Positions 1-64,000 of a stretch of 64,000 bases of DNA are shown one piece after another; within the stretch, counting starts at the first letter, position 1; each line of letters opens with the position of its first letter. The stretch spans positions 1 through 64,000 of the forward strand of contig DYJD01000022.1 of assembly GCA_020723325.1 (NCBI GenBank), written 5' to 3'. Position numbers and translations under genes: made by a program. The stretch comes from Desulfosudis oleivorans. GTDB lineage: Bacteria > Desulfobacterota > Desulfobacteria > Desulfobacterales > SURF-7. Below the pieces are notes generated by a model, which was not told the DNA's origin, made no database searches, and saw only the letters and a list, made by a program, of their open reading frames with translations.

Positions 1-66
1 CATGGCACGGATTTTTGAGCCTGTGAAGATGGGGTTATTTGAGCGCTTACATATTTTCCATGGCGG

Positions 67-468
67 TTAACGAACCTGCTCACCTGCCGGGCGGAATTCA
101 TCACTGATCGATGCGATAGGGCCAATGTAGAAAGAGCTTACGCTATTGTAAATGCTTTCAACGGCTGGCCATATTCCATGCTGTTTAATTCCCCTAATTG
201 ATGAATCAATCCCTTCAATAGAAAACGCCCATTGGGGTGGACGAATTTTTTTAATTTGTTTATTATGAGTCGATATTTGTGCGCTGCATTTTTCAAACTT
301 TGAATTTCTATAGCCCTTTATTCGGTCCCTTAAAAGTATATTATATCCGTCAAATTCAAAGCCGCGAGGCCCTGCTGTCACACACACAAACGGATGGTTA
401 TTAGATTTTTTATTGTTTATCTTTGTTTTTAAATACTCTTTTATGCCAATAGGCTTGTTTTCTATCAT
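67..468 (-). CDS. Hypothetical protein (133 aa)
   Basis: I do not recognise this protein. It is short, basic in its first half (several Lys-Asn runs) and has no signal peptide or membrane segment. Its start at 468 lies inside the 3' end of the upstream gene (410-718), a 59-base overlap in a different frame, so the two are probably co-transcribed. The region is markedly AT-richer than the rest of the window and sits beside a restriction-modification pair, which suggests accessory DNA. It could be an immunity or toxin partner of the upstream gene, but nothing in the sequence shows this. Confidence 0.5.
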   Translation of the reverse strand: MIENKPIGIKEYLKTKINNKKSNNHPFVCVTAGPRGFEFDGYNILLRDRIKGYRNSKFEKCSAQISTHNKQIKKIRPPQWAFSIEGIDSSIRGIKQHGIWPAVESIYNSVSSFYIGPIASISDEFRPAGEQVR

Positions 469-718
469 AAAACCAAACTTTGTTCTTATCGCTTATAAAA
501 ATTTCAAGCTGTGACATATCGATTTTGTATCTATGAAAAAGTGCTAATAGCTCCCGCAAACAAATATCCGATGGTTTCTTGGTTTTTACATAGAGATAGA
601 TTGTATCTCCAACGCCCTCATATCTTTCAATGCAGTTTATAGAATCAATCCACTTAAAAAATGATAGTTCATCTCCTTCTGAATAGAATGTGACTTTTTT
701 GCATTCAAGTTTAGGCAT
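410..718 (-). CDS. Hypothetical small protein (102 aa)
   Basis: Unrecognised, compact 102-residue protein with alternating hydrophobic strands and an acidic-aromatic composition (for example FFKWIDSINCIERYEGVG near residue 20 and a C-terminal KVWFYDRKQAYWHK). No signal peptide or transmembrane helix. It is the first gene of a two-gene leftward unit overlapping the 133-aa gene downstream. The small size, AT-rich coding and position next to a restriction-modification module fit the accessory pool of small orphan proteins. No function is proposed. Confidence 0.55.
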   Translation of the reverse strand: MPKLECKKVTFYSEGDELSFFKWIDSINCIERYEGVGDTIYLYVKTKKPSDICLRELLALFHRYKIDMSQLEIFISDKNKVWFYDRKQAYWHKRVFKNKDKQ

Positions 719-819
719 TTCGATATTTATGCCTCAGATTTTCATTAAACCTTATAACGCCGGGCATCTCCTGGGCCAAAAGCCGCCAGACTTTTGGGAT
801 CAGAGTGGATGCCCTTGGC

Positions 820-1743
820 CTATACCAATCTTTTATTGGCTGGTCGAAGTTCATACAAAGCCTGATCTTCCCTTACAAGGCTCGCCGTTTCAACGGCTAT
901 CCTTTCAAATCGGAGCTTCGCTGTTGAGAAGAGGTTATTACTTTCCGCTTTGAGGAAACGGGCCGCCATTCGGCAATATTCCGGATCGATCTCCACGCCG
1001 ATACTGTTTCGGTATGTCCTAGAAGCCGCTATCATTGTAGTCCCGGAACCGCAAAAAGGGTCTAATATCGTGTCACCCGTGAATGAGAACATGCGAACAA
1101 GACGTGTGGCAAGCTCCATAGGAAAGGGGGCAGGATGCCGCTTAGTAGATGCACCGGTGATATTCCATATTTGCTGAAACCAGCGGTCGAAGTCTTCTTT
1201 GCCAATTCTGCTTTCTTCCCGTTGTTCATTCGTTGGTTTCCTGTATCCTCCCGGTTTACGTTGCATCAATATGAATTCAATATCGTTCTTAACGATGGCA
1301 TTCGGCTCATAAGGCTTTCCAAGGAACTTCGATCCGTTTTCCACCTCATAGGAAGCGTTTGCAATCTTGTGCCAGATGATGGGGTTCAGGTTGTCGAATC
1401 CGATTCGCCGGCAGATAACGCAAATGTCGGCATGAAGGGGAAAGACCAAGTGGCGCCCGAAATTGCGTCTTGCGACGCAGACATCGCCAACGACGCACAC
1501 AAGGCGACCACCCGGTACAAGGACACGGTAGATGTGCCGCCAGACTTTCTCCAACTCAAAGAGAAACGACTCATAATCCTGAATGTGGCCCAATTGGTCG
1601 GGATTTTCGTTGTAACGTTTTAGATTCCAGTAGGGAGGGGAGGTTACAACGAGATGGATGGAAGCGTCATCTATAAATGAAAGATCCCGTGAATCACCGT
1701 TTATCAATCTATGAACAGTCGCCTTTTCCATATGATTACACAT
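820..1743 (-). CDS. Site-specific DNA methyltransferase, SPPY class
   Basis: Transfers a methyl group from S-adenosylmethionine to an exocyclic amino group in DNA. Motif IV (TSPPYW, residues 34-39) comes first and the SAM-binding motif I (DPFCGSGTT, residues 228-236) comes late, which is the beta-class order. Ser-Pro-Pro-Tyr is typical of N4-cytosine enzymes, although some N6-adenine enzymes share the fold. At 307 aa it has the usual length. The start at 1743 overlaps the end of the endonuclease gene by 8 bases, so the two are translationally coupled with the restriction gene first. A second ATG at 1731 is a possible start. It is most likely the protective partner of the XhoI-type endonuclease; its modified base is inferred. 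Confidence 0.9.
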   Translation of the reverse strand: MCNHMEKATVHRLINGDSRDLSFIDDASIHLVVTSPPYWNLKRYNENPDQLGHIQDYESFLFELEKVWRHIYRVLVPGGRLVCVVGDVCVARRNFGRHLVFPLHADICVICRRIGFDNLNPIIWHKIANASYEVENGSKFLGKPYEPNAIVKNDIEFILMQRKPGGYRKPTNEQREESRIGKEDFDRWFQQIWNITGASTKRHPAPFPMELATRLVRMFSFTGDTILDPFCGSGTTMIAASRTYRNSIGVEIDPEYCRMAARFLKAESNNLFSTAKLRFERIAVETASLVREDQALYELRPANKRLV

Positions 1744-2473
1744 ATGCCTTCAAATGAGCCACAAGGACTCTGGCAAAGCGATCAAGGGAGAGATCATCCG
1801 CAGGGGTTGAAAAACGCCCTAGAATTCCTCCTTCTGATGTCGAGGAAAAGAAGGCCGCTGCCGTATAATGGCGCTCAAGAACGAGCTTACGGCAGAAGAT
1901 TTCATACCTGCGCATATAGGAAGCGCCTACAAATTCAGGAAATACCTTGAAGTGGGGTTCCTGGACTTTGACCGGTCGATTTGAGGCCTCGCAGTCCTCC
2001 AGCATGAAGAAATAGCCCAAGAATGGCTGGGGGCTACTCAGATAGGCGCGTTCCCTGAAGGCAGTCCACAGATCAAGGGCGCTTCCCATCGCCTCTTCGG
2101 TCCGATTGTTGAAGTTGTTGCCAAAGGATGGGCCGACTTGTGATTTCGCTTCTATGGCAGCCAGAAGAGTGTCCTCACGAATGACAAGAAGATCCCATTC
2201 TTTCGTGGGACGGAAGAAACCAGGAAGTTCGACAGCCTTCTTTCTGAACACGTATCTACTGGAAATGCCGGAATCGGTTATAAGTTCCGTAAAAAGGTCA
2301 ATGAATCCATCCATCTGCGCTCGGCCTGTCACAGCACTGCGTAGCCCCTGGTCAGCCTTCCCGGTCTGCTGCTGTTTATCTCTCTGCCCTTGCCGCGTCT
2401 TCCAGTAGTGGGTTACAGCCATGCTGGATCGCTTAGTCAAGTCTCGAATGATATCGTGATTGTTCATAGGCAT
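1736..2473 (-). CDS. Type II restriction endonuclease, XhoI/PaeR7I family
   Basis: The 245-residue protein matches the PaeR7I/XhoI family in length (about 246 aa) and in its signature block around residues 90-127 (KEWDLL, then LLAAIEAKSQVGPSFGNNFN, then NRTEEA). The PD-(D/E)xK catalytic residues are visible as Asp94, Glu108 and Lys110. Known family members cut CTCGAG, so that is the expected target. It is the first gene of a two-gene operon with the methyltransferase. AT-rich surroundings and flanking orphan genes suggest horizontal acquisition. No frameshift is seen, so the enzyme is probably active. Confidence 0.92.
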   Translation of the reverse strand: MPMNNHDIIRDLTKRSSMAVTHYWKTRQGQRDKQQQTGKADQGLRSAVTGRAQMDGFIDLFTELITDSGISSRYVFRKKAVELPGFFRPTKEWDLLVIREDTLLAAIEAKSQVGPSFGNNFNNRTEEAMGSALDLWTAFRERAYLSSPQPFLGYFFMLEDCEASNRPVKVQEPHFKVFPEFVGASYMRRYEIFCRKLVLERHYTAAAFFSSTSEGGILGRFSTPADDLSLDRFARVLVAHLKAYV

Positions 2474-2598
2474 TGTGTGTTAGATTCTCTTTCTATATTC
2501 ATGTGGCCAACGTATTTTTTCATCTGATGGTGTGGAGCGTCAGCGGAACACCAGTCAGGTGGAAAAAATTGTTGGCCAAAGATGTGCCTCTTTACATT

Positions 2599-3420
2599 TT
2601 ATGGAATTACAATATCTATGGTATACGGTCCCACTGAATTGTAAGAGTCAAAAAAGTACTGAGTAAAACAACCGAACAGTTCGCGTGATATCGGATAGTC
2701 AGCTGATGGGTTATGATAAACAGCACTTTGCGACGTACGAATTCGGCACCGCCCTCCACTTACATATCGTTCAACATAAATGATTGCTGATATGTATGGT
2801 TTCATTCCTTGCAATCCTGTTGGTGTTTTGAGCAGAGCGTCTGCCAGAGCTAAGGGACGATGAGTGCCAAGGCCACTGAAAGCTGAATAGTCAAAGACAA
2901 CAAAAACCATGCCCTTTTGATTTTCATAGCCAAATTTCAATTGTTCTGCCTTTTCCTCTGTCGCCCTTCTTATGATTCTTGATATTTCTATTTCTTGATT
3001 CAGAGGTGCACCGTTGCCAGCAGAAATAGACGCATTATCATTACTTGAAACGTTTAATGTCGTGACTTCACAGAAAAACTCGGTTCCTGAAGTGGAGGTT
3101 CCTTTAAAGTCTGGGGTCCTGCTGCTGCCTTCTGGAAGAGCTTCAGGGCTCAACAAAAGGTCACACATAAACCTGTAGCAGCATAGTTCATTCACTGCCC
3201 CAAGGTGATCGCTATTAGTTAAACTCTCAAGGGCGTTTTTCATATGCTGCTTCTTGCCTGTTGATGGGAATGGATGAGATAGGAACCACTCCCGAAGAAT
3301 GGCAAGATAGGTTCCGCCACTGCTATCGATATCGGCAATTACATCAAAAGCCCACGAATTCTGTGTGGCTTTGGATTTGATTCCATCTAAGCAAGATTGA
3401 TTATACAATTTGTGTTTCAT
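2599..3420 (-). CDS. Hypothetical protein with nuclease-like E-PDF-E motif pattern
   Basis: 273-residue soluble protein, not recognised by name. The middle carries a spaced pattern, GAVNEL (Glu78), then TPDF (Asp104), then FFCEVT (Glu118 with Thr120), resembling PD-(D/E)xK nuclease-fold proteins of defence islands. The usual catalytic Lys after the last Glu is replaced by Thr. A C-terminal hydrophobic half (YISAIIYVERY, PYTIDIVI) probably completes a core sheet. It lies directly upstream of the restriction-modification pair on the same strand, so a defence role is plausible but unproven; it could equally be a catalytically dead or non-nuclease member. Confidence 0.6.
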   Translation of the reverse strand: MKHKLYNQSCLDGIKSKATQNSWAFDVIADIDSSGGTYLAILREWFLSHPFPSTGKKQHMKNALESLTNSDHLGAVNELCCYRFMCDLLLSPEALPEGSSRTPDFKGTSTSGTEFFCEVTTLNVSSNDNASISAGNGAPLNQEIEISRIIRRATEEKAEQLKFGYENQKGMVFVVFDYSAFSGLGTHRPLALADALLKTPTGLQGMKPYISAIIYVERYVSGGRCRIRTSQSAVYHNPSADYPISRELFGCFTQYFFDSYNSVGPYTIDIVIP

Positions 3421-3977
3421 ATCTATCGCTGCTTATGGCTAACAAGTAATTCTATAGTTTTCTGGATATCTCCGATAACCAGAAAAGCTCTGCCGAACAA
3501 TCAATCCTATGCGCTGTAATAATTATCGAGCTGTGAAACAATCAGACGTATTTGTACCTATCCGTTTACACAATATATTTTGTCTTAACAAGTGTTTTTT
3601 CCGTTATAGTTACAGATAAACTTTCAGTCTATCATATCATTTTCCGATGGTGACCTCGGCCTCGAAATCAATTGTGGAAAGCCCGGGAGGCCAGAACAGG
3701 GGAATCGCATGTAAACTTGGCACGCAATGCACAGGCATTAATCACCAAGATTTCATCCAGCGAATACTATTGTCCACCAAAACAAAACGATTAGTGAGCT
3801 ATTTGGTTTTGTCTTTGCCATCCAACCTTTCGGGGTCGATATCGGTATCGGAATCGGTATCGGGTTTTTTCCATATGCGATCGCCCGGGCGGCCAAAAGC
3901 TTACCTATTGACTTTTGATTTGAGTATGCCATATGTTCACCTCTCGATTTTGTCATGAAAAGAGAAGGATTGAACGT
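3421..3977. other. Long intergenic region with a hexamer repeat
   Basis: No convincing gene is seen in these roughly 560 bases. The left part is AT-rich and probably carries the promoter of the leftward gene ending at 2599. The right part contains a short tandem run of the hexamer ATCGGW at about 3837-3865 (units ATCGGT, ATCGGA, ATCGGT, ATCGGG), which produces a Pro-Ile dipeptide run in a spurious reverse frame. This stretch separates the AT-rich accessory left end from the GC-richer chromosome. Confidence 0.5.
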
Positions 3978-4676
3978 ATGAAATACCAGCGTAAGGGCAT
4001 TGCAATTTGTTTGCTGTTCATCATCTGCTTGGCCTCAGGTGGAAGAGCCGCGGCTGAATCAACAGCCGGGGAAGGCCAGAGCAACGGCCCGGCAACGGAA
4101 GGGAAAAAAAGATGGATCGGCCTGACCGGATCATGGGGCGGCCATCATCATCTTTGGAGCGCCACGGATTATAAAGGATATAAAAACAAGACCGCCGGGG
4201 TTTTTATGGAATGGGAAACAGAGGCATGGGTGCCGGTTCCCGTGAACATGGAGCACACCCTGCGGCTGGAGCTGCATTACCAGGATATCTGGGGCACGAT
4301 TCCACTCACCTCGGACCAGGTTCCGCCGGAAAAAAGAAACGGCGGACCTTACGGCACCACCCTGGATCATTACAATATCGCCTTGCTCTTGATCCGGCGC
4401 TGGGTCTTTTTTCCGGAATATTTCATCCGTCCCAATCTGAATCTCGGTTTCGGCATATCTGTTCTCAACAAGACCGTGCTGGAGGACGGCACCATCCACA
4501 ATTTCAATTTTGTGGGCGGCGGCGGGCTGGAAGCGGATATCAACCGGCAATGGTCGGCCTTTATGGATGTACGCTGGGAGCATTTTTCAAATGGGGGCCA
4601 GATTTATCTGACCAATGCGGCCGTTATCGGTTTGGAGTCCATTAACGGCGTATTCGGGCTGCGCTATCGTTTTTAA
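3978..4676 (+). CDS. PagL-like lipid A 3-O-deacylase (acyloxyacyl hydrolase)
   Basis: Predicted outer-membrane beta-barrel enzyme that removes the 3-O-linked acyl chain from lipid A. The chosen ATG gives a signal peptide (basic start, hydrophobic core ICLLFIICLASG, then cleavage before AESTAG). The C-terminal third carries the PagL signature: His202-Phe-Ser204-Asn-Gly followed by Glu220, matching the catalytic His-Ser-Glu arrangement, and the protein ends in Phe as expected for BAM-dependent barrels. Alternating hydrophobic strands fill the rest. An upstream ATG at 3933 would add 15 residues before the signal peptide and is less likely. It appears to be a single-gene unit, convergent with hsp20. 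Confidence 0.8.
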   Translation: MKYQRKGIAICLLFIICLASGGRAAAESTAGEGQSNGPATEGKKRWIGLTGSWGGHHHLWSATDYKGYKNKTAGVFMEWETEAWVPVPVNMEHTLRLELHYQDIWGTIPLTSDQVPPEKRNGGPYGTTLDHYNIALLLIRRWVFFPEYFIRPNLNLGFGISVLNKTVLEDGTIHNFNFVGGGGLEADINRQWSAFMDVRWEHFSNGGQIYLTNAAVIGLESINGVFGLRYRF

Positions 4677-4721
4677 CAGATTTCGTCCGGCCCCTTTTTA
4701 CTTGAATCCTGCTTGTGGCTA

Positions 4722-5165
4722 TCAGTGCACGTCGATCTTTCTGGGTTTGGTCTCTTCCGGCTTGGGAATGCCGATGCGCAGAACACCGTCTTTGAATTCA
4801 GCCGTTATTTTTTCAGCATCGATGTGATCCGGTAAGGTGAACAACCGTTCGAACTTGCCGCAGGTTCTTTCGCGCCGGTAGTAATTGTCTTCCTTGATCT
4901 CATTGTCCGTGGCGCGTTCTCCCCTCAGGGTCAAGATGTTCTCCTTTATGTCGATCTGAATGTCCTTTTTATCCACGCCCGGCAATTCCGCCTTGATGAC
5001 AATTGTGTCATCTTTTTCAAAGATATCCACCACCGGATTCCAGTTCCACAAGGAAACCGTTTCGCCTGTGCCGAGAACCGGAAAGAGGAAGTCATCAAAC
5101 AGGTTGCTGAAACGATCGCGCAAGCTCATAAAATTGCCTCTGGGGGTCCATCTCATCAGTTCCAT
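4722..5165 (-). CDS. hsp20: Small heat-shock protein, Hsp20/alpha-crystallin family
   Basis: ATP-independent chaperone that holds unfolded proteins. The alpha-crystallin domain spans about residues 40-135, with the conserved ELPGVDKKDI strand, the GERATDN region and the terminal G-V-L-R-I-G-I-P-K block; the tail has an I-x-V motif (IDV) used in oligomer assembly. Length (147 aa) is standard. The start has a good Shine-Dalgarno sequence (GGAGG just upstream on the minus strand). It stands alone, divergent from the 5353 gene, with a sigma70-like promoter in the shared region. Confidence 0.95.
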   Translation of the reverse strand: MELMRWTPRGNFMSLRDRFSNLFDDFLFPVLGTGETVSLWNWNPVVDIFEKDDTIVIKAELPGVDKKDIQIDIKENILTLRGERATDNEIKEDNYYRRERTCGKFERLFTLPDHIDAEKITAEFKDGVLRIGIPKPEETKPRKIDVH

Positions 5166-5242
5166 AATATTACCTCCTTGGATTTTGTTTGCTTTTCAGA
5201 GCTGAATTTATCATAACCATACAAAACACTCTTTTTAATAAA

Positions 5243-5270
5243 AAGATAGAGAGTAAAAAATACATGTCAA
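5243..5270 (-). promoter_or_regulatory. Sigma70-like promoter for hsp20
   Basis: Read on the minus strand: a perfect -35 TTGACA at 5265-5270 and a -10 TATCTT at 5243-5248 separated by 16 bases, in an AT-rich divergent region, about 80 bases upstream of the hsp20 start. Confidence 0.5.
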
Positions 5271-5290
5271 TATGGTATTTGTAAAAAAAG

Positions 5291-5318
5291 TTGCATTACT
5301 AAAATTTTATATTATATT
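5291..5318 (+). promoter_or_regulatory. Sigma70-like promoter for the 5353 gene
   Basis: TTGCAT at 5291-5296 and TATATT at 5313-5318 with 16-base spacing, about 35 bases upstream of the start codon. It is back-to-back with the hsp20 promoter. Confidence 0.4.
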
Positions 5319-5352
5319 AAGTAATGAATGAGATTCACGAAGGGAGGTGGAC

Positions 5353-5949
5353 ATGATGCAAAATTCAGATGATGAATATGAGATCAAGTTTTCTTTTCCC
5401 GGGACCTCACGCAATGAATTACGCGGCATGCAATCCGTCCGGGCCACATTCAAGCTATCAGAGCGCGCCATCGGCGCCATCAGCATCGTCGCCAACCAAC
5501 TCGGGATCAAACAGAAGTCCCTTTTTGACCACTTGATGGATGATGTTCAGACCCTGAGCGCCATTGCCCGGGAGCTGCAGAACATGGACCACAAGGCCCA
5601 GCAGCGGGTGCAAAAAACCTATGTCATCAGCCGCAAAACCTTGTCCTGCCTGGAAAGGATTTCAAAGGAATTCAACGCGCCGCGGGATGCCTTGATCGAA
5701 TTCTCCGTGGAAAGGCTCATGCCCATCATCACCCGGGAAAGGGAGAAACATAAAGACCGTAAAATGGTTCTGGAGCAGGTAAAAAAGCATTTTTCAGCAG
5801 GCCTGGCCCTGCTGGAAAAGGCTGAGAAATCCCTGGGGGCGGATGATCCGGTGACCGATAAGCTGGCAGCGGCCATGGCCGGCTTCGAAAGCGCTATAGA
5901 AGATATGGTCGCCTTTGTGGAAAAAGGAAAGTTGATGGAGGATTTCTAA
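5353..5949 (+). CDS. Hypothetical protein with two ribbon-helix-helix-like segments
   Basis: About 198-residue soluble protein, not recognised. Two segments look alike: residues about 27-63 (SVRATFKLSERAIGAISIVA, then NQLGIKQKSLFDHLMDD) and about 87-125 (QKTYVISRKTLSCLERISKE, then FNAPRDALIEFSVERL). Each is a short strand followed by two helices, the pattern of ribbon-helix-helix DNA-binding domains, suggesting an internal duplication. The C-terminal third is a charged helical region. A strong GGAGG precedes the ATG at 5353; an in-frame GTG at 5347 overlaps that site and is less likely. A regulatory role is inferred only. Confidence 0.6.
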   Translation: MMQNSDDEYEIKFSFPGTSRNELRGMQSVRATFKLSERAIGAISIVANQLGIKQKSLFDHLMDDVQTLSAIARELQNMDHKAQQRVQKTYVISRKTLSCLERISKEFNAPRDALIEFSVERLMPIITREREKHKDRKMVLEQVKKHFSAGLALLEKAEKSLGADDPVTDKLAAAMAGFESAIEDMVAFVEKGKLMEDF

Positions 5950-6110
5950 TACCTATTGGGTATCGATTTTTACAATCGGATCTGAAAATCAAATCGATTT
6001 TATGAATTGGACATGGGGCTGTATTTTTTATAATAGCCACGGGAATGGGTCGGCAGGCGGGGCGTCCGGACAGTCCTCGCAGCCGACAGCACAAAAAAAG
6101 ACCGGCCTTG

Positions 6111-6183
6111 GTCATCGTTGCGGCCTTATCGCGGCTGGAAGCCGCTCCCACAAAGGAGGATGGCCGAAATGATGATTAAGGCC
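6111..6183 (+). repeat. REP-like repeat, copy 1
   Basis: About 73 bases closely matching 9164-9235. The core is a perfect 6-bp palindromic stem with a 3-base loop (GCGGCT-GGA-AGCCGC, 6131-6145), followed by TCCCACAAAGGAGGATGGCC and ATGATG. This copy lies directly upstream of the DoxX-like gene and carries a consensus Shine-Dalgarno plus start-like codons. Confidence 0.7.
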
Positions 6184-6206
6184 AAAAGGTTTATACAGCA
6201 GAGCCC

Positions 6207-6692
6207 ATGCAAAATCGAATTTCAATGTTGTTTTATCATATTGCCAGGATATGCCTCGGCCTGCTGTTCTTATGGTCCGGGGCCGGCAAGCTGCTGGATA
6301 TTGAATCATTCGGAGTGTTGATCGACGCCTATGGGCTGATCCCCAAGGAATTGACCGGACCCGCGGCAATCCTGCTCGCAGCCCTGGAAGTGCTTGCCGG
6401 AATCGGGATGATCCTGGATATCTATGGAAGTCTTGCAATAATTACTTGTTTGACCCTCCTGTTCATGATGATTCTGGGATATGGTATCCGGATGGGGCTG
6501 GACATCGATTGCGGCTGTTTCGGCCCTTCGGACCCGGAAGCAAAGGCTTTCCACGGTCTGCGAACCGCCCTTTATCGTGATTTTATAATCCTGGCAGGAA
6601 TAGCGTATCTGTATATATGGCGCCTTATGCGGAATGTCCGGCCGGCGCATTTTCATTTTTATTTGAATGCAATCAGGAGGAATGAAAGATGA
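6207..6692 (+). CDS. DoxX/MauE-type membrane protein
   Basis: Four-helix membrane protein of the DoxX/MauE group. Helices lie at about residues 10-30, 45-65, 73-95 and 125-145. The loop DIDCGCFGP after the third helix is the Cys-rich motif of MauE-like proteins, which have been linked to thiol/disulfide handling. The start lacks a clear Shine-Dalgarno sequence; a good one with ATGATG lies 40 bases upstream in the REP-like repeat, so coupling to a short leader peptide is possible. Its end overlaps the next gene (rhodanese-like) by four bases, consistent with a joint sulfur or thiol role. Confidence 0.75.
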   Translation: MQNRISMLFYHIARICLGLLFLWSGAGKLLDIESFGVLIDAYGLIPKELTGPAAILLAALEVLAGIGMILDIYGSLAIITCLTLLFMMILGYGIRMGLDIDCGCFGPSDPEAKAFHGLRTALYRDFIILAGIAYLYIWRLMRNVRPAHFHFYLNAIRRNER

Positions 6693-7219
6693 AGGTCGTT
6701 TTTCAATACGTGATGATGTTGTTGATGATGTTTTCTGCCATGGGGGCTGCCCCGGCTTTGGCGGCGGATAAATTCGAGGAAGAAGTGGAAAAGGAACAAG
6801 GCGCGGTCAAGCTGGCCCGGGAAGCCCAGAAGGGTGGATATGACCTGATCACCGCCGGGGAATTGAAAAAAATGCTGGATGAACGCAAGGATGTTTTAAT
6901 AGTGGATACCATGCCGTATGCGGACAGCTATCAAAAGGAACATATCCTCGGCGCCAAGCAATTTCTCTTCCCCATCCCGGACATGCTCAACTGGGATTCC
7001 AAGGAAACGGACGGTAAAAGTGTTGAGGATTTCAAGGCCCTGCTAGGGGCGGATGTGAACAAGACCATAGTCATTTACTGCGGATTCGTGAAATGCACCC
7101 GCAGCCACAACGGAGCTGTCTGGGCAAAAAAGCTCGGCTATAAAAACGTCCTGCGTTTTTCCGGCGGGATCTTTGCCTGGAAAGGGGCTAAATATCCGGT
7201 TGAGAGCGCGCAAAACTAA
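6689..7219 (+). CDS. Periplasmic rhodanese-domain protein
   Basis: 176-residue exported protein. An N-terminal signal peptide ends near ALAADKFEEE. The rhodanese fold covers about residues 50-172, with the early strand DVLIVDTMP, the substrate strand TIVIYCGFVKCTRSHNGA (active-loop Cys in YCGF plus a second Cys four residues on) and the closing GGIFAWKGAKYPVE. It would carry sulfane sulfur or act as a thiol relay in the periplasm. Start codon overlaps the stop of the DoxX/MauE-like gene, and a terminator follows, so the two form a complete operon. Confidence 0.85.
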   Translation: MKVVFQYVMMLLMMFSAMGAAPALAADKFEEEVEKEQGAVKLAREAQKGGYDLITAGELKKMLDERKDVLIVDTMPYADSYQKEHILGAKQFLFPIPDMLNWDSKETDGKSVEDFKALLGADVNKTIVIYCGFVKCTRSHNGAVWAKKLGYKNVLRFSGGIFAWKGAKYPVESAQN

Positions 7220-7260
7220 TGGCCTGAATTTTTGTTTCAGCCGAACCGATAAGCCAAAAG

Positions 7261-7318
7261 CCACGAAGGTTATTCTTCCAAGAAGGGATAGGAAATCTTC
7301 GTGGTTTTTTTGTTTTTT
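7261..7318 (+). terminator. Rho-independent terminator after the DoxX-rhodanese operon
   Basis: Perfect 8-bp stem CCACGAAG (7261-7268) / CTTCGTGG (7297-7304), with a smaller inner hairpin, followed immediately by a T-rich run. It lies about 40 bases after the rhodanese stop codon. Confidence 0.85.
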
Positions 7319-7319
7319 C

Positions 7320-7347
7320 GACACGGATTTCACGGATTACACGGATT
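7320..7347 (+). repeat. Left 28-bp inverted repeat of the GxxExxY cassette
   Basis: Built of three ACGGATT-type units. It is the exact reverse complement of 7876-7903 on the other side of the GxxExxY gene. Confidence 0.85.
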
Positions 7348-7449
7348 GAAAAACTGAAAAAAGAGAACCGGCCTTTGACCGAATGATCATGAGGGTTGAA
7401 AATATGGGCGCATACGGCTTAAAGAAAAAAATACAAACAGATAAGTTAT

Positions 7450-7477
7450 AATCCGTGCAATCCGCGTAATCCGTGTC
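7450..7477 (-). repeat. Internal copy of the ATCCGTG repeat
   Basis: Same 28-base sequence in the orientation of the right copy (7876-7903), with three mismatches. It sits just upstream of the GxxExxY gene's Shine-Dalgarno AAAGGAGGT. Confidence 0.8.
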
Positions 7478-7501
7478 TAAGAACAAAGGAGGTAGAAGCA
7501 G

Positions 7502-7867
7502 ATGAAGCATGCCGATATCACCGAGAAGATCATTAAAGCCGCTTACACCGTCCATAATACTCTGGGATTCGGATTTCTGGAGAAGGTGTATCAAAATGCA
7601 TTGGAGATCGAACTGAGACAGATGGGCTTGAAGCGAGAAAGCCAAAAACCAATCACGGTTTACTACAAAGATGAAGTGGTTGGTGAATACATCGCCGATA
7701 TCGTGGTAGAAGACAGCGTCATTCTCGAATTAAAAGCAGTCAAGGAACTAAATGAAATACACGAAGTCCAATTGGTGAATTACCTGAAAGCCACCGGCTT
7801 GGAAATAGGCCTGCTCATCAATTTCGGTCATTCGGTAAAAAACAAAAGGAAAATTTTCACTCATTAA
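7502..7867 (+). CDS. GxxExxY protein (PD-(D/E)xK-like small protein)
   Basis: 121-residue member of the GxxExxY family, named for the motif seen here as GFLEKVY at about residues 24-30. The second half has ADIVVED followed by VILELKAV, which matches the Asp...Glu-x-Lys pattern of the PD-(D/E)xK nuclease fold. No biochemical role is established for the family as far as I know. The gene is enclosed by a perfect 28-bp inverted repeat with a third copy in front, suggesting that it moves as a small cassette. A strong AAAGGAGG precedes the start. Confidence 0.9.
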   Translation: MKHADITEKIIKAAYTVHNTLGFGFLEKVYQNALEIELRQMGLKRESQKPITVYYKDEVVGEYIADIVVEDSVILELKAVKELNEIHEVQLVNYLKATGLEIGLLINFGHSVKNKRKIFTH

Positions 7868-7875
7868 TCTTTCCA

Positions 7876-7903
7876 AATCCGTGTAATCCGTGAAATCCGT
7901 GTC
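7876..7903 (-). repeat. Right 28-bp inverted repeat of the GxxExxY cassette
   Basis: Exact reverse complement of 7320-7347, starting nine bases after the GxxExxY stop codon. Confidence 0.85.
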
Positions 7904-8124
7904 TGAAAAAAACACAATTTTTTTCCGATGCATCTAATGAACAGGTTCCTGCAAGGCGAAGTCCCTTGGGACTGGTTTCCCATCATTGCCGCGTTCGGCA
8001 AATTATTCCGCTTTCATACTTGTAAAATCAACCGGCTTTCTTCATAATGAGCCGCAAATTTTGCAGCCCGGATATTTTTCATCACGCTGCGGTTATACAA
8101 TTTGTTCACAAAGGATTCAAAACC

Positions 8125-9144
8125 ATGCAAAACAAATCGCTGTTGAAACCCGTTTTTCAGCAATCCCATTACCCATTGTTGACAGCCCTGGCCCTGTTGC
8201 TCCTCATCGTCGGCTGCGGCCCCACCAAGATCAATCTTTTTGTTGATGATACCGAACCCTTACGGGAATTCACCCTGCAAGGCAAGGAGGAAGGCAAGAT
8301 ATTGCTTCTGCCGGTCAATGGGGAAATTTCCGATTCCGAGCGCGAAGGTTATTTCAAGAAAGGCCCCAGCATGCTCCAGGAATTTGTATCCCAACTCCGC
8401 AAGGCGGAAAAGGACAAGGACATCAAGGCGATTCTACTGAAGGTGGATTCCCCCGGCGGTACGGTTACGGCTAGTGATATCATTTATAATGAGCTGATGC
8501 GCTACAAGCAAAAAACCGGTGTGAAAATCGTGGTGTCCATGATGGATATGGCAACTTCCGGCGGGTATTATGTTTCCCTGCCGGCGGATTACATCATGGC
8601 CCATCCGTCCACGGTCACCGGTTCGGTGGGGGCGCTTTTTTTCCATTTTGAATTATATGGGTTGATGGATAAGATCGGGGTGGGTGCCGGCTTTTATAAA
8701 TCCGGCAAAAACAAAGACATGAATTCACCCTTGCGCGAGGCAACGGAAGAAGAAAAAGCCCTGCTCAACAACATCATCAACAGTATGGCCGGGCGCTTTG
8801 TCAGTCTAGTGGAAAAACATCGCAAACTGACACCAGCGGCTTTGGAGGAAATCAAAACCGCCCGGTTCTTTGTGGCCGACGATGCGTTGAAATTGGGGCT
8901 TGTGGATGAAATCGGCTACATGGACAATGCCTTGGAGCATGCCCGCAAGATTGCGGGACTGGGCAAAGACTCCCAGCTTATCGTCTACCGCCGCTCGGTT
9001 TATCCCAACGACAATGTTTATAACACCACCATGAATGATTACCCCGGCGGCAAGCCGGCTTTGGTTGATCTCGGCCCGCTTAACCCCGCCGCCCAAATGC
9101 GCGCCGGATTTTATTACATCTGGCCGGGTGCCTTGGGCCACTAA
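8125..9144 (+). CDS. sppA: Signal peptide peptidase SppA-like S49 serine peptidase, lipoprotein
   Basis: Membrane-anchored protease of family S49 that degrades cleaved signal peptides or other membrane-associated peptides. From the ATG at 8125 the protein is 339 aa with a hydrophobic segment and lipobox LIVG-Cys31, so it is probably lipidated rather than a transmembrane protein. The catalytic Ser145 lies in MATSGGYY and the general-base Lys is probably Lys192 in GFYKSGKNKD; the strand VDSPGGTVTAS is the oxyanion-side motif. It is the single-domain form. A longer reading frame from 8047 adds residues with no signal character, so the internal start is preferred. Confidence 0.9.
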   Translation: MQNKSLLKPVFQQSHYPLLTALALLLLIVGCGPTKINLFVDDTEPLREFTLQGKEEGKILLLPVNGEISDSEREGYFKKGPSMLQEFVSQLRKAEKDKDIKAILLKVDSPGGTVTASDIIYNELMRYKQKTGVKIVVSMMDMATSGGYYVSLPADYIMAHPSTVTGSVGALFFHFELYGLMDKIGVGAGFYKSGKNKDMNSPLREATEEEKALLNNIINSMAGRFVSLVEKHRKLTPAALEEIKTARFFVADDALKLGLVDEIGYMDNALEHARKIAGLGKDSQLIVYRRSVYPNDNVYNTTMNDYPGGKPALVDLGPLNPAAQMRAGFYYIWPGALGH

Positions 9145-9163
9145 AGGGAACGAATCGACCTTG

Positions 9164-9235
9164 AGCATCATTTCGGCCGGATCGCGGCTGGAAGCCGTTC
9201 CCACAATGGAGGATGACCGCAATGATGTTCAAGGC
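9164..9235 (+). repeat. REP-like repeat, copy 2
   Basis: Close match to 6111-6183, with the same GCGGCT-GGA-AGCC hairpin core, GGAGGATGACC and ATGATG. It lies between the convergent sppA and rlmN genes. Confidence 0.7.
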
Positions 9236-9250
9236 GGAGTTCTACAAGCG

Positions 9251-10339
9251 TCATTTTAAAACATTCATGCCCCTGAGTTGGCCGCAGGCCGCGGAAATAT
9301 CCAGGCCCTTGCTGTAACGGATAATGGCGGTATGGCCGCGGTCGTGGAGCACCTGCAGAAAGGCATTGATCTTGTCTTCCGCCGGGCGCTTGAACTCGCT
9401 CCCCGGATATTCATTAAAAGGAATCAGGTTGATTTTGGCTTTGATGGGCCGGAGCAAATCCGAAAGCCGGCGGGCGTTTTCCAGTGAGTCATTCAGATCC
9501 TGGATCAGGATGTATTCGATGGTGATCTTGCGCCGGGGCGCCAGGGGGTAACAGGCGCAGGCCGCAAGCAGGGCTTCCAGGGGAAAGGTACGGTTCACGG
9601 GCATGAGCAGGCTGCGGGTCTTGTTATCCGTGGCGTTCAGTGATATGGCGAGATTGACGGTGGTGGCCCGGCCCAGGATCGGAATTTTGGGAACCAGCCC
9701 GGCGGTGGAAACCGTTACCCGCCGGGTGGAGAATTTAAGGCCGCTGTCGCCGTCCGTGATAGTTTCAATGGCCCTAAGGACCGGATCCAGATTGGCCAGG
9801 GGCTCCCCCATGCCCATGAACACAATGTTTTTCAACTGGTCAGGGGCCTCCATTTCTTTTTGAACATCCCGGATCTGGGCAATGATTTCAGCAGTTGTCA
9901 GGTTGCGCGTAAAGCCGGCGGCGGCGGTCAAGCAGAACCGGCAGCCCTGGGCACAGCCCACCTGGGTGGAGATGCACAGGGTATGATGGCTTTTCTCCGG
10001 TATCAGAACGCTCTCAATGTGTTGGCCGTCCGAAAGCCGGAAAAGATATTTGCAAGAGCCGTCTTTGGATCGCTCCAGGCGCTCGATGGCCAGACGAAGG
10101 ATGGCAAAGGCTTGGGCCAAGCGGCTGCGCAGGTTTTTACCGAGATCGGTCATTTGCTCAAAATCATCTGCCTGGCGCAGGTAGAGCCACTTGAAAATCT
10201 GGTCGGCATGAAAGGCAGGGAACCCCTGGTCTGCAAGCCACAAAGCGAGCTGACTTTTTGTCAGATTTTTAATATCGGTTTGGTCACCTGGGGAATTCAT
10301 TTCAATTGCGGTTTTTGCATTCATAATTTCCCTTGACAT
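9251..10339 (-). CDS. rlmN: Dual-specificity RNA methyltransferase RlmN
   Basis: Radical-SAM enzyme that methylates C2 of A2503 in 23S rRNA and A37 in some tRNAs. The cluster motif CAQGCRFC (CxxxCxxC) near residue 130 and the strand NIVFMGMGEPLANLD are diagnostic. The C-terminal stretch ISAACGQL holds the mechanistic Cys that forms the methyl thioether. Length (362 aa) is normal. It is transcribed divergently from ffh; the N-terminus has several alternative Met codons, so the exact start is uncertain. Confidence 0.96.
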   Translation of the reverse strand: MSREIMNAKTAIEMNSPGDQTDIKNLTKSQLALWLADQGFPAFHADQIFKWLYLRQADDFEQMTDLGKNLRSRLAQAFAILRLAIERLERSKDGSCKYLFRLSDGQHIESVLIPEKSHHTLCISTQVGCAQGCRFCLTAAAGFTRNLTTAEIIAQIRDVQKEMEAPDQLKNIVFMGMGEPLANLDPVLRAIETITDGDSGLKFSTRRVTVSTAGLVPKIPILGRATTVNLAISLNATDNKTRSLLMPVNRTFPLEALLAACACYPLAPRRKITIEYILIQDLNDSLENARRLSDLLRPIKAKINLIPFNEYPGSEFKRPAEDKINAFLQVLHDRGHTAIIRYSKGLDISAACGQLRGMNVLK

Positions 10340-10396
10340 ACCATTTCTGAAATATTAATTTCAAGAGTTTAGTTTTTTACAAGGTATGGGTACCCA

Positions 10397-11728
10397 ATGT
10401 TTGATAATTTAAGCGACCGACTCAATTCGGTATTTAAAAAGCTAAAAGGTCAGGGCAAGCTGACGGAAAGCAATATCGAGGAAGGCCTGCGGGAGGTGCG
10501 CATGGCCCTCCTGGAAGCTGATGTGCATTACAAGGTGGTGAAGCAATTTGTCACGGATGTAAAAGCACGTTCCTTGGGCACGGAAGTTTTGACCAGTCTG
10601 ACCCCCGGCCAGCAGGTCATTAAAATCGTCAATGAGACCCTCACGGAATTGATGGGGGCCCGGCATGAAGATTTACAACTCGGCGGCCCCAAACCGGCGG
10701 CGGTCATGCTGGTGGGCCTGCAAGGTTCGGGCAAAACCACCACAGCCGGCAAACTCGCGGTTTTCCTGCGTAAAAACGGCCGCAAGCCCATGCTGGTGCC
10801 GGCCGACGTTTACCGCCCGGCCGCCATTGACCAGCTTACCAAGCTCGGGACCCAGTTGGGTGTGCCGGTTTTTCCATCCGGTACGGACATGGACCCGGTG
10901 GATATTTGCGCCCGGGCCAAGCAGACCGCCGGGGAATCCGGCTGCGACACGCTCATTCTGGATACCGCCGGCCGCCTGCACATTGATGAAGAGCTGATGG
11001 ACGAGCTGGTGCGCATCAAAACCATCGCCGCACCAGCGGATATCCTGCTGGTGGCCGATGCCATGACCGGCCAGGACGCGGTGAACATCGCCCAATCCTT
11101 TGACAGCCGTCTGGATATCGGCGGCGTGATCCTGACCAAAATGGACGGCGACGCCCGCGGTGGTGCGGCCCTTTCCATCAAGGCGGTCACCAACAAGCCC
11201 ATTAAATTCATCGGTGTGGGCGAAAAACTGAGCGAACTGGAGCCGTTTCATCCGGACCGCATGGCTTCCCGGATTCTGGGCATGGGGGATATGCTGACCC
11301 TCATCGAAAAAGCCCAGAACATGGTGGACCAAAAAAAGGCCCTGGAGCTGGAGAAAAAGCTCAGAAAAAGCGAATTCACCCTGGATGATTTTCGGGATCA
11401 GATGGTCCAGATCCGCAAACTCGGCCCCATCAAGGATTTGCTCAAGATGATCCCCGGTGTGGCCAACAACAAGCAGTTTAAGAAAATGGAAGTGGATGAG
11501 GGCGAGCTGGTGCGGGTGGAGGCCATCATCAACTCCATGACCGCCAAGGAACGGCGCGATTATACAATAATAAACGGAAGCCGCCGCAAGCGCATCGCCG
11601 CCGGCAGCGGCACCCGTGTACAGGATGTGAACACCCTGCTCAAAAATTATGCGCAGGTGATGAAAATGGTGAAGCAAATCACGAAAGGCGGCCCGCGGGC
11701 CTTTGGTCGCGGAATGATGCCGTTTTAA
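10397..11728 (+). CDS. ffh: Signal recognition particle protein Ffh
   Basis: GTPase of the SRP that binds signal sequences of nascent membrane proteins and delivers ribosomes to FtsY. Order: N domain (1-85), G domain with P-loop GLQGSGKTTTAGKLA (about 106), DTAGR (about 188) and TKMDGDARGG (about 246), then a Met-rich M domain from about 300 ending in GRGMMPF. 443 aa is standard. First gene of the ribosome-biogenesis operon, 15 bases ahead of rpsP. Confidence 0.97.
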   Translation: MFDNLSDRLNSVFKKLKGQGKLTESNIEEGLREVRMALLEADVHYKVVKQFVTDVKARSLGTEVLTSLTPGQQVIKIVNETLTELMGARHEDLQLGGPKPAAVMLVGLQGSGKTTTAGKLAVFLRKNGRKPMLVPADVYRPAAIDQLTKLGTQLGVPVFPSGTDMDPVDICARAKQTAGESGCDTLILDTAGRLHIDEELMDELVRIKTIAAPADILLVADAMTGQDAVNIAQSFDSRLDIGGVILTKMDGDARGGAALSIKAVTNKPIKFIGVGEKLSELEPFHPDRMASRILGMGDMLTLIEKAQNMVDQKKALELEKKLRKSEFTLDDFRDQMVQIRKLGPIKDLLKMIPGVANNKQFKKMEVDEGELVRVEAIINSMTAKERRDYTIINGSRRKRIAAGSGTRVQDVNTLLKNYAQVMKMVKQITKGGPRAFGRGMMPF

Positions 11729-11743
11729 AGGAGAAAAAAAAGT

Positions 11744-11998
11744 ATGGCAGTGAAAATCAGGTTGGCCCGCCATGGCGCCAAAAAAAGACCGTTTTACCGC
11801 ATTGTGGTGGCCAACAGCGAAAGTCCCAGGGACGGTCGTTTTCTGGAAATCGTCGGAACCTACAACCCGGTGCAGAATCCGGCGGAAGTGCGCTTGAATC
11901 CGGAGCGGGTGAAATACTGGATGGACCAGGGCGCCATTCCCACGGACACGGTGAAAAACCTTTTGCAGCAAGAGAGCGCCGCAAATCAACCTGCATAA
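11744..11998 (+). CDS. rpsP: 30S ribosomal protein S16
   Basis: 84-residue S16, opening with [20 protein letters not shown] and containing the conserved [17 protein letters not shown] block. It binds 16S rRNA in the 5' domain and is needed for 30S assembly. Preceded by AAAGGAG and placed in the classical ffh-rpsP-khpA-rimM-trmD order. Confidence 0.98.
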
Positions 11999-12043
11999 GC
12001 AGTGATCTCCAATTTCTCAATCACCAACCATGGAGGCTGAGCC

Positions 12044-12274
12044 ATGAAAGATCTGGTTATATTCATTGCGCAGGCACTGGTGGACCACCCGGAAGAGGTG
12101 ACCGTGGCTGAAACGGCCGGTAACCAGACTTCGGTCCTGGAGTTGAAAGTGGCCAAGGACGACCTCGGTAAAGTGATCGGGAAACAAGGCCGGACAGCCC
12201 GGGCCATGCGCACCATTTTGAGCGCGGCATCGGCCAAGGCCCAAAAACGGACCGTCCTGGAGATCGTTGAATAG
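12044..12274 (+). CDS. khpA: KhpA-type KH-domain RNA-binding protein
   Basis: 76-residue single KH-domain protein (YlqC/KhpA family). The KH signature is IGKQG in [17 protein letters not shown] (about residues 43-60). In other bacteria KhpA pairs with KhpB to bind RNA and influences division and ribosome assembly. Located between rpsP and rimM, the usual place. The rimM start follows its stop by three bases, so the two are translationally coupled. Confidence 0.95.
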
Positions 12275-12277
12275 CAA

Positions 12278-12787
12278 ATGGTGGAAAACGGTTTTATTTC
12301 CATGGCCGCTGTCATCGGAATCCATGGTGTGAGGGGGGAATTAAAAGTCCGCTCTTTTGCCGATGACGCTTCGATTTTTCAGGCCGGCGGAAGCCTTTTA
12401 ATTAAAAAGCCCGGGAAGGCCGATGAAATCCGCTGCCTTAAAGGGGTGCGGGCCCACCAACAGATGCTGCTGTTCTCCCTGGAGGGTCTTACGGATCGCG
12501 ACCAGGCCCGGGACTTGATCGGCGCGGAAATCTGGATTGCGCGGGAGCAAATGCCGGAACTGGAAAAGGGCACCTACTACTGGTTTGAGATCATCGGACT
12601 GGATGTGTACCAGGGGGAAAACGACTACCTGGGCCGCATCCGGGAAATCATCCCCACCGGCAGCAATGAAGTTTATGTGGTCCGGGACGGCCGGCGCGAA
12701 ACCCTGGTTCCGGCCCTGCAATCGGTGATTGTGGATATTGATTTGCGTGAAAAGCGCATGCGGGTGAATTTGCCCAAAGGATTGTAG
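12278..12787 (+). CDS. rimM: Ribosome maturation factor RimM
   Basis: Binds S19 and helps assemble the 30S head domain. The N-terminal RimM domain starts with AAVIGIHGVRGELKVRSF and the C-terminal PRC-barrel region includes YYWFEIIGLDVY and TGSNEVYVVRDG. 169 aa is normal. The ATG at 12278 is close to the khpA stop; an ATG at 12302 would also keep the whole domain. Confidence 0.96.
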   Translation: MVENGFISMAAVIGIHGVRGELKVRSFADDASIFQAGGSLLIKKPGKADEIRCLKGVRAHQQMLLFSLEGLTDRDQARDLIGAEIWIAREQMPELEKGTYYWFEIIGLDVYQGENDYLGRIREIIPTGSNEVYVVRDGRRETLVPALQSVIVDIDLREKRMRVNLPKGL

Positions 12788-12823
12788 ACTTTTGGGCAAA
12801 TTATTTGGAAATGAAAGTATCTG

Positions 12824-13573
12824 ATGCGATTTGCGGTTCTGACGATCTTTCCGGAGATGATTACCGCCTTTTGGGGTTTCGGGATCATCCGGCGCGCTGT
12901 TGAAAGCGGCCTGATCAGCGCCCGCGCCGTGGACATCCGTGATTTTGCCGAAGGCCGGCACCGCGTGACGGACGACAGACCCTATGGCGGCGGTTGCGGC
13001 ATGGTCATGAAGCCCGAGCCCCTGGCAGCCGCCATCGCCGCTGTCAAGGCCGAGTTGCCTGCGGCCCGAACGGTTCTGCTTTCGCCCCAGGGCAGACCGT
13101 TTGATCAACAGTTGGCCCGGCATCTGGCCCTGGAACAAGGTCTGATTCTGGTTTGCGGCCGGTATGAAGGGGTGGATGAGCGGATTGTTCTGCAATGCAT
13201 TGATGAGGAAATCTCCATCGGCGATTATATCTTGACCGGCGGAGAGCTGGCGGCCGCGGCCATCATCGACGCGGTCACGCGCCTTATTCCCGGAGCCCTG
13301 GGCGGGGAAGATTCCGCAGCCAAGGATTCCTTTGAAGCCGGACTTCTGGAGCATGCGCATTTTACCAGGCCGGCGACTTTCCTGGGCGAGGAAGTCCCGC
13401 AAGTCCTGTTGTCGGGCAACCACCAGGAGATTGAAGACTGGCGGCTGGAATCCGCCCTGATCCGGACCCTGTTGAAACGGCCGGATCTGCTGAAGAAAAA
13501 GATGTTGAACCACCGTGAGATCGGGATATTGAAAAAATGGTGCCGCACCATTGAAGAAGCCATCGCGAGTTGA
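12824..13573 (+). CDS. trmD: tRNA (guanine37-N1)-methyltransferase TrmD
   Basis: SPOUT-class enzyme that makes m1G37 in tRNA and prevents frameshifting. Visible signatures are [28 protein letters not shown] and [14 protein letters not shown], which form the trefoil knot and SAM site. 249 aa is a usual length. Its 3' end overlaps the next methyltransferase gene by 23 bases if the latter starts at the TTG at 13551. Confidence 0.97.
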
Positions 13574-14126
13574 TCTATATGTGGCCCTGATCCATTATCC
13601 GGTGGCCGACAAATACGGTGGAACCATAGCCTCGGCGGTGACCAATCTGGATTTGCACGACATTGCCAGGGCCGCCAAAACCTACGGTCTCGACGCCTTT
13701 TATGTGGTGACGCCCCTTACGGACCAGCAGGCCCTGGTGAAACAGATTGTTTCCCATTGGTGCGGCGGGGTGGCGGCCCAGAAAAATCCGGATCGCAAAA
13801 GAGCCCTGGAGCTGATTCGGATCTTTGATTCCCTGGCTGCGGTTAAGGCCGACATCCTCCGGCACGGCAGCGGCCCGGTGCATACCGTGGTCACCAGCGC
13901 CCGGCCAAGCCCTGCGGGAATCAGTTATGAGAAAATGAGGGCGCGCCTGACGGAGTCGGGAGCTTTTTTATTTCTCTTCGGAACGGCCTGGGGCCTTTCC
14001 CAGGAGTTGATGGACAGGGCGGATATTATTTTGGACCCGATTAAGGGTCGAACGGATTACAACCATCTTTCGGTGCGGTCGGCGGTATCGATCATATTCG
14101 ATCGTTTGCTGGGAGATGACCGATAG
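13551..14126 (+). CDS. SAM-dependent RNA methyltransferase (SPOUT-like, trmD-linked)
   Basis: 191-residue protein of the small SPOUT-like family found next to trmD in deltaproteobacteria and some other lineages. It opens with [15 protein letters not shown] and has [20 protein letters not shown] and, near the C-terminus, [16 protein letters not shown] and [20 protein letters not shown], the knot-forming region. Its RNA target is not known to me. TTG at 13551 is the most upstream start that keeps the N-terminal strand and lies inside trmD; GTG at 13581 would truncate that strand. Confidence 0.85.
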
Positions 14127-14171
14127 TATGGAAAAACAGCATAAAGAAAAGATTTAAAAGGGAGAACAGCC

Positions 14172-14513
14172 ATGCAGATGATTCAGAACATTGAACGCGA
14201 ACAGATGAGAATCGATCATCCTGAGTTCGCTCCGGGCGATACGGTCACCGTCTTTGTCAAAATCAAGGAAGGTGAGAAGGAAAGAATTCAGGCTTTTCAG
14301 GGCGTCGTCATCAGCCGGCGCCGGGGCATGACCAATGCGACTTTCACCGTGCGCAAGGTTTCTTACGGCGTGGGGGTGGAGCGCATCTTTCCCTTGCATT
14401 CACCTATTATTGACCGGATTGAGGTCAACAGCCACGGGCGGGTGCGCCGTTCAAAAATATACTACCTGCGTAACTTGCGCGGCAAGGCTGCCAGAATTAA
14501 AGAGCGGCGTTAA
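14172..14513 (+). CDS. rplS: 50S ribosomal protein L19
   Basis: 113-residue L19 with the typical [22 protein letters not shown] and the C-terminal [21 protein letters not shown]. It lies at the 30S-50S interface. Preceded by AAAGGGAG at good spacing. Part of the trmD-rplS block seen across bacteria. Confidence 0.98.
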
Positions 14514-14584
14514 AACCAGTGTTTTTCATATTGGTGGCCCATTCCTGGCGGTGAGGATAAGCACTGTTCAGGTGTTCAGACTGA

Positions 14585-14608
14585 TGGCTGAAGGCTGAAG
14601 GCTGAAGG
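14585..14608 (+). repeat. GGCTGAA short tandem repeat
   Basis: Three and a half units of GGCTGAA between rplS and rnhB. A related degenerate run follows rsmI at 16455-16479 (GGCTGAAGACTGAAGG). Confidence 0.6.
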
Positions 14609-14617
14609 GGACCGCAC

Positions 14618-15205
14618 ATGTGGACGTTCGAAAACGCTTTACAGGAACAAGGTTTTTCAAGAATTGCAGGAATCGATGAGGCCGGTCGGGGTCCCTTGGC
14701 CGGCCCGGTCGTTTCCGCGGCCGTGATTCTGCCCCGTGCTTTTGAGAACACGGCTGTTCGGGATTCCAAAAAGCTGACGGCCCGGCAGCGGGAGAACTTG
14801 TTCGAATACATTTACAAGCATGCCGCGGCCGTGGGTATCGGGATTGTGGAGCCACAGGAAATCGACCGCATCAACATCCTCCAGGCTTCCCTGCTGGCCA
14901 TGCGCCTGGCGGCCCAAAATCTTTCACCGGCCCCGGATTATCTGCTCATTGACGGCCCCTTCGGCATCCAAGCGGAGATACCCCAGCAACCCATCGTCAA
15001 AGGCGATTCCCGCAGCATCTCCATAGCAGCGGCCTCCATTATTGCCAAAGTCACCCGGGATCGCATCATGGGTCAATATGATCTGGATTATCCCCAATTC
15101 GGCTTCTCCAGCCACAAGGGTTACCCCACCAAGGCCCATAAGGCCGCTATCCGGCAATACGGCTGTTGCCCCATTCACCGGCGGACTTTCAGCGGCGTCA
15201 AATAG
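14618..15205 (+). CDS. rnhB: Ribonuclease HII
   Basis: Cleaves RNA in RNA-DNA hybrids and excises single ribonucleotides from DNA. The catalytic motif GIDEAGRGPLAGPVV (Asp and Glu) is at about residues 19-33, DSKKLTARQRE follows, and the central DYLLIDGPFG and C-terminal region HKGYPTKAHKAAI are typical. 195 aa. Follows rplS and precedes yraN, a frequent arrangement. Confidence 0.97.
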   Translation: MWTFENALQEQGFSRIAGIDEAGRGPLAGPVVSAAVILPRAFENTAVRDSKKLTARQRENLFEYIYKHAAAVGIGIVEPQEIDRINILQASLLAMRLAAQNLSPAPDYLLIDGPFGIQAEIPQQPIVKGDSRSISIAAASIIAKVTRDRIMGQYDLDYPQFGFSSHKGYPTKAHKAAIRQYGCCPIHRRTFSGVK

Positions 15206-15214
15206 GGAGCGGCC

Positions 15215-15586
15215 ATGTTGAACAAAAACCAGGCATTTGGAAGCAAAGGGGAGTCCCTGGCGATAAAGGCTCTGAAAAAGCGCGGCTATCGCATCGTGAC
15301 CCAGAACTACCGCAACCGTCTGGGGGAGATCGATATCATCGCCCTGGAAGGGGATGTGATTGTCTTTGTTGAGGTCAAGGCCCGGCGTTCATGGCGCTTC
15401 GGCAATCCCAAATGGGCCGTTACCCCGGACAAGCAGCGGAAAATATCCTTGGTGGCCTTGAGTTTTTTAAAAGAAACCGGCCAAATGAACAGCCGCGCGC
15501 GTTTCGACGTGGTGGCCATCGATTCCAGCGGCGAAACTCCGGTGGTTGAAATTGTACAAAATGCCTTTGCCCTTGCCTACACATAA
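15215..15586 (+). CDS. yraN: YraN family (UPF0102) nuclease-fold protein
   Basis: 123-residue member of UPF0102, a PD-(D/E)xK-fold family often found next to rnhB. The key pattern is GESLAIKALKKRGYRI, then NYRNRLGEIDIIA (Glu, Asp) and IVFVEVKARR (Glu-x-Lys). A precise function is not established. Its stop overlaps the rsmI start region by about 26 bases. Confidence 0.95.
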   Translation: MLNKNQAFGSKGESLAIKALKKRGYRIVTQNYRNRLGEIDIIALEGDVIVFVEVKARRSWRFGNPKWAVTPDKQRKISLVALSFLKETGQMNSRARFDVVAIDSSGETPVVEIVQNAFALAYT

Positions 15587-16469
15587 GCCCCAGGATCATC
15601 ACCCGGCGGGAGTGCTTTACGTGGTGGCCACCCCCATCGGCAATCCGGAGGACATCACCCTGCGGGCCTTGCGCATCCTTGGGCAAGTGGATCTGATCGC
15701 CGCCGAGGACACCCGCGAAGCCGGTAAACTTCTATCCCGGCATCAAATCAAAGGCGCCTTGATTTCCTGTCACAACTTCAATGAACAGGCCCGTTGCGGC
15801 CCGCTTTTGGAAAAACTCAAGGCCGGCTTGAACATCGCCTTGATTTCCGACGCGGGCACGCCCTCGGTTTCCGATCCGGGCTATCGCCTGGTCCTGGCAG
15901 CCATCGAACATGGTTTGAAGGTGATTCCTGTACCGGGTGTTTCCGCCCTGACCACGGCCTTGTCCGTATCCGGCCTGCCCACGGATGCCTTTGTTTTTGT
16001 GGGCTTCCTACCCAAAAAAACCGGCAAACGCCTGGAGCAGTTGGAAGCCCTGGCCCAGGAGCCCGCCACCGTCATTTTTTATGAGTCCCCCAAAAGACTG
16101 CCGGCCCTGCTGGCAGCCTTGCTGAAGATTTTCGGCGACCGGCAGGCGGTGCTGGCCCGGGAAATGACCAAGACCTATGAAGAGTTTCAACGGGGAAGGA
16201 TTTCAGAACTGATTGCAACACTGGCACAGCGCGCGGCAATCAAAGGGGAATGCACCCTGCTGGTGGCCGGCGGCGCGAGCGCCGCGGCGACTGATTCGTC
16301 GTCCATGGACATCCGCCTGGCATTGCGCGCAGCCTTGCAACAAGACGGCGCCCGGCTTTCCCAGGTGGTGCAAAAACTTGCGGCTGAATATCATTTGCCC
16401 AAGAAACAACTATATGAACAAGCTTTGCAAATCAAAATGGAGGAGGAAGGGCCACAGGCTGAAGACTGA
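15561..16469 (+). CDS. rsmI: 16S rRNA (cytidine1402-2'-O)-methyltransferase RsmI
   Basis: Tetrapyrrole-methylase-fold enzyme that 2'-O-methylates C1402 in the ribosomal P site. Signatures: GVLYVVATPIGNPEDITLRA at the N-terminus, AEDTREAGKLLSRHQIK, and ALISDAGTPSVSDPGYRLV. About 302 aa from the ATG at 15561, which lies inside yraN; a TTG at 15546 would add five residues. Last clear gene of the ribosome-biogenesis run. Confidence 0.96.
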   Translation: MPLPLPTHKPQDHHPAGVLYVVATPIGNPEDITLRALRILGQVDLIAAEDTREAGKLLSRHQIKGALISCHNFNEQARCGPLLEKLKAGLNIALISDAGTPSVSDPGYRLVLAAIEHGLKVIPVPGVSALTTALSVSGLPTDAFVFVGFLPKKTGKRLEQLEALAQEPATVIFYESPKRLPALLAALLKIFGDRQAVLAREMTKTYEEFQRGRISELIATLAQRAAIKGECTLLVAGGASAAATDSSSMDIRLALRAALQQDGARLSQVVQKLAAEYHLPKKQLYEQALQIKMEEEGPQAED

Positions 16470-16532
16470 AGGGTGCAGGATAGTCGTGGCAACCGACCCT
16501 GCGGCGGACCTTCCCCATCGGCGCGCACTATT

Positions 16533-16618
16533 TTTTGGAGTGCGCAGACTTGTCTGCGCTCTGAAAGATGTGACATGGCGCGTCTAAAAAAGCGGCGCCA
16601 AGTCGCCGCACTCCAAAA
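16533..16618. mobile_element. MITE-like element with 12-bp perfect terminal inverted repeats
   Basis: 86-base non-coding element. Ends TTTTGGAGTGCG (16533-16544) and CGCACTCCAAAA (16607-16618) are perfect inverted repeats. Inside are two strong hairpins (GCGCAGACTTGTCTGCGC at about 16542 and GCGGCGCCAAGTCGCCGC at about 16592). It has no open frame. It lies between rsmI and the acyl-CoA synthetase gene. Confidence 0.7.
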
Positions 16619-16673
16619 CAGGATTGCGCCTGTCAGGGCCTTTACCAGAAAATAGAGAGGAGACTGTAATAAT

Positions 16674-18812
16674 ATGAGTTATAAAAAGCTGGATGCCATT
16701 TTTTCACCCCAATCCGTGGCCGTGCTGGGCGCTTCCACCATTCCCGGCAAGGTCGGCCATGATATTTTCGAGAATATCCTGAAAGGCGGGTATACCGGCA
16801 CCCTGTACCCGGTCAACCCCAAAGCCAAATCCATTCAATGCATCCGGTCTTATCCCACCCTTCTGGACATTCCCGATGAGGTGGATCTGGCCATGATCAT
16901 CCTGCCGCCCCCCATTGCCTTGTCGGCAGTGGAAGATTGCGTCAAAAAAGGCGTCAAGGGTATCGTCATCGTATCCGCCGGTTTCCGGGAAGTGGGCGGC
17001 GAGGGTTTGGCCATTGAAAACCGGATTGTGTCCATCTGCCGGGAAGCCGGCATCCGCCTGGTGGGCCCCAACTGCCTGGGCGTGATCAATCCCCAGAAGG
17101 AGATCCGTCTGAACGCCAGTTTTTCGGCCCGCATGCCCAATGAAGGCAACATCTCCTTTATTTCCCAGAGCGGCGCCCTGTGCACGGCCGTGCTGGATTT
17201 CGCCGCCGACCGGGGCTTCGGTTTTTCCAAATTCATTTCCATCGGCAACAAGGCCGACGTGGATGAACTGGATCTCTTGCGCTATCTGCACGAGGATCTG
17301 CATACGGAAGTCATCATGATCTACATGGAGGAACTCAAGCGCGGCGGGCAGGATTTCATCAACACGGTGATCGACATCACTTCCGGGGACCGCCCCACCC
17401 CCATTCTGGTGATCAAATCCGGCCGCACTGTGGCCGGGGCCCAGGCCGCCGCCTCCCACACCGGCTCCATTGCCGGCACCGAAGCGGTCTATGACGCCAT
17501 CTTTGACGAGGCCGGCATCCTGCGGGTGGATTCGGTCAATGAGCTGTTCGACTATGCCACGGCCTTTGCCGCCAAAAAAATTCCCAGCGGCAACCAGATC
17601 GCCATTGTCACCAATGCCGGCGGGCCGGGCATTGTGGCCACGGACGTGACCGTGACTTCCGGCCTGGAACTGGCCAAATTCGATGAGGAAACCGTGGAAG
17701 TGCTGGCCAGCCATTTACCGCCCACGGCCAACATTCACAATCCGGTGGACGTCATCGGCGACGCGGCCCAGGACCGGTATGAGAACGCCCTGGAAGCGGT
17801 CATCAAGGATGAAAACGTGCACGGCGCCCTGGTGATTCTGACCCCCCAATCCATGACCAACGCCATTGGCACGGCCGAAGCCATTGTGCGGATTTCCAAG
17901 CGCACCCCCAAACCCATTGTGTGCAGTTTCATGGGCATTGTGGATGTCTCCGCCGGTGTCAAGCATCTCCAGGAAAACCAGATCCCGGTCTACCGTTTTC
18001 CGGAAAGCGCGGCCAAGGCCCTGGGCAAACTTTACAGTGCCCGGCGCTGGCTGGACCGGCAGCGCATTGCCCAGTTTGTCCTGGAGCATGATCAGCAACA
18101 GGCCGCTGATATCATCCGGCAATGCCTGGCCAAGGGCCAGACCTACCTGGGTGAAATCGACGGCACCAGTCTATTGAAATGCTACGGCTTCAACGTGCTG
18201 CCCATGGAATTGGCCAAGAGCGAGGATGAGGCCGTGGCCGTTTCCGAAAAAATCGGCTACCCGGTGGTGTTGAAAATCGTTTCCCCCCAGATTATCCATA
18301 AATCCGAGGCCGGGGGCGTCATTATCGGTCCCAAGACGGCCAAGTCCGTGCGGGCGGGTTATGCCAAAATCATCGCCAATGCCAAAAACTATGATCCCAG
18401 CGCCCGCATTGAAGGTGTGCTGGTGCAGAAGCTGGCCGCCCCCGGCAATGAAGTCATCCTGGGCATGAACCGCTACCCGGGCTTTGGGCCCTTGATCATG
18501 TTCGGCCTGGGCGGGATTTTCGTGGAACTGTTCAAGGATGTTGTCTTCCGCCTGGCGCCGGTGGGCCGCAACACGGCCCGGCGCATGGTGCGCAGCATCA
18601 AAAGCTACCCCTTGCTCAACGGCTTCCGCGGCAAGCCCAAGGCGGATCATGAGATCATTCACAAACTCATCGTCAGCCTGTCGGACCTGGTCATGAATCA
18701 TCCGGAAATCAAGGAACTGGATATCAATCCCCTCTTGGTCTACAAGGAAGGTGACGGCGCCATGGTGGCCGACGTGCGCATCATTCTGGATCCGGGAGCG
18801 GCCGGAAAATAA
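16674..18812 (+). CDS. ADP-forming acetate/acyl-CoA synthetase, fused alpha-beta
   Basis: Interconverts acyl-CoA plus ADP and phosphate with the free acid, CoA and ATP, giving substrate-level ATP from acetyl-CoA or other acyl-CoAs. Order: CoA-binding domain (residues about 5-130, GASTIPGKVGHDIF), succinyl-CoA-ligase-like flavodoxin domains with the phospho-His loop ASHTGSIAGTEAVYD (about 260), and a C-terminal ATP-grasp domain from about 490 (YPVVLKIVSPQIIHKSEAGG). 712 aa is the usual length for the fused form. The next gene starts two bases after its stop. The substrate cannot be read from sequence. Confidence 0.92.
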   Translation: MSYKKLDAIFSPQSVAVLGASTIPGKVGHDIFENILKGGYTGTLYPVNPKAKSIQCIRSYPTLLDIPDEVDLAMIILPPPIALSAVEDCVKKGVKGIVIVSAGFREVGGEGLAIENRIVSICREAGIRLVGPNCLGVINPQKEIRLNASFSARMPNEGNISFISQSGALCTAVLDFAADRGFGFSKFISIGNKADVDELDLLRYLHEDLHTEVIMIYMEELKRGGQDFINTVIDITSGDRPTPILVIKSGRTVAGAQAAASHTGSIAGTEAVYDAIFDEAGILRVDSVNELFDYATAFAAKKIPSGNQIAIVTNAGGPGIVATDVTVTSGLELAKFDEETVEVLASHLPPTANIHNPVDVIGDAAQDRYENALEAVIKDENVHGALVILTPQSMTNAIGTAEAIVRISKRTPKPIVCSFMGIVDVSAGVKHLQENQIPVYRFPESAAKALGKLYSARRWLDRQRIAQFVLEHDQQQAADIIRQCLAKGQTYLGEIDGTSLLKCYGFNVLPMELAKSEDEAVAVSEKIGYPVVLKIVSPQIIHKSEAGGVIIGPKTAKSVRAGYAKIIANAKNYDPSARIEGVLVQKLAAPGNEVILGMNRYPGFGPLIMFGLGGIFVELFKDVVFRLAPVGRNTARRMVRSIKSYPLLNGFRGKPKADHEIIHKLIVSLSDLVMNHPEIKELDINPLLVYKEGDGAMVADVRIILDPGAAGK

Positions 18813-18814
18813 GG

Positions 18815-19399
18815 ATGGTTATTTATCCCGTCATTCTCAGGGTGCCGGAGGCGGAAAGGCGCTTGAAAGGCCGGGCCATGGTGCTCTTTCTCAGTCAATT
18901 TGCGCGCCGCGCCCTGAGCCTCTCCGCGGAGAGATACGGCGCGGCCCTGCCGCCGGACTGGCCGGCCAAGGACGAAAACGGCGCGCCCCGCCTCTTTGCG
19001 GGCCTTTCCTGGTCCATCACCCATAAACCCGAATATGTTGCCGGTGTGGTGGGTCCGCCGCCTATCGGCATTGATATTGAAAAGATCCGGCCATTCCGGG
19101 AAGGCTTGCAGCGCAAAGTGGCCCAGCCGGAGGAATGGGCCCTGTGCCCGGATGACGAGCCCACCCGCCTGCTCTTTCGCTACTGGACCGCCAAGGAAGC
19201 GGTCCTGAAAGCCGTGGGCCAAGGACTGAAAGGTCTGGCCGGATGCCGGATCACTTCCATCAGCGACACGCATCGTCTGTGCATTGATTATCAGGGCCGG
19301 CAATGGAATGTGGAGCATGTCTATTTTGACGGCCACGCAGCGGCGATTACCAGGGGGAATGCAAGCGTGGAGTGGATTTGGGGCGCTAAGGGAGATTGA
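18815..19399 (+). CDS. 4'-phosphopantetheinyl transferase superfamily protein
   Basis: Transfers the phosphopantetheine arm of CoA to a carrier-protein serine. The Sfp-type motifs GIDIEKIRPF (about residue 84) and WTAKEAVLKAVGQGLKG (about residue 128) supply the Mg-binding Asp/Glu and catalytic Glu/Lys. 194 aa. It starts two bases after the acyl-CoA synthetase gene, so the two are co-expressed; no carrier protein or polyketide/NRPS gene is nearby. Confidence 0.9.
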   Translation: MVIYPVILRVPEAERRLKGRAMVLFLSQFARRALSLSAERYGAALPPDWPAKDENGAPRLFAGLSWSITHKPEYVAGVVGPPPIGIDIEKIRPFREGLQRKVAQPEEWALCPDDEPTRLLFRYWTAKEAVLKAVGQGLKGLAGCRITSISDTHRLCIDYQGRQWNVEHVYFDGHAAAITRGNASVEWIWGAKGD

Positions 19400-19428
19400 A
19401 AATTTCAATTAACCATCGCCCTTAGCGC
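19383..19428. terminator. Possible bidirectional terminator hairpin
   Basis: A 10-bp perfect inverted repeat GCGCTAAGGG (19383-19392) / CCCTTAGCGC (19419-19428) spans the phosphopantetheinyl transferase stop codon, between convergent genes. There is no long T-run, so termination is only likely. Confidence 0.4.
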
Positions 19429-19474
19429 ATTACGCCGATCTTCTCTTCCCCGCTTTCCAGGACCCGGCAAAGAG

Positions 19475-20389
19475 CTACAAGCCCAGCCGGTTGCGGATAT
19501 TGGCCAGTCCTTCAGCCACGGCCGAATCAGCGGTGCCGGGTTTGAGTTCCAGCACCAGCAGGGTGGTTTCCTGGAGATGGGGTTTCAGGGCTTCGAAATC
19601 GATCTCGCCGCGGCCGGGGGGCAGATGGTCATCCAGACCCCTGGCATCGTGCAAATGGACGCCGATGAGATGTTCGCCGTAGCGCTTCAGCAGGCTTCCG
19701 GGCTCGATGACGTTCAACAGTTCGGCGGTGTGGGCATGGCCGCAGTCGTGCCAATAGCCGATGGGCGCGCCCCTGAACTCCCGGAAAATCACGGCAAAAT
19801 CATCAAGACCGGGCAGTTCATGGTAGTCATAACGGTTTTCAAGGCCCAAGCGAATATTCTGCTTTTGGGCGATCTGGATCAACTGATCCAGACTGCTCAA
19901 AAGACTGTCCAGGTGCTTAGGCTTCAGTGCATCGCGCTGGGCTAATTTATTCTTTAAAAAGGTCCGGGCCTCCTCTGCCGCCGGTCCGCCTTCTTTATAA
20001 TAGGCATGGAGCTTCTCGGCTTCGGAAACCATGTCCACATACCCGCAATGCAAAACCACGGCCCTTGCTTCCAGATCATTGGCATGCTCGATGGTCCGCG
20101 TTGTCCATTCCACTGCTTTGCGGCGTTCTTCCTTGTCCGGTTGGGAAAGACGGAAAATGTCCCCGCCGGGCCGCAGGCCGGACTCTTCAAGCGGGGCCGG
20201 GAAATAGTTATGGATACTGGCTATTCGGGGCCCGTCTTTTTTAAGGGATTCCCGCATGCCCTGAAATACTTTCGGCCGGATGCGATAGTCCAGTTCGATC
20301 CCGGACAAGTTGAAGGTTCTCAGGCGGTTCAGCAGTTCCGCGCCGCTCCGGCATGGTCCGGAGGCCCAGCATGTGGATAGATTCAGCAT
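19475..20389 (-). CDS. Sugar phosphate isomerase/epimerase-like TIM barrel (AP endonuclease 2 fold)
   Basis: About 304 residues from the ATG at 20389 (LNLSTCWASGPCRSGAELLN). The fold is shown by GIELDY, then ARAVVLHCGYVDM, LGLENRYDYHELPG (metal-binding Glu/Asn), GYWHDCGHAH and LIGVHLHDARG, the metal-site His/Asp/Glu pattern of xylose-isomerase-like barrels. The substrate is unknown. Two upstream in-frame ATGs exist but encode a low-complexity leader that overlaps the promoter of the divergent gene, so the internal start is preferred. Confidence 0.85.
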   Translation of the reverse strand: MLNLSTCWASGPCRSGAELLNRLRTFNLSGIELDYRIRPKVFQGMRESLKKDGPRIASIHNYFPAPLEESGLRPGGDIFRLSQPDKEERRKAVEWTTRTIEHANDLEARAVVLHCGYVDMVSEAEKLHAYYKEGGPAAEEARTFLKNKLAQRDALKPKHLDSLLSSLDQLIQIAQKQNIRLGLENRYDYHELPGLDDFAVIFREFRGAPIGYWHDCGHAHTAELLNVIEPGSLLKRYGEHLIGVHLHDARGLDDHLPPGRGEIDFEALKPHLQETTLLVLELKPGTADSAVAEGLANIRNRLGL

Positions 20390-20433
20390 GGTTGAATCAG
20401 CCCTTTCTGAAAAATTGGATGGTTGTGCATTGT

Positions 20434-20461
20434 TTGACAAGTGCCGCTTTGATGCTATTAT
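20434..20461 (+). promoter_or_regulatory. Sigma70-like promoter of the ferritin-like/REC gene
   Basis: Perfect -35 TTGACA (20434-20439), 16-base spacer and -10 TATTAT (20456-20461), about 120 bases upstream of the ATG at 20581. Confidence 0.55.
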
Positions 20462-20580
20462 ATGGGATAAATAATATTCGGATGCATGCAGTGATGATAG
20501 CATGCTTTGCAGGCAAGCGCAGCGCTATTTTGTATTATTCGGAATTGGGATTGGAAATAGAGGCAGAAGGAGAACCAGAC

Positions 20581-21489
20581 ATGAAAAGAACCATTGAATG
20601 GTTGCTGGAAACCGAGTCCTTTGCCTCTGAAACGTACCGGATGGCAGCGGAATTTTTCAAAGAGGATTCAAGCCTGGGAGATTTTCTGACCCAGTTGGCA
20701 GAAGATGAATCCTGGCATCATCGCATGCTTGCCAAGTCCGTCGGCGATGCCGACAAACTGCCTCCCATTGAGCGCGCCCTTGAGGTGGATGATGGCATGA
20801 AACAGGAAATTGAAAGGCCGTTAAAAACCGCACGGGAACTGCTGACAAACAAGTCCCTGACCAAGGAAGCCATCATCGAAACCGTCATCACCGCGGAATT
20901 CTCGGAATGGAATGACATTTTCGTGTATGTGATGGATTCTCTAAGGCACAATCTTCCAGGATTCCAATCCATTGGGCCGAGGATTCAACACCATATCCGC
21001 TGGATTGAAAATTTTATGGAGAGCCAACCGGATGCTTCCCGCCAACTCCAGCGCATCCGAACGCTGCCCACGGTCTGGAAGGAGCATATCCTGGTGGTGG
21101 ATGATTTTGAGCCCATCACCGAACTCCTCGAAGCGGTATTAACACCTTACGGCCTGGTGGAAACCGCTGCCGATGGGGCCGCGGGTTTGGAAAAAGCCCT
21201 GGGCCGGTATTATGCCGTCATCATCTCGGATGTGGACATGCCGGTCATGAACGGCCTGGATTTTTATCGGGCCCTGGTTGAACAATATCCCCAGGCCGGC
21301 CATCGTTTCTTGTTTCTTTCCGGCAACCCCGGTCATTCCGAACAGATATTTTTTAGGGAAAATAATTTACTGTTCATGGAAAAACCGGCGGCGCTGGGCA
21401 GCATCAAAAAGGCTGTTTTTCAACTCCTCAACCACGGCGCCGCCCTTTGTGCAGCCCAAATTCAAAGTCCTGGGGCGGCTAGATCTTGA
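20581..21489 (+). CDS. Ferritin-like (diiron) domain fused to a response-regulator receiver domain
   Basis: 302 residues from the ATG at 20581, which follows AGGAG. Residues 1-155 are helical and ferritin-like: [20 protein letters not shown] and [12 protein letters not shown] (ExxH), then [15 protein letters not shown] and a late His pair (IQHHIRW). Residues about 169-290 are a receiver domain: ILVVDDFEP (acidic pair), [12 protein letters not shown] (phospho-Asp), FLFLSGN and LFMEKPA (conserved Lys). An iron, O2 or redox sensor feeding phosphosignalling is a reasonable inference. The 3' end overlaps the convergent chemoreceptor gene by 11 bases, and the pairing with a chemoreceptor is suggestive. 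Confidence 0.8.
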
Positions 21490-23764
21490 ATTTCTCCACC
21501 AGGTCTTTCAATTGTGCGGACAGGCGCAGCAGCTCTTCCACGCCCTGGTTCAGACGCAAACTGCTGTCCGCCATCTCGCCGGCCTGACGGCCCACGCCTT
21601 GGATTTCCTGGGTGATGCTGCCGGCAGCGCCGGAGATCTGAGTGATATTTTGATTCATTTCCTGAATTCCGGCGGAACTCTGGGCGATGTTGCCGGCGAT
21701 TTCGCGGGTGGTAACGGATTGTTCTTCAATGGCGGCGGCGATCATAGCCACGAATTCATTGATCTGATTGATGACGGCGGAAATTTTTTCAATGTCGCCC
21801 ACGGTTCCGGAGGTGGAATCCTGGATGCCATGGATTCTGGCCTTGATTTCCTGGGTGGCGCCGGCGGTTTGTCTGGCCAGTTCCTTGATTTCGTTGGCCA
21901 CCACCGCAAAGCCCTTGCCGGCTTCACCGGCCCGGGCAGCTTCAATGGTGGCGTTCAAGGCCAATAGATTGGTCTGTTCGGAGATTTCATTGATGGTCTC
22001 GGTGACCTTGCCGATTTCCTGGGCCGCCTGACCCAGGGCTTGCACCCGTTTGGACGCCGAATCAGCCTGGATGACGGCGTCATTGCTGATGGTGCGGGCC
22101 CTTTCCGAATTGGCGGATATCTCATTGATGGTGGCGGTCATCTCCTCGATGGAAGAGGCCACAATATTGGCGTTGGTGGAGATCTGCTCCATAGAGGAAG
22201 CAATGGCTTGAATATTGGTGCTCATCTGCTGAGATGCGCCGGCCACAGCGTCGGCTTGCTGGGAGGTTTGGGACGCTGTTTGGGACATTTTTCGGGAAAT
22301 ATCGGAAAATCCGGTGGCAGATTGATTCAATTGAAGGGAGCAACTCCTCATTTCCCTGATGATACTTCCCAGTTTTTCCACAAACAGATTGAAATACCCT
22401 GCCAAACGTCCCACTTCATCCCGGCCGCGCAAATTGATCCTGACTTTCAAATCCCCCTCGCCGGCGGCGATCTCCTTAAATACATTTCCGGCCTGGTATA
22501 GGGGCGTGGAAATGGATTTGGCCACGAACACGGATAAAACAACAAAAAGCCCCATGAGCAGTGCCGTACAAAGCACTGCAAACCAGAGCATGCCGGCAAT
22601 GGCCGAATCGATTTTCATAAGAGAATAGTCGACATGGGTCTTGGCATCCTGAAAATCGTTTTCATCGGCGACTGCTGCTATGACCCAGTCCCACGGCGCA
22701 AAATATGCCATGGTGACCATTCGCAGGTGTGGTTCGGTCTCACCGGCCCCTTTATTGAGAAAGGGATAGAAATGATAATCAACGGGAATCGCCTCTCCGC
22801 CGGTTTGGGATTTCAGGGATAGGGCTTTGTCGATGATTTCACGATTAATGAAGCTGTCGCGGGAATCCACGGCGTCGATGATGCTTTCTCCATCCTGTTT
22901 GCCGTCCTTGGAAATGATGTAAACGCCTTTCTGGTCCCCTTCGGCGCCAAGCACGCAAATATGGCCGGTTTTGCCCACCACGGTATTGAGGATGCCTTTA
23001 CGCAGGCTTTGGACGTTTTCCTGTTTCACGCCCACATAGAGCACGCCCGCCACATTGCCTTCCTTGTCGAGAATGGGTTCGTAAGCGCTGATATACCAGG
23101 CATTCACAACATAGGCCCGGCCGGTGTAAGTCTTGCCTTTCAATACGGTCTCAATCACCGGATTGGGTTCCGCCGGGTTGTTTTTGGTTCCGATTTTGGG
23201 AATAAACGTGCCGATGGCGCGCTTGCCGTCGGTTTTCTCCACATTGGTGCAGACCCGCAACATGTCACCGGCCGGATTCATGCGCTGGAAAATGGTGCAG
23301 GTCCCCCCCACGATTTTCTTGGTTTTGTCCACCACCTGTGAGGGCACGGCCGTGTCGTCATTTTTCCCCAGCCAGGTGCCGCCCACCAGCATTTTCTTCA
23401 AGGAGATTGTTTCCTTTTTTTGGGTGAACTGATTGACGGCTTCCCATTCAACGGTTTCATCGGAAAAAGAAACTTCGCCGGTTTGAAGCATGACCTCCCG
23501 GGCCACCTTGAGATCGCAGCGGACTTTTTCCTCCGTGGCCTCCTGCAGGGCCTGACACATGAGATACACACCCCGGACCACTTTGGCGCTTTCATTTTTA
23601 TTTAGATCCAACAACTCGGCGCTGATCTCTTCCTGGGTTTTCCGGCTCAGGTCCCGGATTTGTTGCTGCTTGAAAACAAGCACGCCGATGATCAACAGTG
23701 CCATGGCCGCCACACCCATGACGCTGCTCAGAATGATTTTTCTTCTGATGCTCATGGTTTTCAT
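21479..23764 (-). CDS. Methyl-accepting chemotaxis protein with Cache sensor
   Basis: 761-residue chemoreceptor. TM1 at about residues 10-30, then a large periplasmic Cache-type sensor (about 35-380; [40 protein letters not shown] and [16 protein letters not shown]), TM2 at about 390-412, HAMP at about 412-465, and a signalling domain to the end with the invariant hairpin [20 protein letters not shown] then [20 protein letters not shown]. No C-terminal CheR/CheB-tethering pentapeptide is seen. Ligand unknown; such Cache sensors commonly bind small organic acids or amino acids. Confidence 0.95.
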
Positions 23765-23875
23765 GCCCCCTTGATGAATGGAATCATAATGGAATGCTTG
23801 GGTTCATATATAGATTGTGGCTTCAAGTCAAGTTAAATACTTTATATTGTGGTTAAAATCGAAGTAAAGTTTTTC

Positions 23876-23905
23876 TTGACAAATGAAAGGTCCATTCTCT
23901 ATTTA
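23876..23905 (+). promoter_or_regulatory. Candidate promoter of the efflux operon
   Basis: TTGACA (23876-23881) and TATTTA (23900-23905) with an 18-base spacer, about 75 bases before the TetR start. No obvious operator palindrome was found. Confidence 0.4.
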
Positions 23906-23978
23906 GAACAGCACGTCATTTTTTAGAAATCAACCTTACAATAACCGCAATCATGGGCAAACCAGTGGAGGTCGGGTG

Positions 23979-24605
23979 ATGCAGCAGACCGCGGGATCAT
24001 CCCGACGGGAACGGGAGAAACTCAGGCAGCGCCAGGAGATGCTTACCGCGGCCCTCAATCTGTTCTCGGAAAAGGGCTTTCACAATGTCTCCATGCACGA
24101 GATTGCGGAAAGGGCCGAGTTCGCCATCGGCACCCTGTACAAATTCTTCAAAAACAAAGAGGACCTTTATAAATCCCTGATCCTGGAATTGTCCGACAGG
24201 TTCCATGAAACCCTGATGCAGGCATTGGCGGCCGGCGACGATGAGATTGAAAAACTGCGCAGCTACGTACAAGCCAAGGGCGCAGTTTTTAAGGACAATG
24301 TCTCCACCATCCGCCTCTATTTCGCCGAGACCCGTGGCGCGAGTTTCAACATCAAGGCCGGCCTGGACAACCAGATCAAACAACGCTACAACCATGTTTT
24401 GGATCAGATTGCCGCCCTTTTCAAAAGCGGCATGCTGCACAAACGCTTCAAACCCATTGCCGATCCGTTCCATTTGGCCGTGGCCATGGACAGCATCGCC
24501 AATGCCTTTTTGTTTCAGTGGCTGGAAGCGCCGGAGAACAATTCTTATCCGGCGGACCCGGATGTCATTTTAAATATTATTTTCAAAGGGCTGTTGGATT
24601 CATGA
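23979..24605 (+). CDS. TetR/AcrR family transcriptional regulator
   Basis: About 208 residues. The N-terminal helix-turn-helix is clear: RQRQEMLTAALNLFSEKGFH, then NVSMHEIAERAEFAIGTLYK and FFKNKEDLYKSL. The C-terminal ligand domain is variable. It is first in a cluster with the three RND efflux genes and so is expected to repress them and itself. GGAGGT at 23967 fits the ATG at 23979 better than the GTG just before it. Confidence 0.93.
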   Translation: MQQTAGSSRREREKLRQRQEMLTAALNLFSEKGFHNVSMHEIAERAEFAIGTLYKFFKNKEDLYKSLILELSDRFHETLMQALAAGDDEIEKLRSYVQAKGAVFKDNVSTIRLYFAETRGASFNIKAGLDNQIKQRYNHVLDQIAALFKSGMLHKRFKPIADPFHLAVAMDSIANAFLFQWLEAPENNSYPADPDVILNIIFKGLLDS

Positions 24606-24652
24606 TTTTTTCAGTCCGGAATACATCATCATTCATACGTGGAGGAGCACCC

Positions 24653-25993
24653 ATGCAATTCCGTCAAACGGTTCCCACCTTCTTCCGAAACATACCATGC
24701 GCGGTTTGGGCCGGCCTGATCCTGCTGACCGCTTGCAACCGTGCGCCCCAGACGCCGCCGCCCCAAACCGCCGAAGTGGCGGTGATAACGGTCGAACCCC
24801 AACGGGTGGCCCTCACCACGGAGTTGCCGGGCCGGACCGCAGCCTATCGGGTGGCCGAGATCCGGCCCCAGGTGAGCGGCCTGATCCTGAAACGCCAGTT
24901 CGAGGAAGGCTCCGAGGTCAAGGCCGGCCAGGTGTTGTATCAGATCGATCCTGCCCCCTTTGAGGCTGCCTTGGAGAATGCCGTGGCGAGTCATACCGCC
25001 TCCCGGAAGGCGGCCGAACGTGCGCGCGCGGCCCTGGCCGCCGGCACGGCCGGAATCGCGCGGCAAGAGGCGGCCCGGGAGTTTGCCCGGAAAAACCGCG
25101 AGCGTTTCGAGGAATCCTTTGAAGAGAATGCCGTTTCCGCCGGCCAACGGGACCAGGCGGTCACCGAGGCCAAGGTGGCGGAGGCCACCCTCACAGCCGT
25201 GGAGGCCCAGGTGGAGAGCGAACGGCAGGCCCTGGCCGTGGGCGAAGCCGCCATCCAGCAGGCCGAGGCGGCCCTTAAACTGGCCCGCATCAATTTGGGC
25301 TATACCAAAATCACCGCGCCCATTTCCGGCCGCATCGGCAAGTCCAATGTCACCGAAGGGGCCATCGTCACCGCTTATCAGCCGGTGGCTTTGGCGGTCA
25401 TTCAACAACTGGACCCCATTTACGTGGATGTACCCCAGTCATCCACGGAATTGTTGCAGTTGAAGCGCCGTCTGGCGGACGGCCGCCTCAATCGCCATGA
25501 GGCCGATCACGATAAGGTCAAATTGATTCTGGAAGACGGGATGGCCTATCCCCTGGAAGGCAAGCTGCAGTTCAGCGACATCACCGTGGATCCCACCACC
25601 GGGTCCGTGACCCTGCGGGTGGTGGCGCCCAATCCGGAAGGGCTGCTCCTGCCGGGTATGTTTGTCCAGACGGTGATCAGGGAAGGGCTTAATGAACAGG
25701 CCATCTTGGTTCCCCAGCAAGGTGTCTTTCGTGATCCCAAGGGCAATCCCGTGGCCCTTATCGTGGATGCCGAAAGCAAGCTGCAGCCGCGCATGCTCAC
25801 CCTGGACCGGGCCATGGGCGACAAATGGTTGGTGTCGGCCGGACTGGCCGCGGGAGATCAATTGATCGTGGAGGGTTTGCAGCGGGTGCAACGCATGCCG
25901 CCGGGCACGCCGGTGAAGGCGGTCCCCTTTCAAGAGGGGGGACCAAAGGGCCCGACGCCCGAGAATTCAGCCAAACCGCCGGCAGCGAAATAA
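24653..25993 (+). CDS. RND efflux periplasmic adaptor (AcrA/MexA family), lipoprotein
   Basis: Periplasmic adaptor linking the inner-membrane pump to the outer-membrane channel. From the ATG at 24653 (good GGAGG) there is a signal peptide with lipobox LLTAC, then the first biotinyl-lipoyl half (RPQVSGLILKRQFEEGSEVK), an Ala-rich coiled-coil hairpin (about 105-200), the second half (LGYTKITAPISGRIGKSNVT) and beta-barrel/proximal domains. About 446 aa. The pump gene begins 12 bases after the stop. Confidence 0.95.
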   Translation: MQFRQTVPTFFRNIPCAVWAGLILLTACNRAPQTPPPQTAEVAVITVEPQRVALTTELPGRTAAYRVAEIRPQVSGLILKRQFEEGSEVKAGQVLYQIDPAPFEAALENAVASHTASRKAAERARAALAAGTAGIARQEAAREFARKNRERFEESFEENAVSAGQRDQAVTEAKVAEATLTAVEAQVESERQALAVGEAAIQQAEAALKLARINLGYTKITAPISGRIGKSNVTEGAIVTAYQPVALAVIQQLDPIYVDVPQSSTELLQLKRRLADGRLNRHEADHDKVKLILEDGMAYPLEGKLQFSDITVDPTTGSVTLRVVAPNPEGLLLPGMFVQTVIREGLNEQAILVPQQGVFRDPKGNPVALIVDAESKLQPRMLTLDRAMGDKWLVSAGLAAGDQLIVEGLQRVQRMPPGTPVKAVPFQEGGPKGPTPENSAKPPAAK

Positions 25994-26005
25994 AGGAGGA
26001 ATGCG

Positions 26006-29000
26006 ATGCTATCCAAATTTTTTCTTGACCGTCCGGTTTTTGCCTGGGTCATCGCCATTGTCATCATGGTGGCAGGCGGCCTGGCCATCTATAATCTGCC
26101 CATTTCCCAGTACCCGCCCATTGCCCCGCCTTCCATTGCCATCGACGCCTTTTATCCCGGGGCCTCGGCCGAGACCGTGGAAAACACCGTGACCCAGATC
26201 ATCGAGCAGAAGATGACCGGTTTGGATCAGATGCTCTATCTGGCCGGCACCAGCTCCTCCTCAGGCGCGGCCCGTCTGGACCTGACCTTTGCCCCGGGCA
26301 CCGACCCGGATATCGCCTGGGCCAAGGTGCAGAACAAACTCCAACTGGCCATGGCCGGCCTGCCGGCGGTGGTGCAGCAACAAGGCGTGCGGGTCAGCAA
26401 ATCCACCCGCAACTATCTGATCATCGTGGGGTTGATATCCGAAGACGGCAGCATGGACGGCTTTGCCCTGCGGGACTATGCCCAGTCCAATTTGGAAAAA
26501 ATCCTGTCACGGGTGCCGGGGGTGGGGGAGGTGGAAAACTTCGGCTCCCAGTACGCCATGCGGGTCTGGCTGGACCCGGAAAAGCTGAACAACTATCGCA
26601 TGACCATTGAGGACGTCATCCTGGCCCTGCGGGCCTACAACGTGGAGGTCTCCGCCGGCCAGTTCGGCGGGGCCCCGGCCAAACCGGGCCAGCGCATGAA
26701 CGCCTCCATCGTGGTCCAACATCTTCTCAAGACCCCGGAAGAGTTCGCCGCCATCCCCTTGCGCATCAATCCGGACGGCTCCATGGTGCGGGTGGGTGAT
26801 GTGGGGCGCACGGAATTGGGCACGGACCGCTATGATATCGTGGCCAACTTCAACGGTAAACCCGCGGCGGGCATGGCCATCCGCATGGCCGCCGGCTCCA
26901 ATGCCCTGAAAACCGCCGATGCCGTAAAGAAAAAGATGGAAGAAATGAGCCGCTATTTTCCGCGGGGCATGAAGGTGATCTACCCCTATGACACCACGCC
27001 CTTTACCAAGGTGGCCATTGAGGAAGTCTTCAAAACCTTGCTCGAGGCGGTGCTCTTGGTCTTTCTGGTCATGTATCTGTTCATGGGCAACATCCGGGCC
27101 ACCCTGATCCCCACCATCGCCGTGCCGGTGGTGTTGCTGGGGACCTTTGCCGTCCTGGGCATGTTCGGCTTTTCCATCAACATGCTCACCATGTTCGCCA
27201 TGGTGCTGGCCATCGGCTTGCTGGTGGACGACGCCATTGTGGTGGTGGAGAACGTGGAGCGCATTATGAGCGAGGAGGGGCTGCCGCCCCGGGCGGCGGC
27301 CGCCAAATCCATGGACGAGATCACCAGCGCCCTGATCGGCATCGGGCTGGTGCTGGCCGCGGTCTTCGGCCCCATGGCCTTTTTCCCGGGCTCCACCGGC
27401 GTCATCTACCGCCAGTTTTCCGTGACCATCGCCTCGGCCATGCTGCTGTCCGTGGTGGTGGCCCTGGTGCTCACCCCGGTATTGTGCGCCACCTTTCTCA
27501 AACCGGTGCCCAAGGGACATCAGCCTTCCGAGCATGCCATATTTTTCCTGCGGCCCTTTTTCCGCTGGTTCGACCGGGGTTTTTTCCGCTCCCGGGACAT
27601 CTATGTGGCCATTGTCAAGCATGCCCTGGCCAAGAAATTACGCTACCTGTTCGTGTTTCTTATCATTGTGGGATCGGTGGGGTTCCTGTTGCAGCGCATG
27701 CCCACCGCTTATCTGCCCAATGAAGACCAGGGCATCCTGCTGATCCAGGCCATGCTGCCTTCCGGTGCCACCCTGGAACAGACCGAAGAGGTCATGAAAC
27801 AGATCCGGGAATATTTTCTGACCCAGGAAAAAGAGGCGGTGGAATCCTTCCTGTCGGTGTGCGGTTTGAGTTTCAGCGGCCAGGGCCAGAACATGGCTTT
27901 TGGTTTTGCCAAACTGCGGGACTGGAAACTCCGTCCGCGCAAGGACCTCAAGGCCGAGGCCGTGGCCGGCCGGGCCATGCGGCGTCTGTCTCAGATTCGC
28001 AATGCCATGGCCTTTGCCTTTCCGCCGCCGGCGGTGATCGAACTGGGCAATGCCACGGGGTTCGATTTTCAACTCCAGGACCGCGGCGGCCTGGGCCACG
28101 CCGGCCTGATGGCGGCCCGCAACCAATTGCTGGGCATGGCGGCCCAGGACCCGCGCCTTACGAGGGTGCGGCCCAACGGCATGGAGGATGTGCCCGAATA
28201 CCGGGTCAATGTGGATTGGGACAAGGCCGGGGCCCTGGGCCTGCCCATCACTTCCATTCACAACACCATCGCCGCCGGTTTCGGCGGGGCCTATGTGTCC
28301 GACTTTATCCAGGCCGGCCGGGTCAAGCGGGTCTTTGCCCAGGCGGATGCGCCCTATCGCATGCTGCCCAAGGATTTAAACAGGCTGTATGTGCGCAATG
28401 CCGCCGGCAAGATGGTGCCCTTTTCCGCCTTTGCTTCAGGGAATTGGACCTACGGCTCTCCGAAACTGGAGCGCTACAACGCCTTCCCCGCCATCAACAT
28501 CTGGGGCGAACCTTCGCCGGGCCGAAGTTCCGGCGAGGCCATGCAGGCCATGATCGAATTGGCGGCCAAACTGCCCCCGGGCATCGCCTTTGACTGGACC
28601 GGGATCTCCTACCAGGAACGTATGGCCGGCGCCCAGGCCCCCATCCTGTATGCCTTTTCCGTGCTGGTGATTTTCCTGTGCGTGGCGGCCCTGTATGAAA
28701 GCTGGACCATCCCTTTTGTCAACATGCTGATGCTGCCCCTGGGGGTGTTCGGCGCCATTGCGGCCAGCTCTCTGCGGGGGTTGCCCAATGATGTGTATTT
28801 TCAGATCGGCTTTCTCACCACCCTGGGGTTGTCCACCAAAAACGCCATCCTGATCATTCAGTTCATCAAGGAGCGGATGATGAAAGGGGCCGGGCTGATG
28901 GAAGCCACCCTGGGGGCGGTGAAGACCCGGTTCCGGCCGGTGATCATGACCTCCCTGGCGTTTTTCTTCGGCGTGCTGCCCCTGGCCATGGCCACCGGCG

Positions 29001-29191
29001 CCGGGGCCGGCGCGGAAAATGCCATCGGCACGGCGGTTGCCGGCGGAATGCTGTCCGCCACCTTCATCGACCTGGTCTTTATTCCGCTGTTTTTTGTGAT
29101 CATCTCCAGCGTGTTCGGTCGGGCCAAACACCCGCAAACCGCAAAACAGCAACCTGATGCAACCTTGTCAACTTCCGGGGGGGAACGGTAA
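26006..29191 (+). CDS. RND multidrug efflux permease (AcrB/MexB, HAE-1 family)
   Basis: 1061-residue proton-driven inner-membrane pump. It starts with the typical FFLDRPVFAWVIAI. The proton-relay residues are visible: the Asp pair in AIGLLVDDAIVVVENVERIM and the Lys in LGLSTKNAILIIQFIKE. Twelve membrane helices and two large periplasmic loops are at the expected places; FGSQYAMRVWLDPEKLN and QAGRVKRVFAQADAPYRM are porter/docking segments. Length is normal. Its stop overlaps the ATG of the outer-membrane gene by one base. Confidence 0.97.
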   Translation: MLSKFFLDRPVFAWVIAIVIMVAGGLAIYNLPISQYPPIAPPSIAIDAFYPGASAETVENTVTQIIEQKMTGLDQMLYLAGTSSSSGAARLDLTFAPGTDPDIAWAKVQNKLQLAMAGLPAVVQQQGVRVSKSTRNYLIIVGLISEDGSMDGFALRDYAQSNLEKILSRVPGVGEVENFGSQYAMRVWLDPEKLNNYRMTIEDVILALRAYNVEVSAGQFGGAPAKPGQRMNASIVVQHLLKTPEEFAAIPLRINPDGSMVRVGDVGRTELGTDRYDIVANFNGKPAAGMAIRMAAGSNALKTADAVKKKMEEMSRYFPRGMKVIYPYDTTPFTKVAIEEVFKTLLEAVLLVFLVMYLFMGNIRATLIPTIAVPVVLLGTFAVLGMFGFSINMLTMFAMVLAIGLLVDDAIVVVENVERIMSEEGLPPRAAAAKSMDEITSALIGIGLVLAAVFGPMAFFPGSTGVIYRQFSVTIASAMLLSVVVALVLTPVLCATFLKPVPKGHQPSEHAIFFLRPFFRWFDRGFFRSRDIYVAIVKHALAKKLRYLFVFLIIVGSVGFLLQRMPTAYLPNEDQGILLIQAMLPSGATLEQTEEVMKQIREYFLTQEKEAVESFLSVCGLSFSGQGQNMAFGFAKLRDWKLRPRKDLKAEAVAGRAMRRLSQIRNAMAFAFPPPAVIELGNATGFDFQLQDRGGLGHAGLMAARNQLLGMAAQDPRLTRVRPNGMEDVPEYRVNVDWDKAGALGLPITSIHNTIAAGFGGAYVSDFIQAGRVKRVFAQADAPYRMLPKDLNRLYVRNAAGKMVPFSAFASGNWTYGSPKLERYNAFPAINIWGEPSPGRSSGEAMQAMIELAAKLPPGIAFDWTGISYQERMAGAQAPILYAFSVLVIFLCVAALYESWTIPFVNMLMLPLGVFGAIAASSLRGLPNDVYFQIGFLTTLGLSTKNAILIIQFIKERMMKGAGLMEATLGAVKTRFRPVIMTSLAFFFGVLPLAMATGAGAGAENAIGTAVAGGMLSATFIDLVFIPLFFVIISSVFGRAKHPQTAKQQPDATLSTSGGER

Positions 29192-30600
29192 TGATGAAGA
29201 AACAAATGCTGGCGGTTTTGGGCTTGATCGCATGTTGGTACGGCTGCACCCTGGCTCCGGAATACACCCGGCCGGAAGCGCCCATTCCGGCCGAGTGGCC
29301 CAAGGGCGAGGCCTACAAAAACACGGAGATGCCGGCCGGGGCCGTAAAAATTCCGGAACTGAGCCGGAAGGAGTTTTTCCGCGATTCGAAACTGCAAAAA
29401 ATTATAACCCTAGCCTTGGACAACAATCGTGATCTGCGCTTGGCCGCCTTGAATGTGGAACGGGTGCGGGCCCTTTACGGCGTGCAACGCTCGGAACTTT
29501 TTCCGGTGGTGAACGCGGTGGGCACCTTCAGCAAACAGCGCAATTCCGAGGACCTCATAACCCCCGGCGACCCCCGCATCCGGGAACAGTATGGGCTGAA
29601 TCTGGGGATCGCCGCCTGGGAGCTTGATTTTTTCGGCCGGATCCGCAGCCTGTCGGACCAGGCCCTTTCGACCTATCTGGCCACGGAAGAGGCCCGGCGC
29701 AGCGCTGAGATCGCCCTTGTGGCCGAAGTCGGCCGGGTGTATCTGACCCTGGCCGCGGACCGGGAGAACCTCAAGATCGCAGGCGCCACCCTGGCGGACC
29801 GGCAGGCCGCCTATGCCTTGATTCAAAAGCAGTATGAGGTCGGGCTGGCCGCCAAGTTGGACCTGCGTCGGGCCCAGACCCAGGTGGATGTTGCCCGGGA
29901 AGATTTGGCCCGCTTTACTCAACTTTCGGCCCAGGAACAAAACGCCTTGAATCTTCTGGCCGGGGGGCCGGTGGCGGAGGAACTCCTGCCGCCGGACCTG
30001 AGCAGCCTGAGTCCCACCAAAGCCGTGTTTGCCGAACTGCCCTCGGCGGCCTTGCTGAACCGGCCGGACATCCTGGCGGCGGAGCATCGCCTGAAAGGGG
30101 CCTATGCCTTTATCGGCGCGGCCCGGGCCGCCTTTTTCCCGCGCATTTCCCTGACCACCTCCATCGGCACCGCCAGCGATAAGCTCTCCGGTCTTTTCGG
30201 CGCGGGCACGGACACCTGGACCTTTGCCCCCCAGATCGTCATGCCCATCTTCGACGCCCGTACCTGGGCCGCCTTTCGGGTCAGCAAGGCCGAGCAGGAT
30301 ATCGCCTTGACCCAGTATGAAAAGGCCATCCAGACCGCCTTCCGGGAGGTGGCTGATACTCTTGCCGTGCAAGGCACGGTGGACAAGCAGATCGCGGCCC
30401 ACGAATCCCTGATCGAAGCCGTGGCCGAAACCCATGACCTATCCAAAAAACGTTATGAAAAGGGCCTGGACAGCTACCTGAGCGTCCTTGATTCCCAGCG
30501 CTCCCTCTATGCGGCCCAGCAGGGTCTGGTGGGCTTGCGCTTGACCCGGCTGGCAAGCCAGATCAGATTATATGCCGTATTGGGTGGCGGGGCGGAATAA
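29191..30600 (+). CDS. Outer-membrane efflux lipoprotein (OprM/NodT family)
   Basis: 469-residue TolC-like channel subunit. Signal peptide with lipobox IACWYGC; the mature protein opens APEYTRPEAPIP, typical of the NodT/OprM group. Two outer-membrane-efflux repeats follow (about 60-260 and 275-460), with LALDNNRDLRLAALNVERVR, GLAAKLDLRRAQTQVDVARE and RYEKGLDSYLSVLDSQRSLY. It completes a three-part pump with the two preceding genes. Confidence 0.96.
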   Translation: MMKKQMLAVLGLIACWYGCTLAPEYTRPEAPIPAEWPKGEAYKNTEMPAGAVKIPELSRKEFFRDSKLQKIITLALDNNRDLRLAALNVERVRALYGVQRSELFPVVNAVGTFSKQRNSEDLITPGDPRIREQYGLNLGIAAWELDFFGRIRSLSDQALSTYLATEEARRSAEIALVAEVGRVYLTLAADRENLKIAGATLADRQAAYALIQKQYEVGLAAKLDLRRAQTQVDVAREDLARFTQLSAQEQNALNLLAGGPVAEELLPPDLSSLSPTKAVFAELPSAALLNRPDILAAEHRLKGAYAFIGAARAAFFPRISLTTSIGTASDKLSGLFGAGTDTWTFAPQIVMPIFDARTWAAFRVSKAEQDIALTQYEKAIQTAFREVADTLAVQGTVDKQIAAHESLIEAVAETHDLSKKRYEKGLDSYLSVLDSQRSLYAAQQGLVGLRLTRLASQIRLYAVLGGGAE

Positions 30601-31047
30601 AGAACAGCGCTAGGGAAATTGGTGGGCACAGCCCACCCTACATTGATATTTGGCCGAAAGGTGATCGGCAAGGCTTGGCATTGACCCTGGGCTTTTTACA
30701 AATGTAGGGTGGGCTATGCCCACCTTAAAAAACTGAATGAAAAATGAAAATAGCAATCCAAGACAAGAATGCATAGGGAATTACCCCATACGGATACTTC
30801 CTATCCCGCATCCCGGCCCCTGAAACCCGCACGCCGGAGATAGTTGTCCGTCAGGACCCGCCGTGTAAGCGACCACATTGCCGTGTTACGTCTTCAAATG
30901 CCCATGACCGCAAATCATAATGTAATTGTCCTCCCGTAATATTGTTTTGGGGAAGCAGACGGCATATCCTTGCTTTCATTCCAGAGCGGATTTTCCGTCG
31001 GGCCTTGAATGGAAATAAGGACGAACCCAAAGCAGGAACAGCGAAAA
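30601..31047. other. Intergenic region between efflux operon and SDR gene
   Basis: About 450 bases without a convincing gene. The first part holds the inverted-repeat element at 30622-30723. The rest shows no clear open frame or promoter match. The reading frame start at 31009 for the SDR gene has no Shine-Dalgarno, so I treat 31048 as the start. Confidence 0.5.
30622..30723. mobile_element. MITE-like inverted-repeat element
   Basis: 102-base element bounded by 23-base inverted repeats, left 30622-30644 (GTGGGCACAGCCCACC...) and right 30701-30723, with one mismatch. Each arm is itself near-palindromic (GTGGGC..GCCCAC). It is non-coding and may also stop transcription from the efflux operon. 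Confidence 0.65.
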
Positions 31048-31896
31048 ATGAAAAAATCCTTTCACCAATGCACAGCCGTCATCACCGGTGCGGCTTCCGG
31101 AATCGGCCGGGAATTGGCCCAAGTCCTGGCCAGGGACCGCTGCGATCTTCTGTTATCCGACATCAACCCTACCGGGTTGGAGAAAACCTTGGAACTTGTC
31201 CGACAGGTCGGAGGCATCGGCGAGACGCATCTTTGCGATGTTTCCCAATTGGACCAGGTCATGGCCATGGCAGACCATTGCTTTGGCAAATGGGGCAGGA
31301 CAGATATCCTGATCAACAACGCCGGGGTGGCTGTCAGCGGCGTCACCGGCAGTATCCCCATTGCCGACTGGCAATGGGCCATGAATGTCAACTTCTGGGG
31401 GGTGCTGCATGGCTGCCACGCCTTCATCCCCCGGATGAAAAAGCAGAACCATGGCCATATCCTGAATGTGGCCTCCATTGCCGGTATCGTCTCCATTCCG
31501 GAAATGGGGCCCTATAACGCTGCCAAGGCGGCGGTGATTGCTCTTTCCGAAACCCTGCGAAGCGAACTCGCGCCCGCCCAAATCGGGGTCAGCGTGCTGT
31601 GTCCCTCGCATATCAAAACCAATCTGCTGAACAACATGCGCTATACGGATGAATTCCAGCGGATCATGGCCAACACGGGCTTTGACCATGCCCGCATCAC
31701 CCCGGCCGAAGCGGCGGAGGCCACGGTCAAGGCCATGAAAAAGAATAAGCTGTACATCATCCCCCAGGGACCGGCCAAATCCGCTTGGCTGTTCAAACGC
31801 ATGGCGCCGGCGCTGTATTTTGCCTGCCTTTCAAAATTGACCCGGGCGAGTTGGGGCAAACGTTTCATGCTTCAGCTCAATCGGCTGGGATTTTGA
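31048..31896 (+). CDS. Short-chain dehydrogenase/reductase (SDR)
   Basis: About 282 residues. The Rossmann motif TGAASGIG (about residue 14), NNAG (about 92), the catalytic Ser in NVASIAG and Tyr/Lys in YNAAKAA are all present, so this is an active classical SDR of the NAD(P)-dependent type. The C-terminal extension (SAWLFKRMAPALYFACLSKL) is hydrophobic and may touch the membrane. First gene of a run with two acyl-CoA dehydrogenase-type genes and an acetoacetate decarboxylase-like gene, so it likely acts on a ketone or hydroxyacyl substrate. Confidence 0.9.
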   Translation: MKKSFHQCTAVITGAASGIGRELAQVLARDRCDLLLSDINPTGLEKTLELVRQVGGIGETHLCDVSQLDQVMAMADHCFGKWGRTDILINNAGVAVSGVTGSIPIADWQWAMNVNFWGVLHGCHAFIPRMKKQNHGHILNVASIAGIVSIPEMGPYNAAKAAVIALSETLRSELAPAQIGVSVLCPSHIKTNLLNNMRYTDEFQRIMANTGFDHARITPAEAAEATVKAMKKNKLYIIPQGPAKSAWLFKRMAPALYFACLSKLTRASWGKRFMLQLNRLGF

Positions 31897-31921
31897 TGGA
31901 AAACCACAAGGAATAGCGTTT

Positions 31922-33430
31922 ATGTTTACCAATATTTTCCTACCGGACTATGTCGATCCCGCCGGTCTTTCCTTTGCGGATCTGAACTGCAACCTCGCCG
32001 CCATTTCAAGGCAGCCCCGGGCCATTACCCGGGAAGTCAAAACCGTGATAAAGCTGGCCCGGACCTTCAATGAAGCCGTGGTCCGGCCCCAAGCCCTGGA
32101 AATGGACCGGCAGATCCAGGCTGATCCGGATTACCTGTCCTGGGAATGGGTTCAGGAAGCCAACCGCCATGGTTTCTACACCATGTGGATCCCCAAGATG
32201 TTCGGCGGCAAAGGCTACTCCTTTGCTTCCCTGGCCTATTTCCTGGAGGAAATCAGCTCCTGCTGCGTGGCCATGGGCAACCTCATCGGCGCGCATTATC
32301 TCGGCCTTGCCACTTTGGTGGCCTCCTGGAACCTCTCCCTGACCCGGAAACTGAGTGCCGAAGTGATCCACGGCGAAAAAACCGGCAAGCCCTGTTTACT
32401 GGATTTTGCCATTACGGAACCGGAATCCGGCACCGACACTTCCGAGGCGGATCTGCTGGACAAGGGCCGGGTGGCCTGCCAGGCCGTGCGGGAAAACGGC
32501 GGGTATCGGGTCAACGGCACCAAGGTGTTCATATCCAACGGCCATTTTTCCACCTGGCACTTGGTGCTGGGCTACGAGGATGTGACCAGGCCTTCGGAAA
32601 CCTTCTTGTTTTTTGCCGTCCGCCGTGACGCTGAAGGATTTTCCCTGGGAAGAAAAGAACATAAAATGGGGCAGAAAGCCTGCCCGGCAAGCGAGTTGAT
32701 TTTGAAGGATTGTTTTGTAACCGACGCGTTAGTGTGCTTGGATCGAAGGCAAACCCGCCGGCTCGCTTTGTCCCATCGGGAAATCTATCAAATCATCTTT
32801 GATTCCATCTGTTCGTCATCCAAGGCAGGGGTCTGCGCCTTCGGGGCCGGCATCGCCCGGGGGGTGTATGAAACTGTATTGGGTTTTGCCGCAGATACTA
32901 AAATAAACGGCAGCTTCATGTTGAACCTGGAATGGGTCCAATGCCGGCTGGCGGATATGCTGCGGAATGTGGTTGTGGCGCGATTGCTCTATGCGGAAGT
33001 CAATTTCGCCAACGGCTTGTATGGTCTGAACAAAATGCTTCAGGTCAAACCCCTGTATTATTTTTTCAGATACTTGCCTTGCCGGTTGGTGCTGGCCCTG
33101 TCCGGACCCATGGTAAAATACACCTGGTTTCAAAGCATTCTCCGCAAAATCCAATTCGACTGGAAAAAACGCACGGAATTGGAACGGACAACCGGTTGGG
33201 CTGCCATGGCCAAATTCACGGGCTCGGATCTGGCCATGGAAAATTGCCGGATGGGGCTGGCCTTGATGGGACAGGCCGGCGCACGCCATGCCCATCAGGT
33301 GGAAAAGTTTTTCCGGGATGCTAAATTGCTTCAGATTTATGAAGGCACCAACCAACTCAACCGGATGGAAGCCTTTAAAAATCTCATTGGAAGAAACCGA
33401 AATGATGTTCACATGTTTACAGACCGATAG
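31922..33430 (+). CDS. Acyl-CoA dehydrogenase
   Basis: 502-residue flavoprotein that oxidises acyl-CoA at C2-C3. The FAD/substrate middle domain has LLDFAITEPESGTDTSEADL and GYRVNGTKVFISNGHFSTWH. The catalytic Glu is at about residue 474 in LLQIYEGTNQLNR. It is longer than the classic 380-residue forms, with an insertion of roughly 60-80 residues before the C-terminal helices (around ALSGPMVKYTWFQSILRKIQ). Lies between the SDR gene and a second, degenerate acyl-CoA dehydrogenase-like gene 11 bases downstream. Confidence 0.92.
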   Translation: MFTNIFLPDYVDPAGLSFADLNCNLAAISRQPRAITREVKTVIKLARTFNEAVVRPQALEMDRQIQADPDYLSWEWVQEANRHGFYTMWIPKMFGGKGYSFASLAYFLEEISSCCVAMGNLIGAHYLGLATLVASWNLSLTRKLSAEVIHGEKTGKPCLLDFAITEPESGTDTSEADLLDKGRVACQAVRENGGYRVNGTKVFISNGHFSTWHLVLGYEDVTRPSETFLFFAVRRDAEGFSLGRKEHKMGQKACPASELILKDCFVTDALVCLDRRQTRRLALSHREIYQIIFDSICSSSKAGVCAFGAGIARGVYETVLGFAADTKINGSFMLNLEWVQCRLADMLRNVVVARLLYAEVNFANGLYGLNKMLQVKPLYYFFRYLPCRLVLALSGPMVKYTWFQSILRKIQFDWKKRTELERTTGWAAMAKFTGSDLAMENCRMGLALMGQAGARHAHQVEKFFRDAKLLQIYEGTNQLNRMEAFKNLIGRNRNDVHMFTDR

Positions 33431-33441
33431 GCGGTAATCCC

Positions 33442-34560
33442 ATGAAACAGACAGAGCAGAACGAATACAAGCTTCTCCAGGGAACATCCCGGGAATTCGC
33501 CCAAAAGGTGCTGCTGAAACACCGGGCGGAGAATGACCGCTATCCACTTGGGAATCTGGACCCGGTTGTTTTTGACAAAGCCTATGAAATGGATTTTTTT
33601 CATCTGTGGCTGCCGGAAAAAATGGGCGGCCTGGACCGCCACCTCGGCAAACTGTGCACCATTCTAACCAATATCGCGGAAGTAGATGCCAGCATGGCAA
33701 CGGCCGTGCTCACCACTGCCATGGCCCAGGAAATCATGCTCCAGGCCGGCGCATTAGATCGCCTGGCGGAGGTTTACGGCCGATGCGCCGCCCCCATGGA
33801 TGCCCTGCTGGCTTTTGCGGCCTTCGGCAACCCCCTGGAGCAGCCCCCGGAAATCTCCGTGATGGAAAAGGACGGCAGGCTGAGCCTCACCGGAAAAGTC
33901 AAAGGCATGGTGTTGGGCAACCTGGCCAAACATCTGATCGTTCCCGGCCGTTTTTCCAACGATGCGGACAACTCCTATTTGCTGGTGCCCTCGGCCCAGG
34001 CAACCATGCGGATCGGAGAACCGGTGCTCGGCCTGGGCCTGCGCGCCTGCCCACTGGTGGATATTGATTTCAATGAAACCACAGGATTTCTCGTGGGGGC
34101 AAGGGGAAAGGCCGCGGAATATTACTGGCGCATGTACGACCAATTCATTTTGGCCGGTGCCGCCGTGGCTGTGGGCATCATGCGCGGAGCATTCACCGAT
34201 GCCTTGAAATACAGCCAAGCCCGCATACAAGGCGGAAAAAAAATTGGGGCTTGGAGCGAAGTGCAATTGCTTTTGGCAGACATGGCCTTGAAAGTCAAAA
34301 GTTCAGAATTGCTTATAGAGCATGCCGGCACGGGCAGCGGAATTAATGCCATTCATGACAATATTGCCGCCGGCCTAACTGTAATGGAGCATGCCGGGCA
34401 TGTGACCTCCGACGGCGTTCAGATCCTGGGAGGCTACGGCTACATGGAGGAGTACAGCCAGGAAAAACGTTTTCGCGACGCCCAGCATTTGCAAGCCCTG
34501 TTCGGGATTTCCTATTTGAAAAAAATCCATTTTATAAAAACCTGTTACAAATTGGCCTGA
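33442..34560 (+). CDS. Acyl-CoA dehydrogenase-like protein lacking the usual catalytic Glu
   Basis: 372-residue protein with the acyl-CoA dehydrogenase fold (FFHLWLPEKMGGLDRHLGKL at the N-terminus and HVTSDGVQILGGYGYMEEYS near the C-terminus). Where the family has the catalytic Y-E-G-T block, this protein reads DAQHLQALFGISYLKKIHFI, with no Glu. The Thr/Ser-rich FAD-contact motif of the middle domain is also weak. It may be a non-catalytic partner of the preceding enzyme or use a base elsewhere, as isovaleryl-CoA-type enzymes do. It is directly downstream of the intact paralogue. Confidence 0.85.
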   Translation: MKQTEQNEYKLLQGTSREFAQKVLLKHRAENDRYPLGNLDPVVFDKAYEMDFFHLWLPEKMGGLDRHLGKLCTILTNIAEVDASMATAVLTTAMAQEIMLQAGALDRLAEVYGRCAAPMDALLAFAAFGNPLEQPPEISVMEKDGRLSLTGKVKGMVLGNLAKHLIVPGRFSNDADNSYLLVPSAQATMRIGEPVLGLGLRACPLVDIDFNETTGFLVGARGKAAEYYWRMYDQFILAGAAVAVGIMRGAFTDALKYSQARIQGGKKIGAWSEVQLLLADMALKVKSSELLIEHAGTGSGINAIHDNIAAGLTVMEHAGHVTSDGVQILGGYGYMEEYSQEKRFRDAQHLQALFGISYLKKIHFIKTCYKLA

Positions 34561-34601
34561 CAAGTACAAAAGCGGACTTTCGGCCTGTAAAAGGAGAACA
34601 T

Positions 34602-35381
34602 ATGAACACCCACAGCTATCCGGCAAAGGAGTTTTTTTCCGGAATCGTCCAGACCTATCACAAGGATTACGATGTCACCCTGCCGATCTTCTACTATGAC
34701 GCCGCGGCCTTCTCCGGCATCTTCACGGCACCCACCTGTCGCGTGAAGGCCTATATGCCTTTTCCGGGGATCACCCCCCTGGAAATATTTCCTGGAAGAT
34801 CCCTGATCGCGGTTTCCGCATTTGAATACCGGGATACCGACATCGCCCCATACAATGAATTCTCAGTGGCCGCCCTGGTTGCCTTTCCAAGCCGCCAGAT
34901 CACCGGGCTCAGCCTGGCCGCGCAATTGTTGCGCAACCGCCTTAAAATCGTCATTCTGTCCCTGCCGGTGACCTCGGAAAGAGCCAGGAAAGGCGGTGTT
35001 GAAATGGGCGGATATCCCAAATTTCTGGCGGATATCGAATTCAGTGAAAAGGCCGGCAAACGCGTGTGCGTGGTTTCCACAAGCGGCAACCGTCTGCTGA
35101 CCTTCCACGGCGGGATCATCCCTAGGAAAAAGGGACCGAGCTCCCATGTGAAGATCTTCACCACCGTCCAGGGCACGCCCATGGGTGCCAACCTCTACCT
35201 GAATCAGTTGGAATTCGCCCAGACTTCAGGTTGGGGTAAATGCGGCCTGGATCTCGGGCGCGGCCATGCCCTATGCGACATCCTTGCCGATCTTCAGTTG
35301 GGCAAAAATCCGCTGGTCTACCAGTTCTGCCCCAAATACGAAGCCATTCTGTTCAATACCAAAAATCTCATGGACATCTGA
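34602..35381 (+). CDS. Acetoacetate decarboxylase family protein
   Basis: 259 residues of the ADC-like fold. The loop IAPYNEFSVA and the block GVEMGGYPKFLADIEFSE supply the acidic residues and the Lys expected for Schiff-base chemistry in acetoacetate decarboxylase. Family members also act as other decarboxylases or aldolase/dehydratases, so the reaction is uncertain. A good AAAGGAG precedes the ATG. Last gene of the SDR-acyl-CoA dehydrogenase run; convergent with the AraC regulator. Confidence 0.85.
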   Translation: MNTHSYPAKEFFSGIVQTYHKDYDVTLPIFYYDAAAFSGIFTAPTCRVKAYMPFPGITPLEIFPGRSLIAVSAFEYRDTDIAPYNEFSVAALVAFPSRQITGLSLAAQLLRNRLKIVILSLPVTSERARKGGVEMGGYPKFLADIEFSEKAGKRVCVVSTSGNRLLTFHGGIIPRKKGPSSHVKIFTTVQGTPMGANLYLNQLEFAQTSGWGKCGLDLGRGHALCDILADLQLGKNPLVYQFCPKYEAILFNTKNLMDI

Positions 35382-35400
35382 CTCCCAGCCGGAGATAAGT

Positions 35401-36450
35401 TTATTTCATTTTTCTTTCCCGAAACCCGGAAGGGGTAAGGCCGGTCCAGTTCTTGAAGGCATGGCAGAAATTGGAGGCCGTGCTGTAGCCCAGTTCTTCG
35501 GCGATTTTTTCAACGCTGTGATGTGTCTGCTCCAGCAATTCAATCGCCTTGGTTTTCAGAAAATCATTGACCAGGGCTTTGTAGGAGGCGTTTTCAGCCG
35601 TCAAATGACGCCGCAGGGTTCGGGGCGACATGCCTAACCGCTGGGCCAGTTTTTCAAAGGAAGGGATATCCTTGCCCTGGATCAAGAGCTCATGGCGGAT
35701 TTTTTCAAGGGTGCTTCCTTGCTCGCGCATACGGGCGAGGGCGCGCCGGCATTCCTTTTCATAGGCGTTTCGGACCAGGGCGTTGGCCTGGGGCAGGGGC
35801 CTGGATAAATAAGAGCTGTCGAACATCATCACATGCGCATCCGCATGGAAGAAAATCGGACAAGCGAACAGCTCCTCATAAAAGGAGGCATAGTCGGGTT
35901 TGGGATAGGCGATCTTAATCTTTCTCAGCACCAGCGGTTCTCCCAAGATGTTTTTGCTGATGGCGAAAATGGACGCCAATTCCAGTTCAAAGATGATTCT
36001 TTGGAGGTCTTTGAAATGGAAGAGCTCCTTCATGGTCAAACGGGCCAGATCGTTCTCAACGCTCAAACTGTATTGGAAATAGGACAAACTGAGTTCTATA
36101 TATTTGAACAGCAGGAGGATGGCATCCAAAAAAGTGTCACAACACATGGCCGGAACAGCCACATGCACATTGGCGCTTACCGTGGTATTCCGGGCGATTT
36201 CCAATCCGATCCGCGGACTCGGCATGAGTCGGACTACCTTCTTGATCACCTGCAACTCCTGGTCAACCGTAATCAGCTTGCTGGGATCATGGAGATCATC
36301 GGTATGAATTTTGGTGCCCTCAAGCAGTAGATCAGCGCAGATTCCTTGCCCTTTGGCGTATTCCACCAAAAGGGCGACCCCATAGACCGGGCGCCGCACC
36401 GGCAGTTGGTTTCCGGAGGTTAAATACAGTTTTTGAATGGGCTTTGTCAT
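35401..36450 (-). CDS. AraC-family transcriptional regulator
   Basis: About 349 residues from the ATG at 36450. The N-terminal two thirds match the arabinose-binding-like ligand domain of the OruR/ArgR type. The C-terminal HTH pair is clear: SFEKLAQRLGMSPRTLRRHL, then VEKIAEELGYSTASNFCHAF and KNWTGLTPSGFRER. It is convergent with the acetoacetate decarboxylase-like gene and is a candidate regulator of the cluster at 31048-35381, or of the neighbouring genes; no operator was identified. A longer frame to 36546 adds an unlikely Pro-rich leader. Confidence 0.9.
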   Translation of the reverse strand: MTKPIQKLYLTSGNQLPVRRPVYGVALLVEYAKGQGICADLLLEGTKIHTDDLHDPSKLITVDQELQVIKKVVRLMPSPRIGLEIARNTTVSANVHVAVPAMCCDTFLDAILLLFKYIELSLSYFQYSLSVENDLARLTMKELFHFKDLQRIIFELELASIFAISKNILGEPLVLRKIKIAYPKPDYASFYEELFACPIFFHADAHVMMFDSSYLSRPLPQANALVRNAYEKECRRALARMREQGSTLEKIRHELLIQGKDIPSFEKLAQRLGMSPRTLRRHLTAENASYKALVNDFLKTKAIELLEQTHHSVEKIAEELGYSTASNFCHAFKNWTGLTPSGFRERKMK

Positions 36451-36652
36451 TTTCCCGGTTTTAAATGGAATGGGCATCGGCGGCCGTCCCCCCTGTATCG
36501 CCGTCCAATGCGGTCTGGGAGACATATATGATTTCGGCCGCGACAAAAGAAACCTTTAAAAACAGCAGCAAGACGACGAAAATGAAACAGGGTGTTACGT
36601 TGAATTTCAATGCGGCCTCCTGTGAAGCTTGGTTTTCGATAAGGTTCCGGCC

Positions 36653-37483
36653 TCAAGAATCAGGATCGATAACGGTGGCATTCGCCCCTGGGTCAAAAGG
36701 ATTGGTGCGCACCGCCAGGGAAAAAAGATAGCCGTAATTGTTTTTCAGATATTGCATGTAGCGCAACCACGCAAATGTCAGCAACCGGTAGACCCTCACC
36801 AAATCCCCCTCAAGATGCTTTCGGTCTGAATCCGGTATGGTGGTCAACTCGTTGCGGTGCAGCAGTTCGTCCCGGAGGTGAAATACAGCCCGCAACAAAT
36901 CCGAGAAATATTCGTGTTCGTGTACAACAGGATTTTCAATGAGGCGCAGAAGCAATTCCGCTTTGCTTTGCAGATATTCCTTCAACACCGGAAGCTCGCC
37001 CCGCATCAAATCAACCGCAAGAGGGCATTGTTCCAGTTTGGACAATGCTTTGGGAAAATCCGCATTCTTCCATTTGCCGTCAATCTTCAAAACAGCCTGT
37101 AGTTGACGGGCGTCCGGATCAAGTATCACCAAGTGCCGCACAAGGCCGTTGCCCATCTCGCTGAAAAAAAGTCCGGTAACCATGTTGAGCTTCTCCCGTC
37201 GCAGCTCCTCCTCCCGGCGGTTTGCAAACATGTCCGTAATGCTGGCGACTACGCTCAAGAAAGTGCCCACCCCGCCCACGATCAATACAAGGGCCAGGAT
37301 TTTTCCAACAACCGTATGGGGAGTGATGTCGCCATAGCCCACCGTGGCCATGGTAACGATGGAAAAATAGAAGGCATCCATGATGGACAGGTTTTCAACG
37401 GCGGCAAATCCCATGGTGCCGGCCAGAAGCAAAACAACGAACAGAAAAAAATATACCTTGATGCGAAGGAGATCTGTTTTCAT
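36653..37483 (-). CDS. Two-helix potassium channel protein with cytoplasmic domain
   Basis: About 276 residues from the ATG at 37483. Two transmembrane helices (about residues 10-27 and 60-82) flank the pore helix and selectivity filter TMATVGYGD (about 44-52), diagnostic of K+ channels. The cytoplasmic part (85-276) is helical and does not show the Rossmann GxGxxG of an RCK/TrkA domain, so the gating ligand is unknown. No adjacent partner gene is evident. Confidence 0.88.
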   Translation of the reverse strand: MKTDLLRIKVYFFLFVVLLLAGTMGFAAVENLSIMDAFYFSIVTMATVGYGDITPHTVVGKILALVLIVGGVGTFLSVVASITDMFANRREEELRREKLNMVTGLFFSEMGNGLVRHLVILDPDARQLQAVLKIDGKWKNADFPKALSKLEQCPLAVDLMRGELPVLKEYLQSKAELLLRLIENPVVHEHEYFSDLLRAVFHLRDELLHRNELTTIPDSDRKHLEGDLVRVYRLLTFAWLRYMQYLKNNYGYLFSLAVRTNPFDPGANATVIDPDS

Positions 37484-37743
37484 ATTATCCTGGCGTAAAA
37501 CCAAAGATCAAAACCATCGGCGGCTGAACACGCGCTTTTAACTTTTCTATTTTCATAACCTTGTATAATACAGTGGGGACCTTGGTTTCAAATTATTTGT
37601 TCCACAGCCCTTACAAGATTTTCAGCCTTTCGAATACGAAGCTATGAAAGTTTTTAAACAATTGGGAGAAACCCTTGCGCGTGAGAACAACGCGCTGGTC
37701 ATGCGGGACAAGCAAATATTAGGACTCAGAAACATACGTGATT
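37484..37743. other. Intergenic region with a 33-codon open frame
   Basis: Contains a short open frame 37644-37745 (33 codons, MKVFKQLGETLARENNALVM..., ending in TAG) in the same frame as the IS66 remnant that follows. I cannot identify it. The frame stays open upstream to about 37569. It may be the remnant of a different gene fused by deletion to the transposase fragment. Confidence 0.4.
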
Positions 37744-37745
37744 AG

Positions 37746-37964
37746 GATTGCACCCACGCCCTTTGCAACGCTCATCATCTAAGGGCGTTGACAAGAGCTT
37801 GGGAGCAAGACGGCCAAAAGTGGGCTCTTGAGATGATGGAGTTGCTGAAAACGAAATCCAGGAATTTGTTGGAACGGCTTTGCGATTATGAAAACGACAC
37901 ACTCGGATTCATGGATATTGATTACGTTCCGTTAAACCTTGAATTACAGTTTCACAAGGAGTAG
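37746..37964 (+). pseudogene. IS66-family transposase remnant
   Basis: Seventy-two codons in one frame, translating to DCTHALCNAHHLRALTRAWE, then QDGQKWALEMMELLKTKSRN, then LLERLCDYENDTLGFMDIDY and VPLN. The DCxHALCNAHHLREL block and the later FM..DYVP block are both recognisable IS66 transposase segments, but the residues that normally separate them are missing and the DNNQAER motif and C-terminus are gone. There is no start codon near the left end and the frame is entered after a TAG. It is a decayed internal fragment with a deletion; no IS66 ends were found. Confidence 0.7.
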
Positions 37965-37973
37965 GATACGCAC

Positions 37974-38252
37974 ATGAACACCAAGCCCAAAACCAAAAAA
38001 GCCGTGGCCCTCAAATACGAGCCGGAAAAGGATCAGGCCCCCAAAGTCGCGGCCAAGGGCAGCGGTCATATCGCCGAGAAGATCATTGCCCTGGCCCGGG
38101 AGCACGGCATACCGGTGAAGGATGATGCGGATCTGGTGGAGGTCCTGTCCAAGCTGGATCTCCAGGCGGAAATCCCGCCCAGCGTCTATGTGGTAGTGGC
38201 CGAATTGCTGGCCTTTGCCTATGCCATGAATGGGAAAAAACGACCGCGCTAG
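37974..38252 (+). CDS. flhX: FlhX, stand-alone FlhB C-terminal domain protein
   Basis: 92-residue homologue of the cytoplasmic switch domain of FlhB: AVALKYEPEKDQAPKVAAKG, then SGHIAEKIIALAREHGIPV and EIPPSVYVVVAELLAFAYAM. FlhB cleaves itself between Asn and Pro in an NPTH motif; this protein begins just after the place where that motif would be, so it resembles the already-cleaved piece. In other bacteria such proteins can replace the FlhB C-terminal part and influence export of hook or filament subunits. Lies directly before the flgF operon. Confidence 0.9.
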   Translation: MNTKPKTKKAVALKYEPEKDQAPKVAAKGSGHIAEKIIALAREHGIPVKDDADLVEVLSKLDLQAEIPPSVYVVVAELLAFAYAMNGKKRPR

Positions 38253-38374
38253 GTATTTTTTGCCAGGCCGGGATTTATCCGGCTGTTCCCGCCCATAATC
38301 CCCAATTTTCTCCAAGCCCCGCCTAAACTTAATTGAATCAGTTTCTTATCCTGAAATCGCCCGGGTTGATATCA

Positions 38375-38389
38375 TGGCATTCATATTGC
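38375..38389 (+). promoter_or_regulatory. Sigma54 promoter of the flg operon
   Basis: TGGCAT-TCATA-TTGC: -24 (38375-38380) and -12 (38386-38389) elements at exact sigma54 spacing, one mismatch to TGGCAC-N5-TTGC. It is about 48 bases before the flgF start, which has AAAGGAG. Confidence 0.75.
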
Positions 38390-38436
38390 AATAAGCCCGG
38401 ATAGAGGTCACAGCAAATCCGGAAAGGAGCTTTGAA

Positions 38437-39129
38437 ATGATTCTGCAAATGACGCGACCGGTTCAAGGGGGGCTACGCCAGGAAAAGCAGTTCGAGCTGA
38501 TCGCCAACCATATTGCCAATGCGAGCACCGCAGGTTTCAAGGCCGACATCCTGGCTTTTGACCAGGCCCTCAAAGCCACCCAGGTGATTGATTTCCAGCC
38601 GGGTGATATCAAATCCACCGGCAACAACCTGGATGTGGCCATATCCGGCAAGGGTTTCTTCAAGATCAATACGCCTGAAGGCCTTCGCTATACCCGGGAC
38701 GGCAATTTCACCGTGAATCAGGAGCGGGTGCTGGTCACCCAGAACGGTGAAGAGGTCCAGGGTGACGGCGGTCCCATCACGCTTCAAGGTGAAACCGAAG
38801 CCAGCGACAATATCACCATTGATGAAAGCGGTGAAATCCGGGTGGACGGCGCCAGCGTCGGCCGGCTGGATATTGTGGAATTCGAGGACCTGAAAAAAAT
38901 GCGCAAAGGCCGCAACAACTTGTTGGTCTATGACGGCCTGCCCGGGGACGAGCGTCAGGCCGAGCAATCCACGGTCCATCAGGGCGCCCTGGAAAACGCC
39001 AATGTTTCCGCTGTGGTGGAAATGACCAAGATGATTCAGGTCCATCGCATGTATGAGGCCTATCAGAAGATGATCCAGACCTTTGATGAAATCGACAGCA
39101 AGGCCGTTCTTGAGGTCGGGAAACTGTAA
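38437..39129 (+). CDS. flgF: Flagellar basal-body rod protein FlgF
   Basis: 230-residue rod protein. N-terminal helix region FELIANHIANASTAGFKADI and C-terminal MIQVHRMYEAYQKMIQTFDE are the paired terminal segments of rod/hook-family proteins, and FFKINTPEGLRYTRDGNFTV is the shared middle motif. First gene after the sigma54 promoter; flgG follows 19 bases later. Confidence 0.93.
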   Translation: MILQMTRPVQGGLRQEKQFELIANHIANASTAGFKADILAFDQALKATQVIDFQPGDIKSTGNNLDVAISGKGFFKINTPEGLRYTRDGNFTVNQERVLVTQNGEEVQGDGGPITLQGETEASDNITIDESGEIRVDGASVGRLDIVEFEDLKKMRKGRNNLLVYDGLPGDERQAEQSTVHQGALENANVSAVVEMTKMIQVHRMYEAYQKMIQTFDEIDSKAVLEVGKL

Positions 39130-39148
39130 TTCAGCATGGAGGTAGAAA

Positions 39149-39931
39149 ATGATCAGATCCCTTTGGACCGGCGCATCGGGCATGCAGGCCCAGCAACTCA
39201 ATGTGGACGTGGTGGCCAACAACCTGGCCAATGTGGATACCACCGGGTTCAAGCGCAGCCGGGCGAATTTTCAGGACTTAATGTATCAGACCTTTTTGAT
39301 TGCAGGGGCGGAAACTCCTGGCGGCGGCCAGATCCCCACCGGCATTCAGATGGGCATGGGAGTGAAACCTTCCAGTGTGCAAAAGCTCTTCACCCAAGGG
39401 GATTTTGTGAACACCGGCAATGACCTGGACATGGCCATCGAGGGCCGCGGTTTTTTTCAGGTGCTGCACGGGGATGAGCAATTGTACACCCGGTCCGGGA
39501 ATTTCACCCTGGACAGTGAAGGCTTTATCACCACCCCGGCCGGGGACCGGCTGCAACCGGAGATTTCCCTGCCGGAGCAGACCGTACTGGTGACCATCCA
39601 GTCCAATGGCACCCTTACGGCTTACGGCGCCGGTGATACCGTGCTGGTCCAGGAGCAGATCAATATTTACAATTTCATCAATCCGGCCGGGCTCTTTGCC
39701 GTGGGGCAAAATCTGCTGCGGCCCACCCAGGGCTCGGGCGCGGCTATTGAAGGCACGCCGGGTCAGGAAGGCTTCGGGACCATCACCAACAGTTTTCTGG
39801 AAAAGTCCAATGTGAGCGTGGTGGAGGAAATGGTGGCCATGATCGTCGGCCAGCGGGCTTATGAAGCCAATTCCAAGACCGTGCAGACCGCGGACAGCAT
39901 GCTGTCCCTGGCCAACGGGCTCAAACGCTAG
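39149..39931 (+). CDS. flgG: Flagellar distal rod protein FlgG
   Basis: 260 residues, the standard FlgG length. Opens MIRSLWTGASGMQAQQLNVD, with VVANNLANVDTTGFKRSRAN, then the FlgG-specific FQDLMYQTFL, and ends NVSVVEEMVAMIVGQRAYEA and SKTVQTADSMLSLANGL. It forms the distal rod of the drive shaft. GGAGGT precedes the ATG. Confidence 0.97.
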   Translation: MIRSLWTGASGMQAQQLNVDVVANNLANVDTTGFKRSRANFQDLMYQTFLIAGAETPGGGQIPTGIQMGMGVKPSSVQKLFTQGDFVNTGNDLDMAIEGRGFFQVLHGDEQLYTRSGNFTLDSEGFITTPAGDRLQPEISLPEQTVLVTIQSNGTLTAYGAGDTVLVQEQINIYNFINPAGLFAVGQNLLRPTQGSGAAIEGTPGQEGFGTITNSFLEKSNVSVVEEMVAMIVGQRAYEANSKTVQTADSMLSLANGLKR

Positions 39932-39943
39932 GATGATGTGATC

Positions 39944-40945
39944 ATGTTTTTTTCGGCAAGCCATATCAGTAAAATTTTTTCGAGAAGCCGTTACAGTGAT
40001 CTGTGGCGGCTGTTCCTGCTGGTATGCCTGGTGCCGAATTCCATGGCCGGGGCCGCGGATACGGATGCACCCGCCGTCCTGGTCCTAAAACCGGAAGCGG
40101 AAGTAACGGGTGCGCGCATTCTTCTTGGGGATCTGATAGCGGAAACCACAGGGCCGGCATTGGGGCAGTTGCCCAAGGACCTGGACATCATGGCCGCCCC
40201 CCGGCCGGGAACGGTAAAAAGCATTGCCGGGCGAAAACTGGCCGAGCTTGTCACTTCCTTGTCCGGCTTACCCAAGGGCGCCCTGGTAAGTGCGCCGGAA
40301 ATTGTGAAGGTGCGCCGCGCCTCCCAGACCGTTGGGCTGGAAAGCCTCAAGGACCTGCTGACCGCAAGCCTCGGCCCAGGCGATTGGGAAATCCGGCGGA
40401 TAACCGTGCGCGGCAACAAAGATTTTCCCTTGGGGGCGCTGGCCATCCGTCTTGCCGAATACAGGCCGGACAAAAAGATGCGGCGGGTGGATGCCGTGGT
40501 GGAAGTTCTGGTGGACGGGAGAGTGACAGGCAAGTTGAATGTTTCCGCCCTGGTAGACCGGTATGCGCAAGTGCTTTGCCTGGAACGCGCCCTGGAAGCC
40601 GGCGCGGTTTTGCAAGCCGCGGAGCTCACCCGCAAGCGCGTCAATATTTCCATGCTGTCCAACCATGTTCTTTTTGAAATGGAAGCGGCCGTGGGAAAAG
40701 AGTTGAAGCAGGGCCTGCGGGCCGGGGCCTTGCTGGAAAGCAAGCATCTTATCAATCCCACGGTGGTGCAAAAAGGGGATCAGGTGAAATTGATCGTGAA
40801 AAACGGCCATCTGTCCATAACCACCACCGGTGTGGCCAAAAGCAGCGGCGGGGTGTCTGATCAGATCCGGGTGGAAAATACCGCTTCTAGTCGCATTGTC
40901 ACCGGCCAGGTGAAGGATGCCGCCACGGTGGAAATTGTTTTTTAA
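39944..40945 (+). CDS. flgA: P-ring assembly chaperone FlgA
   Basis: Periplasmic protein needed to assemble the FlgI P-ring. About 333 residues with an N-terminal signal peptide (LWRLFLLVCLVPNSMAGAAD). The C-terminal SAF-type domain is seen in VLCLERALEAGAVLQAAELT and GDQVKLIVKNGHLSITTTGV. It is longer than the enteric protein, as in many deltaproteobacteria. A GTG at 39938 is an alternative start. It lies between flgG and flgH. Confidence 0.9.
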   Translation: MFFSASHISKIFSRSRYSDLWRLFLLVCLVPNSMAGAADTDAPAVLVLKPEAEVTGARILLGDLIAETTGPALGQLPKDLDIMAAPRPGTVKSIAGRKLAELVTSLSGLPKGALVSAPEIVKVRRASQTVGLESLKDLLTASLGPGDWEIRRITVRGNKDFPLGALAIRLAEYRPDKKMRRVDAVVEVLVDGRVTGKLNVSALVDRYAQVLCLERALEAGAVLQAAELTRKRVNISMLSNHVLFEMEAAVGKELKQGLRAGALLESKHLINPTVVQKGDQVKLIVKNGHLSITTTGVAKSSGGVSDQIRVENTASSRIVTGQVKDAATVEIVF

Positions 40946-40958
40946 TGAGGAGGACGGA

Positions 40959-41660
40959 ATGAGACGGTTTGGGTTTATGATTGCAATGGCCGGCGCCGGC
41001 CTGATCATGGGAGTGTGGGGCTGCGCCGGGGCACCGGAAGTCAATCCGGTGGCGGCCAATCCGGTTTCCCAGTTGCCCATGGACGCACGTCCCTTTGCCG
41101 TCCAGGCCTCTGCCGACGGTTCCTTATGGACCGACAGCGGCGGCTCCCTGTTGTTTGTGGACCGGCGTGCCCGCAGGCCGGGGGACACGGTGATTGTGGA
41201 TATTATGGAAAACAACTCCTCCAAAGTGGATGCCAATACGGAAGTCAAAAGCGAGCGTACCCTGGGTGTAAAGGTGGACGGGATGACGGGCCAGAACAAC
41301 ATCAATGCCAGTTTGAGTCCCAGCAGCCTCTGGCAAAGCAGTTTGAAAAACGAGCACAAGGGTGAGGGCGCCAGCGACCGCAGCGGGACCATCAAGGCTT
41401 CCATCGGCGCCCGCATCACCGAGGTGCTGCCCAACGGCAACATGGTGGTGTTCGGCAAGCGCGAGATGCGGGTCAACAACGAAAATCAGGTCATCACCAT
41501 CGCCGGCATCGCCCGGCGGGATGATGTGGCTGCGGACAACCGCATCAAGTCCACCTCCTTGTCCGATGCGCGCATCGAGTATTTCGGCGAAGGGGTGCTG
41601 GGGGATAAGCAGCGGGTGGGCTGGGGGATGCGGATTATTGATTGGGCCTCTCCTTTTTGA
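40959..41660 (+). CDS. flgH: Flagellar L-ring protein FlgH
   Basis: Outer-membrane lipoprotein forming the L-ring. From the ATG at 40959 (GGAGG five bases upstream) there is a signal peptide with lipobox GVWGC. The conserved SLWTDSGGSLLFVDRRARRP and GDTVIVDIMENNSSKVDA identify FlgH, and the C-terminal part VLPNGNMVVFGKREMRVNNE completes the family match. About 233 aa. Confidence 0.96.
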   Translation: MRRFGFMIAMAGAGLIMGVWGCAGAPEVNPVAANPVSQLPMDARPFAVQASADGSLWTDSGGSLLFVDRRARRPGDTVIVDIMENNSSKVDANTEVKSERTLGVKVDGMTGQNNINASLSPSSLWQSSLKNEHKGEGASDRSGTIKASIGARITEVLPNGNMVVFGKREMRVNNENQVITIAGIARRDDVAADNRIKSTSLSDARIEYFGEGVLGDKQRVGWGMRIIDWASPF

Positions 41661-41777
41661 TTTGAGATTTGAAATTTGAGATTTGAGATTCGAAGGGATT
41701 TGAGATTTGAGATATAAAGGAATTTGAAATTTGGGATTTGAAATCCGCTGTAATCTCAAATCTGAAATCTCAAATCC
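41661..41777. repeat. GATTTGA/TCAAATC iteron cluster between flgH and flgI
   Basis: About 115 bases made mostly of degenerate GAGATTTGA-type units, first in one orientation (41661-41745) and then inverted (41751-41776, TAATCTCAAATCTGAAATCT...), so it can fold into a long hairpin. Related runs occur at 52798-52830 and 53600-53634. Confidence 0.75.
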
Positions 41778-41795
41778 ACAAGCCAGGGGGCGACG

Positions 41796-42911
41796 ATGAA
41801 AATGGTTCTGGTAAAAAAAATGTCTCAGGTTGGTTTTACGGTATTAGTGCTATTGGCTTGTGCCGGTCCGGCCCAAGCAGTGCGCATCAAGGAACTGGTT
41901 TCCATCAAAGGGGTGCGCACCAACCAGTTGATCGGATACGGCCTGGTGGTGGGTTTGAACGGCACCGGGGACAACCAGAAGGCCCGTTTCACCATTCAGT
42001 CCCTGGCCAACATGATGGCCCACATGGGGGTCCAGGTCAGCCCGGATCAGTTGAAGGTTAAAAACGTGGCCGCGGTCATGGTCACGGCCGAAATGCCGCC
42101 CTTTGCCCGCATCGGCACTTCCATCGACATCATGGTTTCCTCGGTGGGGGATGCCAAAAGTCTGGCGGGCGGGACTTTGCTGCTCACACCCCTGAACGGA
42201 GTGGACGGTAATACCTATGCCCTGGCCCAGGGGGCCTTGGCCCTGGGGGGCGCGGGTGCTGCCGGCGCGGCGGGGGCGGTGGTGAAGAACCATCTGCAAG
42301 TGGCCCGGGTGGCCGGGGGCGCCACGGTGGAGCGGGAAATCCCCATGCAGTTGGACGGCCGCCAGGATCTGACCTTTTCCCTGTTCAATCCGGATTTCAC
42401 CACCGCCCTGCGGATCAGCGAGACCATCAACAATGCCGTGGGAAAACGGGTGGCCAAGCCGGTGGATTCCGCCACCATGCGGATTCAGATTCCGGAGGAG
42501 ATGCGCGCGGATGTGACTCTGTTCATCGCCGGCCTGGAAACCCTGGAGGTCATGCCGGATTCCGTAGCCAAGATCGTGGTCAATGAAAAAACCGGCACAG
42601 TGGTCATCGGTGAAAATGTGCGCATATCCACTGTGGCGATTTCACACGGGAATCTCAGTATCACGATCCAGGAAAGTGAAATGGTGTCCCAGCCCGGACC
42701 CTTTGCCGGCGGCGAGACGGTTACCACTAGAGGAACCGACATCACCATGCAGGAAGACAAAAGCAAGGTCATGCTGGTGCCCGGCGCCGCCACCATCGGT
42801 GATCTAGTGCGGGCCCTGAACGCCATCGGCGTAACCCCCCGGGACATGATCAGCATTTTCCAGAGTATCAAGGCGGCCGGGGCCATGCAGGCGGATTTGG
42901 TTATTATTTAA
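41796..42911 (+). CDS. flgI: Flagellar P-ring protein FlgI
   Basis: 371-residue periplasmic ring protein with a signal peptide (FTVLVLLACAGPAQA). Typical blocks: VRIKELVSIKGVRTNQLIGY, GLNGTGDNQKARFTIQSLAN, and the C-terminal GATIGDLVRALNAIGVTPRD then MISIFQSIKAAGAMQADLVI. It is cut off from flgH by the iteron cluster, but flgJ follows 19 bases later. Confidence 0.97.
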   Translation: MKMVLVKKMSQVGFTVLVLLACAGPAQAVRIKELVSIKGVRTNQLIGYGLVVGLNGTGDNQKARFTIQSLANMMAHMGVQVSPDQLKVKNVAAVMVTAEMPPFARIGTSIDIMVSSVGDAKSLAGGTLLLTPLNGVDGNTYALAQGALALGGAGAAGAAGAVVKNHLQVARVAGGATVEREIPMQLDGRQDLTFSLFNPDFTTALRISETINNAVGKRVAKPVDSATMRIQIPEEMRADVTLFIAGLETLEVMPDSVAKIVVNEKTGTVVIGENVRISTVAISHGNLSITIQESEMVSQPGPFAGGETVTTRGTDITMQEDKSKVMLVPGAATIGDLVRALNAIGVTPRDMISIFQSIKAAGAMQADLVII

Positions 42912-42930
42912 GGGATATGATGGAGACCAT

Positions 42931-43230
42931 ATGAATACGGATAATATCAGCGCCGGACATATTGCCGGCAAGCACATGCGGCAAAAGGACCTGAAACAGG
43001 AACAGGCCAAGCTCCGTAAGGCTTGCGCGGATTTCGAGGCCGTGCTGCTCAATCAGATGTTTGAGAGCATGCGCAAATCCTTGTCGGGCAATGATATTTT
43101 CGGCGGCAGTTTGGCCCGGGATATCTATGATTCCATGTATTATCAGCAGCTTTCAACAGATATGGCCCACAGTCGCAACCATGCGGGCCTGGGAGCGGCC
43201 ATGTATGCGCAGATGAAAGACAAGCTTTGA
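42931..43230 (+). CDS. flgJ: FlgJ-like rod-binding protein without muramidase domain
   Basis: 99 residues corresponding only to the N-terminal rod-scaffold domain of FlgJ: KACADFEAVLLNQMFESMRK, then ARDIYDSMYYQQLSTDMA and GLGAAMYAQM. The C-terminal peptidoglycan hydrolase of enteric FlgJ is absent, as in many non-enteric bacteria, so a separate enzyme must open the wall. Placed after flgI as usual. Confidence 0.92.
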   Translation: MNTDNISAGHIAGKHMRQKDLKQEQAKLRKACADFEAVLLNQMFESMRKSLSGNDIFGGSLARDIYDSMYYQQLSTDMAHSRNHAGLGAAMYAQMKDKL

Positions 43231-43334
43231 AATGTTTCAGAATAGTGACGTTTATTCCGATGATAAGGATAGCCCTTTCGATGGCGGCGGCAGCCTAAAG
43301 CCGGCCAGCGGAAAGGAGCAAAAGGAGAGGGGCC

Positions 43335-43835
43335 ATGGATGCAAGCATGTTGGGCATTGAAAGATTGTTGAATGAAAAAATCGGGGTATACCAATCCCTG
43401 ATCGGGCTTTTGGAACAGGAAAAAAAGAGCCTGATGGCTTCCGATGTGGATGCCTTGTGGCGTTTCGCCGGCCGGAAGCAGGACTGTGCCCGTGAAATCG
43501 AGGAGTTGCGCAAAAAAATCATGCTTGAGCTTACGGCCATGGGGATCCAGCACGGCCTGAATCCGGCCACTTTCCGGGTGGAACAGGTATTTGCTTTTTT
43601 GCCCCGGGATGACAGCCGGCGCCTGTTGGATTTGCAGCAGGCCTTTCTGGCAGTAAAGACCAGGGTCCATGCCCTTTCACGGGCCAATAAAAATTTTGTG
43701 GAAGAATACTTGTCGGTGCTGGATGACATGATCGGCATCATCACCAGCGCCGGCAAGGCTGCCAAACCTTATGAAAAGATGCGCGGCCCGGACAACCGGG
43801 AGCGGGCCAACCTGCTGCTGCATCGGGAGGTCTAG
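43335..43835 (+). CDS. flgN: FlgN-family flagellar export chaperone
   Basis: 166-residue, largely helical cytoplasmic protein (LNEKIGVYQSLIGLLEQEKK, DALWRFAGRKQDCAREIEEL). FlgN binds and delivers the hook-filament junction proteins FlgK and FlgL, whose genes follow directly (flgK starts three bases after the stop). Between flgJ and flgN, where flgM often lies, no FlgM-like gene is seen. Identification rests on helical pattern and position. Confidence 0.85.
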   Translation: MDASMLGIERLLNEKIGVYQSLIGLLEQEKKSLMASDVDALWRFAGRKQDCAREIEELRKKIMLELTAMGIQHGLNPATFRVEQVFAFLPRDDSRRLLDLQQAFLAVKTRVHALSRANKNFVEEYLSVLDDMIGIITSAGKAAKPYEKMRGPDNRERANLLLHREV

Positions 43836-43837
43836 CC

Positions 43838-46800
43838 ATGCCCGGCATCGGACATACCATGAATATCGCCCGATCGGCCCTGTCGGCCCAGCAGTACGGG
43901 CTGAATGTGGCCGGTCACAACATCGCCAATGTCAACACCCCTAGTTTCAGCCGGCAGATGCTGGGGCTCACCACCAGCATTCCTATCCTGTACGGCGGCC
44001 TGCTGTTCGGCAGCGGCGTGTCATCGGAGGAAATCCGGCAGGTGAGCAACCAGATGCTGGAAAACCGTCTCATCGGCCAGCAATCGGATCTGGCCAAATT
44101 TGAGGGGGCGGAAACCTATGCCAGCGTCATTGAGGGCTATTTCAACATCAATTCGGAAAGCAGCATCAGCAATCTCATGTCCGACTTCTGGAATGCCTGG
44201 CAGGATCTGGCCAACAATCCCACCGGTTTCACGGAAAGGGGGATCGTGGTGGAGCAGGGCCAGCTCATCGTGGAACGTCTGAACACCATGAACAGCGATC
44301 TCACCAAAATGGAGGAGACGCTCACCAAGGAAATCGAGGCCCAGGTGGCGGAGGTCAACACCATTACCTCCCAAATCGCGGCCATCAACCAGGAAGTGGT
44401 GCGCATGCAGATCACAGGTTCGGCCAACGACCAGCGCGACAAACGCAATGCCCTGCTCACGGACCTGGCCGAACATATCAATATCCAGATGTACGAACAA
44501 CCCGACGGGGCCGTGAATGTCACCACCGCCGGCGGTTTCGGTTTGGTCAACGGCGTGGACAGCTACAGTCTCACCATGGTGCAGGGCCGGGTGAGCTGGC
44601 AGGGTTCCTATGGCGCCGACGTGGACATCAACGGCAAGATCAGCGGCGGCCGGATCGGCGGCTTGCTGGAAATCCGGGATGAAGTGGTGGCCAAATACCG
44701 CACGGAACTGGACATGCTCACCAATGAGATGGTCTGGGCCGTGAATTATCAGCACAGCCAGGGCGCGGGCATGAATTATTTCGACGTGCCGGTGACCGGC
44801 ACTTTCAAAACCGGCAACAGCGGCTTGCTGGATACATTGAATTTCGGCTCCAAAATCGATTACGACAAGGATTTCAAGATGTGGATCAGGGACGACAGTG
44901 CGGCCGTGCCGTCTTTCGACTCTTCTACAGTGGATATGGGCATTTCCGACGCCGTCATCACCAGTTGGACCGGGGCCGCGCCCGAAGCCGAGGAATTCAA
45001 ATATGTCTTTACCGTGATCGACGGCGGCGGCGTGGAAGTGGACGGCAATATCGCTCTAAGCGACGGTGCCACCCTGGGGGTGGTACGAACCGGCCCGGAT
45101 GCCGGGACGGCCCTGAACAATGCTATCGCCAATCAAACCATTTCCGTGTTCGGCGGCGGCTACGGCACCCAGACCATTTCCGTGCGCGACGGCGGCGATG
45201 CGGAACGTTCGGCCGCCGCCATTGCCGCGGCCCTGAACGATCTGAACGGGGTCACGGCCCAGGCTTTTGAAAATTCGGCAGTTATCGATATCAACGGACT
45301 GCTGCCGCCGGCGGTGAGCAGCGCCGATCCCAACGACCTCATCCGCTTCACTTTGAGTTCCGCCGGCAACAGCGCCCCTGTCTCTTTCCGGGTGGGGGAT
45401 TTTGATTATGAGACCCGGGCCAATTTCCAGCAGGCCCTGAACGACGCCCTGGTGCTGGTGAACAATGCCGGCAACAACCTGACGGTGGAATACAGCGGCA
45501 ATACCGCGCGAGTCACCAGCCGCAGCGGCGAGAATATCGGCCTGGCCGATTTCGATGTCCAGGACCTGGCCGTGGCCACCCTGGATAATTTCCAGAATCT
45601 GGGCGTCAATACCGTGGTGGATGTGAGCAACTTCACCAATTTCGCCAATGGCGAGAGTGTCGATCTATCGATCACAACCGCCCAGGGCAGCGTTACATTT
45701 ACCCATGCCATCACCGATGCCACCAACCAGGTCACCCTGGCCACGGATTTTGAAAATACCCTGATCGCCAACGGCGCGGCCTTGAACGCCATGGGCATCA
45801 CCTGGGCCCGGGTGGGCGGCGTGGTGACCCTGACCGGTGACCCTTCGGCCGGGTTTGTCGATTTCACCGCCCTCACGGCCGGACCAGGCGGGAACGAATC
45901 CTTTGACATTGCCGCGGCCGCCGGCACCAGCGCCTATCCGGCCACGGGCAACAACACCTTGCTGTTCAACGGCATTGGTGATCTGGAACGCTATGCCGGC
46001 AACAACACCGTGACCTTTACCATCAACGGCACGGACAACATCACCGTGGACCTGCGCCGGGTGGACACTACCGATGCCGCGGCCGTGGCCGCCGCCTTTT
46101 ACCGCGGGCTGGATACAAACCTGACCAATGCCTATGTGACCCTGAACGGCACGTCCGTGAGCATCACGGCCACCGACGAAAGCGCTGCGGATTTCACCTT
46201 CACCAACGGCGCGGAGACCGTGGGGGTGAACGGCAGTTTTGATGTGGCGATTCCCGGCGGGGTCCTGACTTCGGCGGACAACACCTTCACCCTGGATACG
46301 GTGGATACCGTAGGCTATACCAGCGTGGGGAACATCGATACCCTGCTGTTCGACAACGTGACCCTCACGGAAAGCGGCGGCGCCGGCAACGACAGCGCTG
46401 TGAAGACCGGCACCCTCACCATCATCCTGGAGCCGGGCATGGATATTTTGTCCAATGTGGCCGGCGGCGCCGGCGGGATTTTCAACAGCGCGGCCGATAT
46501 CCCCCTGACCCTGAACAGCGCCGTGCTGACCCTGGGCGGTGACGGGGCCTACACCGGGTTTGACGCCAACAACCGCATCAGCTTTAACGTGGATGGCACC
46601 TTTGTCAGTTACATTGTGGGCGCGGCGGACGACACGGACATGGAATTCGCCACCGGCCTGGCCGCCTCCCTGAATGGGGTCCTGGATCCGAATCTCTATT
46701 CGGTCAGCCGCCACGGCGCCTTTGTTTCCATCCTGAAAAACGACGGAACCCCCATTGAATTGACCAATTTCAGCGATGACGGTTTCGGCGGCGGCAGTCC

Positions 46801-48346
46801 GGCCCGCTTGGAGGCCCCGGCCAACCGCCTGCTCATGGCCAACAATACGGCCGGCAATTTCACCTCTTCCCGCAATTTCGGGGACCAGGGGGTGATCCAG
46901 TGGGAAAAATTCACCCTGGGCGGCGTGAACACCGGCCAGAACGGCACCATTGTGATTTCCGACGGCGGCCCCTATGAAGTGGATGCGGGCGGGCTCTCCT
47001 TCACCATCAGCGAAGGCGACCTGGTGGCCGGCAACACCTTCACCCTGAACACCGATACCCTGGGCCGGGCCGCGCCCCTGGCCTTGCGGGCCCGGCAATA
47101 CGCCAACAGCGTCAACGACATGTATGTTTTCACCGTGGACCTTGACAGCGGCGGTGAAATCGGCAGCGACGACATCACCATCAATTGGACCAACCGCATC
47201 ACTTACGGGTCCTTCACCCTGGAAGGCAACACGCCGCCCCAGACCCCGGTGGTGGTGGATGTGGACGGCATGCGCCTCTTGTTCGACAGCGGCAATCTGT
47301 TCAGCGGGGACACCTTCACCATCGCCACGGACCACAACGGACTGCCCACGACCCATTTGCCAACGGACTGGCATTGGACCCTCGAGTCCTTTGCCGATCA
47401 ATTCAACCGCCAGACCCTGGGGGTCAAGGCGGATATCAATGACAACTACCTAACCTTCAATACAGATACGGGCGGACATGACATCGCCGACATTCGCTAC
47501 AGCGGTTCCGACGGATTTTGTGCCACCAACGTCACCATCGATGTGCGCAATTATGAAGTGTTGAACCGCGCCTGGCCCAATCTGCGGATCGAACGTAACG
47601 ACACCCTCTATGCGGGCACCGCCGGATGGGGCATCAGCGGTTTTACCAACCCGGGCTATGCGGTGGCGCTGGTACCCATGGACGGTTTCAACCTGGACAA
47701 CGGGTTCTGGGTGGAACTGGACGGAATGCGGGCCATCACCGTCAATTTCAACCAGCCCATATCCGCTAACGGGTCTTTGACCTTCAACATCGTGCCGGAC
47801 ACCGGGATCTACAATTTTGCTTTTTCCGATGACGAGGCGGCTGATTCCGGATTGAGCGCCGCCTTGGGGGTTAATACGTTTTTCACCGGAGATGACGCCA
47901 TGACCGTGGGCCTCAACAATGTGATCAAACAGAACAAGGGATATCTGGCTGCGGCGCGCATCGACGCCGATACCGGCACCATCAGTACCGGCGACAACAC
48001 CAACGCCTTGGCCATCGGCAATCTGGAACACCACACCCAGGATATGTCCCAGTGGAATTTTGAAAGCGGTACGGCGGCCCGGGCCAGTAATCTGAATGTC
48101 AGTCTGGGGGATTACCTGAATCTCATGGTGGGTTCCCTGGGCATCAAGGCCCAGAGCATCCAGCGCGGCCGGGAATTCAGCGAAGTCATGCTGGACCAGA
48201 TCAGCCAACTGCGGGACAGTGTCTCGGCGGTTTCCCTGGACGAGGAAATGATCAATGTCATGAAGTTTCAACATGCCTATACGGTGGCAGCCAAGCTGTT
48301 GACCGTATCGGACGAAATGTTGACCACCCTGGTAAATATTCGGTAA
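43838..48346 (+). CDS. flgK: Giant flagellar hook-associated protein 1 FlgK
   Basis: First hook-filament junction protein. At 1502 aa it is about two to three times the usual FlgK. The N-terminal 300 residues are normal (MNIARSALSAQQYGLNVAGH, NIANVNTPSFSRQ; helical D1 with EMVWAVNYQHSQGAGM), and the last ~110 are normal (SIQRGREFSEVMLDQISQLR, MINVMKFQHAYTVAAKLLTV). Between lies an insert of roughly 1,050 residues made of beta-rich Gly/Asn/Thr modules of about 90-110 residues, for example around FTLSSAGNSAPVSFRVGDFD, VDLSITTAQGSVTFTHAITD and ISFNVDGTFVSYIVGAADDT. Each reads strand, Asp-rich turn, helix (LNxxL), strand, then an N-F-x-D end. The frame is open throughout. Confidence 0.95.
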   Translation: MPGIGHTMNIARSALSAQQYGLNVAGHNIANVNTPSFSRQMLGLTTSIPILYGGLLFGSGVSSEEIRQVSNQMLENRLIGQQSDLAKFEGAETYASVIEGYFNINSESSISNLMSDFWNAWQDLANNPTGFTERGIVVEQGQLIVERLNTMNSDLTKMEETLTKEIEAQVAEVNTITSQIAAINQEVVRMQITGSANDQRDKRNALLTDLAEHINIQMYEQPDGAVNVTTAGGFGLVNGVDSYSLTMVQGRVSWQGSYGADVDINGKISGGRIGGLLEIRDEVVAKYRTELDMLTNEMVWAVNYQHSQGAGMNYFDVPVTGTFKTGNSGLLDTLNFGSKIDYDKDFKMWIRDDSAAVPSFDSSTVDMGISDAVITSWTGAAPEAEEFKYVFTVIDGGGVEVDGNIALSDGATLGVVRTGPDAGTALNNAIANQTISVFGGGYGTQTISVRDGGDAERSAAAIAAALNDLNGVTAQAFENSAVIDINGLLPPAVSSADPNDLIRFTLSSAGNSAPVSFRVGDFDYETRANFQQALNDALVLVNNAGNNLTVEYSGNTARVTSRSGENIGLADFDVQDLAVATLDNFQNLGVNTVVDVSNFTNFANGESVDLSITTAQGSVTFTHAITDATNQVTLATDFENTLIANGAALNAMGITWARVGGVVTLTGDPSAGFVDFTALTAGPGGNESFDIAAAAGTSAYPATGNNTLLFNGIGDLERYAGNNTVTFTINGTDNITVDLRRVDTTDAAAVAAAFYRGLDTNLTNAYVTLNGTSVSITATDESAADFTFTNGAETVGVNGSFDVAIPGGVLTSADNTFTLDTVDTVGYTSVGNIDTLLFDNVTLTESGGAGNDSAVKTGTLTIILEPGMDILSNVAGGAGGIFNSAADIPLTLNSAVLTLGGDGAYTGFDANNRISFNVDGTFVSYIVGAADDTDMEFATGLAASLNGVLDPNLYSVSRHGAFVSILKNDGTPIELTNFSDDGFGGGSPARLEAPANRLLMANNTAGNFTSSRNFGDQGVIQWEKFTLGGVNTGQNGTIVISDGGPYEVDAGGLSFTISEGDLVAGNTFTLNTDTLGRAAPLALRARQYANSVNDMYVFTVDLDSGGEIGSDDITINWTNRITYGSFTLEGNTPPQTPVVVDVDGMRLLFDSGNLFSGDTFTIATDHNGLPTTHLPTDWHWTLESFADQFNRQTLGVKADINDNYLTFNTDTGGHDIADIRYSGSDGFCATNVTIDVRNYEVLNRAWPNLRIERNDTLYAGTAGWGISGFTNPGYAVALVPMDGFNLDNGFWVELDGMRAITVNFNQPISANGSLTFNIVPDTGIYNFAFSDDEAADSGLSAALGVNTFFTGDDAMTVGLNNVIKQNKGYLAAARIDADTGTISTGDNTNALAIGNLEHHTQDMSQWNFESGTAARASNLNVSLGDYLNLMVGSLGIKAQSIQRGREFSEVMLDQISQLRDSVSAVSLDEEMINVMKFQHAYTVAAKLLTVSDEMLTTLVNIR

Positions 48347-48372
48347 CGCGGAACTCGGAACGCGGAATAATT
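48347..48372 (+). repeat. CGGAACG short-unit repeat
   Basis: Degenerate CGGAACTCGGAACGCGGAA run between flgK and flgL, another short-unit intergenic repeat type. Confidence 0.5.
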
Positions 48373-48413
48373 ATAAAAAACCGGGGCGGGCAAGCAAAAA
48401 AGCAGGTAATTTT

Positions 48414-51400
48414 ATGCGGATTACGAACAAGACCGTATTTGATTCCATGGAATTGCGGTTGCGCAATCTCACCCGCAATCTGAGCGACAGCAACCTGGTG
48501 GTGACCACCGGCAAGCAGATCAACCGGCTGTCGGACAACCCCACCGGTGTGTCCCAGGTGTTGAGCATCAAGGGCGAAATCAACAACATCACCCAGTATG
48601 ATAAAAACATGGATCTGGGGTTGAATTGGCTCACCGGCGGGGAGTCCAGTCTGTCCGGCGTGAACGAGCAGATTTTGAACATGAAGTTGCTCACCAACCA
48701 ATTGATCAATGCCGGCAGCAACGAGGCCCAGCGCAAGGACGCCATGGCACGGGTGGATGGGGTTCTGCGGCAGGTCCTGTCCATGGGCAATACGCAGATC
48801 AACAACAATTACATCTTTGCCGGCGGCAAAACCAAAATCGCCCCCCTGGCTTTTGACAATGACGCTGATCCGCAACGGGTTTTATACCAGGGGGATCATA
48901 CGCCTTTTGCCTTGAAAACGGAAAAGAGCGCCAATCTGGAGGTGGGCCGGGATGGGTCCACCGTGTTCTGGGAGGACACCATCCAGGTTGATCACACCAA
49001 CAACCGCATCGCCTTTCTGGAAGACAGGGGCCTGGGTCCCAATTCGGAACGGATCCTGACAGCAGTGATACCGGACGGCACGTATTCGGCTTCCAACCTG
49101 GCCCTGGCCGTTGCGAACGCCATGACCGCCGCTTCGGCCGCCTTTGGCCACGGCATTGTATATGATGCCAGCCATGACGCCCAAACCAGGAAATTCCAGA
49201 TCACACCGGACGGGTCGTCCTTTACCGGGGAATTGGATTTCCGGCTGCTGCTGGACCCCACCCGTCTGCCGCAAACGGCCAACATCAATACCGGCATCAG
49301 CGCCGGGATCAATATCAGCAGTATTCTTGCGGATGCCGGCAACGGTGTGGAAGCCGGCGACCAGGTGAGTTTTGAACTTACCGCCGGCGAGGAAAGCGCC
49401 ACGGTGGCTTTTACCGTGGATGCCAATAACGACACCACCCGGGCCAATTTTCTGGCAGCCTTGAACAGTACCATCGCCGGGATGGAGGGCGTGGATTTGA
49501 CGGTGGATTCCAGCCAATTGACCGCCGCCGGCAACCAAGTGGCCATCACCAGTCTGTCCGGCCAACGGATTTTTGCCGACAATCTGACCTTGACCAACAA
49601 TGCTGCCGGAACCTTTGGCGGCAACTATGCGGCCAATGGTTTCGGCTACAACGGCGGCACGACTACCGGTGATTTGATCCGCTTCAATCTGACCTTGGGA
49701 AGCACGGTTGTAGCCGGAGTTACCGTGGATGTGGACGCCATCGGCGATGCCGGGCCGGTGACCAATGCCTTGATCGCTGATGCCATTTCCCGCAATTTCA
49801 ACAGCGGGGTGGTTTTAAACAATGGTGAGAGTGTCCGTCTCAGCGACGGGGCCGGGCATCAGGTGACCATCACCCGCAACGGCAATGATTTTGATTTTGT
49901 CACCGACGGCGGACAGGCTTTTGCCATCACCAATTTCAGCGACAACAACGCCAGTGGTTTGGGGGTGGCCGCGGCCCTTTCCGTGGTGGCCGACGCCGGC
50001 ACCAGTCTGGCTTCCACCGGGGCCTCGGGCGGGGCTATATTGACATCCCCCCAGAGCGAAACCTTTGCACCCATCCCGGCGGTCCTGGATCCCCAGGCTT
50101 TTGATACCGGCGGCGGCAGCCCGCTTTTTAACGCCACCGTGACCGTGATTCATCCCGAAGCCCTGACCCGCTCCACGCCCACGCCGGCAGGATCATTGCC
50201 CCTGCGCCTGGTGTGGGGGGGAGGCGGCTGGATTGTGAAGAACAATCCGGGTTATGATCTCCAAACCATCATTCCGGGAACGGCCTCGGCTGTGGACCTG
50301 GATTTGGACAAGGACGGCAGCGCCGACATTGCGGTGCGTTTTGCCACGCCGGTTACCCGGGCCGATGATTTCATCGAATTTGATATCCTTAGCAATGCGG
50401 CCCAGAGCACCATCGGGGTGGACCTGGGGCTGGGTACCCAGGACCTGGACTATCGCGCCATCACCAGCGACAACCCGGTTACCCCCATCAACCGCATGGT
50501 CATCGACAACACCAACAACCGCATTGATTTTGAGGAAATCGACATCGCCGGCAACACCAGCGGCCCGCTCACCGCCACCATCCCGCCCGGGCCGGGGCCG
50601 GACGGTGAATATACGGACATGGACGCCCTCAGCGCCGCCATCAAGGCGGCCCTGGAGGCGGCTTCCACCACGGTGCCGGCCGTGACCTACACCGTGACCT
50701 ACGATGCGGATCAAAGCCGTTTCCGGATTCAAGGGGACGGGCCTTCCCTGGCCCAGGTGAATTTCCTGTGGCAGAGCGGCCCCAATGCGGATATCAACGC
50801 CGCGGACATCTTGGGCTTTTTTGCAACCGATGACAGTCAGATCATTCCGGTGAGCGACAATCCCGTGACCTTGTTCACCATCAGCAACAGCAACAACCAC
50901 ATCGATTTTGAGGAGGTGGTGGCCGGGGTGACAACCCCCTTAAGCGTGACCCTGACCAACGGGGCGTATACTACCCCGGCGGCCTTGGCCCTGGATATTG
51001 AAACCCAAATGGAGGCGGCCTCGTTGGCCTTGGGCAATAGTGTAAATTATACTGTCGGTTACAATGCGGTGACCCAGCGCTTCACCATCGCCGATGCCGG
51101 CGCCACCTTGAATGAGCTGCATCTTTTATGGAATAGCGGTGCTAATTCAGGCACCAGCGCCGCCGCCATGCTCGGTTATGACAATGCGGACAATGCGGCC
51201 GGCAGCATGGGCGGCGATCTCCTGGCCAATGGCTGGGAAAACGGCAACACCATCAGCATGGATATCCGCGTCGGCAGCAGCATCGTGACCTTCACCCATG
51301 CGGTAAACACCGCAACGGATACCAATACATCCATCCTGGCCGATCTCCGGGATCAGCTCACGGCCGCCTTCGGCAATGTCGGCATCTTCACCCTGAACGG

Positions 51401-52691
51401 CAACAACATTGATTTCACCTTGCAAAACGCCTCCCTGAACATTTCCAATTTCACGGATTCGGGCGGGGCCAATGCCCAGTTGGCCTTGAATAGCATATCC
51501 GGCACGATCCTGCCGCCACCCGGGGGGGGCATGGTTGCCAATGCGGCTACGGCCGCCACCTTCTATGCCGGAGACGATGACGCGGCCCTGGGCGTGATTT
51601 CCCACACCGCTGATCAACAGGCGGTCTTGATTACCATCGGAAGCAACAACAACCGCATTGATTTTGCCGAATATGATTTGTACGGCAATTCCCTGGGGGA
51701 ACGCACCGCCGTGATCCCCAGCGGGGCCTATGCGGATCTTACGGTTCTGTCCCAGGCCATTGAAGATGCCATGGAAGCCCAATCCGGCCTGACGCCGCCT
51801 GTGGACTACAGTGTATCCTACGACGGGGCCAACCAGCGCTTTATTATCAGCGGCGTAGGCGCCAATCTGAGCGAGCTGCGCCTGCTCTGGGGCACCGGCA
51901 GTCATCGAACCGGCAGTGCCGCTGCCACCTTGGGGTTTAATGCCACGGATGACATCATGAACATCTCGGACAGTGATGAACCTGTGGTGCACATCACCAT
52001 TGACGACACCAACAACCGCATTGATTTCCGCGAGATCAGGAACCAGGCCAGTACGTTGGGGGTTTGCGAGCTGACCGCCATCATTCCCAGCGGCGAATAC
52101 CGCAACATGGCGGAATTGGCCGCGGCCATTCAAAACGCCATGAGCGGCGAGTCGGCCAATTTCGGCAACGGCATCACCTACATGGTTTCCTATGATGTGG
52201 ACAATAAAACGTTCACCATTAAGGAGAGCGGCACAACCCTGGACCGCCTGGAACTCTTATGGTCCAGCGGCCGGCATGTCGCCAGCAGCATCGGCGCCAC
52301 CCTGGGATTTAATCCGGAAGATGACACCGCGGAAGTCATGGAAAGCAGCGGGGAGGTGGAGTGGGGCATCTTCAACACCCTTTTCGCCCTGAAAGGCTAT
52401 CTGGAAGCCAATGACGTGGACGGCCTGGAGCGTTCCCTGACCCGTTTGGAAGCACATTTCAACTACACCGAGGCCTTGATCGCCGATACCGGTGTGAAGA
52501 GCAACCGCATCGATGTGAAAAAGAAAATCAACAGCGACCTGAACCTGAGCCTCACCGAACGCCGTAGCAATATCGAGGATGCCGACATCATCGCGGCGGT
52601 GATGGCCTTGCAAAAGGATCAGTTGGCCTACCAGGCAGCCTTGTCCTCTTCAGCCAAGATCATGAAATTGAGCCTGGTTGATTTTCTGTAA
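48414..52691 (+). CDS. flgL: Giant flagellar hook-associated protein 3 FlgL
   Basis: Second hook-filament junction protein, 1425 aa against a usual 300-500. The N-terminal 180 residues are ordinary (MRITNKTVFDSMELRLRNLT, GKQINRLSDNPTGVSQVLSI), as are the last ~110 (LERSLTRLEAHFNYTEALIA, MALQKDQLAYQAALSSSAKI). The insert holds five copies of a ~110-residue module starting near residues 189, 692, 816, 1071 and 1190. Each opens with T/SNNRIDFxE, continues to IPxGxY, then an amphipathic helix, a Y-x-V-x-Y strand, LxxLxLLWxSG and LGFxxxDD. Other modules (around QVSFELTAGEESATVAFTVD and ISMDIRVGSSIVTFTHAVNT) resemble those of FlgK. It is 68 bases from flgK and clearly co-expressed. Confidence 0.94.
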   Translation: MRITNKTVFDSMELRLRNLTRNLSDSNLVVTTGKQINRLSDNPTGVSQVLSIKGEINNITQYDKNMDLGLNWLTGGESSLSGVNEQILNMKLLTNQLINAGSNEAQRKDAMARVDGVLRQVLSMGNTQINNNYIFAGGKTKIAPLAFDNDADPQRVLYQGDHTPFALKTEKSANLEVGRDGSTVFWEDTIQVDHTNNRIAFLEDRGLGPNSERILTAVIPDGTYSASNLALAVANAMTAASAAFGHGIVYDASHDAQTRKFQITPDGSSFTGELDFRLLLDPTRLPQTANINTGISAGINISSILADAGNGVEAGDQVSFELTAGEESATVAFTVDANNDTTRANFLAALNSTIAGMEGVDLTVDSSQLTAAGNQVAITSLSGQRIFADNLTLTNNAAGTFGGNYAANGFGYNGGTTTGDLIRFNLTLGSTVVAGVTVDVDAIGDAGPVTNALIADAISRNFNSGVVLNNGESVRLSDGAGHQVTITRNGNDFDFVTDGGQAFAITNFSDNNASGLGVAAALSVVADAGTSLASTGASGGAILTSPQSETFAPIPAVLDPQAFDTGGGSPLFNATVTVIHPEALTRSTPTPAGSLPLRLVWGGGGWIVKNNPGYDLQTIIPGTASAVDLDLDKDGSADIAVRFATPVTRADDFIEFDILSNAAQSTIGVDLGLGTQDLDYRAITSDNPVTPINRMVIDNTNNRIDFEEIDIAGNTSGPLTATIPPGPGPDGEYTDMDALSAAIKAALEAASTTVPAVTYTVTYDADQSRFRIQGDGPSLAQVNFLWQSGPNADINAADILGFFATDDSQIIPVSDNPVTLFTISNSNNHIDFEEVVAGVTTPLSVTLTNGAYTTPAALALDIETQMEAASLALGNSVNYTVGYNAVTQRFTIADAGATLNELHLLWNSGANSGTSAAAMLGYDNADNAAGSMGGDLLANGWENGNTISMDIRVGSSIVTFTHAVNTATDTNTSILADLRDQLTAAFGNVGIFTLNGNNIDFTLQNASLNISNFTDSGGANAQLALNSISGTILPPPGGGMVANAATAATFYAGDDDAALGVISHTADQQAVLITIGSNNNRIDFAEYDLYGNSLGERTAVIPSGAYADLTVLSQAIEDAMEAQSGLTPPVDYSVSYDGANQRFIISGVGANLSELRLLWGTGSHRTGSAAATLGFNATDDIMNISDSDEPVVHITIDDTNNRIDFREIRNQASTLGVCELTAIIPSGEYRNMAELAAAIQNAMSGESANFGNGITYMVSYDVDNKTFTIKESGTTLDRLELLWSSGRHVASSIGATLGFNPEDDTAEVMESSGEVEWGIFNTLFALKGYLEANDVDGLERSLTRLEAHFNYTEALIADTGVKSNRIDVKKKINSDLNLSLTERRSNIEDADIIAAVMALQKDQLAYQAALSSSAKIMKLSLVDFL

Positions 52692-52747
52692 ATAAAGGCA
52701 GTAAATAGGACTTGAGAAAAACGCTGAAACAACCGATAGTAAATACA

Positions 52748-52830
52748 ATTAGGAATTAGGAATTATGAATTAGGAATTGAGGATTTGGATTCATTTTATC
52801 TGAAATCTGAAATCTCAAATCTCAAATTTT
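52748..52830. repeat. Two short-unit iteron runs upstream of csrA
   Basis: GGAATTA-type units (52748-52784) followed by TCTGAAATCTCAAA units (52798-52830). The latter match the units at 41751-41776 and 53600-53634. Confidence 0.65.
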
Positions 52831-52875
52831 CATCCCGTCACCGGAGCTGTGGCGGTTTTTTGCCAGGGAGGGCAT

Positions 52876-53112
52876 ATGCTGGTGTTGACACGCAAGGCAG
52901 GGGAACGCATCAAGATCGGCGACGACGTCGTCATCAGTGTTTTGGAAATCAGTAAAGGCAATGTGCGCATCGGAGTGGAGGCGCCCAAACGGGTACCGAT
53001 TCACCGCCACGAAATATATGAAAAAATCCAGGAAGAAAACCTAAAGGCCGCTCAGGGCGATCTGGCCAGTCTGGAAGCGGCCCTGCAACTTTTCCGGGAA
53101 AAAAAGAGCTAA
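52876..53112 (+). CDS. csrA: Carbon storage regulator CsrA
   Basis: 78-residue RNA-binding dimer that blocks ribosome binding at GGA motifs. The start MLVLTRKAGERIKIGDDVVI and the strand GNVRIGVEAPKRVPIHRHEI are canonical; the RNA-contact residues (Leu4, Arg6 and the Arg of VPIHRHEI) are present. The tail is longer than in E. coli. ATG at 52876 is chosen because the family starts there. fliW follows 11 bases later, so the regulator and its antagonist are co-expressed. Confidence 0.97.
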   Translation: MLVLTRKAGERIKIGDDVVISVLEISKGNVRIGVEAPKRVPIHRHEIYEKIQEENLKAAQGDLASLEAALQLFREKKS

Positions 53113-53123
53113 GGAGTAGAGGA

Positions 53124-53591
53124 TTGATTATTCAGACGCGAAAATTCGGCAGGATCGAGATTGCGGAAGAAAAAATATTAACCATGCCCGTGGGGCTGGC
53201 AGGTTTCCCGGGCCGGAAACGGTTCGTCCTGCTGGAGCGGGAAGAGACCCGGCCGTTCTGTTGGTACCAGTCGGCGGAAGACCCCGATCTGGCCCTGGTG
53301 GTGATGAATCCATTTCTGATCAAACCGGACTATCAGGTCGAACTGCGGCAGGCAATCAAGGAAATGTCCTGGGAGGGAGACAGGCTCAAAGACATGGCCG
53401 TCTATGTGGTTCTGACGGTTCATGACAGCGGCCCTTTTCGGATTACCGCCAACCTGATCGGGCCCATTATCATCAACACCGCCAAACGCGAGGCGGTGCA
53501 ACTGGTCATCTATGATAGCACCTATTCAGTGCAGCATCCGGTAATGGAACAACCCAAACAACCGCCCCTGAAGCGCGCCGCCGCCGGTTGA
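53124..53591 (+). CDS. fliW: Flagellar assembly factor FliW
   Basis: 155-residue protein that binds CsrA and, in turn, flagellin, so that free flagellin releases CsrA control. The family pattern is clear: IIQTRKFGRIEIAEEKILTM, GLAGFPGRKRFVLLE, CWYQSAEDPDLALVVMNPFL, and ITANLIGPIIINTAKREAVQ. The start is TTG, preceded by AAGGAG with seven-base spacing; no in-frame ATG is better placed. Pairs with csrA and is near the flagellin gene. Confidence 0.96.
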   Translation: MIIQTRKFGRIEIAEEKILTMPVGLAGFPGRKRFVLLEREETRPFCWYQSAEDPDLALVVMNPFLIKPDYQVELRQAIKEMSWEGDRLKDMAVYVVLTVHDSGPFRITANLIGPIIINTAKREAVQLVIYDSTYSVQHPVMEQPKQPPLKRAAAG

Positions 53592-53599
53592 AAACCCCT

Positions 53600-53634
53600 T
53601 TAATCTCAAATTTCAAATTTGAAATCTCAGATCC
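53600..53634. repeat. TCAAATT/AATTTGA iteron between fliW and flaG
   Basis: Short near-palindromic run of TCTCAAATTTCAAATTTGAA units between the convergent fliW and flaG genes. It may act as a transcription end for both. Confidence 0.6.
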
Positions 53635-53635
53635 A

Positions 53636-53998
53636 TTAGGCTACTTCATTGAAGATCAGCCCGGTCAATTCCTTCATTTTTTCCTGCAGGGCCACCAGCT
53701 CCTCCGGCGGAATCTGGCGGATGACCTCGTTGGTTTCCTTATTCTTGATGGTCACGATGATGCGATCCGTATCCTGGCTGATGCTGAAACTCAGGCTGGT
53801 CTGCAGCGCTTCCATATAGCCGCCCAGGGAATTGATGACGTCCTTTGTCGCCTGGACGCTCATGATGGCGGCGCCGTTCGCTGAGGCTTCCGTATTGCCA
53901 GGGGACGGCTGCTGATCGGCGCCGTTTCCCTCCACCGGTGAAGTCAAACGGTTGGTCTGAAGAATAACGGGATTGTTATCAGTGGGATTGATCGTCAT
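53636..53998 (-). CDS. flaG: FlaG family protein
   Basis: 120-residue protein. The FlaG domain covers about residues 55-118: LQTSLSFSISQDTDRIIVTI, then NKETNEVIRQIPPEELVALQ and EKMKELTGLIFNEVA. The N-terminal half is a polar linker. FlaG is often found next to fliD and affects filament length in some bacteria. Last gene of the leftward fliD-fliS-fliT-flaG operon. Confidence 0.92.
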   Translation of the reverse strand: MTINPTDNNPVILQTNRLTSPVEGNGADQQPSPGNTEASANGAAIMSVQATKDVINSLGGYMEALQTSLSFSISQDTDRIIVTIKNKETNEVIRQIPPEELVALQEKMKELTGLIFNEVA

Positions 53999-54021
53999 GG
54001 CTTTCCTCCTGTAATACTTTA

Positions 54022-54420
54022 TTATTCCTTATTGCTCACAAAGAACGGCGCACCGTTCCGACCAGAGCTTCCATAGCCTGCCAAGGCTTGCCGGCCCCTG
54101 CGCAGTTGTTTCAATTGTTCACTCAGTTGGAGGCGCCGGCCGGTCAGGGCGGCTGTGAGGGCCTGATCCTTTTCCAGGATGGCGGCGATGCGCTCCAGAC
54201 AAATACCGGCGTTGGGCCGGTCATTTGTCTGGTCCAGGTCAAGGCTTTTCAGAAAAGCGTTCAAGTGTTGTTTGAGTTCCTCAAAAGCCTGGTTGCGCTC
54301 GAAATTGGCGCGGGCAAAACCGCCCAGTCCGGTTTTTTCCATGGAAACATGGAAATGCGCGGCCTGGATGGCTTCAAAGCGCTCAAAGGCCAGATTCAGT
54401 TCCGGGGGAATCCCATGCAT
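54022..54420 (-). CDS. FliT-like small flagellar protein
   Basis: 132-residue helical protein with coiled-coil-like segments (FARANFERNQAFEELKQHLN, AILEKDQALTAALTGRRLQL SEQL). Position between fliS and flaG, size and helical make-up suggest a FliT-type chaperone for FliD, but the sequence signature is weak, so the name is inferred. Confidence 0.55.
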   Translation of the reverse strand: MHGIPPELNLAFERFEAIQAAHFHVSMEKTGLGGFARANFERNQAFEELKQHLNAFLKSLDLDQTNDRPNAGICLERIAAILEKDQALTAALTGRRLQLSEQLKQLRRGRQALAGYGSSGRNGAPFFVSNKE

Positions 54421-54444
54421 GCCGGCTCCGGTTGTCTCTTGTAT

Positions 54445-54963
54445 TCAAATTGAAATCGATTTAAACCCATAGGCGGCTGCTCCGCCATTACCGTATGGGT
54501 TCAGGCGCCGCTCGATTTTTGCCGGCGTGGGTTCCTGAGGTTGTCCATTAGCCGCAGCGACAATGTTGAGCTGGGCACTATCAGTGGGTTTGGCCTTCAA
54601 GACCGTACTTACCCAGATTTTACGCAATTCACCGATATAGGTGTCAGTTTGATTCAGGATGTTGATATCGTTGTTGATGGATACCTTGGGCAGTTCCGCC
54701 AGGATGGCGGCATATAGGCCCCGTAAAAAGGCAACGGCCTCATCATTGATTTTGGTGTCCAGACAGGCATTGAGCTCGGCAATGATGGCAATGGCACGGC
54801 CCAGATGTTCGCCGCGCATTTGAATGTTTTTTTGTTCAATACCGCTGCGGGCCAGGCGGATATGCTTAAGGGCGCCGTCATAGAGCATGAGAATGAGTTG
54901 CTTGGGATCCATGCCTTCGTAATGGGAAGTGAGATAGGTGTCATATTTGTTGGCGACGGTCAT
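54445..54963 (-). CDS. fliS: Flagellin export chaperone FliS
   Basis: 172 residues. The FliS core (1-125) has NKYDTYLTSHYEGMDPKQLI, LMLYDGALKHIRLARSGIEQ and the later NIQMRGEHLGRAIAIIAELN. It binds the flagellin C-terminal D0 and prevents polymerisation in the cytoplasm. A C-terminal extension of about 40 residues is Pro/Asn-rich. GGAGG precedes the ATG and fliD ends 15 bases upstream. Confidence 0.95.
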   Translation of the reverse strand: MTVANKYDTYLTSHYEGMDPKQLILMLYDGALKHIRLARSGIEQKNIQMRGEHLGRAIAIIAELNACLDTKINDEAVAFLRGLYAAILAELPKVSINNDINILNQTDTYIGELRKIWVSTVLKAKPTDSAQLNIVAAANGQPQEPTPAKIERRLNPYGNGGAAAYGFKSISI

Positions 54964-54977
54964 GCAAAACCTCCTTG

Positions 54978-56684
54978 TTATTTCTTTTGCTGGGCTGATT
55001 GGATGGAATCAAACACGGTGGTTAAATATTCGGACTCGGACTTCATGCGGCCGATGTATTTATCCAGCTCGACAAATCTGCGGCTGAGTTCATCATAGCG
55101 ACGGTCCAGACGATCAGTGGCTTCCCCAATATCCTGCTCCATGCGCGCAATCTGCTGCTCGCCATAGGTTTTCTCCGTGCCCATCAAGCCGTTCAAGCCG
55201 GTAAGCTCCCGCAGGCCGTCGTTCATCAGATCGGCAAAGCCTTTGGTTTGGGTTTCTTCATTACCCAGGAAAAAGGCTGAAACCGCTTCCGGATCCGTAT
55301 TCAGGGCCTGATTCAAGGTCGCTTCATTAAGGGTGAGGCTGCCGTCCCGATTCAGCTCCAGGCCGATATCAAACAGGCTTTTGATGCCCACATTATTGGG
55401 CTGAATGGCGCCTACCAGGGATTTTAACTCATTGGGCAGGCTTTTGACGGAATAGGCATCGGCCAAAATGCCCCATTCCTTGGTGTCAGTATCGTAAGCA
55501 CTGTCAGCTTTGATGGACTGCACCAATTCGTTCAGGCTTTTGACCATGTCCGTGATTTCGGTTTTGATGGTAGAAGTATCGGCCGTGACGACCACATCGG
55601 CGGTGCCTGTTTTTTTCAACGTAAGGGAAACCCCTTGGATGATATCCGTGAGATTGCTGTTGGTCTGGCGTTGATACAGAATGCCGTTCACACTGACCTC
55701 GGCGTTCAATGAGGCTCCCCCGGCCCCTTGCACTTCCGTCATCTGGATGCCGCCCACGGTGATGCGGTTGTCTTCACCGCTGTTGTCGGCGGTCAGCACC
55801 AGTCGGTAGGGTGCGGTGGCGCTGCCGTCATTGATGATGGCGGCGGTGACGCCGGGGTTGTTATCATCGGCATTGATCTGCTCGGCCAGTTCGTTAAAGG
55901 TGGTGTCGGCAGCCACGGCTACGGCCACTGGATCATCGTCGCCCAGGCCGATGCTGAAGGTGACATCCGGCGCTCTTAGAGAGAAGGATTCGGGTTGCTC
56001 GGCGATCATGACACGATTGGTTTCACTGGTGCCGGGTTGGGTGGAGGCGATGCGCAGATGGTATTTGCCGTCGGTGCCGGTAAAAGTGGAAGCGGTGACA
56101 TAGGTACCGCCGGCGCCGTTATTGTTTTGACTGTCCGTGTTGATGGCATTGACCACCTGATTCAGAGTCATCCCGGCCGTGAAATCCACGGCAATGGCCC
56201 GGAAACCGGTTCCGGTGCCGTAGGTAACCGTGAGTCTGTCATTGGCGGTTATCACCGGGGTTGTGGCCGCATTTGCCCAGCCGCTGGTGGACTCCTGAAC
56301 CGTGGGGATATAGACCGAGGTCTCCGCATCGGCCACCCCTGCTGTTTGAAAGGAGCTGCGCGAAGCCAGGCGTTTTACATCAATGGACGTGGCATGCAAT
56401 TCCGCGCCTGGAAAAACCTGGGCAGAGGCGATTTCCTCATCAGACACCGCGGCGGAACGGGTGATGAAATTGGATTGCAGGGAAAGGGTCAGGGCATTGG
56501 ATTTGATCGACAGCAGTTTGGCATTGACCTCGTCGAATTTGGCCAGGCGCTTTTTTATGGTGGCGATTTCATTTTTCATCCCCGTAATCGGGGCTTCATC
56601 GATTTTCCTGAAATCTTCCAGCATTTTTTGGAGGTCGAAACCCGAGCCGACTCCCAGGCTGGTAACTTTGCCGACAGATGCCAT
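54978..56684 (-). CDS. fliD: Flagellar filament cap protein FliD
   Basis: 568 residues from the ATG at 56684, a usual size, unlike its filament neighbours. N-terminal MASVGKVTSLGVGSGFDLQK; a flagellin-IN hook module around VAVAADTTFNELAEQINADD; the C-terminal DNA region encodes MEQDIGEATDRLDRRYDELS and RFVELDKYIGRMKSESEYL, the coiled-coil D0/D1. Caps the filament tip and promotes flagellin insertion. A frame extends upstream but lacks a good start. A sigma28-type promoter lies at 56834-56860. Confidence 0.95.
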   Translation of the reverse strand: MASVGKVTSLGVGSGFDLQKMLEDFRKIDEAPITGMKNEIATIKKRLAKFDEVNAKLLSIKSNALTLSLQSNFITRSAAVSDEEIASAQVFPGAELHATSIDVKRLASRSSFQTAGVADAETSVYIPTVQESTSGWANAATTPVITANDRLTVTYGTGTGFRAIAVDFTAGMTLNQVVNAINTDSQNNNGAGGTYVTASTFTGTDGKYHLRIASTQPGTSETNRVMIAEQPESFSLRAPDVTFSIGLGDDDPVAVAVAADTTFNELAEQINADDNNPGVTAAIINDGSATAPYRLVLTADNSGEDNRITVGGIQMTEVQGAGGASLNAEVSVNGILYQRQTNSNLTDIIQGVSLTLKKTGTADVVVTADTSTIKTEITDMVKSLNELVQSIKADSAYDTDTKEWGILADAYSVKSLPNELKSLVGAIQPNNVGIKSLFDIGLELNRDGSLTLNEATLNQALNTDPEAVSAFFLGNEETQTKGFADLMNDGLRELTGLNGLMGTEKTYGEQQIARMEQDIGEATDRLDRRYDELSRRFVELDKYIGRMKSESEYLTTVFDSIQSAQQKK

Positions 56685-56833
56685 AGACGTATTCCTTTGG
56701 TTGTCAGGGTGAGTGTGATTGTAACGCTGCTTCTTTAAAATCAGGATGCAAAACCGAAGCCAAAAAGGCGGATACTCACCCAAGGGATGCTGAAAACGGG
56801 CACATGCACCGTTTTACAATCCACTTTGTCATT

Positions 56834-56860
56834 TTATCGGCTGGTTGAATGCAAAACTGA
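56834..56860 (-). promoter_or_regulatory. Sigma28 promoter of the fliD operon
   Basis: On the minus strand the -10 GCCGATAA (56834-56841) is a perfect sigma28 consensus. The -35 region (56853-56860, TCAGTTTT) is a weak match at the correct 11-base spacing. It lies about 150 bases upstream of the fliD start. Confidence 0.65.
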
Positions 56861-56945
56861 AATCAATTGTGAAGGTTTGAATTTGGATTCGCGGTGTCGG
56901 CCGCCTTTGGGCGCAAACACTAGGCCTCAGGACTTGCATGAAAAC

Positions 56946-56976
56946 AACGGCCCCGGGAAAAGCTCCCGGAGCCGTT
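56946..56976 (-). terminator. Rho-independent terminator after fliC
   Basis: Read leftward: AACGGCTCCGGGA stem, short loop, TCCCGGGGCCGTT, then TGTTTTC. A strong GC stem of about 12 pairs lies about 65 bases beyond the flagellin stop. Confidence 0.8.
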
Positions 56977-57040
56977 GGTTGTTAGGTTGTTGTTTTGACG
57001 AAGCGCACAAAGCCTATTGCGCTTCGGCGCCGACCTTCTC

Positions 57041-60000
57041 CTACTTCAGCAGGCTCAGGACGTTCTGGGCACTGGCATTGGCTTGGGCCAAGGCGAAGGT
57101 GCTGGCCTGGGCCAGGATCTGCATCCGGGTGAAGGTGGAGGATTCCTCGGCAAAGTCCACCTCGCGGATGGACGATTCGGCCGAGCGCACATTCACCTGG
57201 GTGGTGGACACGTTGGAGATGGTGGATACCAACTGGTTCTGCACAGAACCGAGGTCGGACCGCACCTTGTCCAGATCCTTCAAGGCCGCATCAGCGATGG
57301 CGATGGTCTTCTGGGCCTCGTCCTGGGAGAGCACGCTCACCGTGGACAGCCGGTTCAGCTCGGTGTCGGACACATCCGTGGTTACCGCGCCGGAAGTCAG
57401 GTTGGCGGAAAGGACGCTGCCCGCGGCCAGGACCGAACCTTCCTGCAGGCTCATCTCCACATCAATGGCGTTGACGCCCGCCGTGGTGATGTTGTCTGTC
57501 AGCACGGTGCCGGTGGTGTAGGTCTTGCCGTCGGAGGCGACAATGTCGTTGGTCAGATAGGTGCCCTCGGCAATGATGCTGCCGGCTGCCAAGGAAGACC
57601 CGGCTGCCAGGTTCATGCCGCCGTTGCCGCTGACGGTTTCGGCGTTCTGCAGGGTGACCGCGCCGCCCAGGGTGGAGCCGTTCAACAAGGCTGATCCGCT
57701 GGCGATGGTGGAGCCGGCCGCCAGGTTGAAATTGTTCACCAGGGTCAGGTCACGGCCCAGGGTGGCATCGCCGCCGATGACCGATCCGGCCAGCAGCACC
57801 GTGTTGGCGCCGTTGGAGATCACCGAACCGGTGGACAGGGTCATGTCGCCCACAGCGGTCATGGTGCCGGCCAAGGTCATGCCGGACAGGAGGGTGGCAT
57901 CTCCGCCGATGACGGAACCGGAGCGCAGCACGCTGCCGTTGGCGATGGTGGAGCCGCCGCCCAGGGTCATGCCGCTGTCCAGGATCATGGCGGATAGCAA
58001 GGTGATGCTGGTGCCCACGGTGGAGCCGGAAATCAGCACGCTGCCGGAGCCGAAGGATGAGCCGGTGATCAGGGTGTAGCCGGATTGGACGCCGACAGAG
58101 ACGCCGGAGATCAAGGTCACATCCGTGCCGAAGGTGGCATTGGTGCCGCCGCCGTTGTCGCCGTTGCCCACCACTGAGCCGCTGCCGAAGGCCGAGCCGG
58201 CCAGCAAGGTAAAGCCGGACTGACCGCCCACGGCCACCGAGGCCAGCAGGGTGGCGCTGGTGCCCAGGGTGGCGTTGGCTGAAGCGCCGTTATCGCCGTT
58301 GCCGATGACCGAACCGCTGCCCAGCACCGAACCGGAAAGCATGGTGAAGCCGGACTGGCCGCCCACGGCCACTGACGCGATCAGGGTGACGTCGGTGCCG
58401 AAGGTGGCGTCGCTGTTGCCGCCGCCGACGCCGATGACCGAGCCGCTGCCGAACTTGGAGCCGGAGATCAAGTTGAAACCGGAGTCCGTATTGAGCACCG
58501 CCCCGGAAAGCAGGGTGGTGTCGCCGCCCACGGTGGCGCCGGAGGCCAGGATGGTGCCGCGGCCCAGGGTGGACCCGGCCCCGATCACCAGGGATTCGCC
58601 GGCCGCGATGGTGACGGTGGAGGTGGTGGTGATGTTGGCGCCGATGGAGGAGCCGGAGGCCAGACTGGTGCCGTTCAGGAGCCGGCTGCCGCCTTGGGCC
58701 GTGAGGGTGGCGGTGATGGTCTGGTTGCCGTCCAGGGTGTAGGCGCCGCTGAGGGTGGTGCCGGCCAGCTTGAGGCCGGACTCGGCGGTGAGCATATTCT
58801 GGGCCAGGACCGTGCCGGACCCTATGGTGGAGCCGCTGGCCAGGCTGGTGCCGATGGCGATGGTGCTGGTGCCGATGGTGGCGTTGGTGTCGGAGATGAC
58901 GGTGGTGTACTGCAGGGCGGAATTGGACACAAAAATGGTGCCGGCCGCCAGGGTGGTGCCGCTTTGTACCGTGGTGGCCGCGGTGGTGGCGGTGGCGTCG
59001 ATGAGCAGGCGCACATCGTCAAGACCGGCGCTGAAGGTGGTGCCGGTGGCAAAGACCGTACCAGCGGCCAGAGTGTCGCCGGAGGTGATGATGCTGGTGT
59101 TGCCGGTGGCGCCGGTGGCGGCGATGGTGACGGCCACGCCGGACATGCCGCTGGTCAGGGCCGTGCCGGAATTCAGCACCGTGCCGGCCGCCATGGTGTC
59201 GCCGGAGGTCAGGACCGTGCGGGAACCCATTTCACCCGTGGCATACAGGGTGATGGCCACGCCGGACATGCCGCTTGTGAGCACGGTGCCGGAGACCAAT
59301 ACCGTGCCGGCGGCCAGGGTGTCGCCGGAGGTGAGGACGCTGTCGGCGCCGGTGGCGCCGGTGGCGGCGATGGTGACGGCCACGCCGGAAAGACCGCTCT
59401 GGAGCACGGTTCCGGAATTAAGCACGGTCCCTGCGGCCAGGGAGGTGCCGCTGACCAGGGAGCTGGCGCCGGTGGTGGCGTTGGTGGCGGCGATGGTGGC
59501 ATTGTCCGTGAGGTCTTCACTGGCGGAAAGGCTCAGAATGCTGCCCACCTGCAAAGTGGAATTGCCTTCCACCGTGCTGTTGCCCACCGTGTTGGCGATT
59601 TCTTGAACCCGGGCGTCGCCGGCAAAGCCCGTATTGGCCGTGAGCACCGTGCCGGCACCCAGGATGGAGTTCTGGGCCAGGGAGGAACCGCTGACAATGG
59701 TGGAACTCTGGGTGGTGTTGATGTTGCTGGTAAAGGCCACGCCGGACATGGTTTGATCCACGGTCCAGCCGGCCCCCAGAATGGAGTTGTCGGCCAGGGT
59801 GGACCCGGCGGCGATGGTGGAAGCCTGGCTGGTTTCGGTATTGCCGGCGGTTTCCAGGCTGGTGGTCAGGGCCACCACACCGCCGTCGCCAATGTCCGTC
59901 ACCTGGATGGCGGCCGAGCCTTCCTGGTTCAGAGTGACATATCCCAGGGTGGACATGTTGGACCCGCGGAAGATGGCGTCGTTGCCCAGACCGCTGCCGA

Positions 60001-60952
60001 TGGCACTGCCATAGGTGACCTGCAGGGCGCGTTGGTCCGTGGAGGTCAGAGTCATGTATCCGGCGTTGTCCACGCTGGCCACAATGCCGTGCTGGGAGGT
60101 CTTCTGGTTGATGGCTTTGACCAAGGCGCCGTTGGCGTCGTTGGCCACCACGTCCAGTTGACCGATGTTGATGCCGTTGATGGCGAAATCCGCATCGGTG
60201 GTGCCGGCGGCGATGTTGAGCACGGTCTTGCTCTCAACCTTGGCCGAGGCGGAAATACCGAGGACGTCGCTCAGTTTGTTGATGGTGTCGGCCACTGCAC
60301 CCATGCTGTTTTCACGGGAGTTGCTGTACTGCACATTGGTGGACTCCACCACAAAACTCTTATTCTGCAGGTTGCTGTAAATGGCCAGTTCCACGGAGCC
60401 GGGCTGGTCGCCGGTGATGGACAGTCTGCCGGTGGTGACATGGCCGATTTTGGTGGATTGGGAGGAAGCGATGGAAATACTGACGGTTTCACCGGAATAG
60501 GCGCCGATTTGGAATTTCTTGTTGGTGAAATTACCGTTCAAGAGTTTCTGGTTGTTGAACGCGGTGGTCTTGGCGATGGCGTCCAGTTCTTCCAACAGCT
60601 TGGTGATGTCTGCCTGGATGGCCTTCCGGGAGTCGGTGGTTTGGCCGTCCTGGGCTGCCTGAATGGCTTTTTGCTTAACGGTGTTGACGATGTTGATGGA
60701 TTCTTCCAGGGCCGCATCGGCGGTTTGCACGATGTTGATTCCGTCGTTGGCGTTGCGGATGGCCTGGCCGAGTCCAAGGGCCTGGGATTTGAGACTGTCG
60801 GCGATGGCCATGCCGGAAGCGTCATCGGCTGCCTTGTTGATGCGCAGACCGGAAGAGAGCTTCTCCAGGGAGGAGGACAGCAGTCCATCGTTTTTAGTCA
60901 GATTCTTGTGGGCGTTCAACGCCGATACGTTGGTGTTGATTCGTAATGCCAT
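57041..60952 (-). CDS. fliC: Giant flagellin with hexapeptide-repeat insert
   Basis: Filament subunit of 1303 aa, against 300-500 usually. The N-terminal D0/D1 (1-180; MALRINTNVSALNAHKNLTK, SGLRINKAADDASGMAIADS) and C-terminal D1/D0 (about 1200-1303; VDFAEESSTFTRMQILAQAS, ANASAQNVLSLLK) are ordinary. Residues about 180-370 hold D2-like sequence with a flagellin-IN motif (DFAINGINIGQLDVVANDAN). Residues about 370-1195 are almost entirely hexapeptide-type repeats, for example LGRGTILASGATVGGDTTLL, with a hydrophobic residue every sixth position and Gly/Ser/Thr between, as in beta-solenoids. Tandem DNA repeats of 135 and 123 bases lie inside. The frame is open. Confidence 0.95.
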   Translation of the reverse strand: MALRINTNVSALNAHKNLTKNDGLLSSSLEKLSSGLRINKAADDASGMAIADSLKSQALGLGQAIRNANDGINIVQTADAALEESINIVNTVKQKAIQAAQDGQTTDSRKAIQADITKLLEELDAIAKTTAFNNQKLLNGNFTNKKFQIGAYSGETVSISIASSQSTKIGHVTTGRLSITGDQPGSVELAIYSNLQNKSFVVESTNVQYSNSRENSMGAVADTINKLSDVLGISASAKVESKTVLNIAAGTTDADFAINGINIGQLDVVANDANGALVKAINQKTSQHGIVASVDNAGYMTLTSTDQRALQVTYGSAIGSGLGNDAIFRGSNMSTLGYVTLNQEGSAAIQVTDIGDGGVVALTTSLETAGNTETSQASTIAAGSTLADNSILGAGWTVDQTMSGVAFTSNINTTQSSTIVSGSSLAQNSILGAGTVLTANTGFAGDARVQEIANTVGNSTVEGNSTLQVGSILSLSASEDLTDNATIAATNATTGASSLVSGTSLAAGTVLNSGTVLQSGLSGVAVTIAATGATGADSVLTSGDTLAAGTVLVSGTVLTSGMSGVAITLYATGEMGSRTVLTSGDTMAAGTVLNSGTALTSGMSGVAVTIAATGATGNTSIITSGDTLAAGTVFATGTTFSAGLDDVRLLIDATATTAATTVQSGTTLAAGTIFVSNSALQYTTVISDTNATIGTSTIAIGTSLASGSTIGSGTVLAQNMLTAESGLKLAGTTLSGAYTLDGNQTITATLTAQGGSRLLNGTSLASGSSIGANITTTSTVTIAAGESLVIGAGSTLGRGTILASGATVGGDTTLLSGAVLNTDSGFNLISGSKFGSGSVIGVGGGNSDATFGTDVTLIASVAVGGQSGFTMLSGSVLGSGSVIGNGDNGASANATLGTSATLLASVAVGGQSGFTLLAGSAFGSGSVVGNGDNGGGTNATFGTDVTLISGVSVGVQSGYTLITGSSFGSGSVLISGSTVGTSITLLSAMILDSGMTLGGGSTIANGSVLRSGSVIGGDATLLSGMTLAGTMTAVGDMTLSTGSVISNGANTVLLAGSVIGGDATLGRDLTLVNNFNLAAGSTIASGSALLNGSTLGGAVTLQNAETVSGNGGMNLAAGSSLAAGSIIAEGTYLTNDIVASDGKTYTTGTVLTDNITTAGVNAIDVEMSLQEGSVLAAGSVLSANLTSGAVTTDVSDTELNRLSTVSVLSQDEAQKTIAIADAALKDLDKVRSDLGSVQNQLVSTISNVSTTQVNVRSAESSIREVDFAEESSTFTRMQILAQASTFALAQANASAQNVLSLLK
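58083..58487 (-). repeat. 135-bp in-frame tandem repeat in fliC
   Basis: Three copies with register marks at 58083, 58218 and 58353 (GACTGGCCGCCCACGGCCAC-type sequence), exactly 135 bases (45 codons) apart. Each encodes a VAVGGQSGFT..SGS..GSGSVIGNGDNG unit. Confidence 0.8.
59010..59400 (-). repeat. 123-bp in-frame tandem repeat in fliC
   Basis: At least three copies, with the shared GGCCACGCC mark at about 59131, 59254 and 59377, exactly 123 bases (41 codons) apart. Each encodes a TLAAGTVL.SGT.L.SGMSGVAVTI unit. A weaker fourth copy precedes them. Confidence 0.8.
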
Positions 60953-60958
60953 AGGATA

Positions 60959-60968
60959 ACCTCCATGT
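60959..60968 (-). promoter_or_regulatory. CsrA-binding site over the fliC Shine-Dalgarno
   Basis: The fliC leader reads ACATGGAGGT here, a perfect match to the CsrA consensus ACANGGANGU, with its GGAGG being the Shine-Dalgarno sequence about 8 bases from the ATG. CsrA bound here would block translation. Confidence 0.75.
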
Positions 60969-60979
60969 GTGTGGGTGGC

Positions 60980-60995
60980 GGGGATTCCTTTCCCC
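60980..60995 (-). promoter_or_regulatory. Second CsrA-type GGA hairpin in the fliC leader
   Basis: GGGGA-AAGGAA-TCCCC: a 5-bp hairpin exposing GGA in its loop, about 12 bases upstream of the first site. Paired sites of this kind bridge one CsrA dimer. Confidence 0.65.
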
Positions 60996-61125
60996 GTTCA
61001 AGCTGATTACTTGGGATGACGAAAATTGCGGATGGAATTCTGTTTTTTCCGGTCGGGTCACCTCCTGATTTGATGGATTTGGTGGATTGGGAATGAAATG
61101 CGCTCCCGTGCCTCTTTATTTCTGA

Positions 61126-61151
61126 ATATCGACAAATTCATCTAAACCTTA
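61126..61151 (-). promoter_or_regulatory. Candidate sigma28 promoter of fliC
   Basis: On the minus strand, -35 TAAGGTTT (61144-61151, 7 of 8) and -10 GTCGATAT (61126-61133, 6 of 8) with a 10-base spacer (consensus 11). This would give a leader of about 165 bases. Confidence 0.5.
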
Positions 61152-61232
61152 AGCTGAAAAAGCACGGGGTGCGGTGACCATAAATATATTTGGAAGGATT
61201 TTTGGGATGGCCCCACCCCTTTTTCCGGTAAA

Positions 61233-61247
61233 TGGCACACTGTTTGC
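61233..61247 (+). promoter_or_regulatory. Sigma54 promoter upstream of the maf-type gene
   Basis: TGGCAC-ACTGT-TTGC (61233-61247), a perfect match to the -24/-12 consensus. It lies about 265 bases before the start codon at 61514, with no other rightward gene between. Confidence 0.8.
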
Positions 61248-61513
61248 TTTTTGGTAGTCGATAAAGAAGGCCGGATACGGCTCCGCCGGACAGGGGGTAA
61301 AGTTCGCAACGGATTGGACCGATAACCAACATATATGCGGATGAAAGAAGGCGGAACGGGTTCCTGACAACCCGGCCCACCCAGGGGGTGCGGAATGAGC
61401 CTGCCGCCGGTTCCGGAGGCGGCAAATTTTTCCTATCTATAAGGAAGGCGGCGGTGGCCGGTTGCGGTATACGGACATAACCGATCCGCTTTGACTGTGA
61501 GGAGACCACCAGC

Positions 61514-64000
61514 ATGGAATTTCATCATCCCGATTACTACGAAAAGAATCTCACCTTGTTGCAGCAATATCATCCCCAGGTCTGGGAGCTACTCACCACC
61601 GCCCGGCCCCAACCCATGGGTGAACTTTGCCGATCTCGCGGGGGCAAACCCAATCTGCGGCTGGCGCTGAAAAACGGAGAAACCGTCCTGCTGCATAATG
61701 CCGATGATCCGGAAGCCGAGGTCCGGGATTTTTTGAAAATGGTTCCGGAAGATTCCACCGGTTTTGTAACCTTGATGGGTATGGGCCTGGGTTACACGCC
61801 CCTGGGCTTGCTTCAAAACCGGCCGGATATCCGCCATCTGGTGGTTTTTGATTTGGAGCCCGGCATTTTTCAACAGGCCCTGCATGTGAATGATTTATCC
61901 CCGATCCTTGCCGATCCCCGGCTGGTATTGAATATCGGACCAGGGCCGGATGTGGATGCAATTATGGCGCCCCTGGCCCGGGCCCTGCAATTGGAATCCA
62001 TTCACAGCCTCAGTCATCTCCCGTCTTTTAAATTCAATGAAGAAGGGTATCAGGGCCTCAGCGAAAAAGTGTTTGCCTGCGTGAATGAATACAATGTGGG
62101 GGCTGCCACGGTTTTCGCCTTCGGCCGTTCTTTTCTGGCCAATCGTTTCGGTCATTTGACTTCCATGCACCACCATTATTTGCTGGAGGGCTTGCAGGGG
62201 GCTTTTGCCGATATCCCGGCCATTCTGGTGGCCGGCGGGCCCTCCCTGGACAAAAACATCCATCTGCTGGCAGAGGCCAAAAACAAAGCCGTGATCATCG
62301 CCGTGGACACGGTATTACCGGCCCTGCTGTCCCGGGGAATAGCCCCGGATTTTGTGACTTCCATTGATCCCGAGGAATTCACATTTGAAAAATATGCGGA
62401 AGTCATTCCCCAGATTGAGAAAACGGCCCTCATCTGCACGGCCTGGGTAACCCCTAAAGTTCCCAAGACCTTTCCCAACGGCAGGGTGTTTTGGACATTT
62501 GCCGGCAACGGTGTGGAATCCTGGATGAATTCATTGATGGGCGGGAGATTGCTGACCACCGGGGCCAAAACCGTGGCCCACCTGAGTTTCACCGCGGCGG
62601 TCATTCTCGGTTGTTCACCCATTGTGTTTGTCGGGCAGGACCTGGCTTTTTCCGGGGAAAAGGACCATGCTTCCGAGACCGTGCTTTCCAATCAGGATAT
62701 GCTGGACGACTTGTTCAAATCCGGCAAGGATTTGATCTGGGTGGAAGGCAATCTTCAGGAAAAGGTGGCCACCAACCGGTCCTTTTACAGCATGATCAAA
62801 TCCTTTGAAAAGATGATCGCCGGAACCCCCGGCCGCTATATCAATGCCACGGAAGGCGGCGCCCGTTTGGCAGGGACGGAGATCCGGACACTGCGTGAAG
62901 TCATGGATGCCCATTGCGGTAGGGCCTATGATATTGAAGAACGCATCGATGCTTTTTTCAGCCGGACGCCGCGAATGGCCAGTGAAGTCCTGCTGCGGGA
63001 ATTCCGGGAAGTGAAAAAGCAGATCAGAAACCAGCACGGCTATATCCGCAAATCGGATAAAATCAGCCGGCAATTGCGCAGCCGCATCGCCGCCTTGCGT
63101 AAAAACGGCCTTGCCTATCGCTCCGCATCGGCTTTGCCCAAGCCGGTTCAAAAAATGTTGAATGAGATCGATGGTTTTCATCAGAAAATGGACAAGGCCT
63201 ATGGTCTTTGGCACGTTTTGGAGGAAATCACCCTGGAGGGTCTGCGTCACAGCGAGCGCCTGCGGCATTCCATCGAACTCCTGAAGAACAAGCCCGAGCG
63301 CTATCTGGACTGGATAGAAAAGAATCTGGACCGGTTGGATATCATCAACCGCGTGCGGCGGGAGGTGCTGGGGGAATTTGAAACCCACCTTGAAAGGACC
63401 CTGGATTATCACGCCGAGGAGTCCGAACTGAAACAGCAACTGAGAGTAAAGGAGACCGGAATAGACGAATATCTCAACCTGATGCGATTATATGATGAAT
63501 GCGGCCAAATCACTATGCTGGACCAAGTGCTTGCGGAAGTGGGCCAAGCAAACCAGGATTCTCCGGAAATCCAGTATTATCAGGGGTGCGTGGCTGCCCA
63601 TCGTTTCGAGCAAGCCCGGGCGGAAGTACATTTCAACTCCGCCATCCGGCTAGATCCCGACTTTTCCCAACGGGTCTCGGCCTTTGGCCATCAAATGGCG
63701 GAACAGTATTATCGCTACACCCTCCGGCTGAAAATGGACGGTTACGACATCCGCAAAATGCTTCTGAGAGGTGCGCGTTATTGCAGCACCCACAAGGAAT
63801 TGAATCTGGAAATGAACGAGCTCGTTACCAAGGACCTGACAGCCGTCGGCGCTGCTTTGGAAGCAGGGGAATTTGAAAAAGCAGGTTCCAGGATCGCCCC
63901 CTGGGTCCGGGAGCTGGCTGAAAATCCCAAGCTTTCGGAATGTCTGCGACCTGCCCCCATGGGGGAATTGCTGCGCCATCAAGGACAGTTACTGATTCAA
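61514..64000 (+). CDS. maf: Maf-type motility accessory / flagellin glycosylation protein (partial, 3' end outside)
   Basis: Open for 829 codons without a stop and cut by the window end. Starts MEFHHPDYYEKNLTLLQQYH after AGGAG. The core is the DUF115 / 6-hydroxymethylpterin-pyrophosphokinase-like domain (about residues 210-400): ILVAGGPSLDKNIHLLAEAK, then FVTSIDPEEFTFEKY and ILGCSPIVFVGQDLAFSGEK. An N-terminal Maf-like domain (about 30-190) precedes it. A long helical region with a TPR-like stretch at about 680-715 follows. Maf proteins transfer nonulosonic acids such as pseudaminic or legionaminic acid to flagellin. Its place next to the flagellin gene supports glycosylation of the filament. 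Confidence 0.88.
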   Translation, partial: MEFHHPDYYEKNLTLLQQYHPQVWELLTTARPQPMGELCRSRGGKPNLRLALKNGETVLLHNADDPEAEVRDFLKMVPEDSTGFVTLMGMGLGYTPLGLLQNRPDIRHLVVFDLEPGIFQQALHVNDLSPILADPRLVLNIGPGPDVDAIMAPLARALQLESIHSLSHLPSFKFNEEGYQGLSEKVFACVNEYNVGAATVFAFGRSFLANRFGHLTSMHHHYLLEGLQGAFADIPAILVAGGPSLDKNIHLLAEAKNKAVIIAVDTVLPALLSRGIAPDFVTSIDPEEFTFEKYAEVIPQIEKTALICTAWVTPKVPKTFPNGRVFWTFAGNGVESWMNSLMGGRLLTTGAKTVAHLSFTAAVILGCSPIVFVGQDLAFSGEKDHASETVLSNQDMLDDLFKSGKDLIWVEGNLQEKVATNRSFYSMIKSFEKMIAGTPGRYINATEGGARLAGTEIRTLREVMDAHCGRAYDIEERIDAFFSRTPRMASEVLLREFREVKKQIRNQHGYIRKSDKISRQLRSRIAALRKNGLAYRSASALPKPVQKMLNEIDGFHQKMDKAYGLWHVLEEITLEGLRHSERLRHSIELLKNKPERYLDWIEKNLDRLDIINRVRREVLGEFETHLERTLDYHAEESELKQQLRVKETGIDEYLNLMRLYDECGQITMLDQVLAEVGQANQDSPEIQYYQGCVAAHRFEQARAEVHFNSAIRLDPDFSQRVSAFGHQMAEQYYRYTLRLKMDGYDIRKMLLRGARYCSTHKELNLEMNELVTKDLTAVGAALEAGEFEKAGSRIAPWVRELAENPKLSECLRPAPMGELLRHQGQLLIQ

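Follow-up and report, generated by a model that had tools for sequence, protein, structure and literature searches.

The window analyzed here, a stretch of 64,000 nucleotides of Desulfosudis oleivorans DNA, encodes a giant flagellin whose central region is built of hexapeptide repeats. We consider it probable that this protein forms the filament and that its outer domain is extended by a beta-solenoid of about 825 residues, most likely of the left-handed type, on the filament surface. The gene and its parts are laid out as follows.

57041..60952, minus strand: giant flagellin, 1303 aa, an open frame with Pfam Flagellin_N and Flagellin_C
60524..60940, minus strand: D0/D1 N-terminal helical region, Flagellin_N, residues 5-143 (Pfam scan)
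59858..60427, minus strand: D2-like outer region, residues 176-365, alignable to solenoid-free relatives and conserved in register
57383..59857, minus strand: hexapeptide-repeat insert, residues 366-1190, about 124-128 hexads (period, Pfam, motif count and hexad model)
59039..59442, minus strand: 123-bp tandem repeats (41 aa, six hexads plus a 5-residue loop)
58109..58424, minus strand: 135-bp tandem repeats (45 aa, three hexads plus a 7-residue loop plus three hexads plus 2 residues)
57302..57691, minus strand: C-terminal end of the solenoid, conserved (alignment A3), the family signature
57047..57301, minus strand: D1/D0 C-terminal helical region, Flagellin_C, residues 1218-1302 (Pfam scan)

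The product of this gene is a bacterial flagellin. The protein begins with MALRINTN, ends in the usual C-terminal helices, and was matched in the Pfam scan by both Flagellin_N (150.9 bits compared to a cut-off of 26.6, E=2.9e-44) and Flagellin_C (93.1 bits compared to a cut-off of 23, E=1.4e-26). The top NCBIfam match was flagellin B (PRK13588, E 8.8e-136), a model that we take to be of the Campylobacterota type; this match, like all 24 listed, was under cut-off. At 1303 aa, the protein exceeds the 1000 aa of giant flagellins, a class that also forms thick filaments. A search upstream of the gene for a sigma-28-like promoter pattern gave no match. The central part of a flagellin is surface-exposed, and here that part is rich in Ser and Thr, as the first-pass annotation had described it (243 of 825 residues), with 10 Lys or Arg, 42 Asp or Glu, and no His, Pro, or Cys.

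Comparison with relatives showed that the solenoid is an insertion and that the protein belongs to a family of solenoid flagellins that extends across many genera. Searching the genome collection at the protein level yielded 16 relatives. Of these, 14 have the solenoid; their assemblies bear Desulfo-, Deltaproteobacteria, or Proteobacteria titles, and contig ends truncate two of them. The 12 complete inserts span 330-948 aa and have a best period of 5.9-6.25. The two Campylobacterota relatives, L015 and L016, are solenoid-free proteins of 508-509 aa that align to the window flagellin over both ends and the D2-like region, with 28-29 residues where the window flagellin has its insert of about 825. 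Against distant relatives, residues 1081-1140 at the C-terminal end of the insert were kept in register, the N-terminal end less so, and matches to the middle were mostly out of register. Using the conserved C-terminal end of the solenoid as a query with a threshold of E<=1e-8, we obtained matches in 11 of 297 genomes of the phylum and 15 of 146 genomes of the order, with the genome of the window counted in both. The matches in G301 and G429 were rejected as flagellins given their PKD domains and signal-like start, which leaves 13 of the 146; among the other genomes sampled, flagellins with the signature were thus present in 12 of 145 of the order and 10 of 296 of the phylum. For these other genomes of the order, a match was assigned to a flagellin by a Flagellin_N match in a frame of equal length on the same contig, and for L073 and L076 the assignment was additionally confirmed by direct comparison. 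Several genomes have two solenoid-signature flagellins each, and a Flagellin_N match at E<=1e-8 was found in 74 of the 146 genomes.

Giant flagellin frames of 1153-1235 aa that lack the solenoid signature were observed in G186 and G304. Other classes of giant insert thus seem to exist in the order, and the solenoid signature does not seem to be the sole route to large size. Two long proteins, L074:1792-6000(+) and L075:2301-6863(+), have repeated PKD-like units and a signal-like N-terminus, and the flagellin solenoid model matched a short run of hexapeptides in each; the Pfam scan covered L074 only.

The insert has a hexad period. The first-pass annotation had placed it at 57370-59840 (residues 371-1195), and the repeats do run nearly throughout residues ~366-1190. 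A six-residue period had been named beforehand as the test, and among the periods of 2-40 examined, the strongest for large hydrophobic residues in residues 366-1195 was 6.10, with a power of 14.4, a value that none of 300 shuffles approached more closely than 10.2. Taken in 120-residue windows with starts at residues 351-1101, the sequence had a best period of 5.8 to 6.45, a spread to be expected if short loops are added between hexads. Trained on eight distant relatives (L005-L008, L010, L012-L014) and then applied to the window flagellin, a hexad-plus-loop model placed 124 hexads covering 90% of the insert. Its score was +231, compared to -115 for the highest-scoring of 200 shuffles, -32 for the insert read in reverse, and -70 for residues 1-365; the closest four relatives (L001-L004) behaved in the same way. 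The commonest residues of the hexad are [S/T/A/M]-[T/V/I]-[L/I/V/F]-[A/G/T]-[A/S/G]-[G/D]. Each of the two DNA tandem units contains a number of hexads divisible by three, which would correspond to two 18-residue coils, and relative L004 is longer at both tandem-repeat sites by ~82 and ~46 alignment columns, or about two and about one more units. Residue identity peaked at a lag of six hexads only and not at three, the length of one coil, so that 18 residues per coil is a suggestion rather than a direct demonstration. Of 187 runs of hexads between loops, 75 had a hexad count divisible by three, barely above one third.

By sequence motif and by the Hexapep cut-off, the tandem hexads fit the hexapeptide/left-handed beta-helix superfamily. 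The classic hexapeptide rule, [STAV]x[LIV][GAED]xx, matched the insert 52 times compared to 33 in shuffles, while its mirror motif matched 9 times, so the likeness has a direction. Pfam Hexapep scored 43.9 bits on the whole giant flagellin, compared to a cut-off of 27, as a sum of weak stretches. In single scans of two relatives, it stayed below cut-off (22.3 bits for L008 and 18.6 bits for G414), and it was found at E<=0.001 in 6 of the 10 A2 proteins, two of the 10 being insert-free. Inside the insert, the Pfam matches better than E 0.1 were Hexapep and LbH_EIF2B only, the latter under cut-off. In a search of the same genome for single hexapeptide stretches (23 stretches), none of the giant flagellin was among those listed at E<=0.001. 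With a hidden Markov model based on 12 hexapeptide stretches from elsewhere in that genome's proteins, the real insert beat every scored shuffle in 10 of 13 flagellins and reversed inserts reached at most 1.8 bits, whereas the inserts of L004, L005, and L006 were not above their shuffles; the margin for the window insert was narrow, at 13.1 bits compared to 12.9 for the best of 758 scored shuffles out of 1000, the remaining ones falling below the reporting level of the program. Weak sequence matches to the PDB numbered 26 (best E 0.012), and about 22 of these are presumably hexapeptide-type proteins, judging by name; two are adenosylhomocysteinases.

The hexapeptide rule and the Hexapep match are common to the insert and to LpxA, GlmU, serine acetyltransferase, and gamma carbonic anhydrase. 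The arrays of these enzymes are several times shorter than the window insert, which further differs from LpxA/GlmU-type proteins in its filament-protein setting, in having no histidine, and in matching no enzyme family above cut-off except the Hexapep repeat. Hexapeptide acyltransferases have a catalytic histidine, which is absent here, and we rejected an enzymatic insert given that no enzyme family besides the Hexapep repeat was above cut-off and that there is neither His nor Cys. Flagellinolysin, which carries a metalloprotease domain with zinc-binding histidines in its variable region, was also considered and rejected, since no peptidase family matched at E<=10 in Pfam and the insert has no His.

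AlphaFold-type prediction, proposed for the insert in the first-pass annotation, gave solenoid-like strands and fell short of a confident fold. The AlphaFold2 model of window residues 52-1251 (five sequences) had a mean pLDDT of 43.4 and contained two-residue strands every six residues over long stretches; that of relative L008 (816 aa, ten sequences) had a mean pLDDT of 56.8. In both models, portions of the solenoid contain strands spaced ~6 residues apart, at low confidence. For L008, the best fold matches were the Campylobacterota filaments of C. jejuni (6x80) and H. pylori (9ygu/9yh1), with E from 1e-22 to 2e-21. Residues 683-1046 of the window model (P0001 734-1097) aligned to EtpA, tailspikes, pertactin, Ag43, and TibA, which we take to be right-handed beta-helices. 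The Z scores of this low-confidence model were 14.6-21.4 in the best 50 listed, including EtpA at 21.4 (rmsd 5.3, 431 aligned), Ag43b at 16.7, and TibA at 15.5, and its Foldseek matches had E values of at least 0.07. No left-handed hexapeptide chains were among the Foldseek/VIA matches listed for the low-confidence models. The reading of the repeats as a hallmark of left-handed beta-helices held for the sequence rule; the handedness is less firm, as the low-confidence window model resembles right-handed helices.

We considered that the insert could instead be a right-handed parallel beta-helix of the autotransporter/adhesin type (Ag43, TibA, EtpA), with an otherwise equal role in an outer sheath. 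The fold alignments favor such a helix, which we regard as unlikely but credible. The aligned solenoid part of the model has a pLDDT of 36-66 by ten-residue blocks, mostly 48-66, from only five aligned sequences, and the resemblance comes from this low-confidence model only. Hexads make up most of the insert, its Pfam matches are of the hexapeptide kind, and neither AIDA/Ag43-type repeat families nor a pectate-lyase family matched in Pfam at E<=10. Furthermore, AlphaFold2 is reported, in the part of the source drawn on here, to predict unrealistic beta-solenoids for perfect repeats (PMC11795689). Given the low model confidence and this tendency of AlphaFold2, we used the structural matches of the models as hints only, and on sequence grounds lean toward a left-handed rather than a right-handed insert.

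The genes around the giant flagellin are arranged in the order flgK-flgL-csrA-fliW / flaG-(54022)-fliS-fliD-flagellin / maf. FlgK, FlgL, FliD, the flagellin, and Maf were named by Pfam and NCBIfam, and csrA, fliW, flaG, and fliS are presumed from gene order and look.

43838..48346, plus strand: FlgK hook-associated protein, 1502 aa, enlarged, no hexad signal (Pfam, NCBIfam)
48414..52691, plus strand: FlgL hook-filament junction protein, 1425 aa, enlarged, no hexad signal (Pfam, NCBIfam)
54445..54963, minus strand: FliS-like flagellin chaperone
54978..56783, minus strand: FliD filament cap, start codon uncertain (Pfam scan)
61514..64000, plus strand: Maf-type flagellin glycosyltransferase, running off the window (Pfam, MptE-like)

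Between the FliS-like and FlaG-like genes lies an uncharacterized 132-aa frame (54022-54420, minus strand), possibly an export chaperone; several related loci have a relative of it in the corresponding position.

The size of FlgL tracks the size of the flagellin in the order, a relation that is new here. The largest flagellin frame and the FlgL-like frame correlated in size with a rho of 0.86 across 33 genomes of the order, namely those of the 74 Flagellin_N genomes with both a strong (>=95 bits) and a weaker match. The weaker Flagellin_N match, or the largest if several, was taken as FlgL, whose identity was checked for few genomes; G036 and G381 were among the genomes left out, their weaker matches lying beyond the end of the listing, and for G000 and G343 the weaker match came from separate searches. 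The rho was 0.83 without the latter two (31 genomes), 0.91 with weaker matches of <=70 bits (26 genomes), 0.90 in solenoid genomes (11), 0.57 in the others (22), and 0.86 over 23 families, the averaging by family controlling only partly for kinship. In G328, the flagellin frame is 206 aa and may have been truncated by a contig end. In the part drawn on here, the study of giant flagellins closes with the question of whether the flagellum has other components of matching size (PMC6248924), and the relation between FlgL and flagellin size bears on that question given that FlgL is large here. The hexad model found no arrays in the middles of the window FlgL and FlgK (scores of -218 and -183, respectively). 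These two proteins can be aligned with each other over one stretch of 93 columns, with 37% identity, and a CBM-like family, PF14683, matched FlgK just under cut-off (24.6 compared to 27 bits). At E<=0.01, the solenoid-end model did not match the FliD of the window. It did match the FliD of G414 (L073:4123-6066(+), 647 aa, with FliD_N and FliD_C; E 7.2e-17), which carries a hexapeptide module of ~90 residues akin to the C-terminal end of the solenoid in the flagellin. Among the frames scanned, this FliD was the only solenoid-end match at E<=0.01 besides flagellins and two PKD proteins.

The genome also encodes a second flagellin of 277 aa outside the window (G000:C106:89290-90123; L021:9290-10123), which apparently consists of D0/D1 only. 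This protein, and the presence of a 287-338-aa Flagellin_N frame in several relatives, could mean that the shorter flagellin builds the bulk of the filament and that the giant flagellin is a minor or specialized subunit in an adhesive segment or sheath patch. We find this arrangement quite unlikely, given that the giant gene adjoins fliD and the fliS-like gene and that FlgL enlarges along with the giant flagellin. In addition, the single-contig genome G414 has two Flagellin_N matches only, the 816-aa solenoid flagellin and a 665-aa FlgL, and there the solenoid flagellin, in the absence of another, probably builds the filament. In G343 (84% complete) and G145, the sole other Flagellin_N match likewise lies in a frame of FlgL size, FlgL identity having been checked for G414.

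The Maf protein that the first-pass annotation had noted beside the flagellin is present in the window and in 11 of the 14 relatives' loci, in nine of them directly beside the flagellin and in L002 and L003 ~4 kb away, counting solenoid-flagellin loci only. There was none within the flanking DNA covered at L001 and L013, and a weak partial match only at L010. The window Maf is the only MptE-like match in its own genome at E<=0.001, and it is plausible that it glycosylates exposed Ser and Thr residues of the solenoid. A disordered Ser/Thr-rich brush, whose repeats merely host glycans, would fit the adjoining maf gene, the low mean pLDDT, and the 59% of Gly, Ala, Ser, and Thr in the insert, and is nevertheless very improbable given the regular aliphatic third position of 124-128 hexads, the lack of proline, and the direction specificity of the motif.

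Flagellin outer domains are varied, and those of EHEC H7, Achromobacter, and P. aeruginosa are globular, unlike a hexapeptide solenoid. In the portions of the sources used here, outer domains interact as a sheath affecting motility in the outer-domain-sheath flagella of EHEC H7 and Achromobacter (PMC8931119) and form a ridge affecting motility in the ridged filaments of P. aeruginosa (PMC10256154). The giant flagellins of Bermanella marisrubri and Oleibacter marinus, as described in parts of PMC6248924, resemble the window flagellin in exceeding 1000 aa and in their large central insert, and their filaments are at least 30 nm wide; Desulfotalea psychrophila is named among the giant-flagellin species. 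Their inserts consist of duplicated DE regions and a DX insert and are not described as hexapeptide repeats, and the words hexapeptide, solenoid, and helix are absent from the main text (PMC6248924). Our search of titles and abstract openings, with most subscription papers and bioRxiv preprints outside its scope, found no published hexapeptide-solenoid flagellin.

The three-dimensional fold, coil number, and sheath architecture that we infer for the insert are as follows. D0/D1 would polymerize as usual, and the solenoid would lie on the filament surface beyond the D2-like domain. Three hexads (18 residues) per coil is most likely, in which case the ~124-128 hexads would form ~41-43 coils and, at the 0.48 nm coil spacing of a beta-helix, a stack of ~20 nm. 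A flagellin runs out from the core and back, according to the part of PMC6248924 used here. A single outward rod is unlikely, since the chain must return to the core and the C-terminal end would otherwise sit ~20 nm from D1. The earlier picture of a thin rod projecting from each subunit is thus probably wrong, as both ends of the insert are expected to sit at D1/D2. The stack most likely either folds back once or more, with a reach of ~10 nm, or packs along and between neighboring subunits. Either arrangement would give a thick outer layer, in the form of a rigid, acidic sheath with few trypsin sites, in which exposed Ser and Thr are probably glycosylated by the neighboring Maf. The enlarged FlgK and FlgL would bridge the hook and the thick filament.

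Collectively, our findings suggest a filament whose solenoid layer likely serves either as a coat that is glycosylated or adhesive or as a stiff sheath suited to swimming through sediment or viscous surroundings. A far-reaching and doubtful extension of this model is that filaments are sheathed by ~20-nm hexapeptide solenoid hairpins, that the FliD cap has a matching solenoid end in at least G414, and that, with FlgK and FlgL enlarged, the whole distal axial structure is co-evolving. If the proposed filament is real, each filament would require the export pore to pass, and the filament cap to fold, a beta-solenoid of great length thousands of times.
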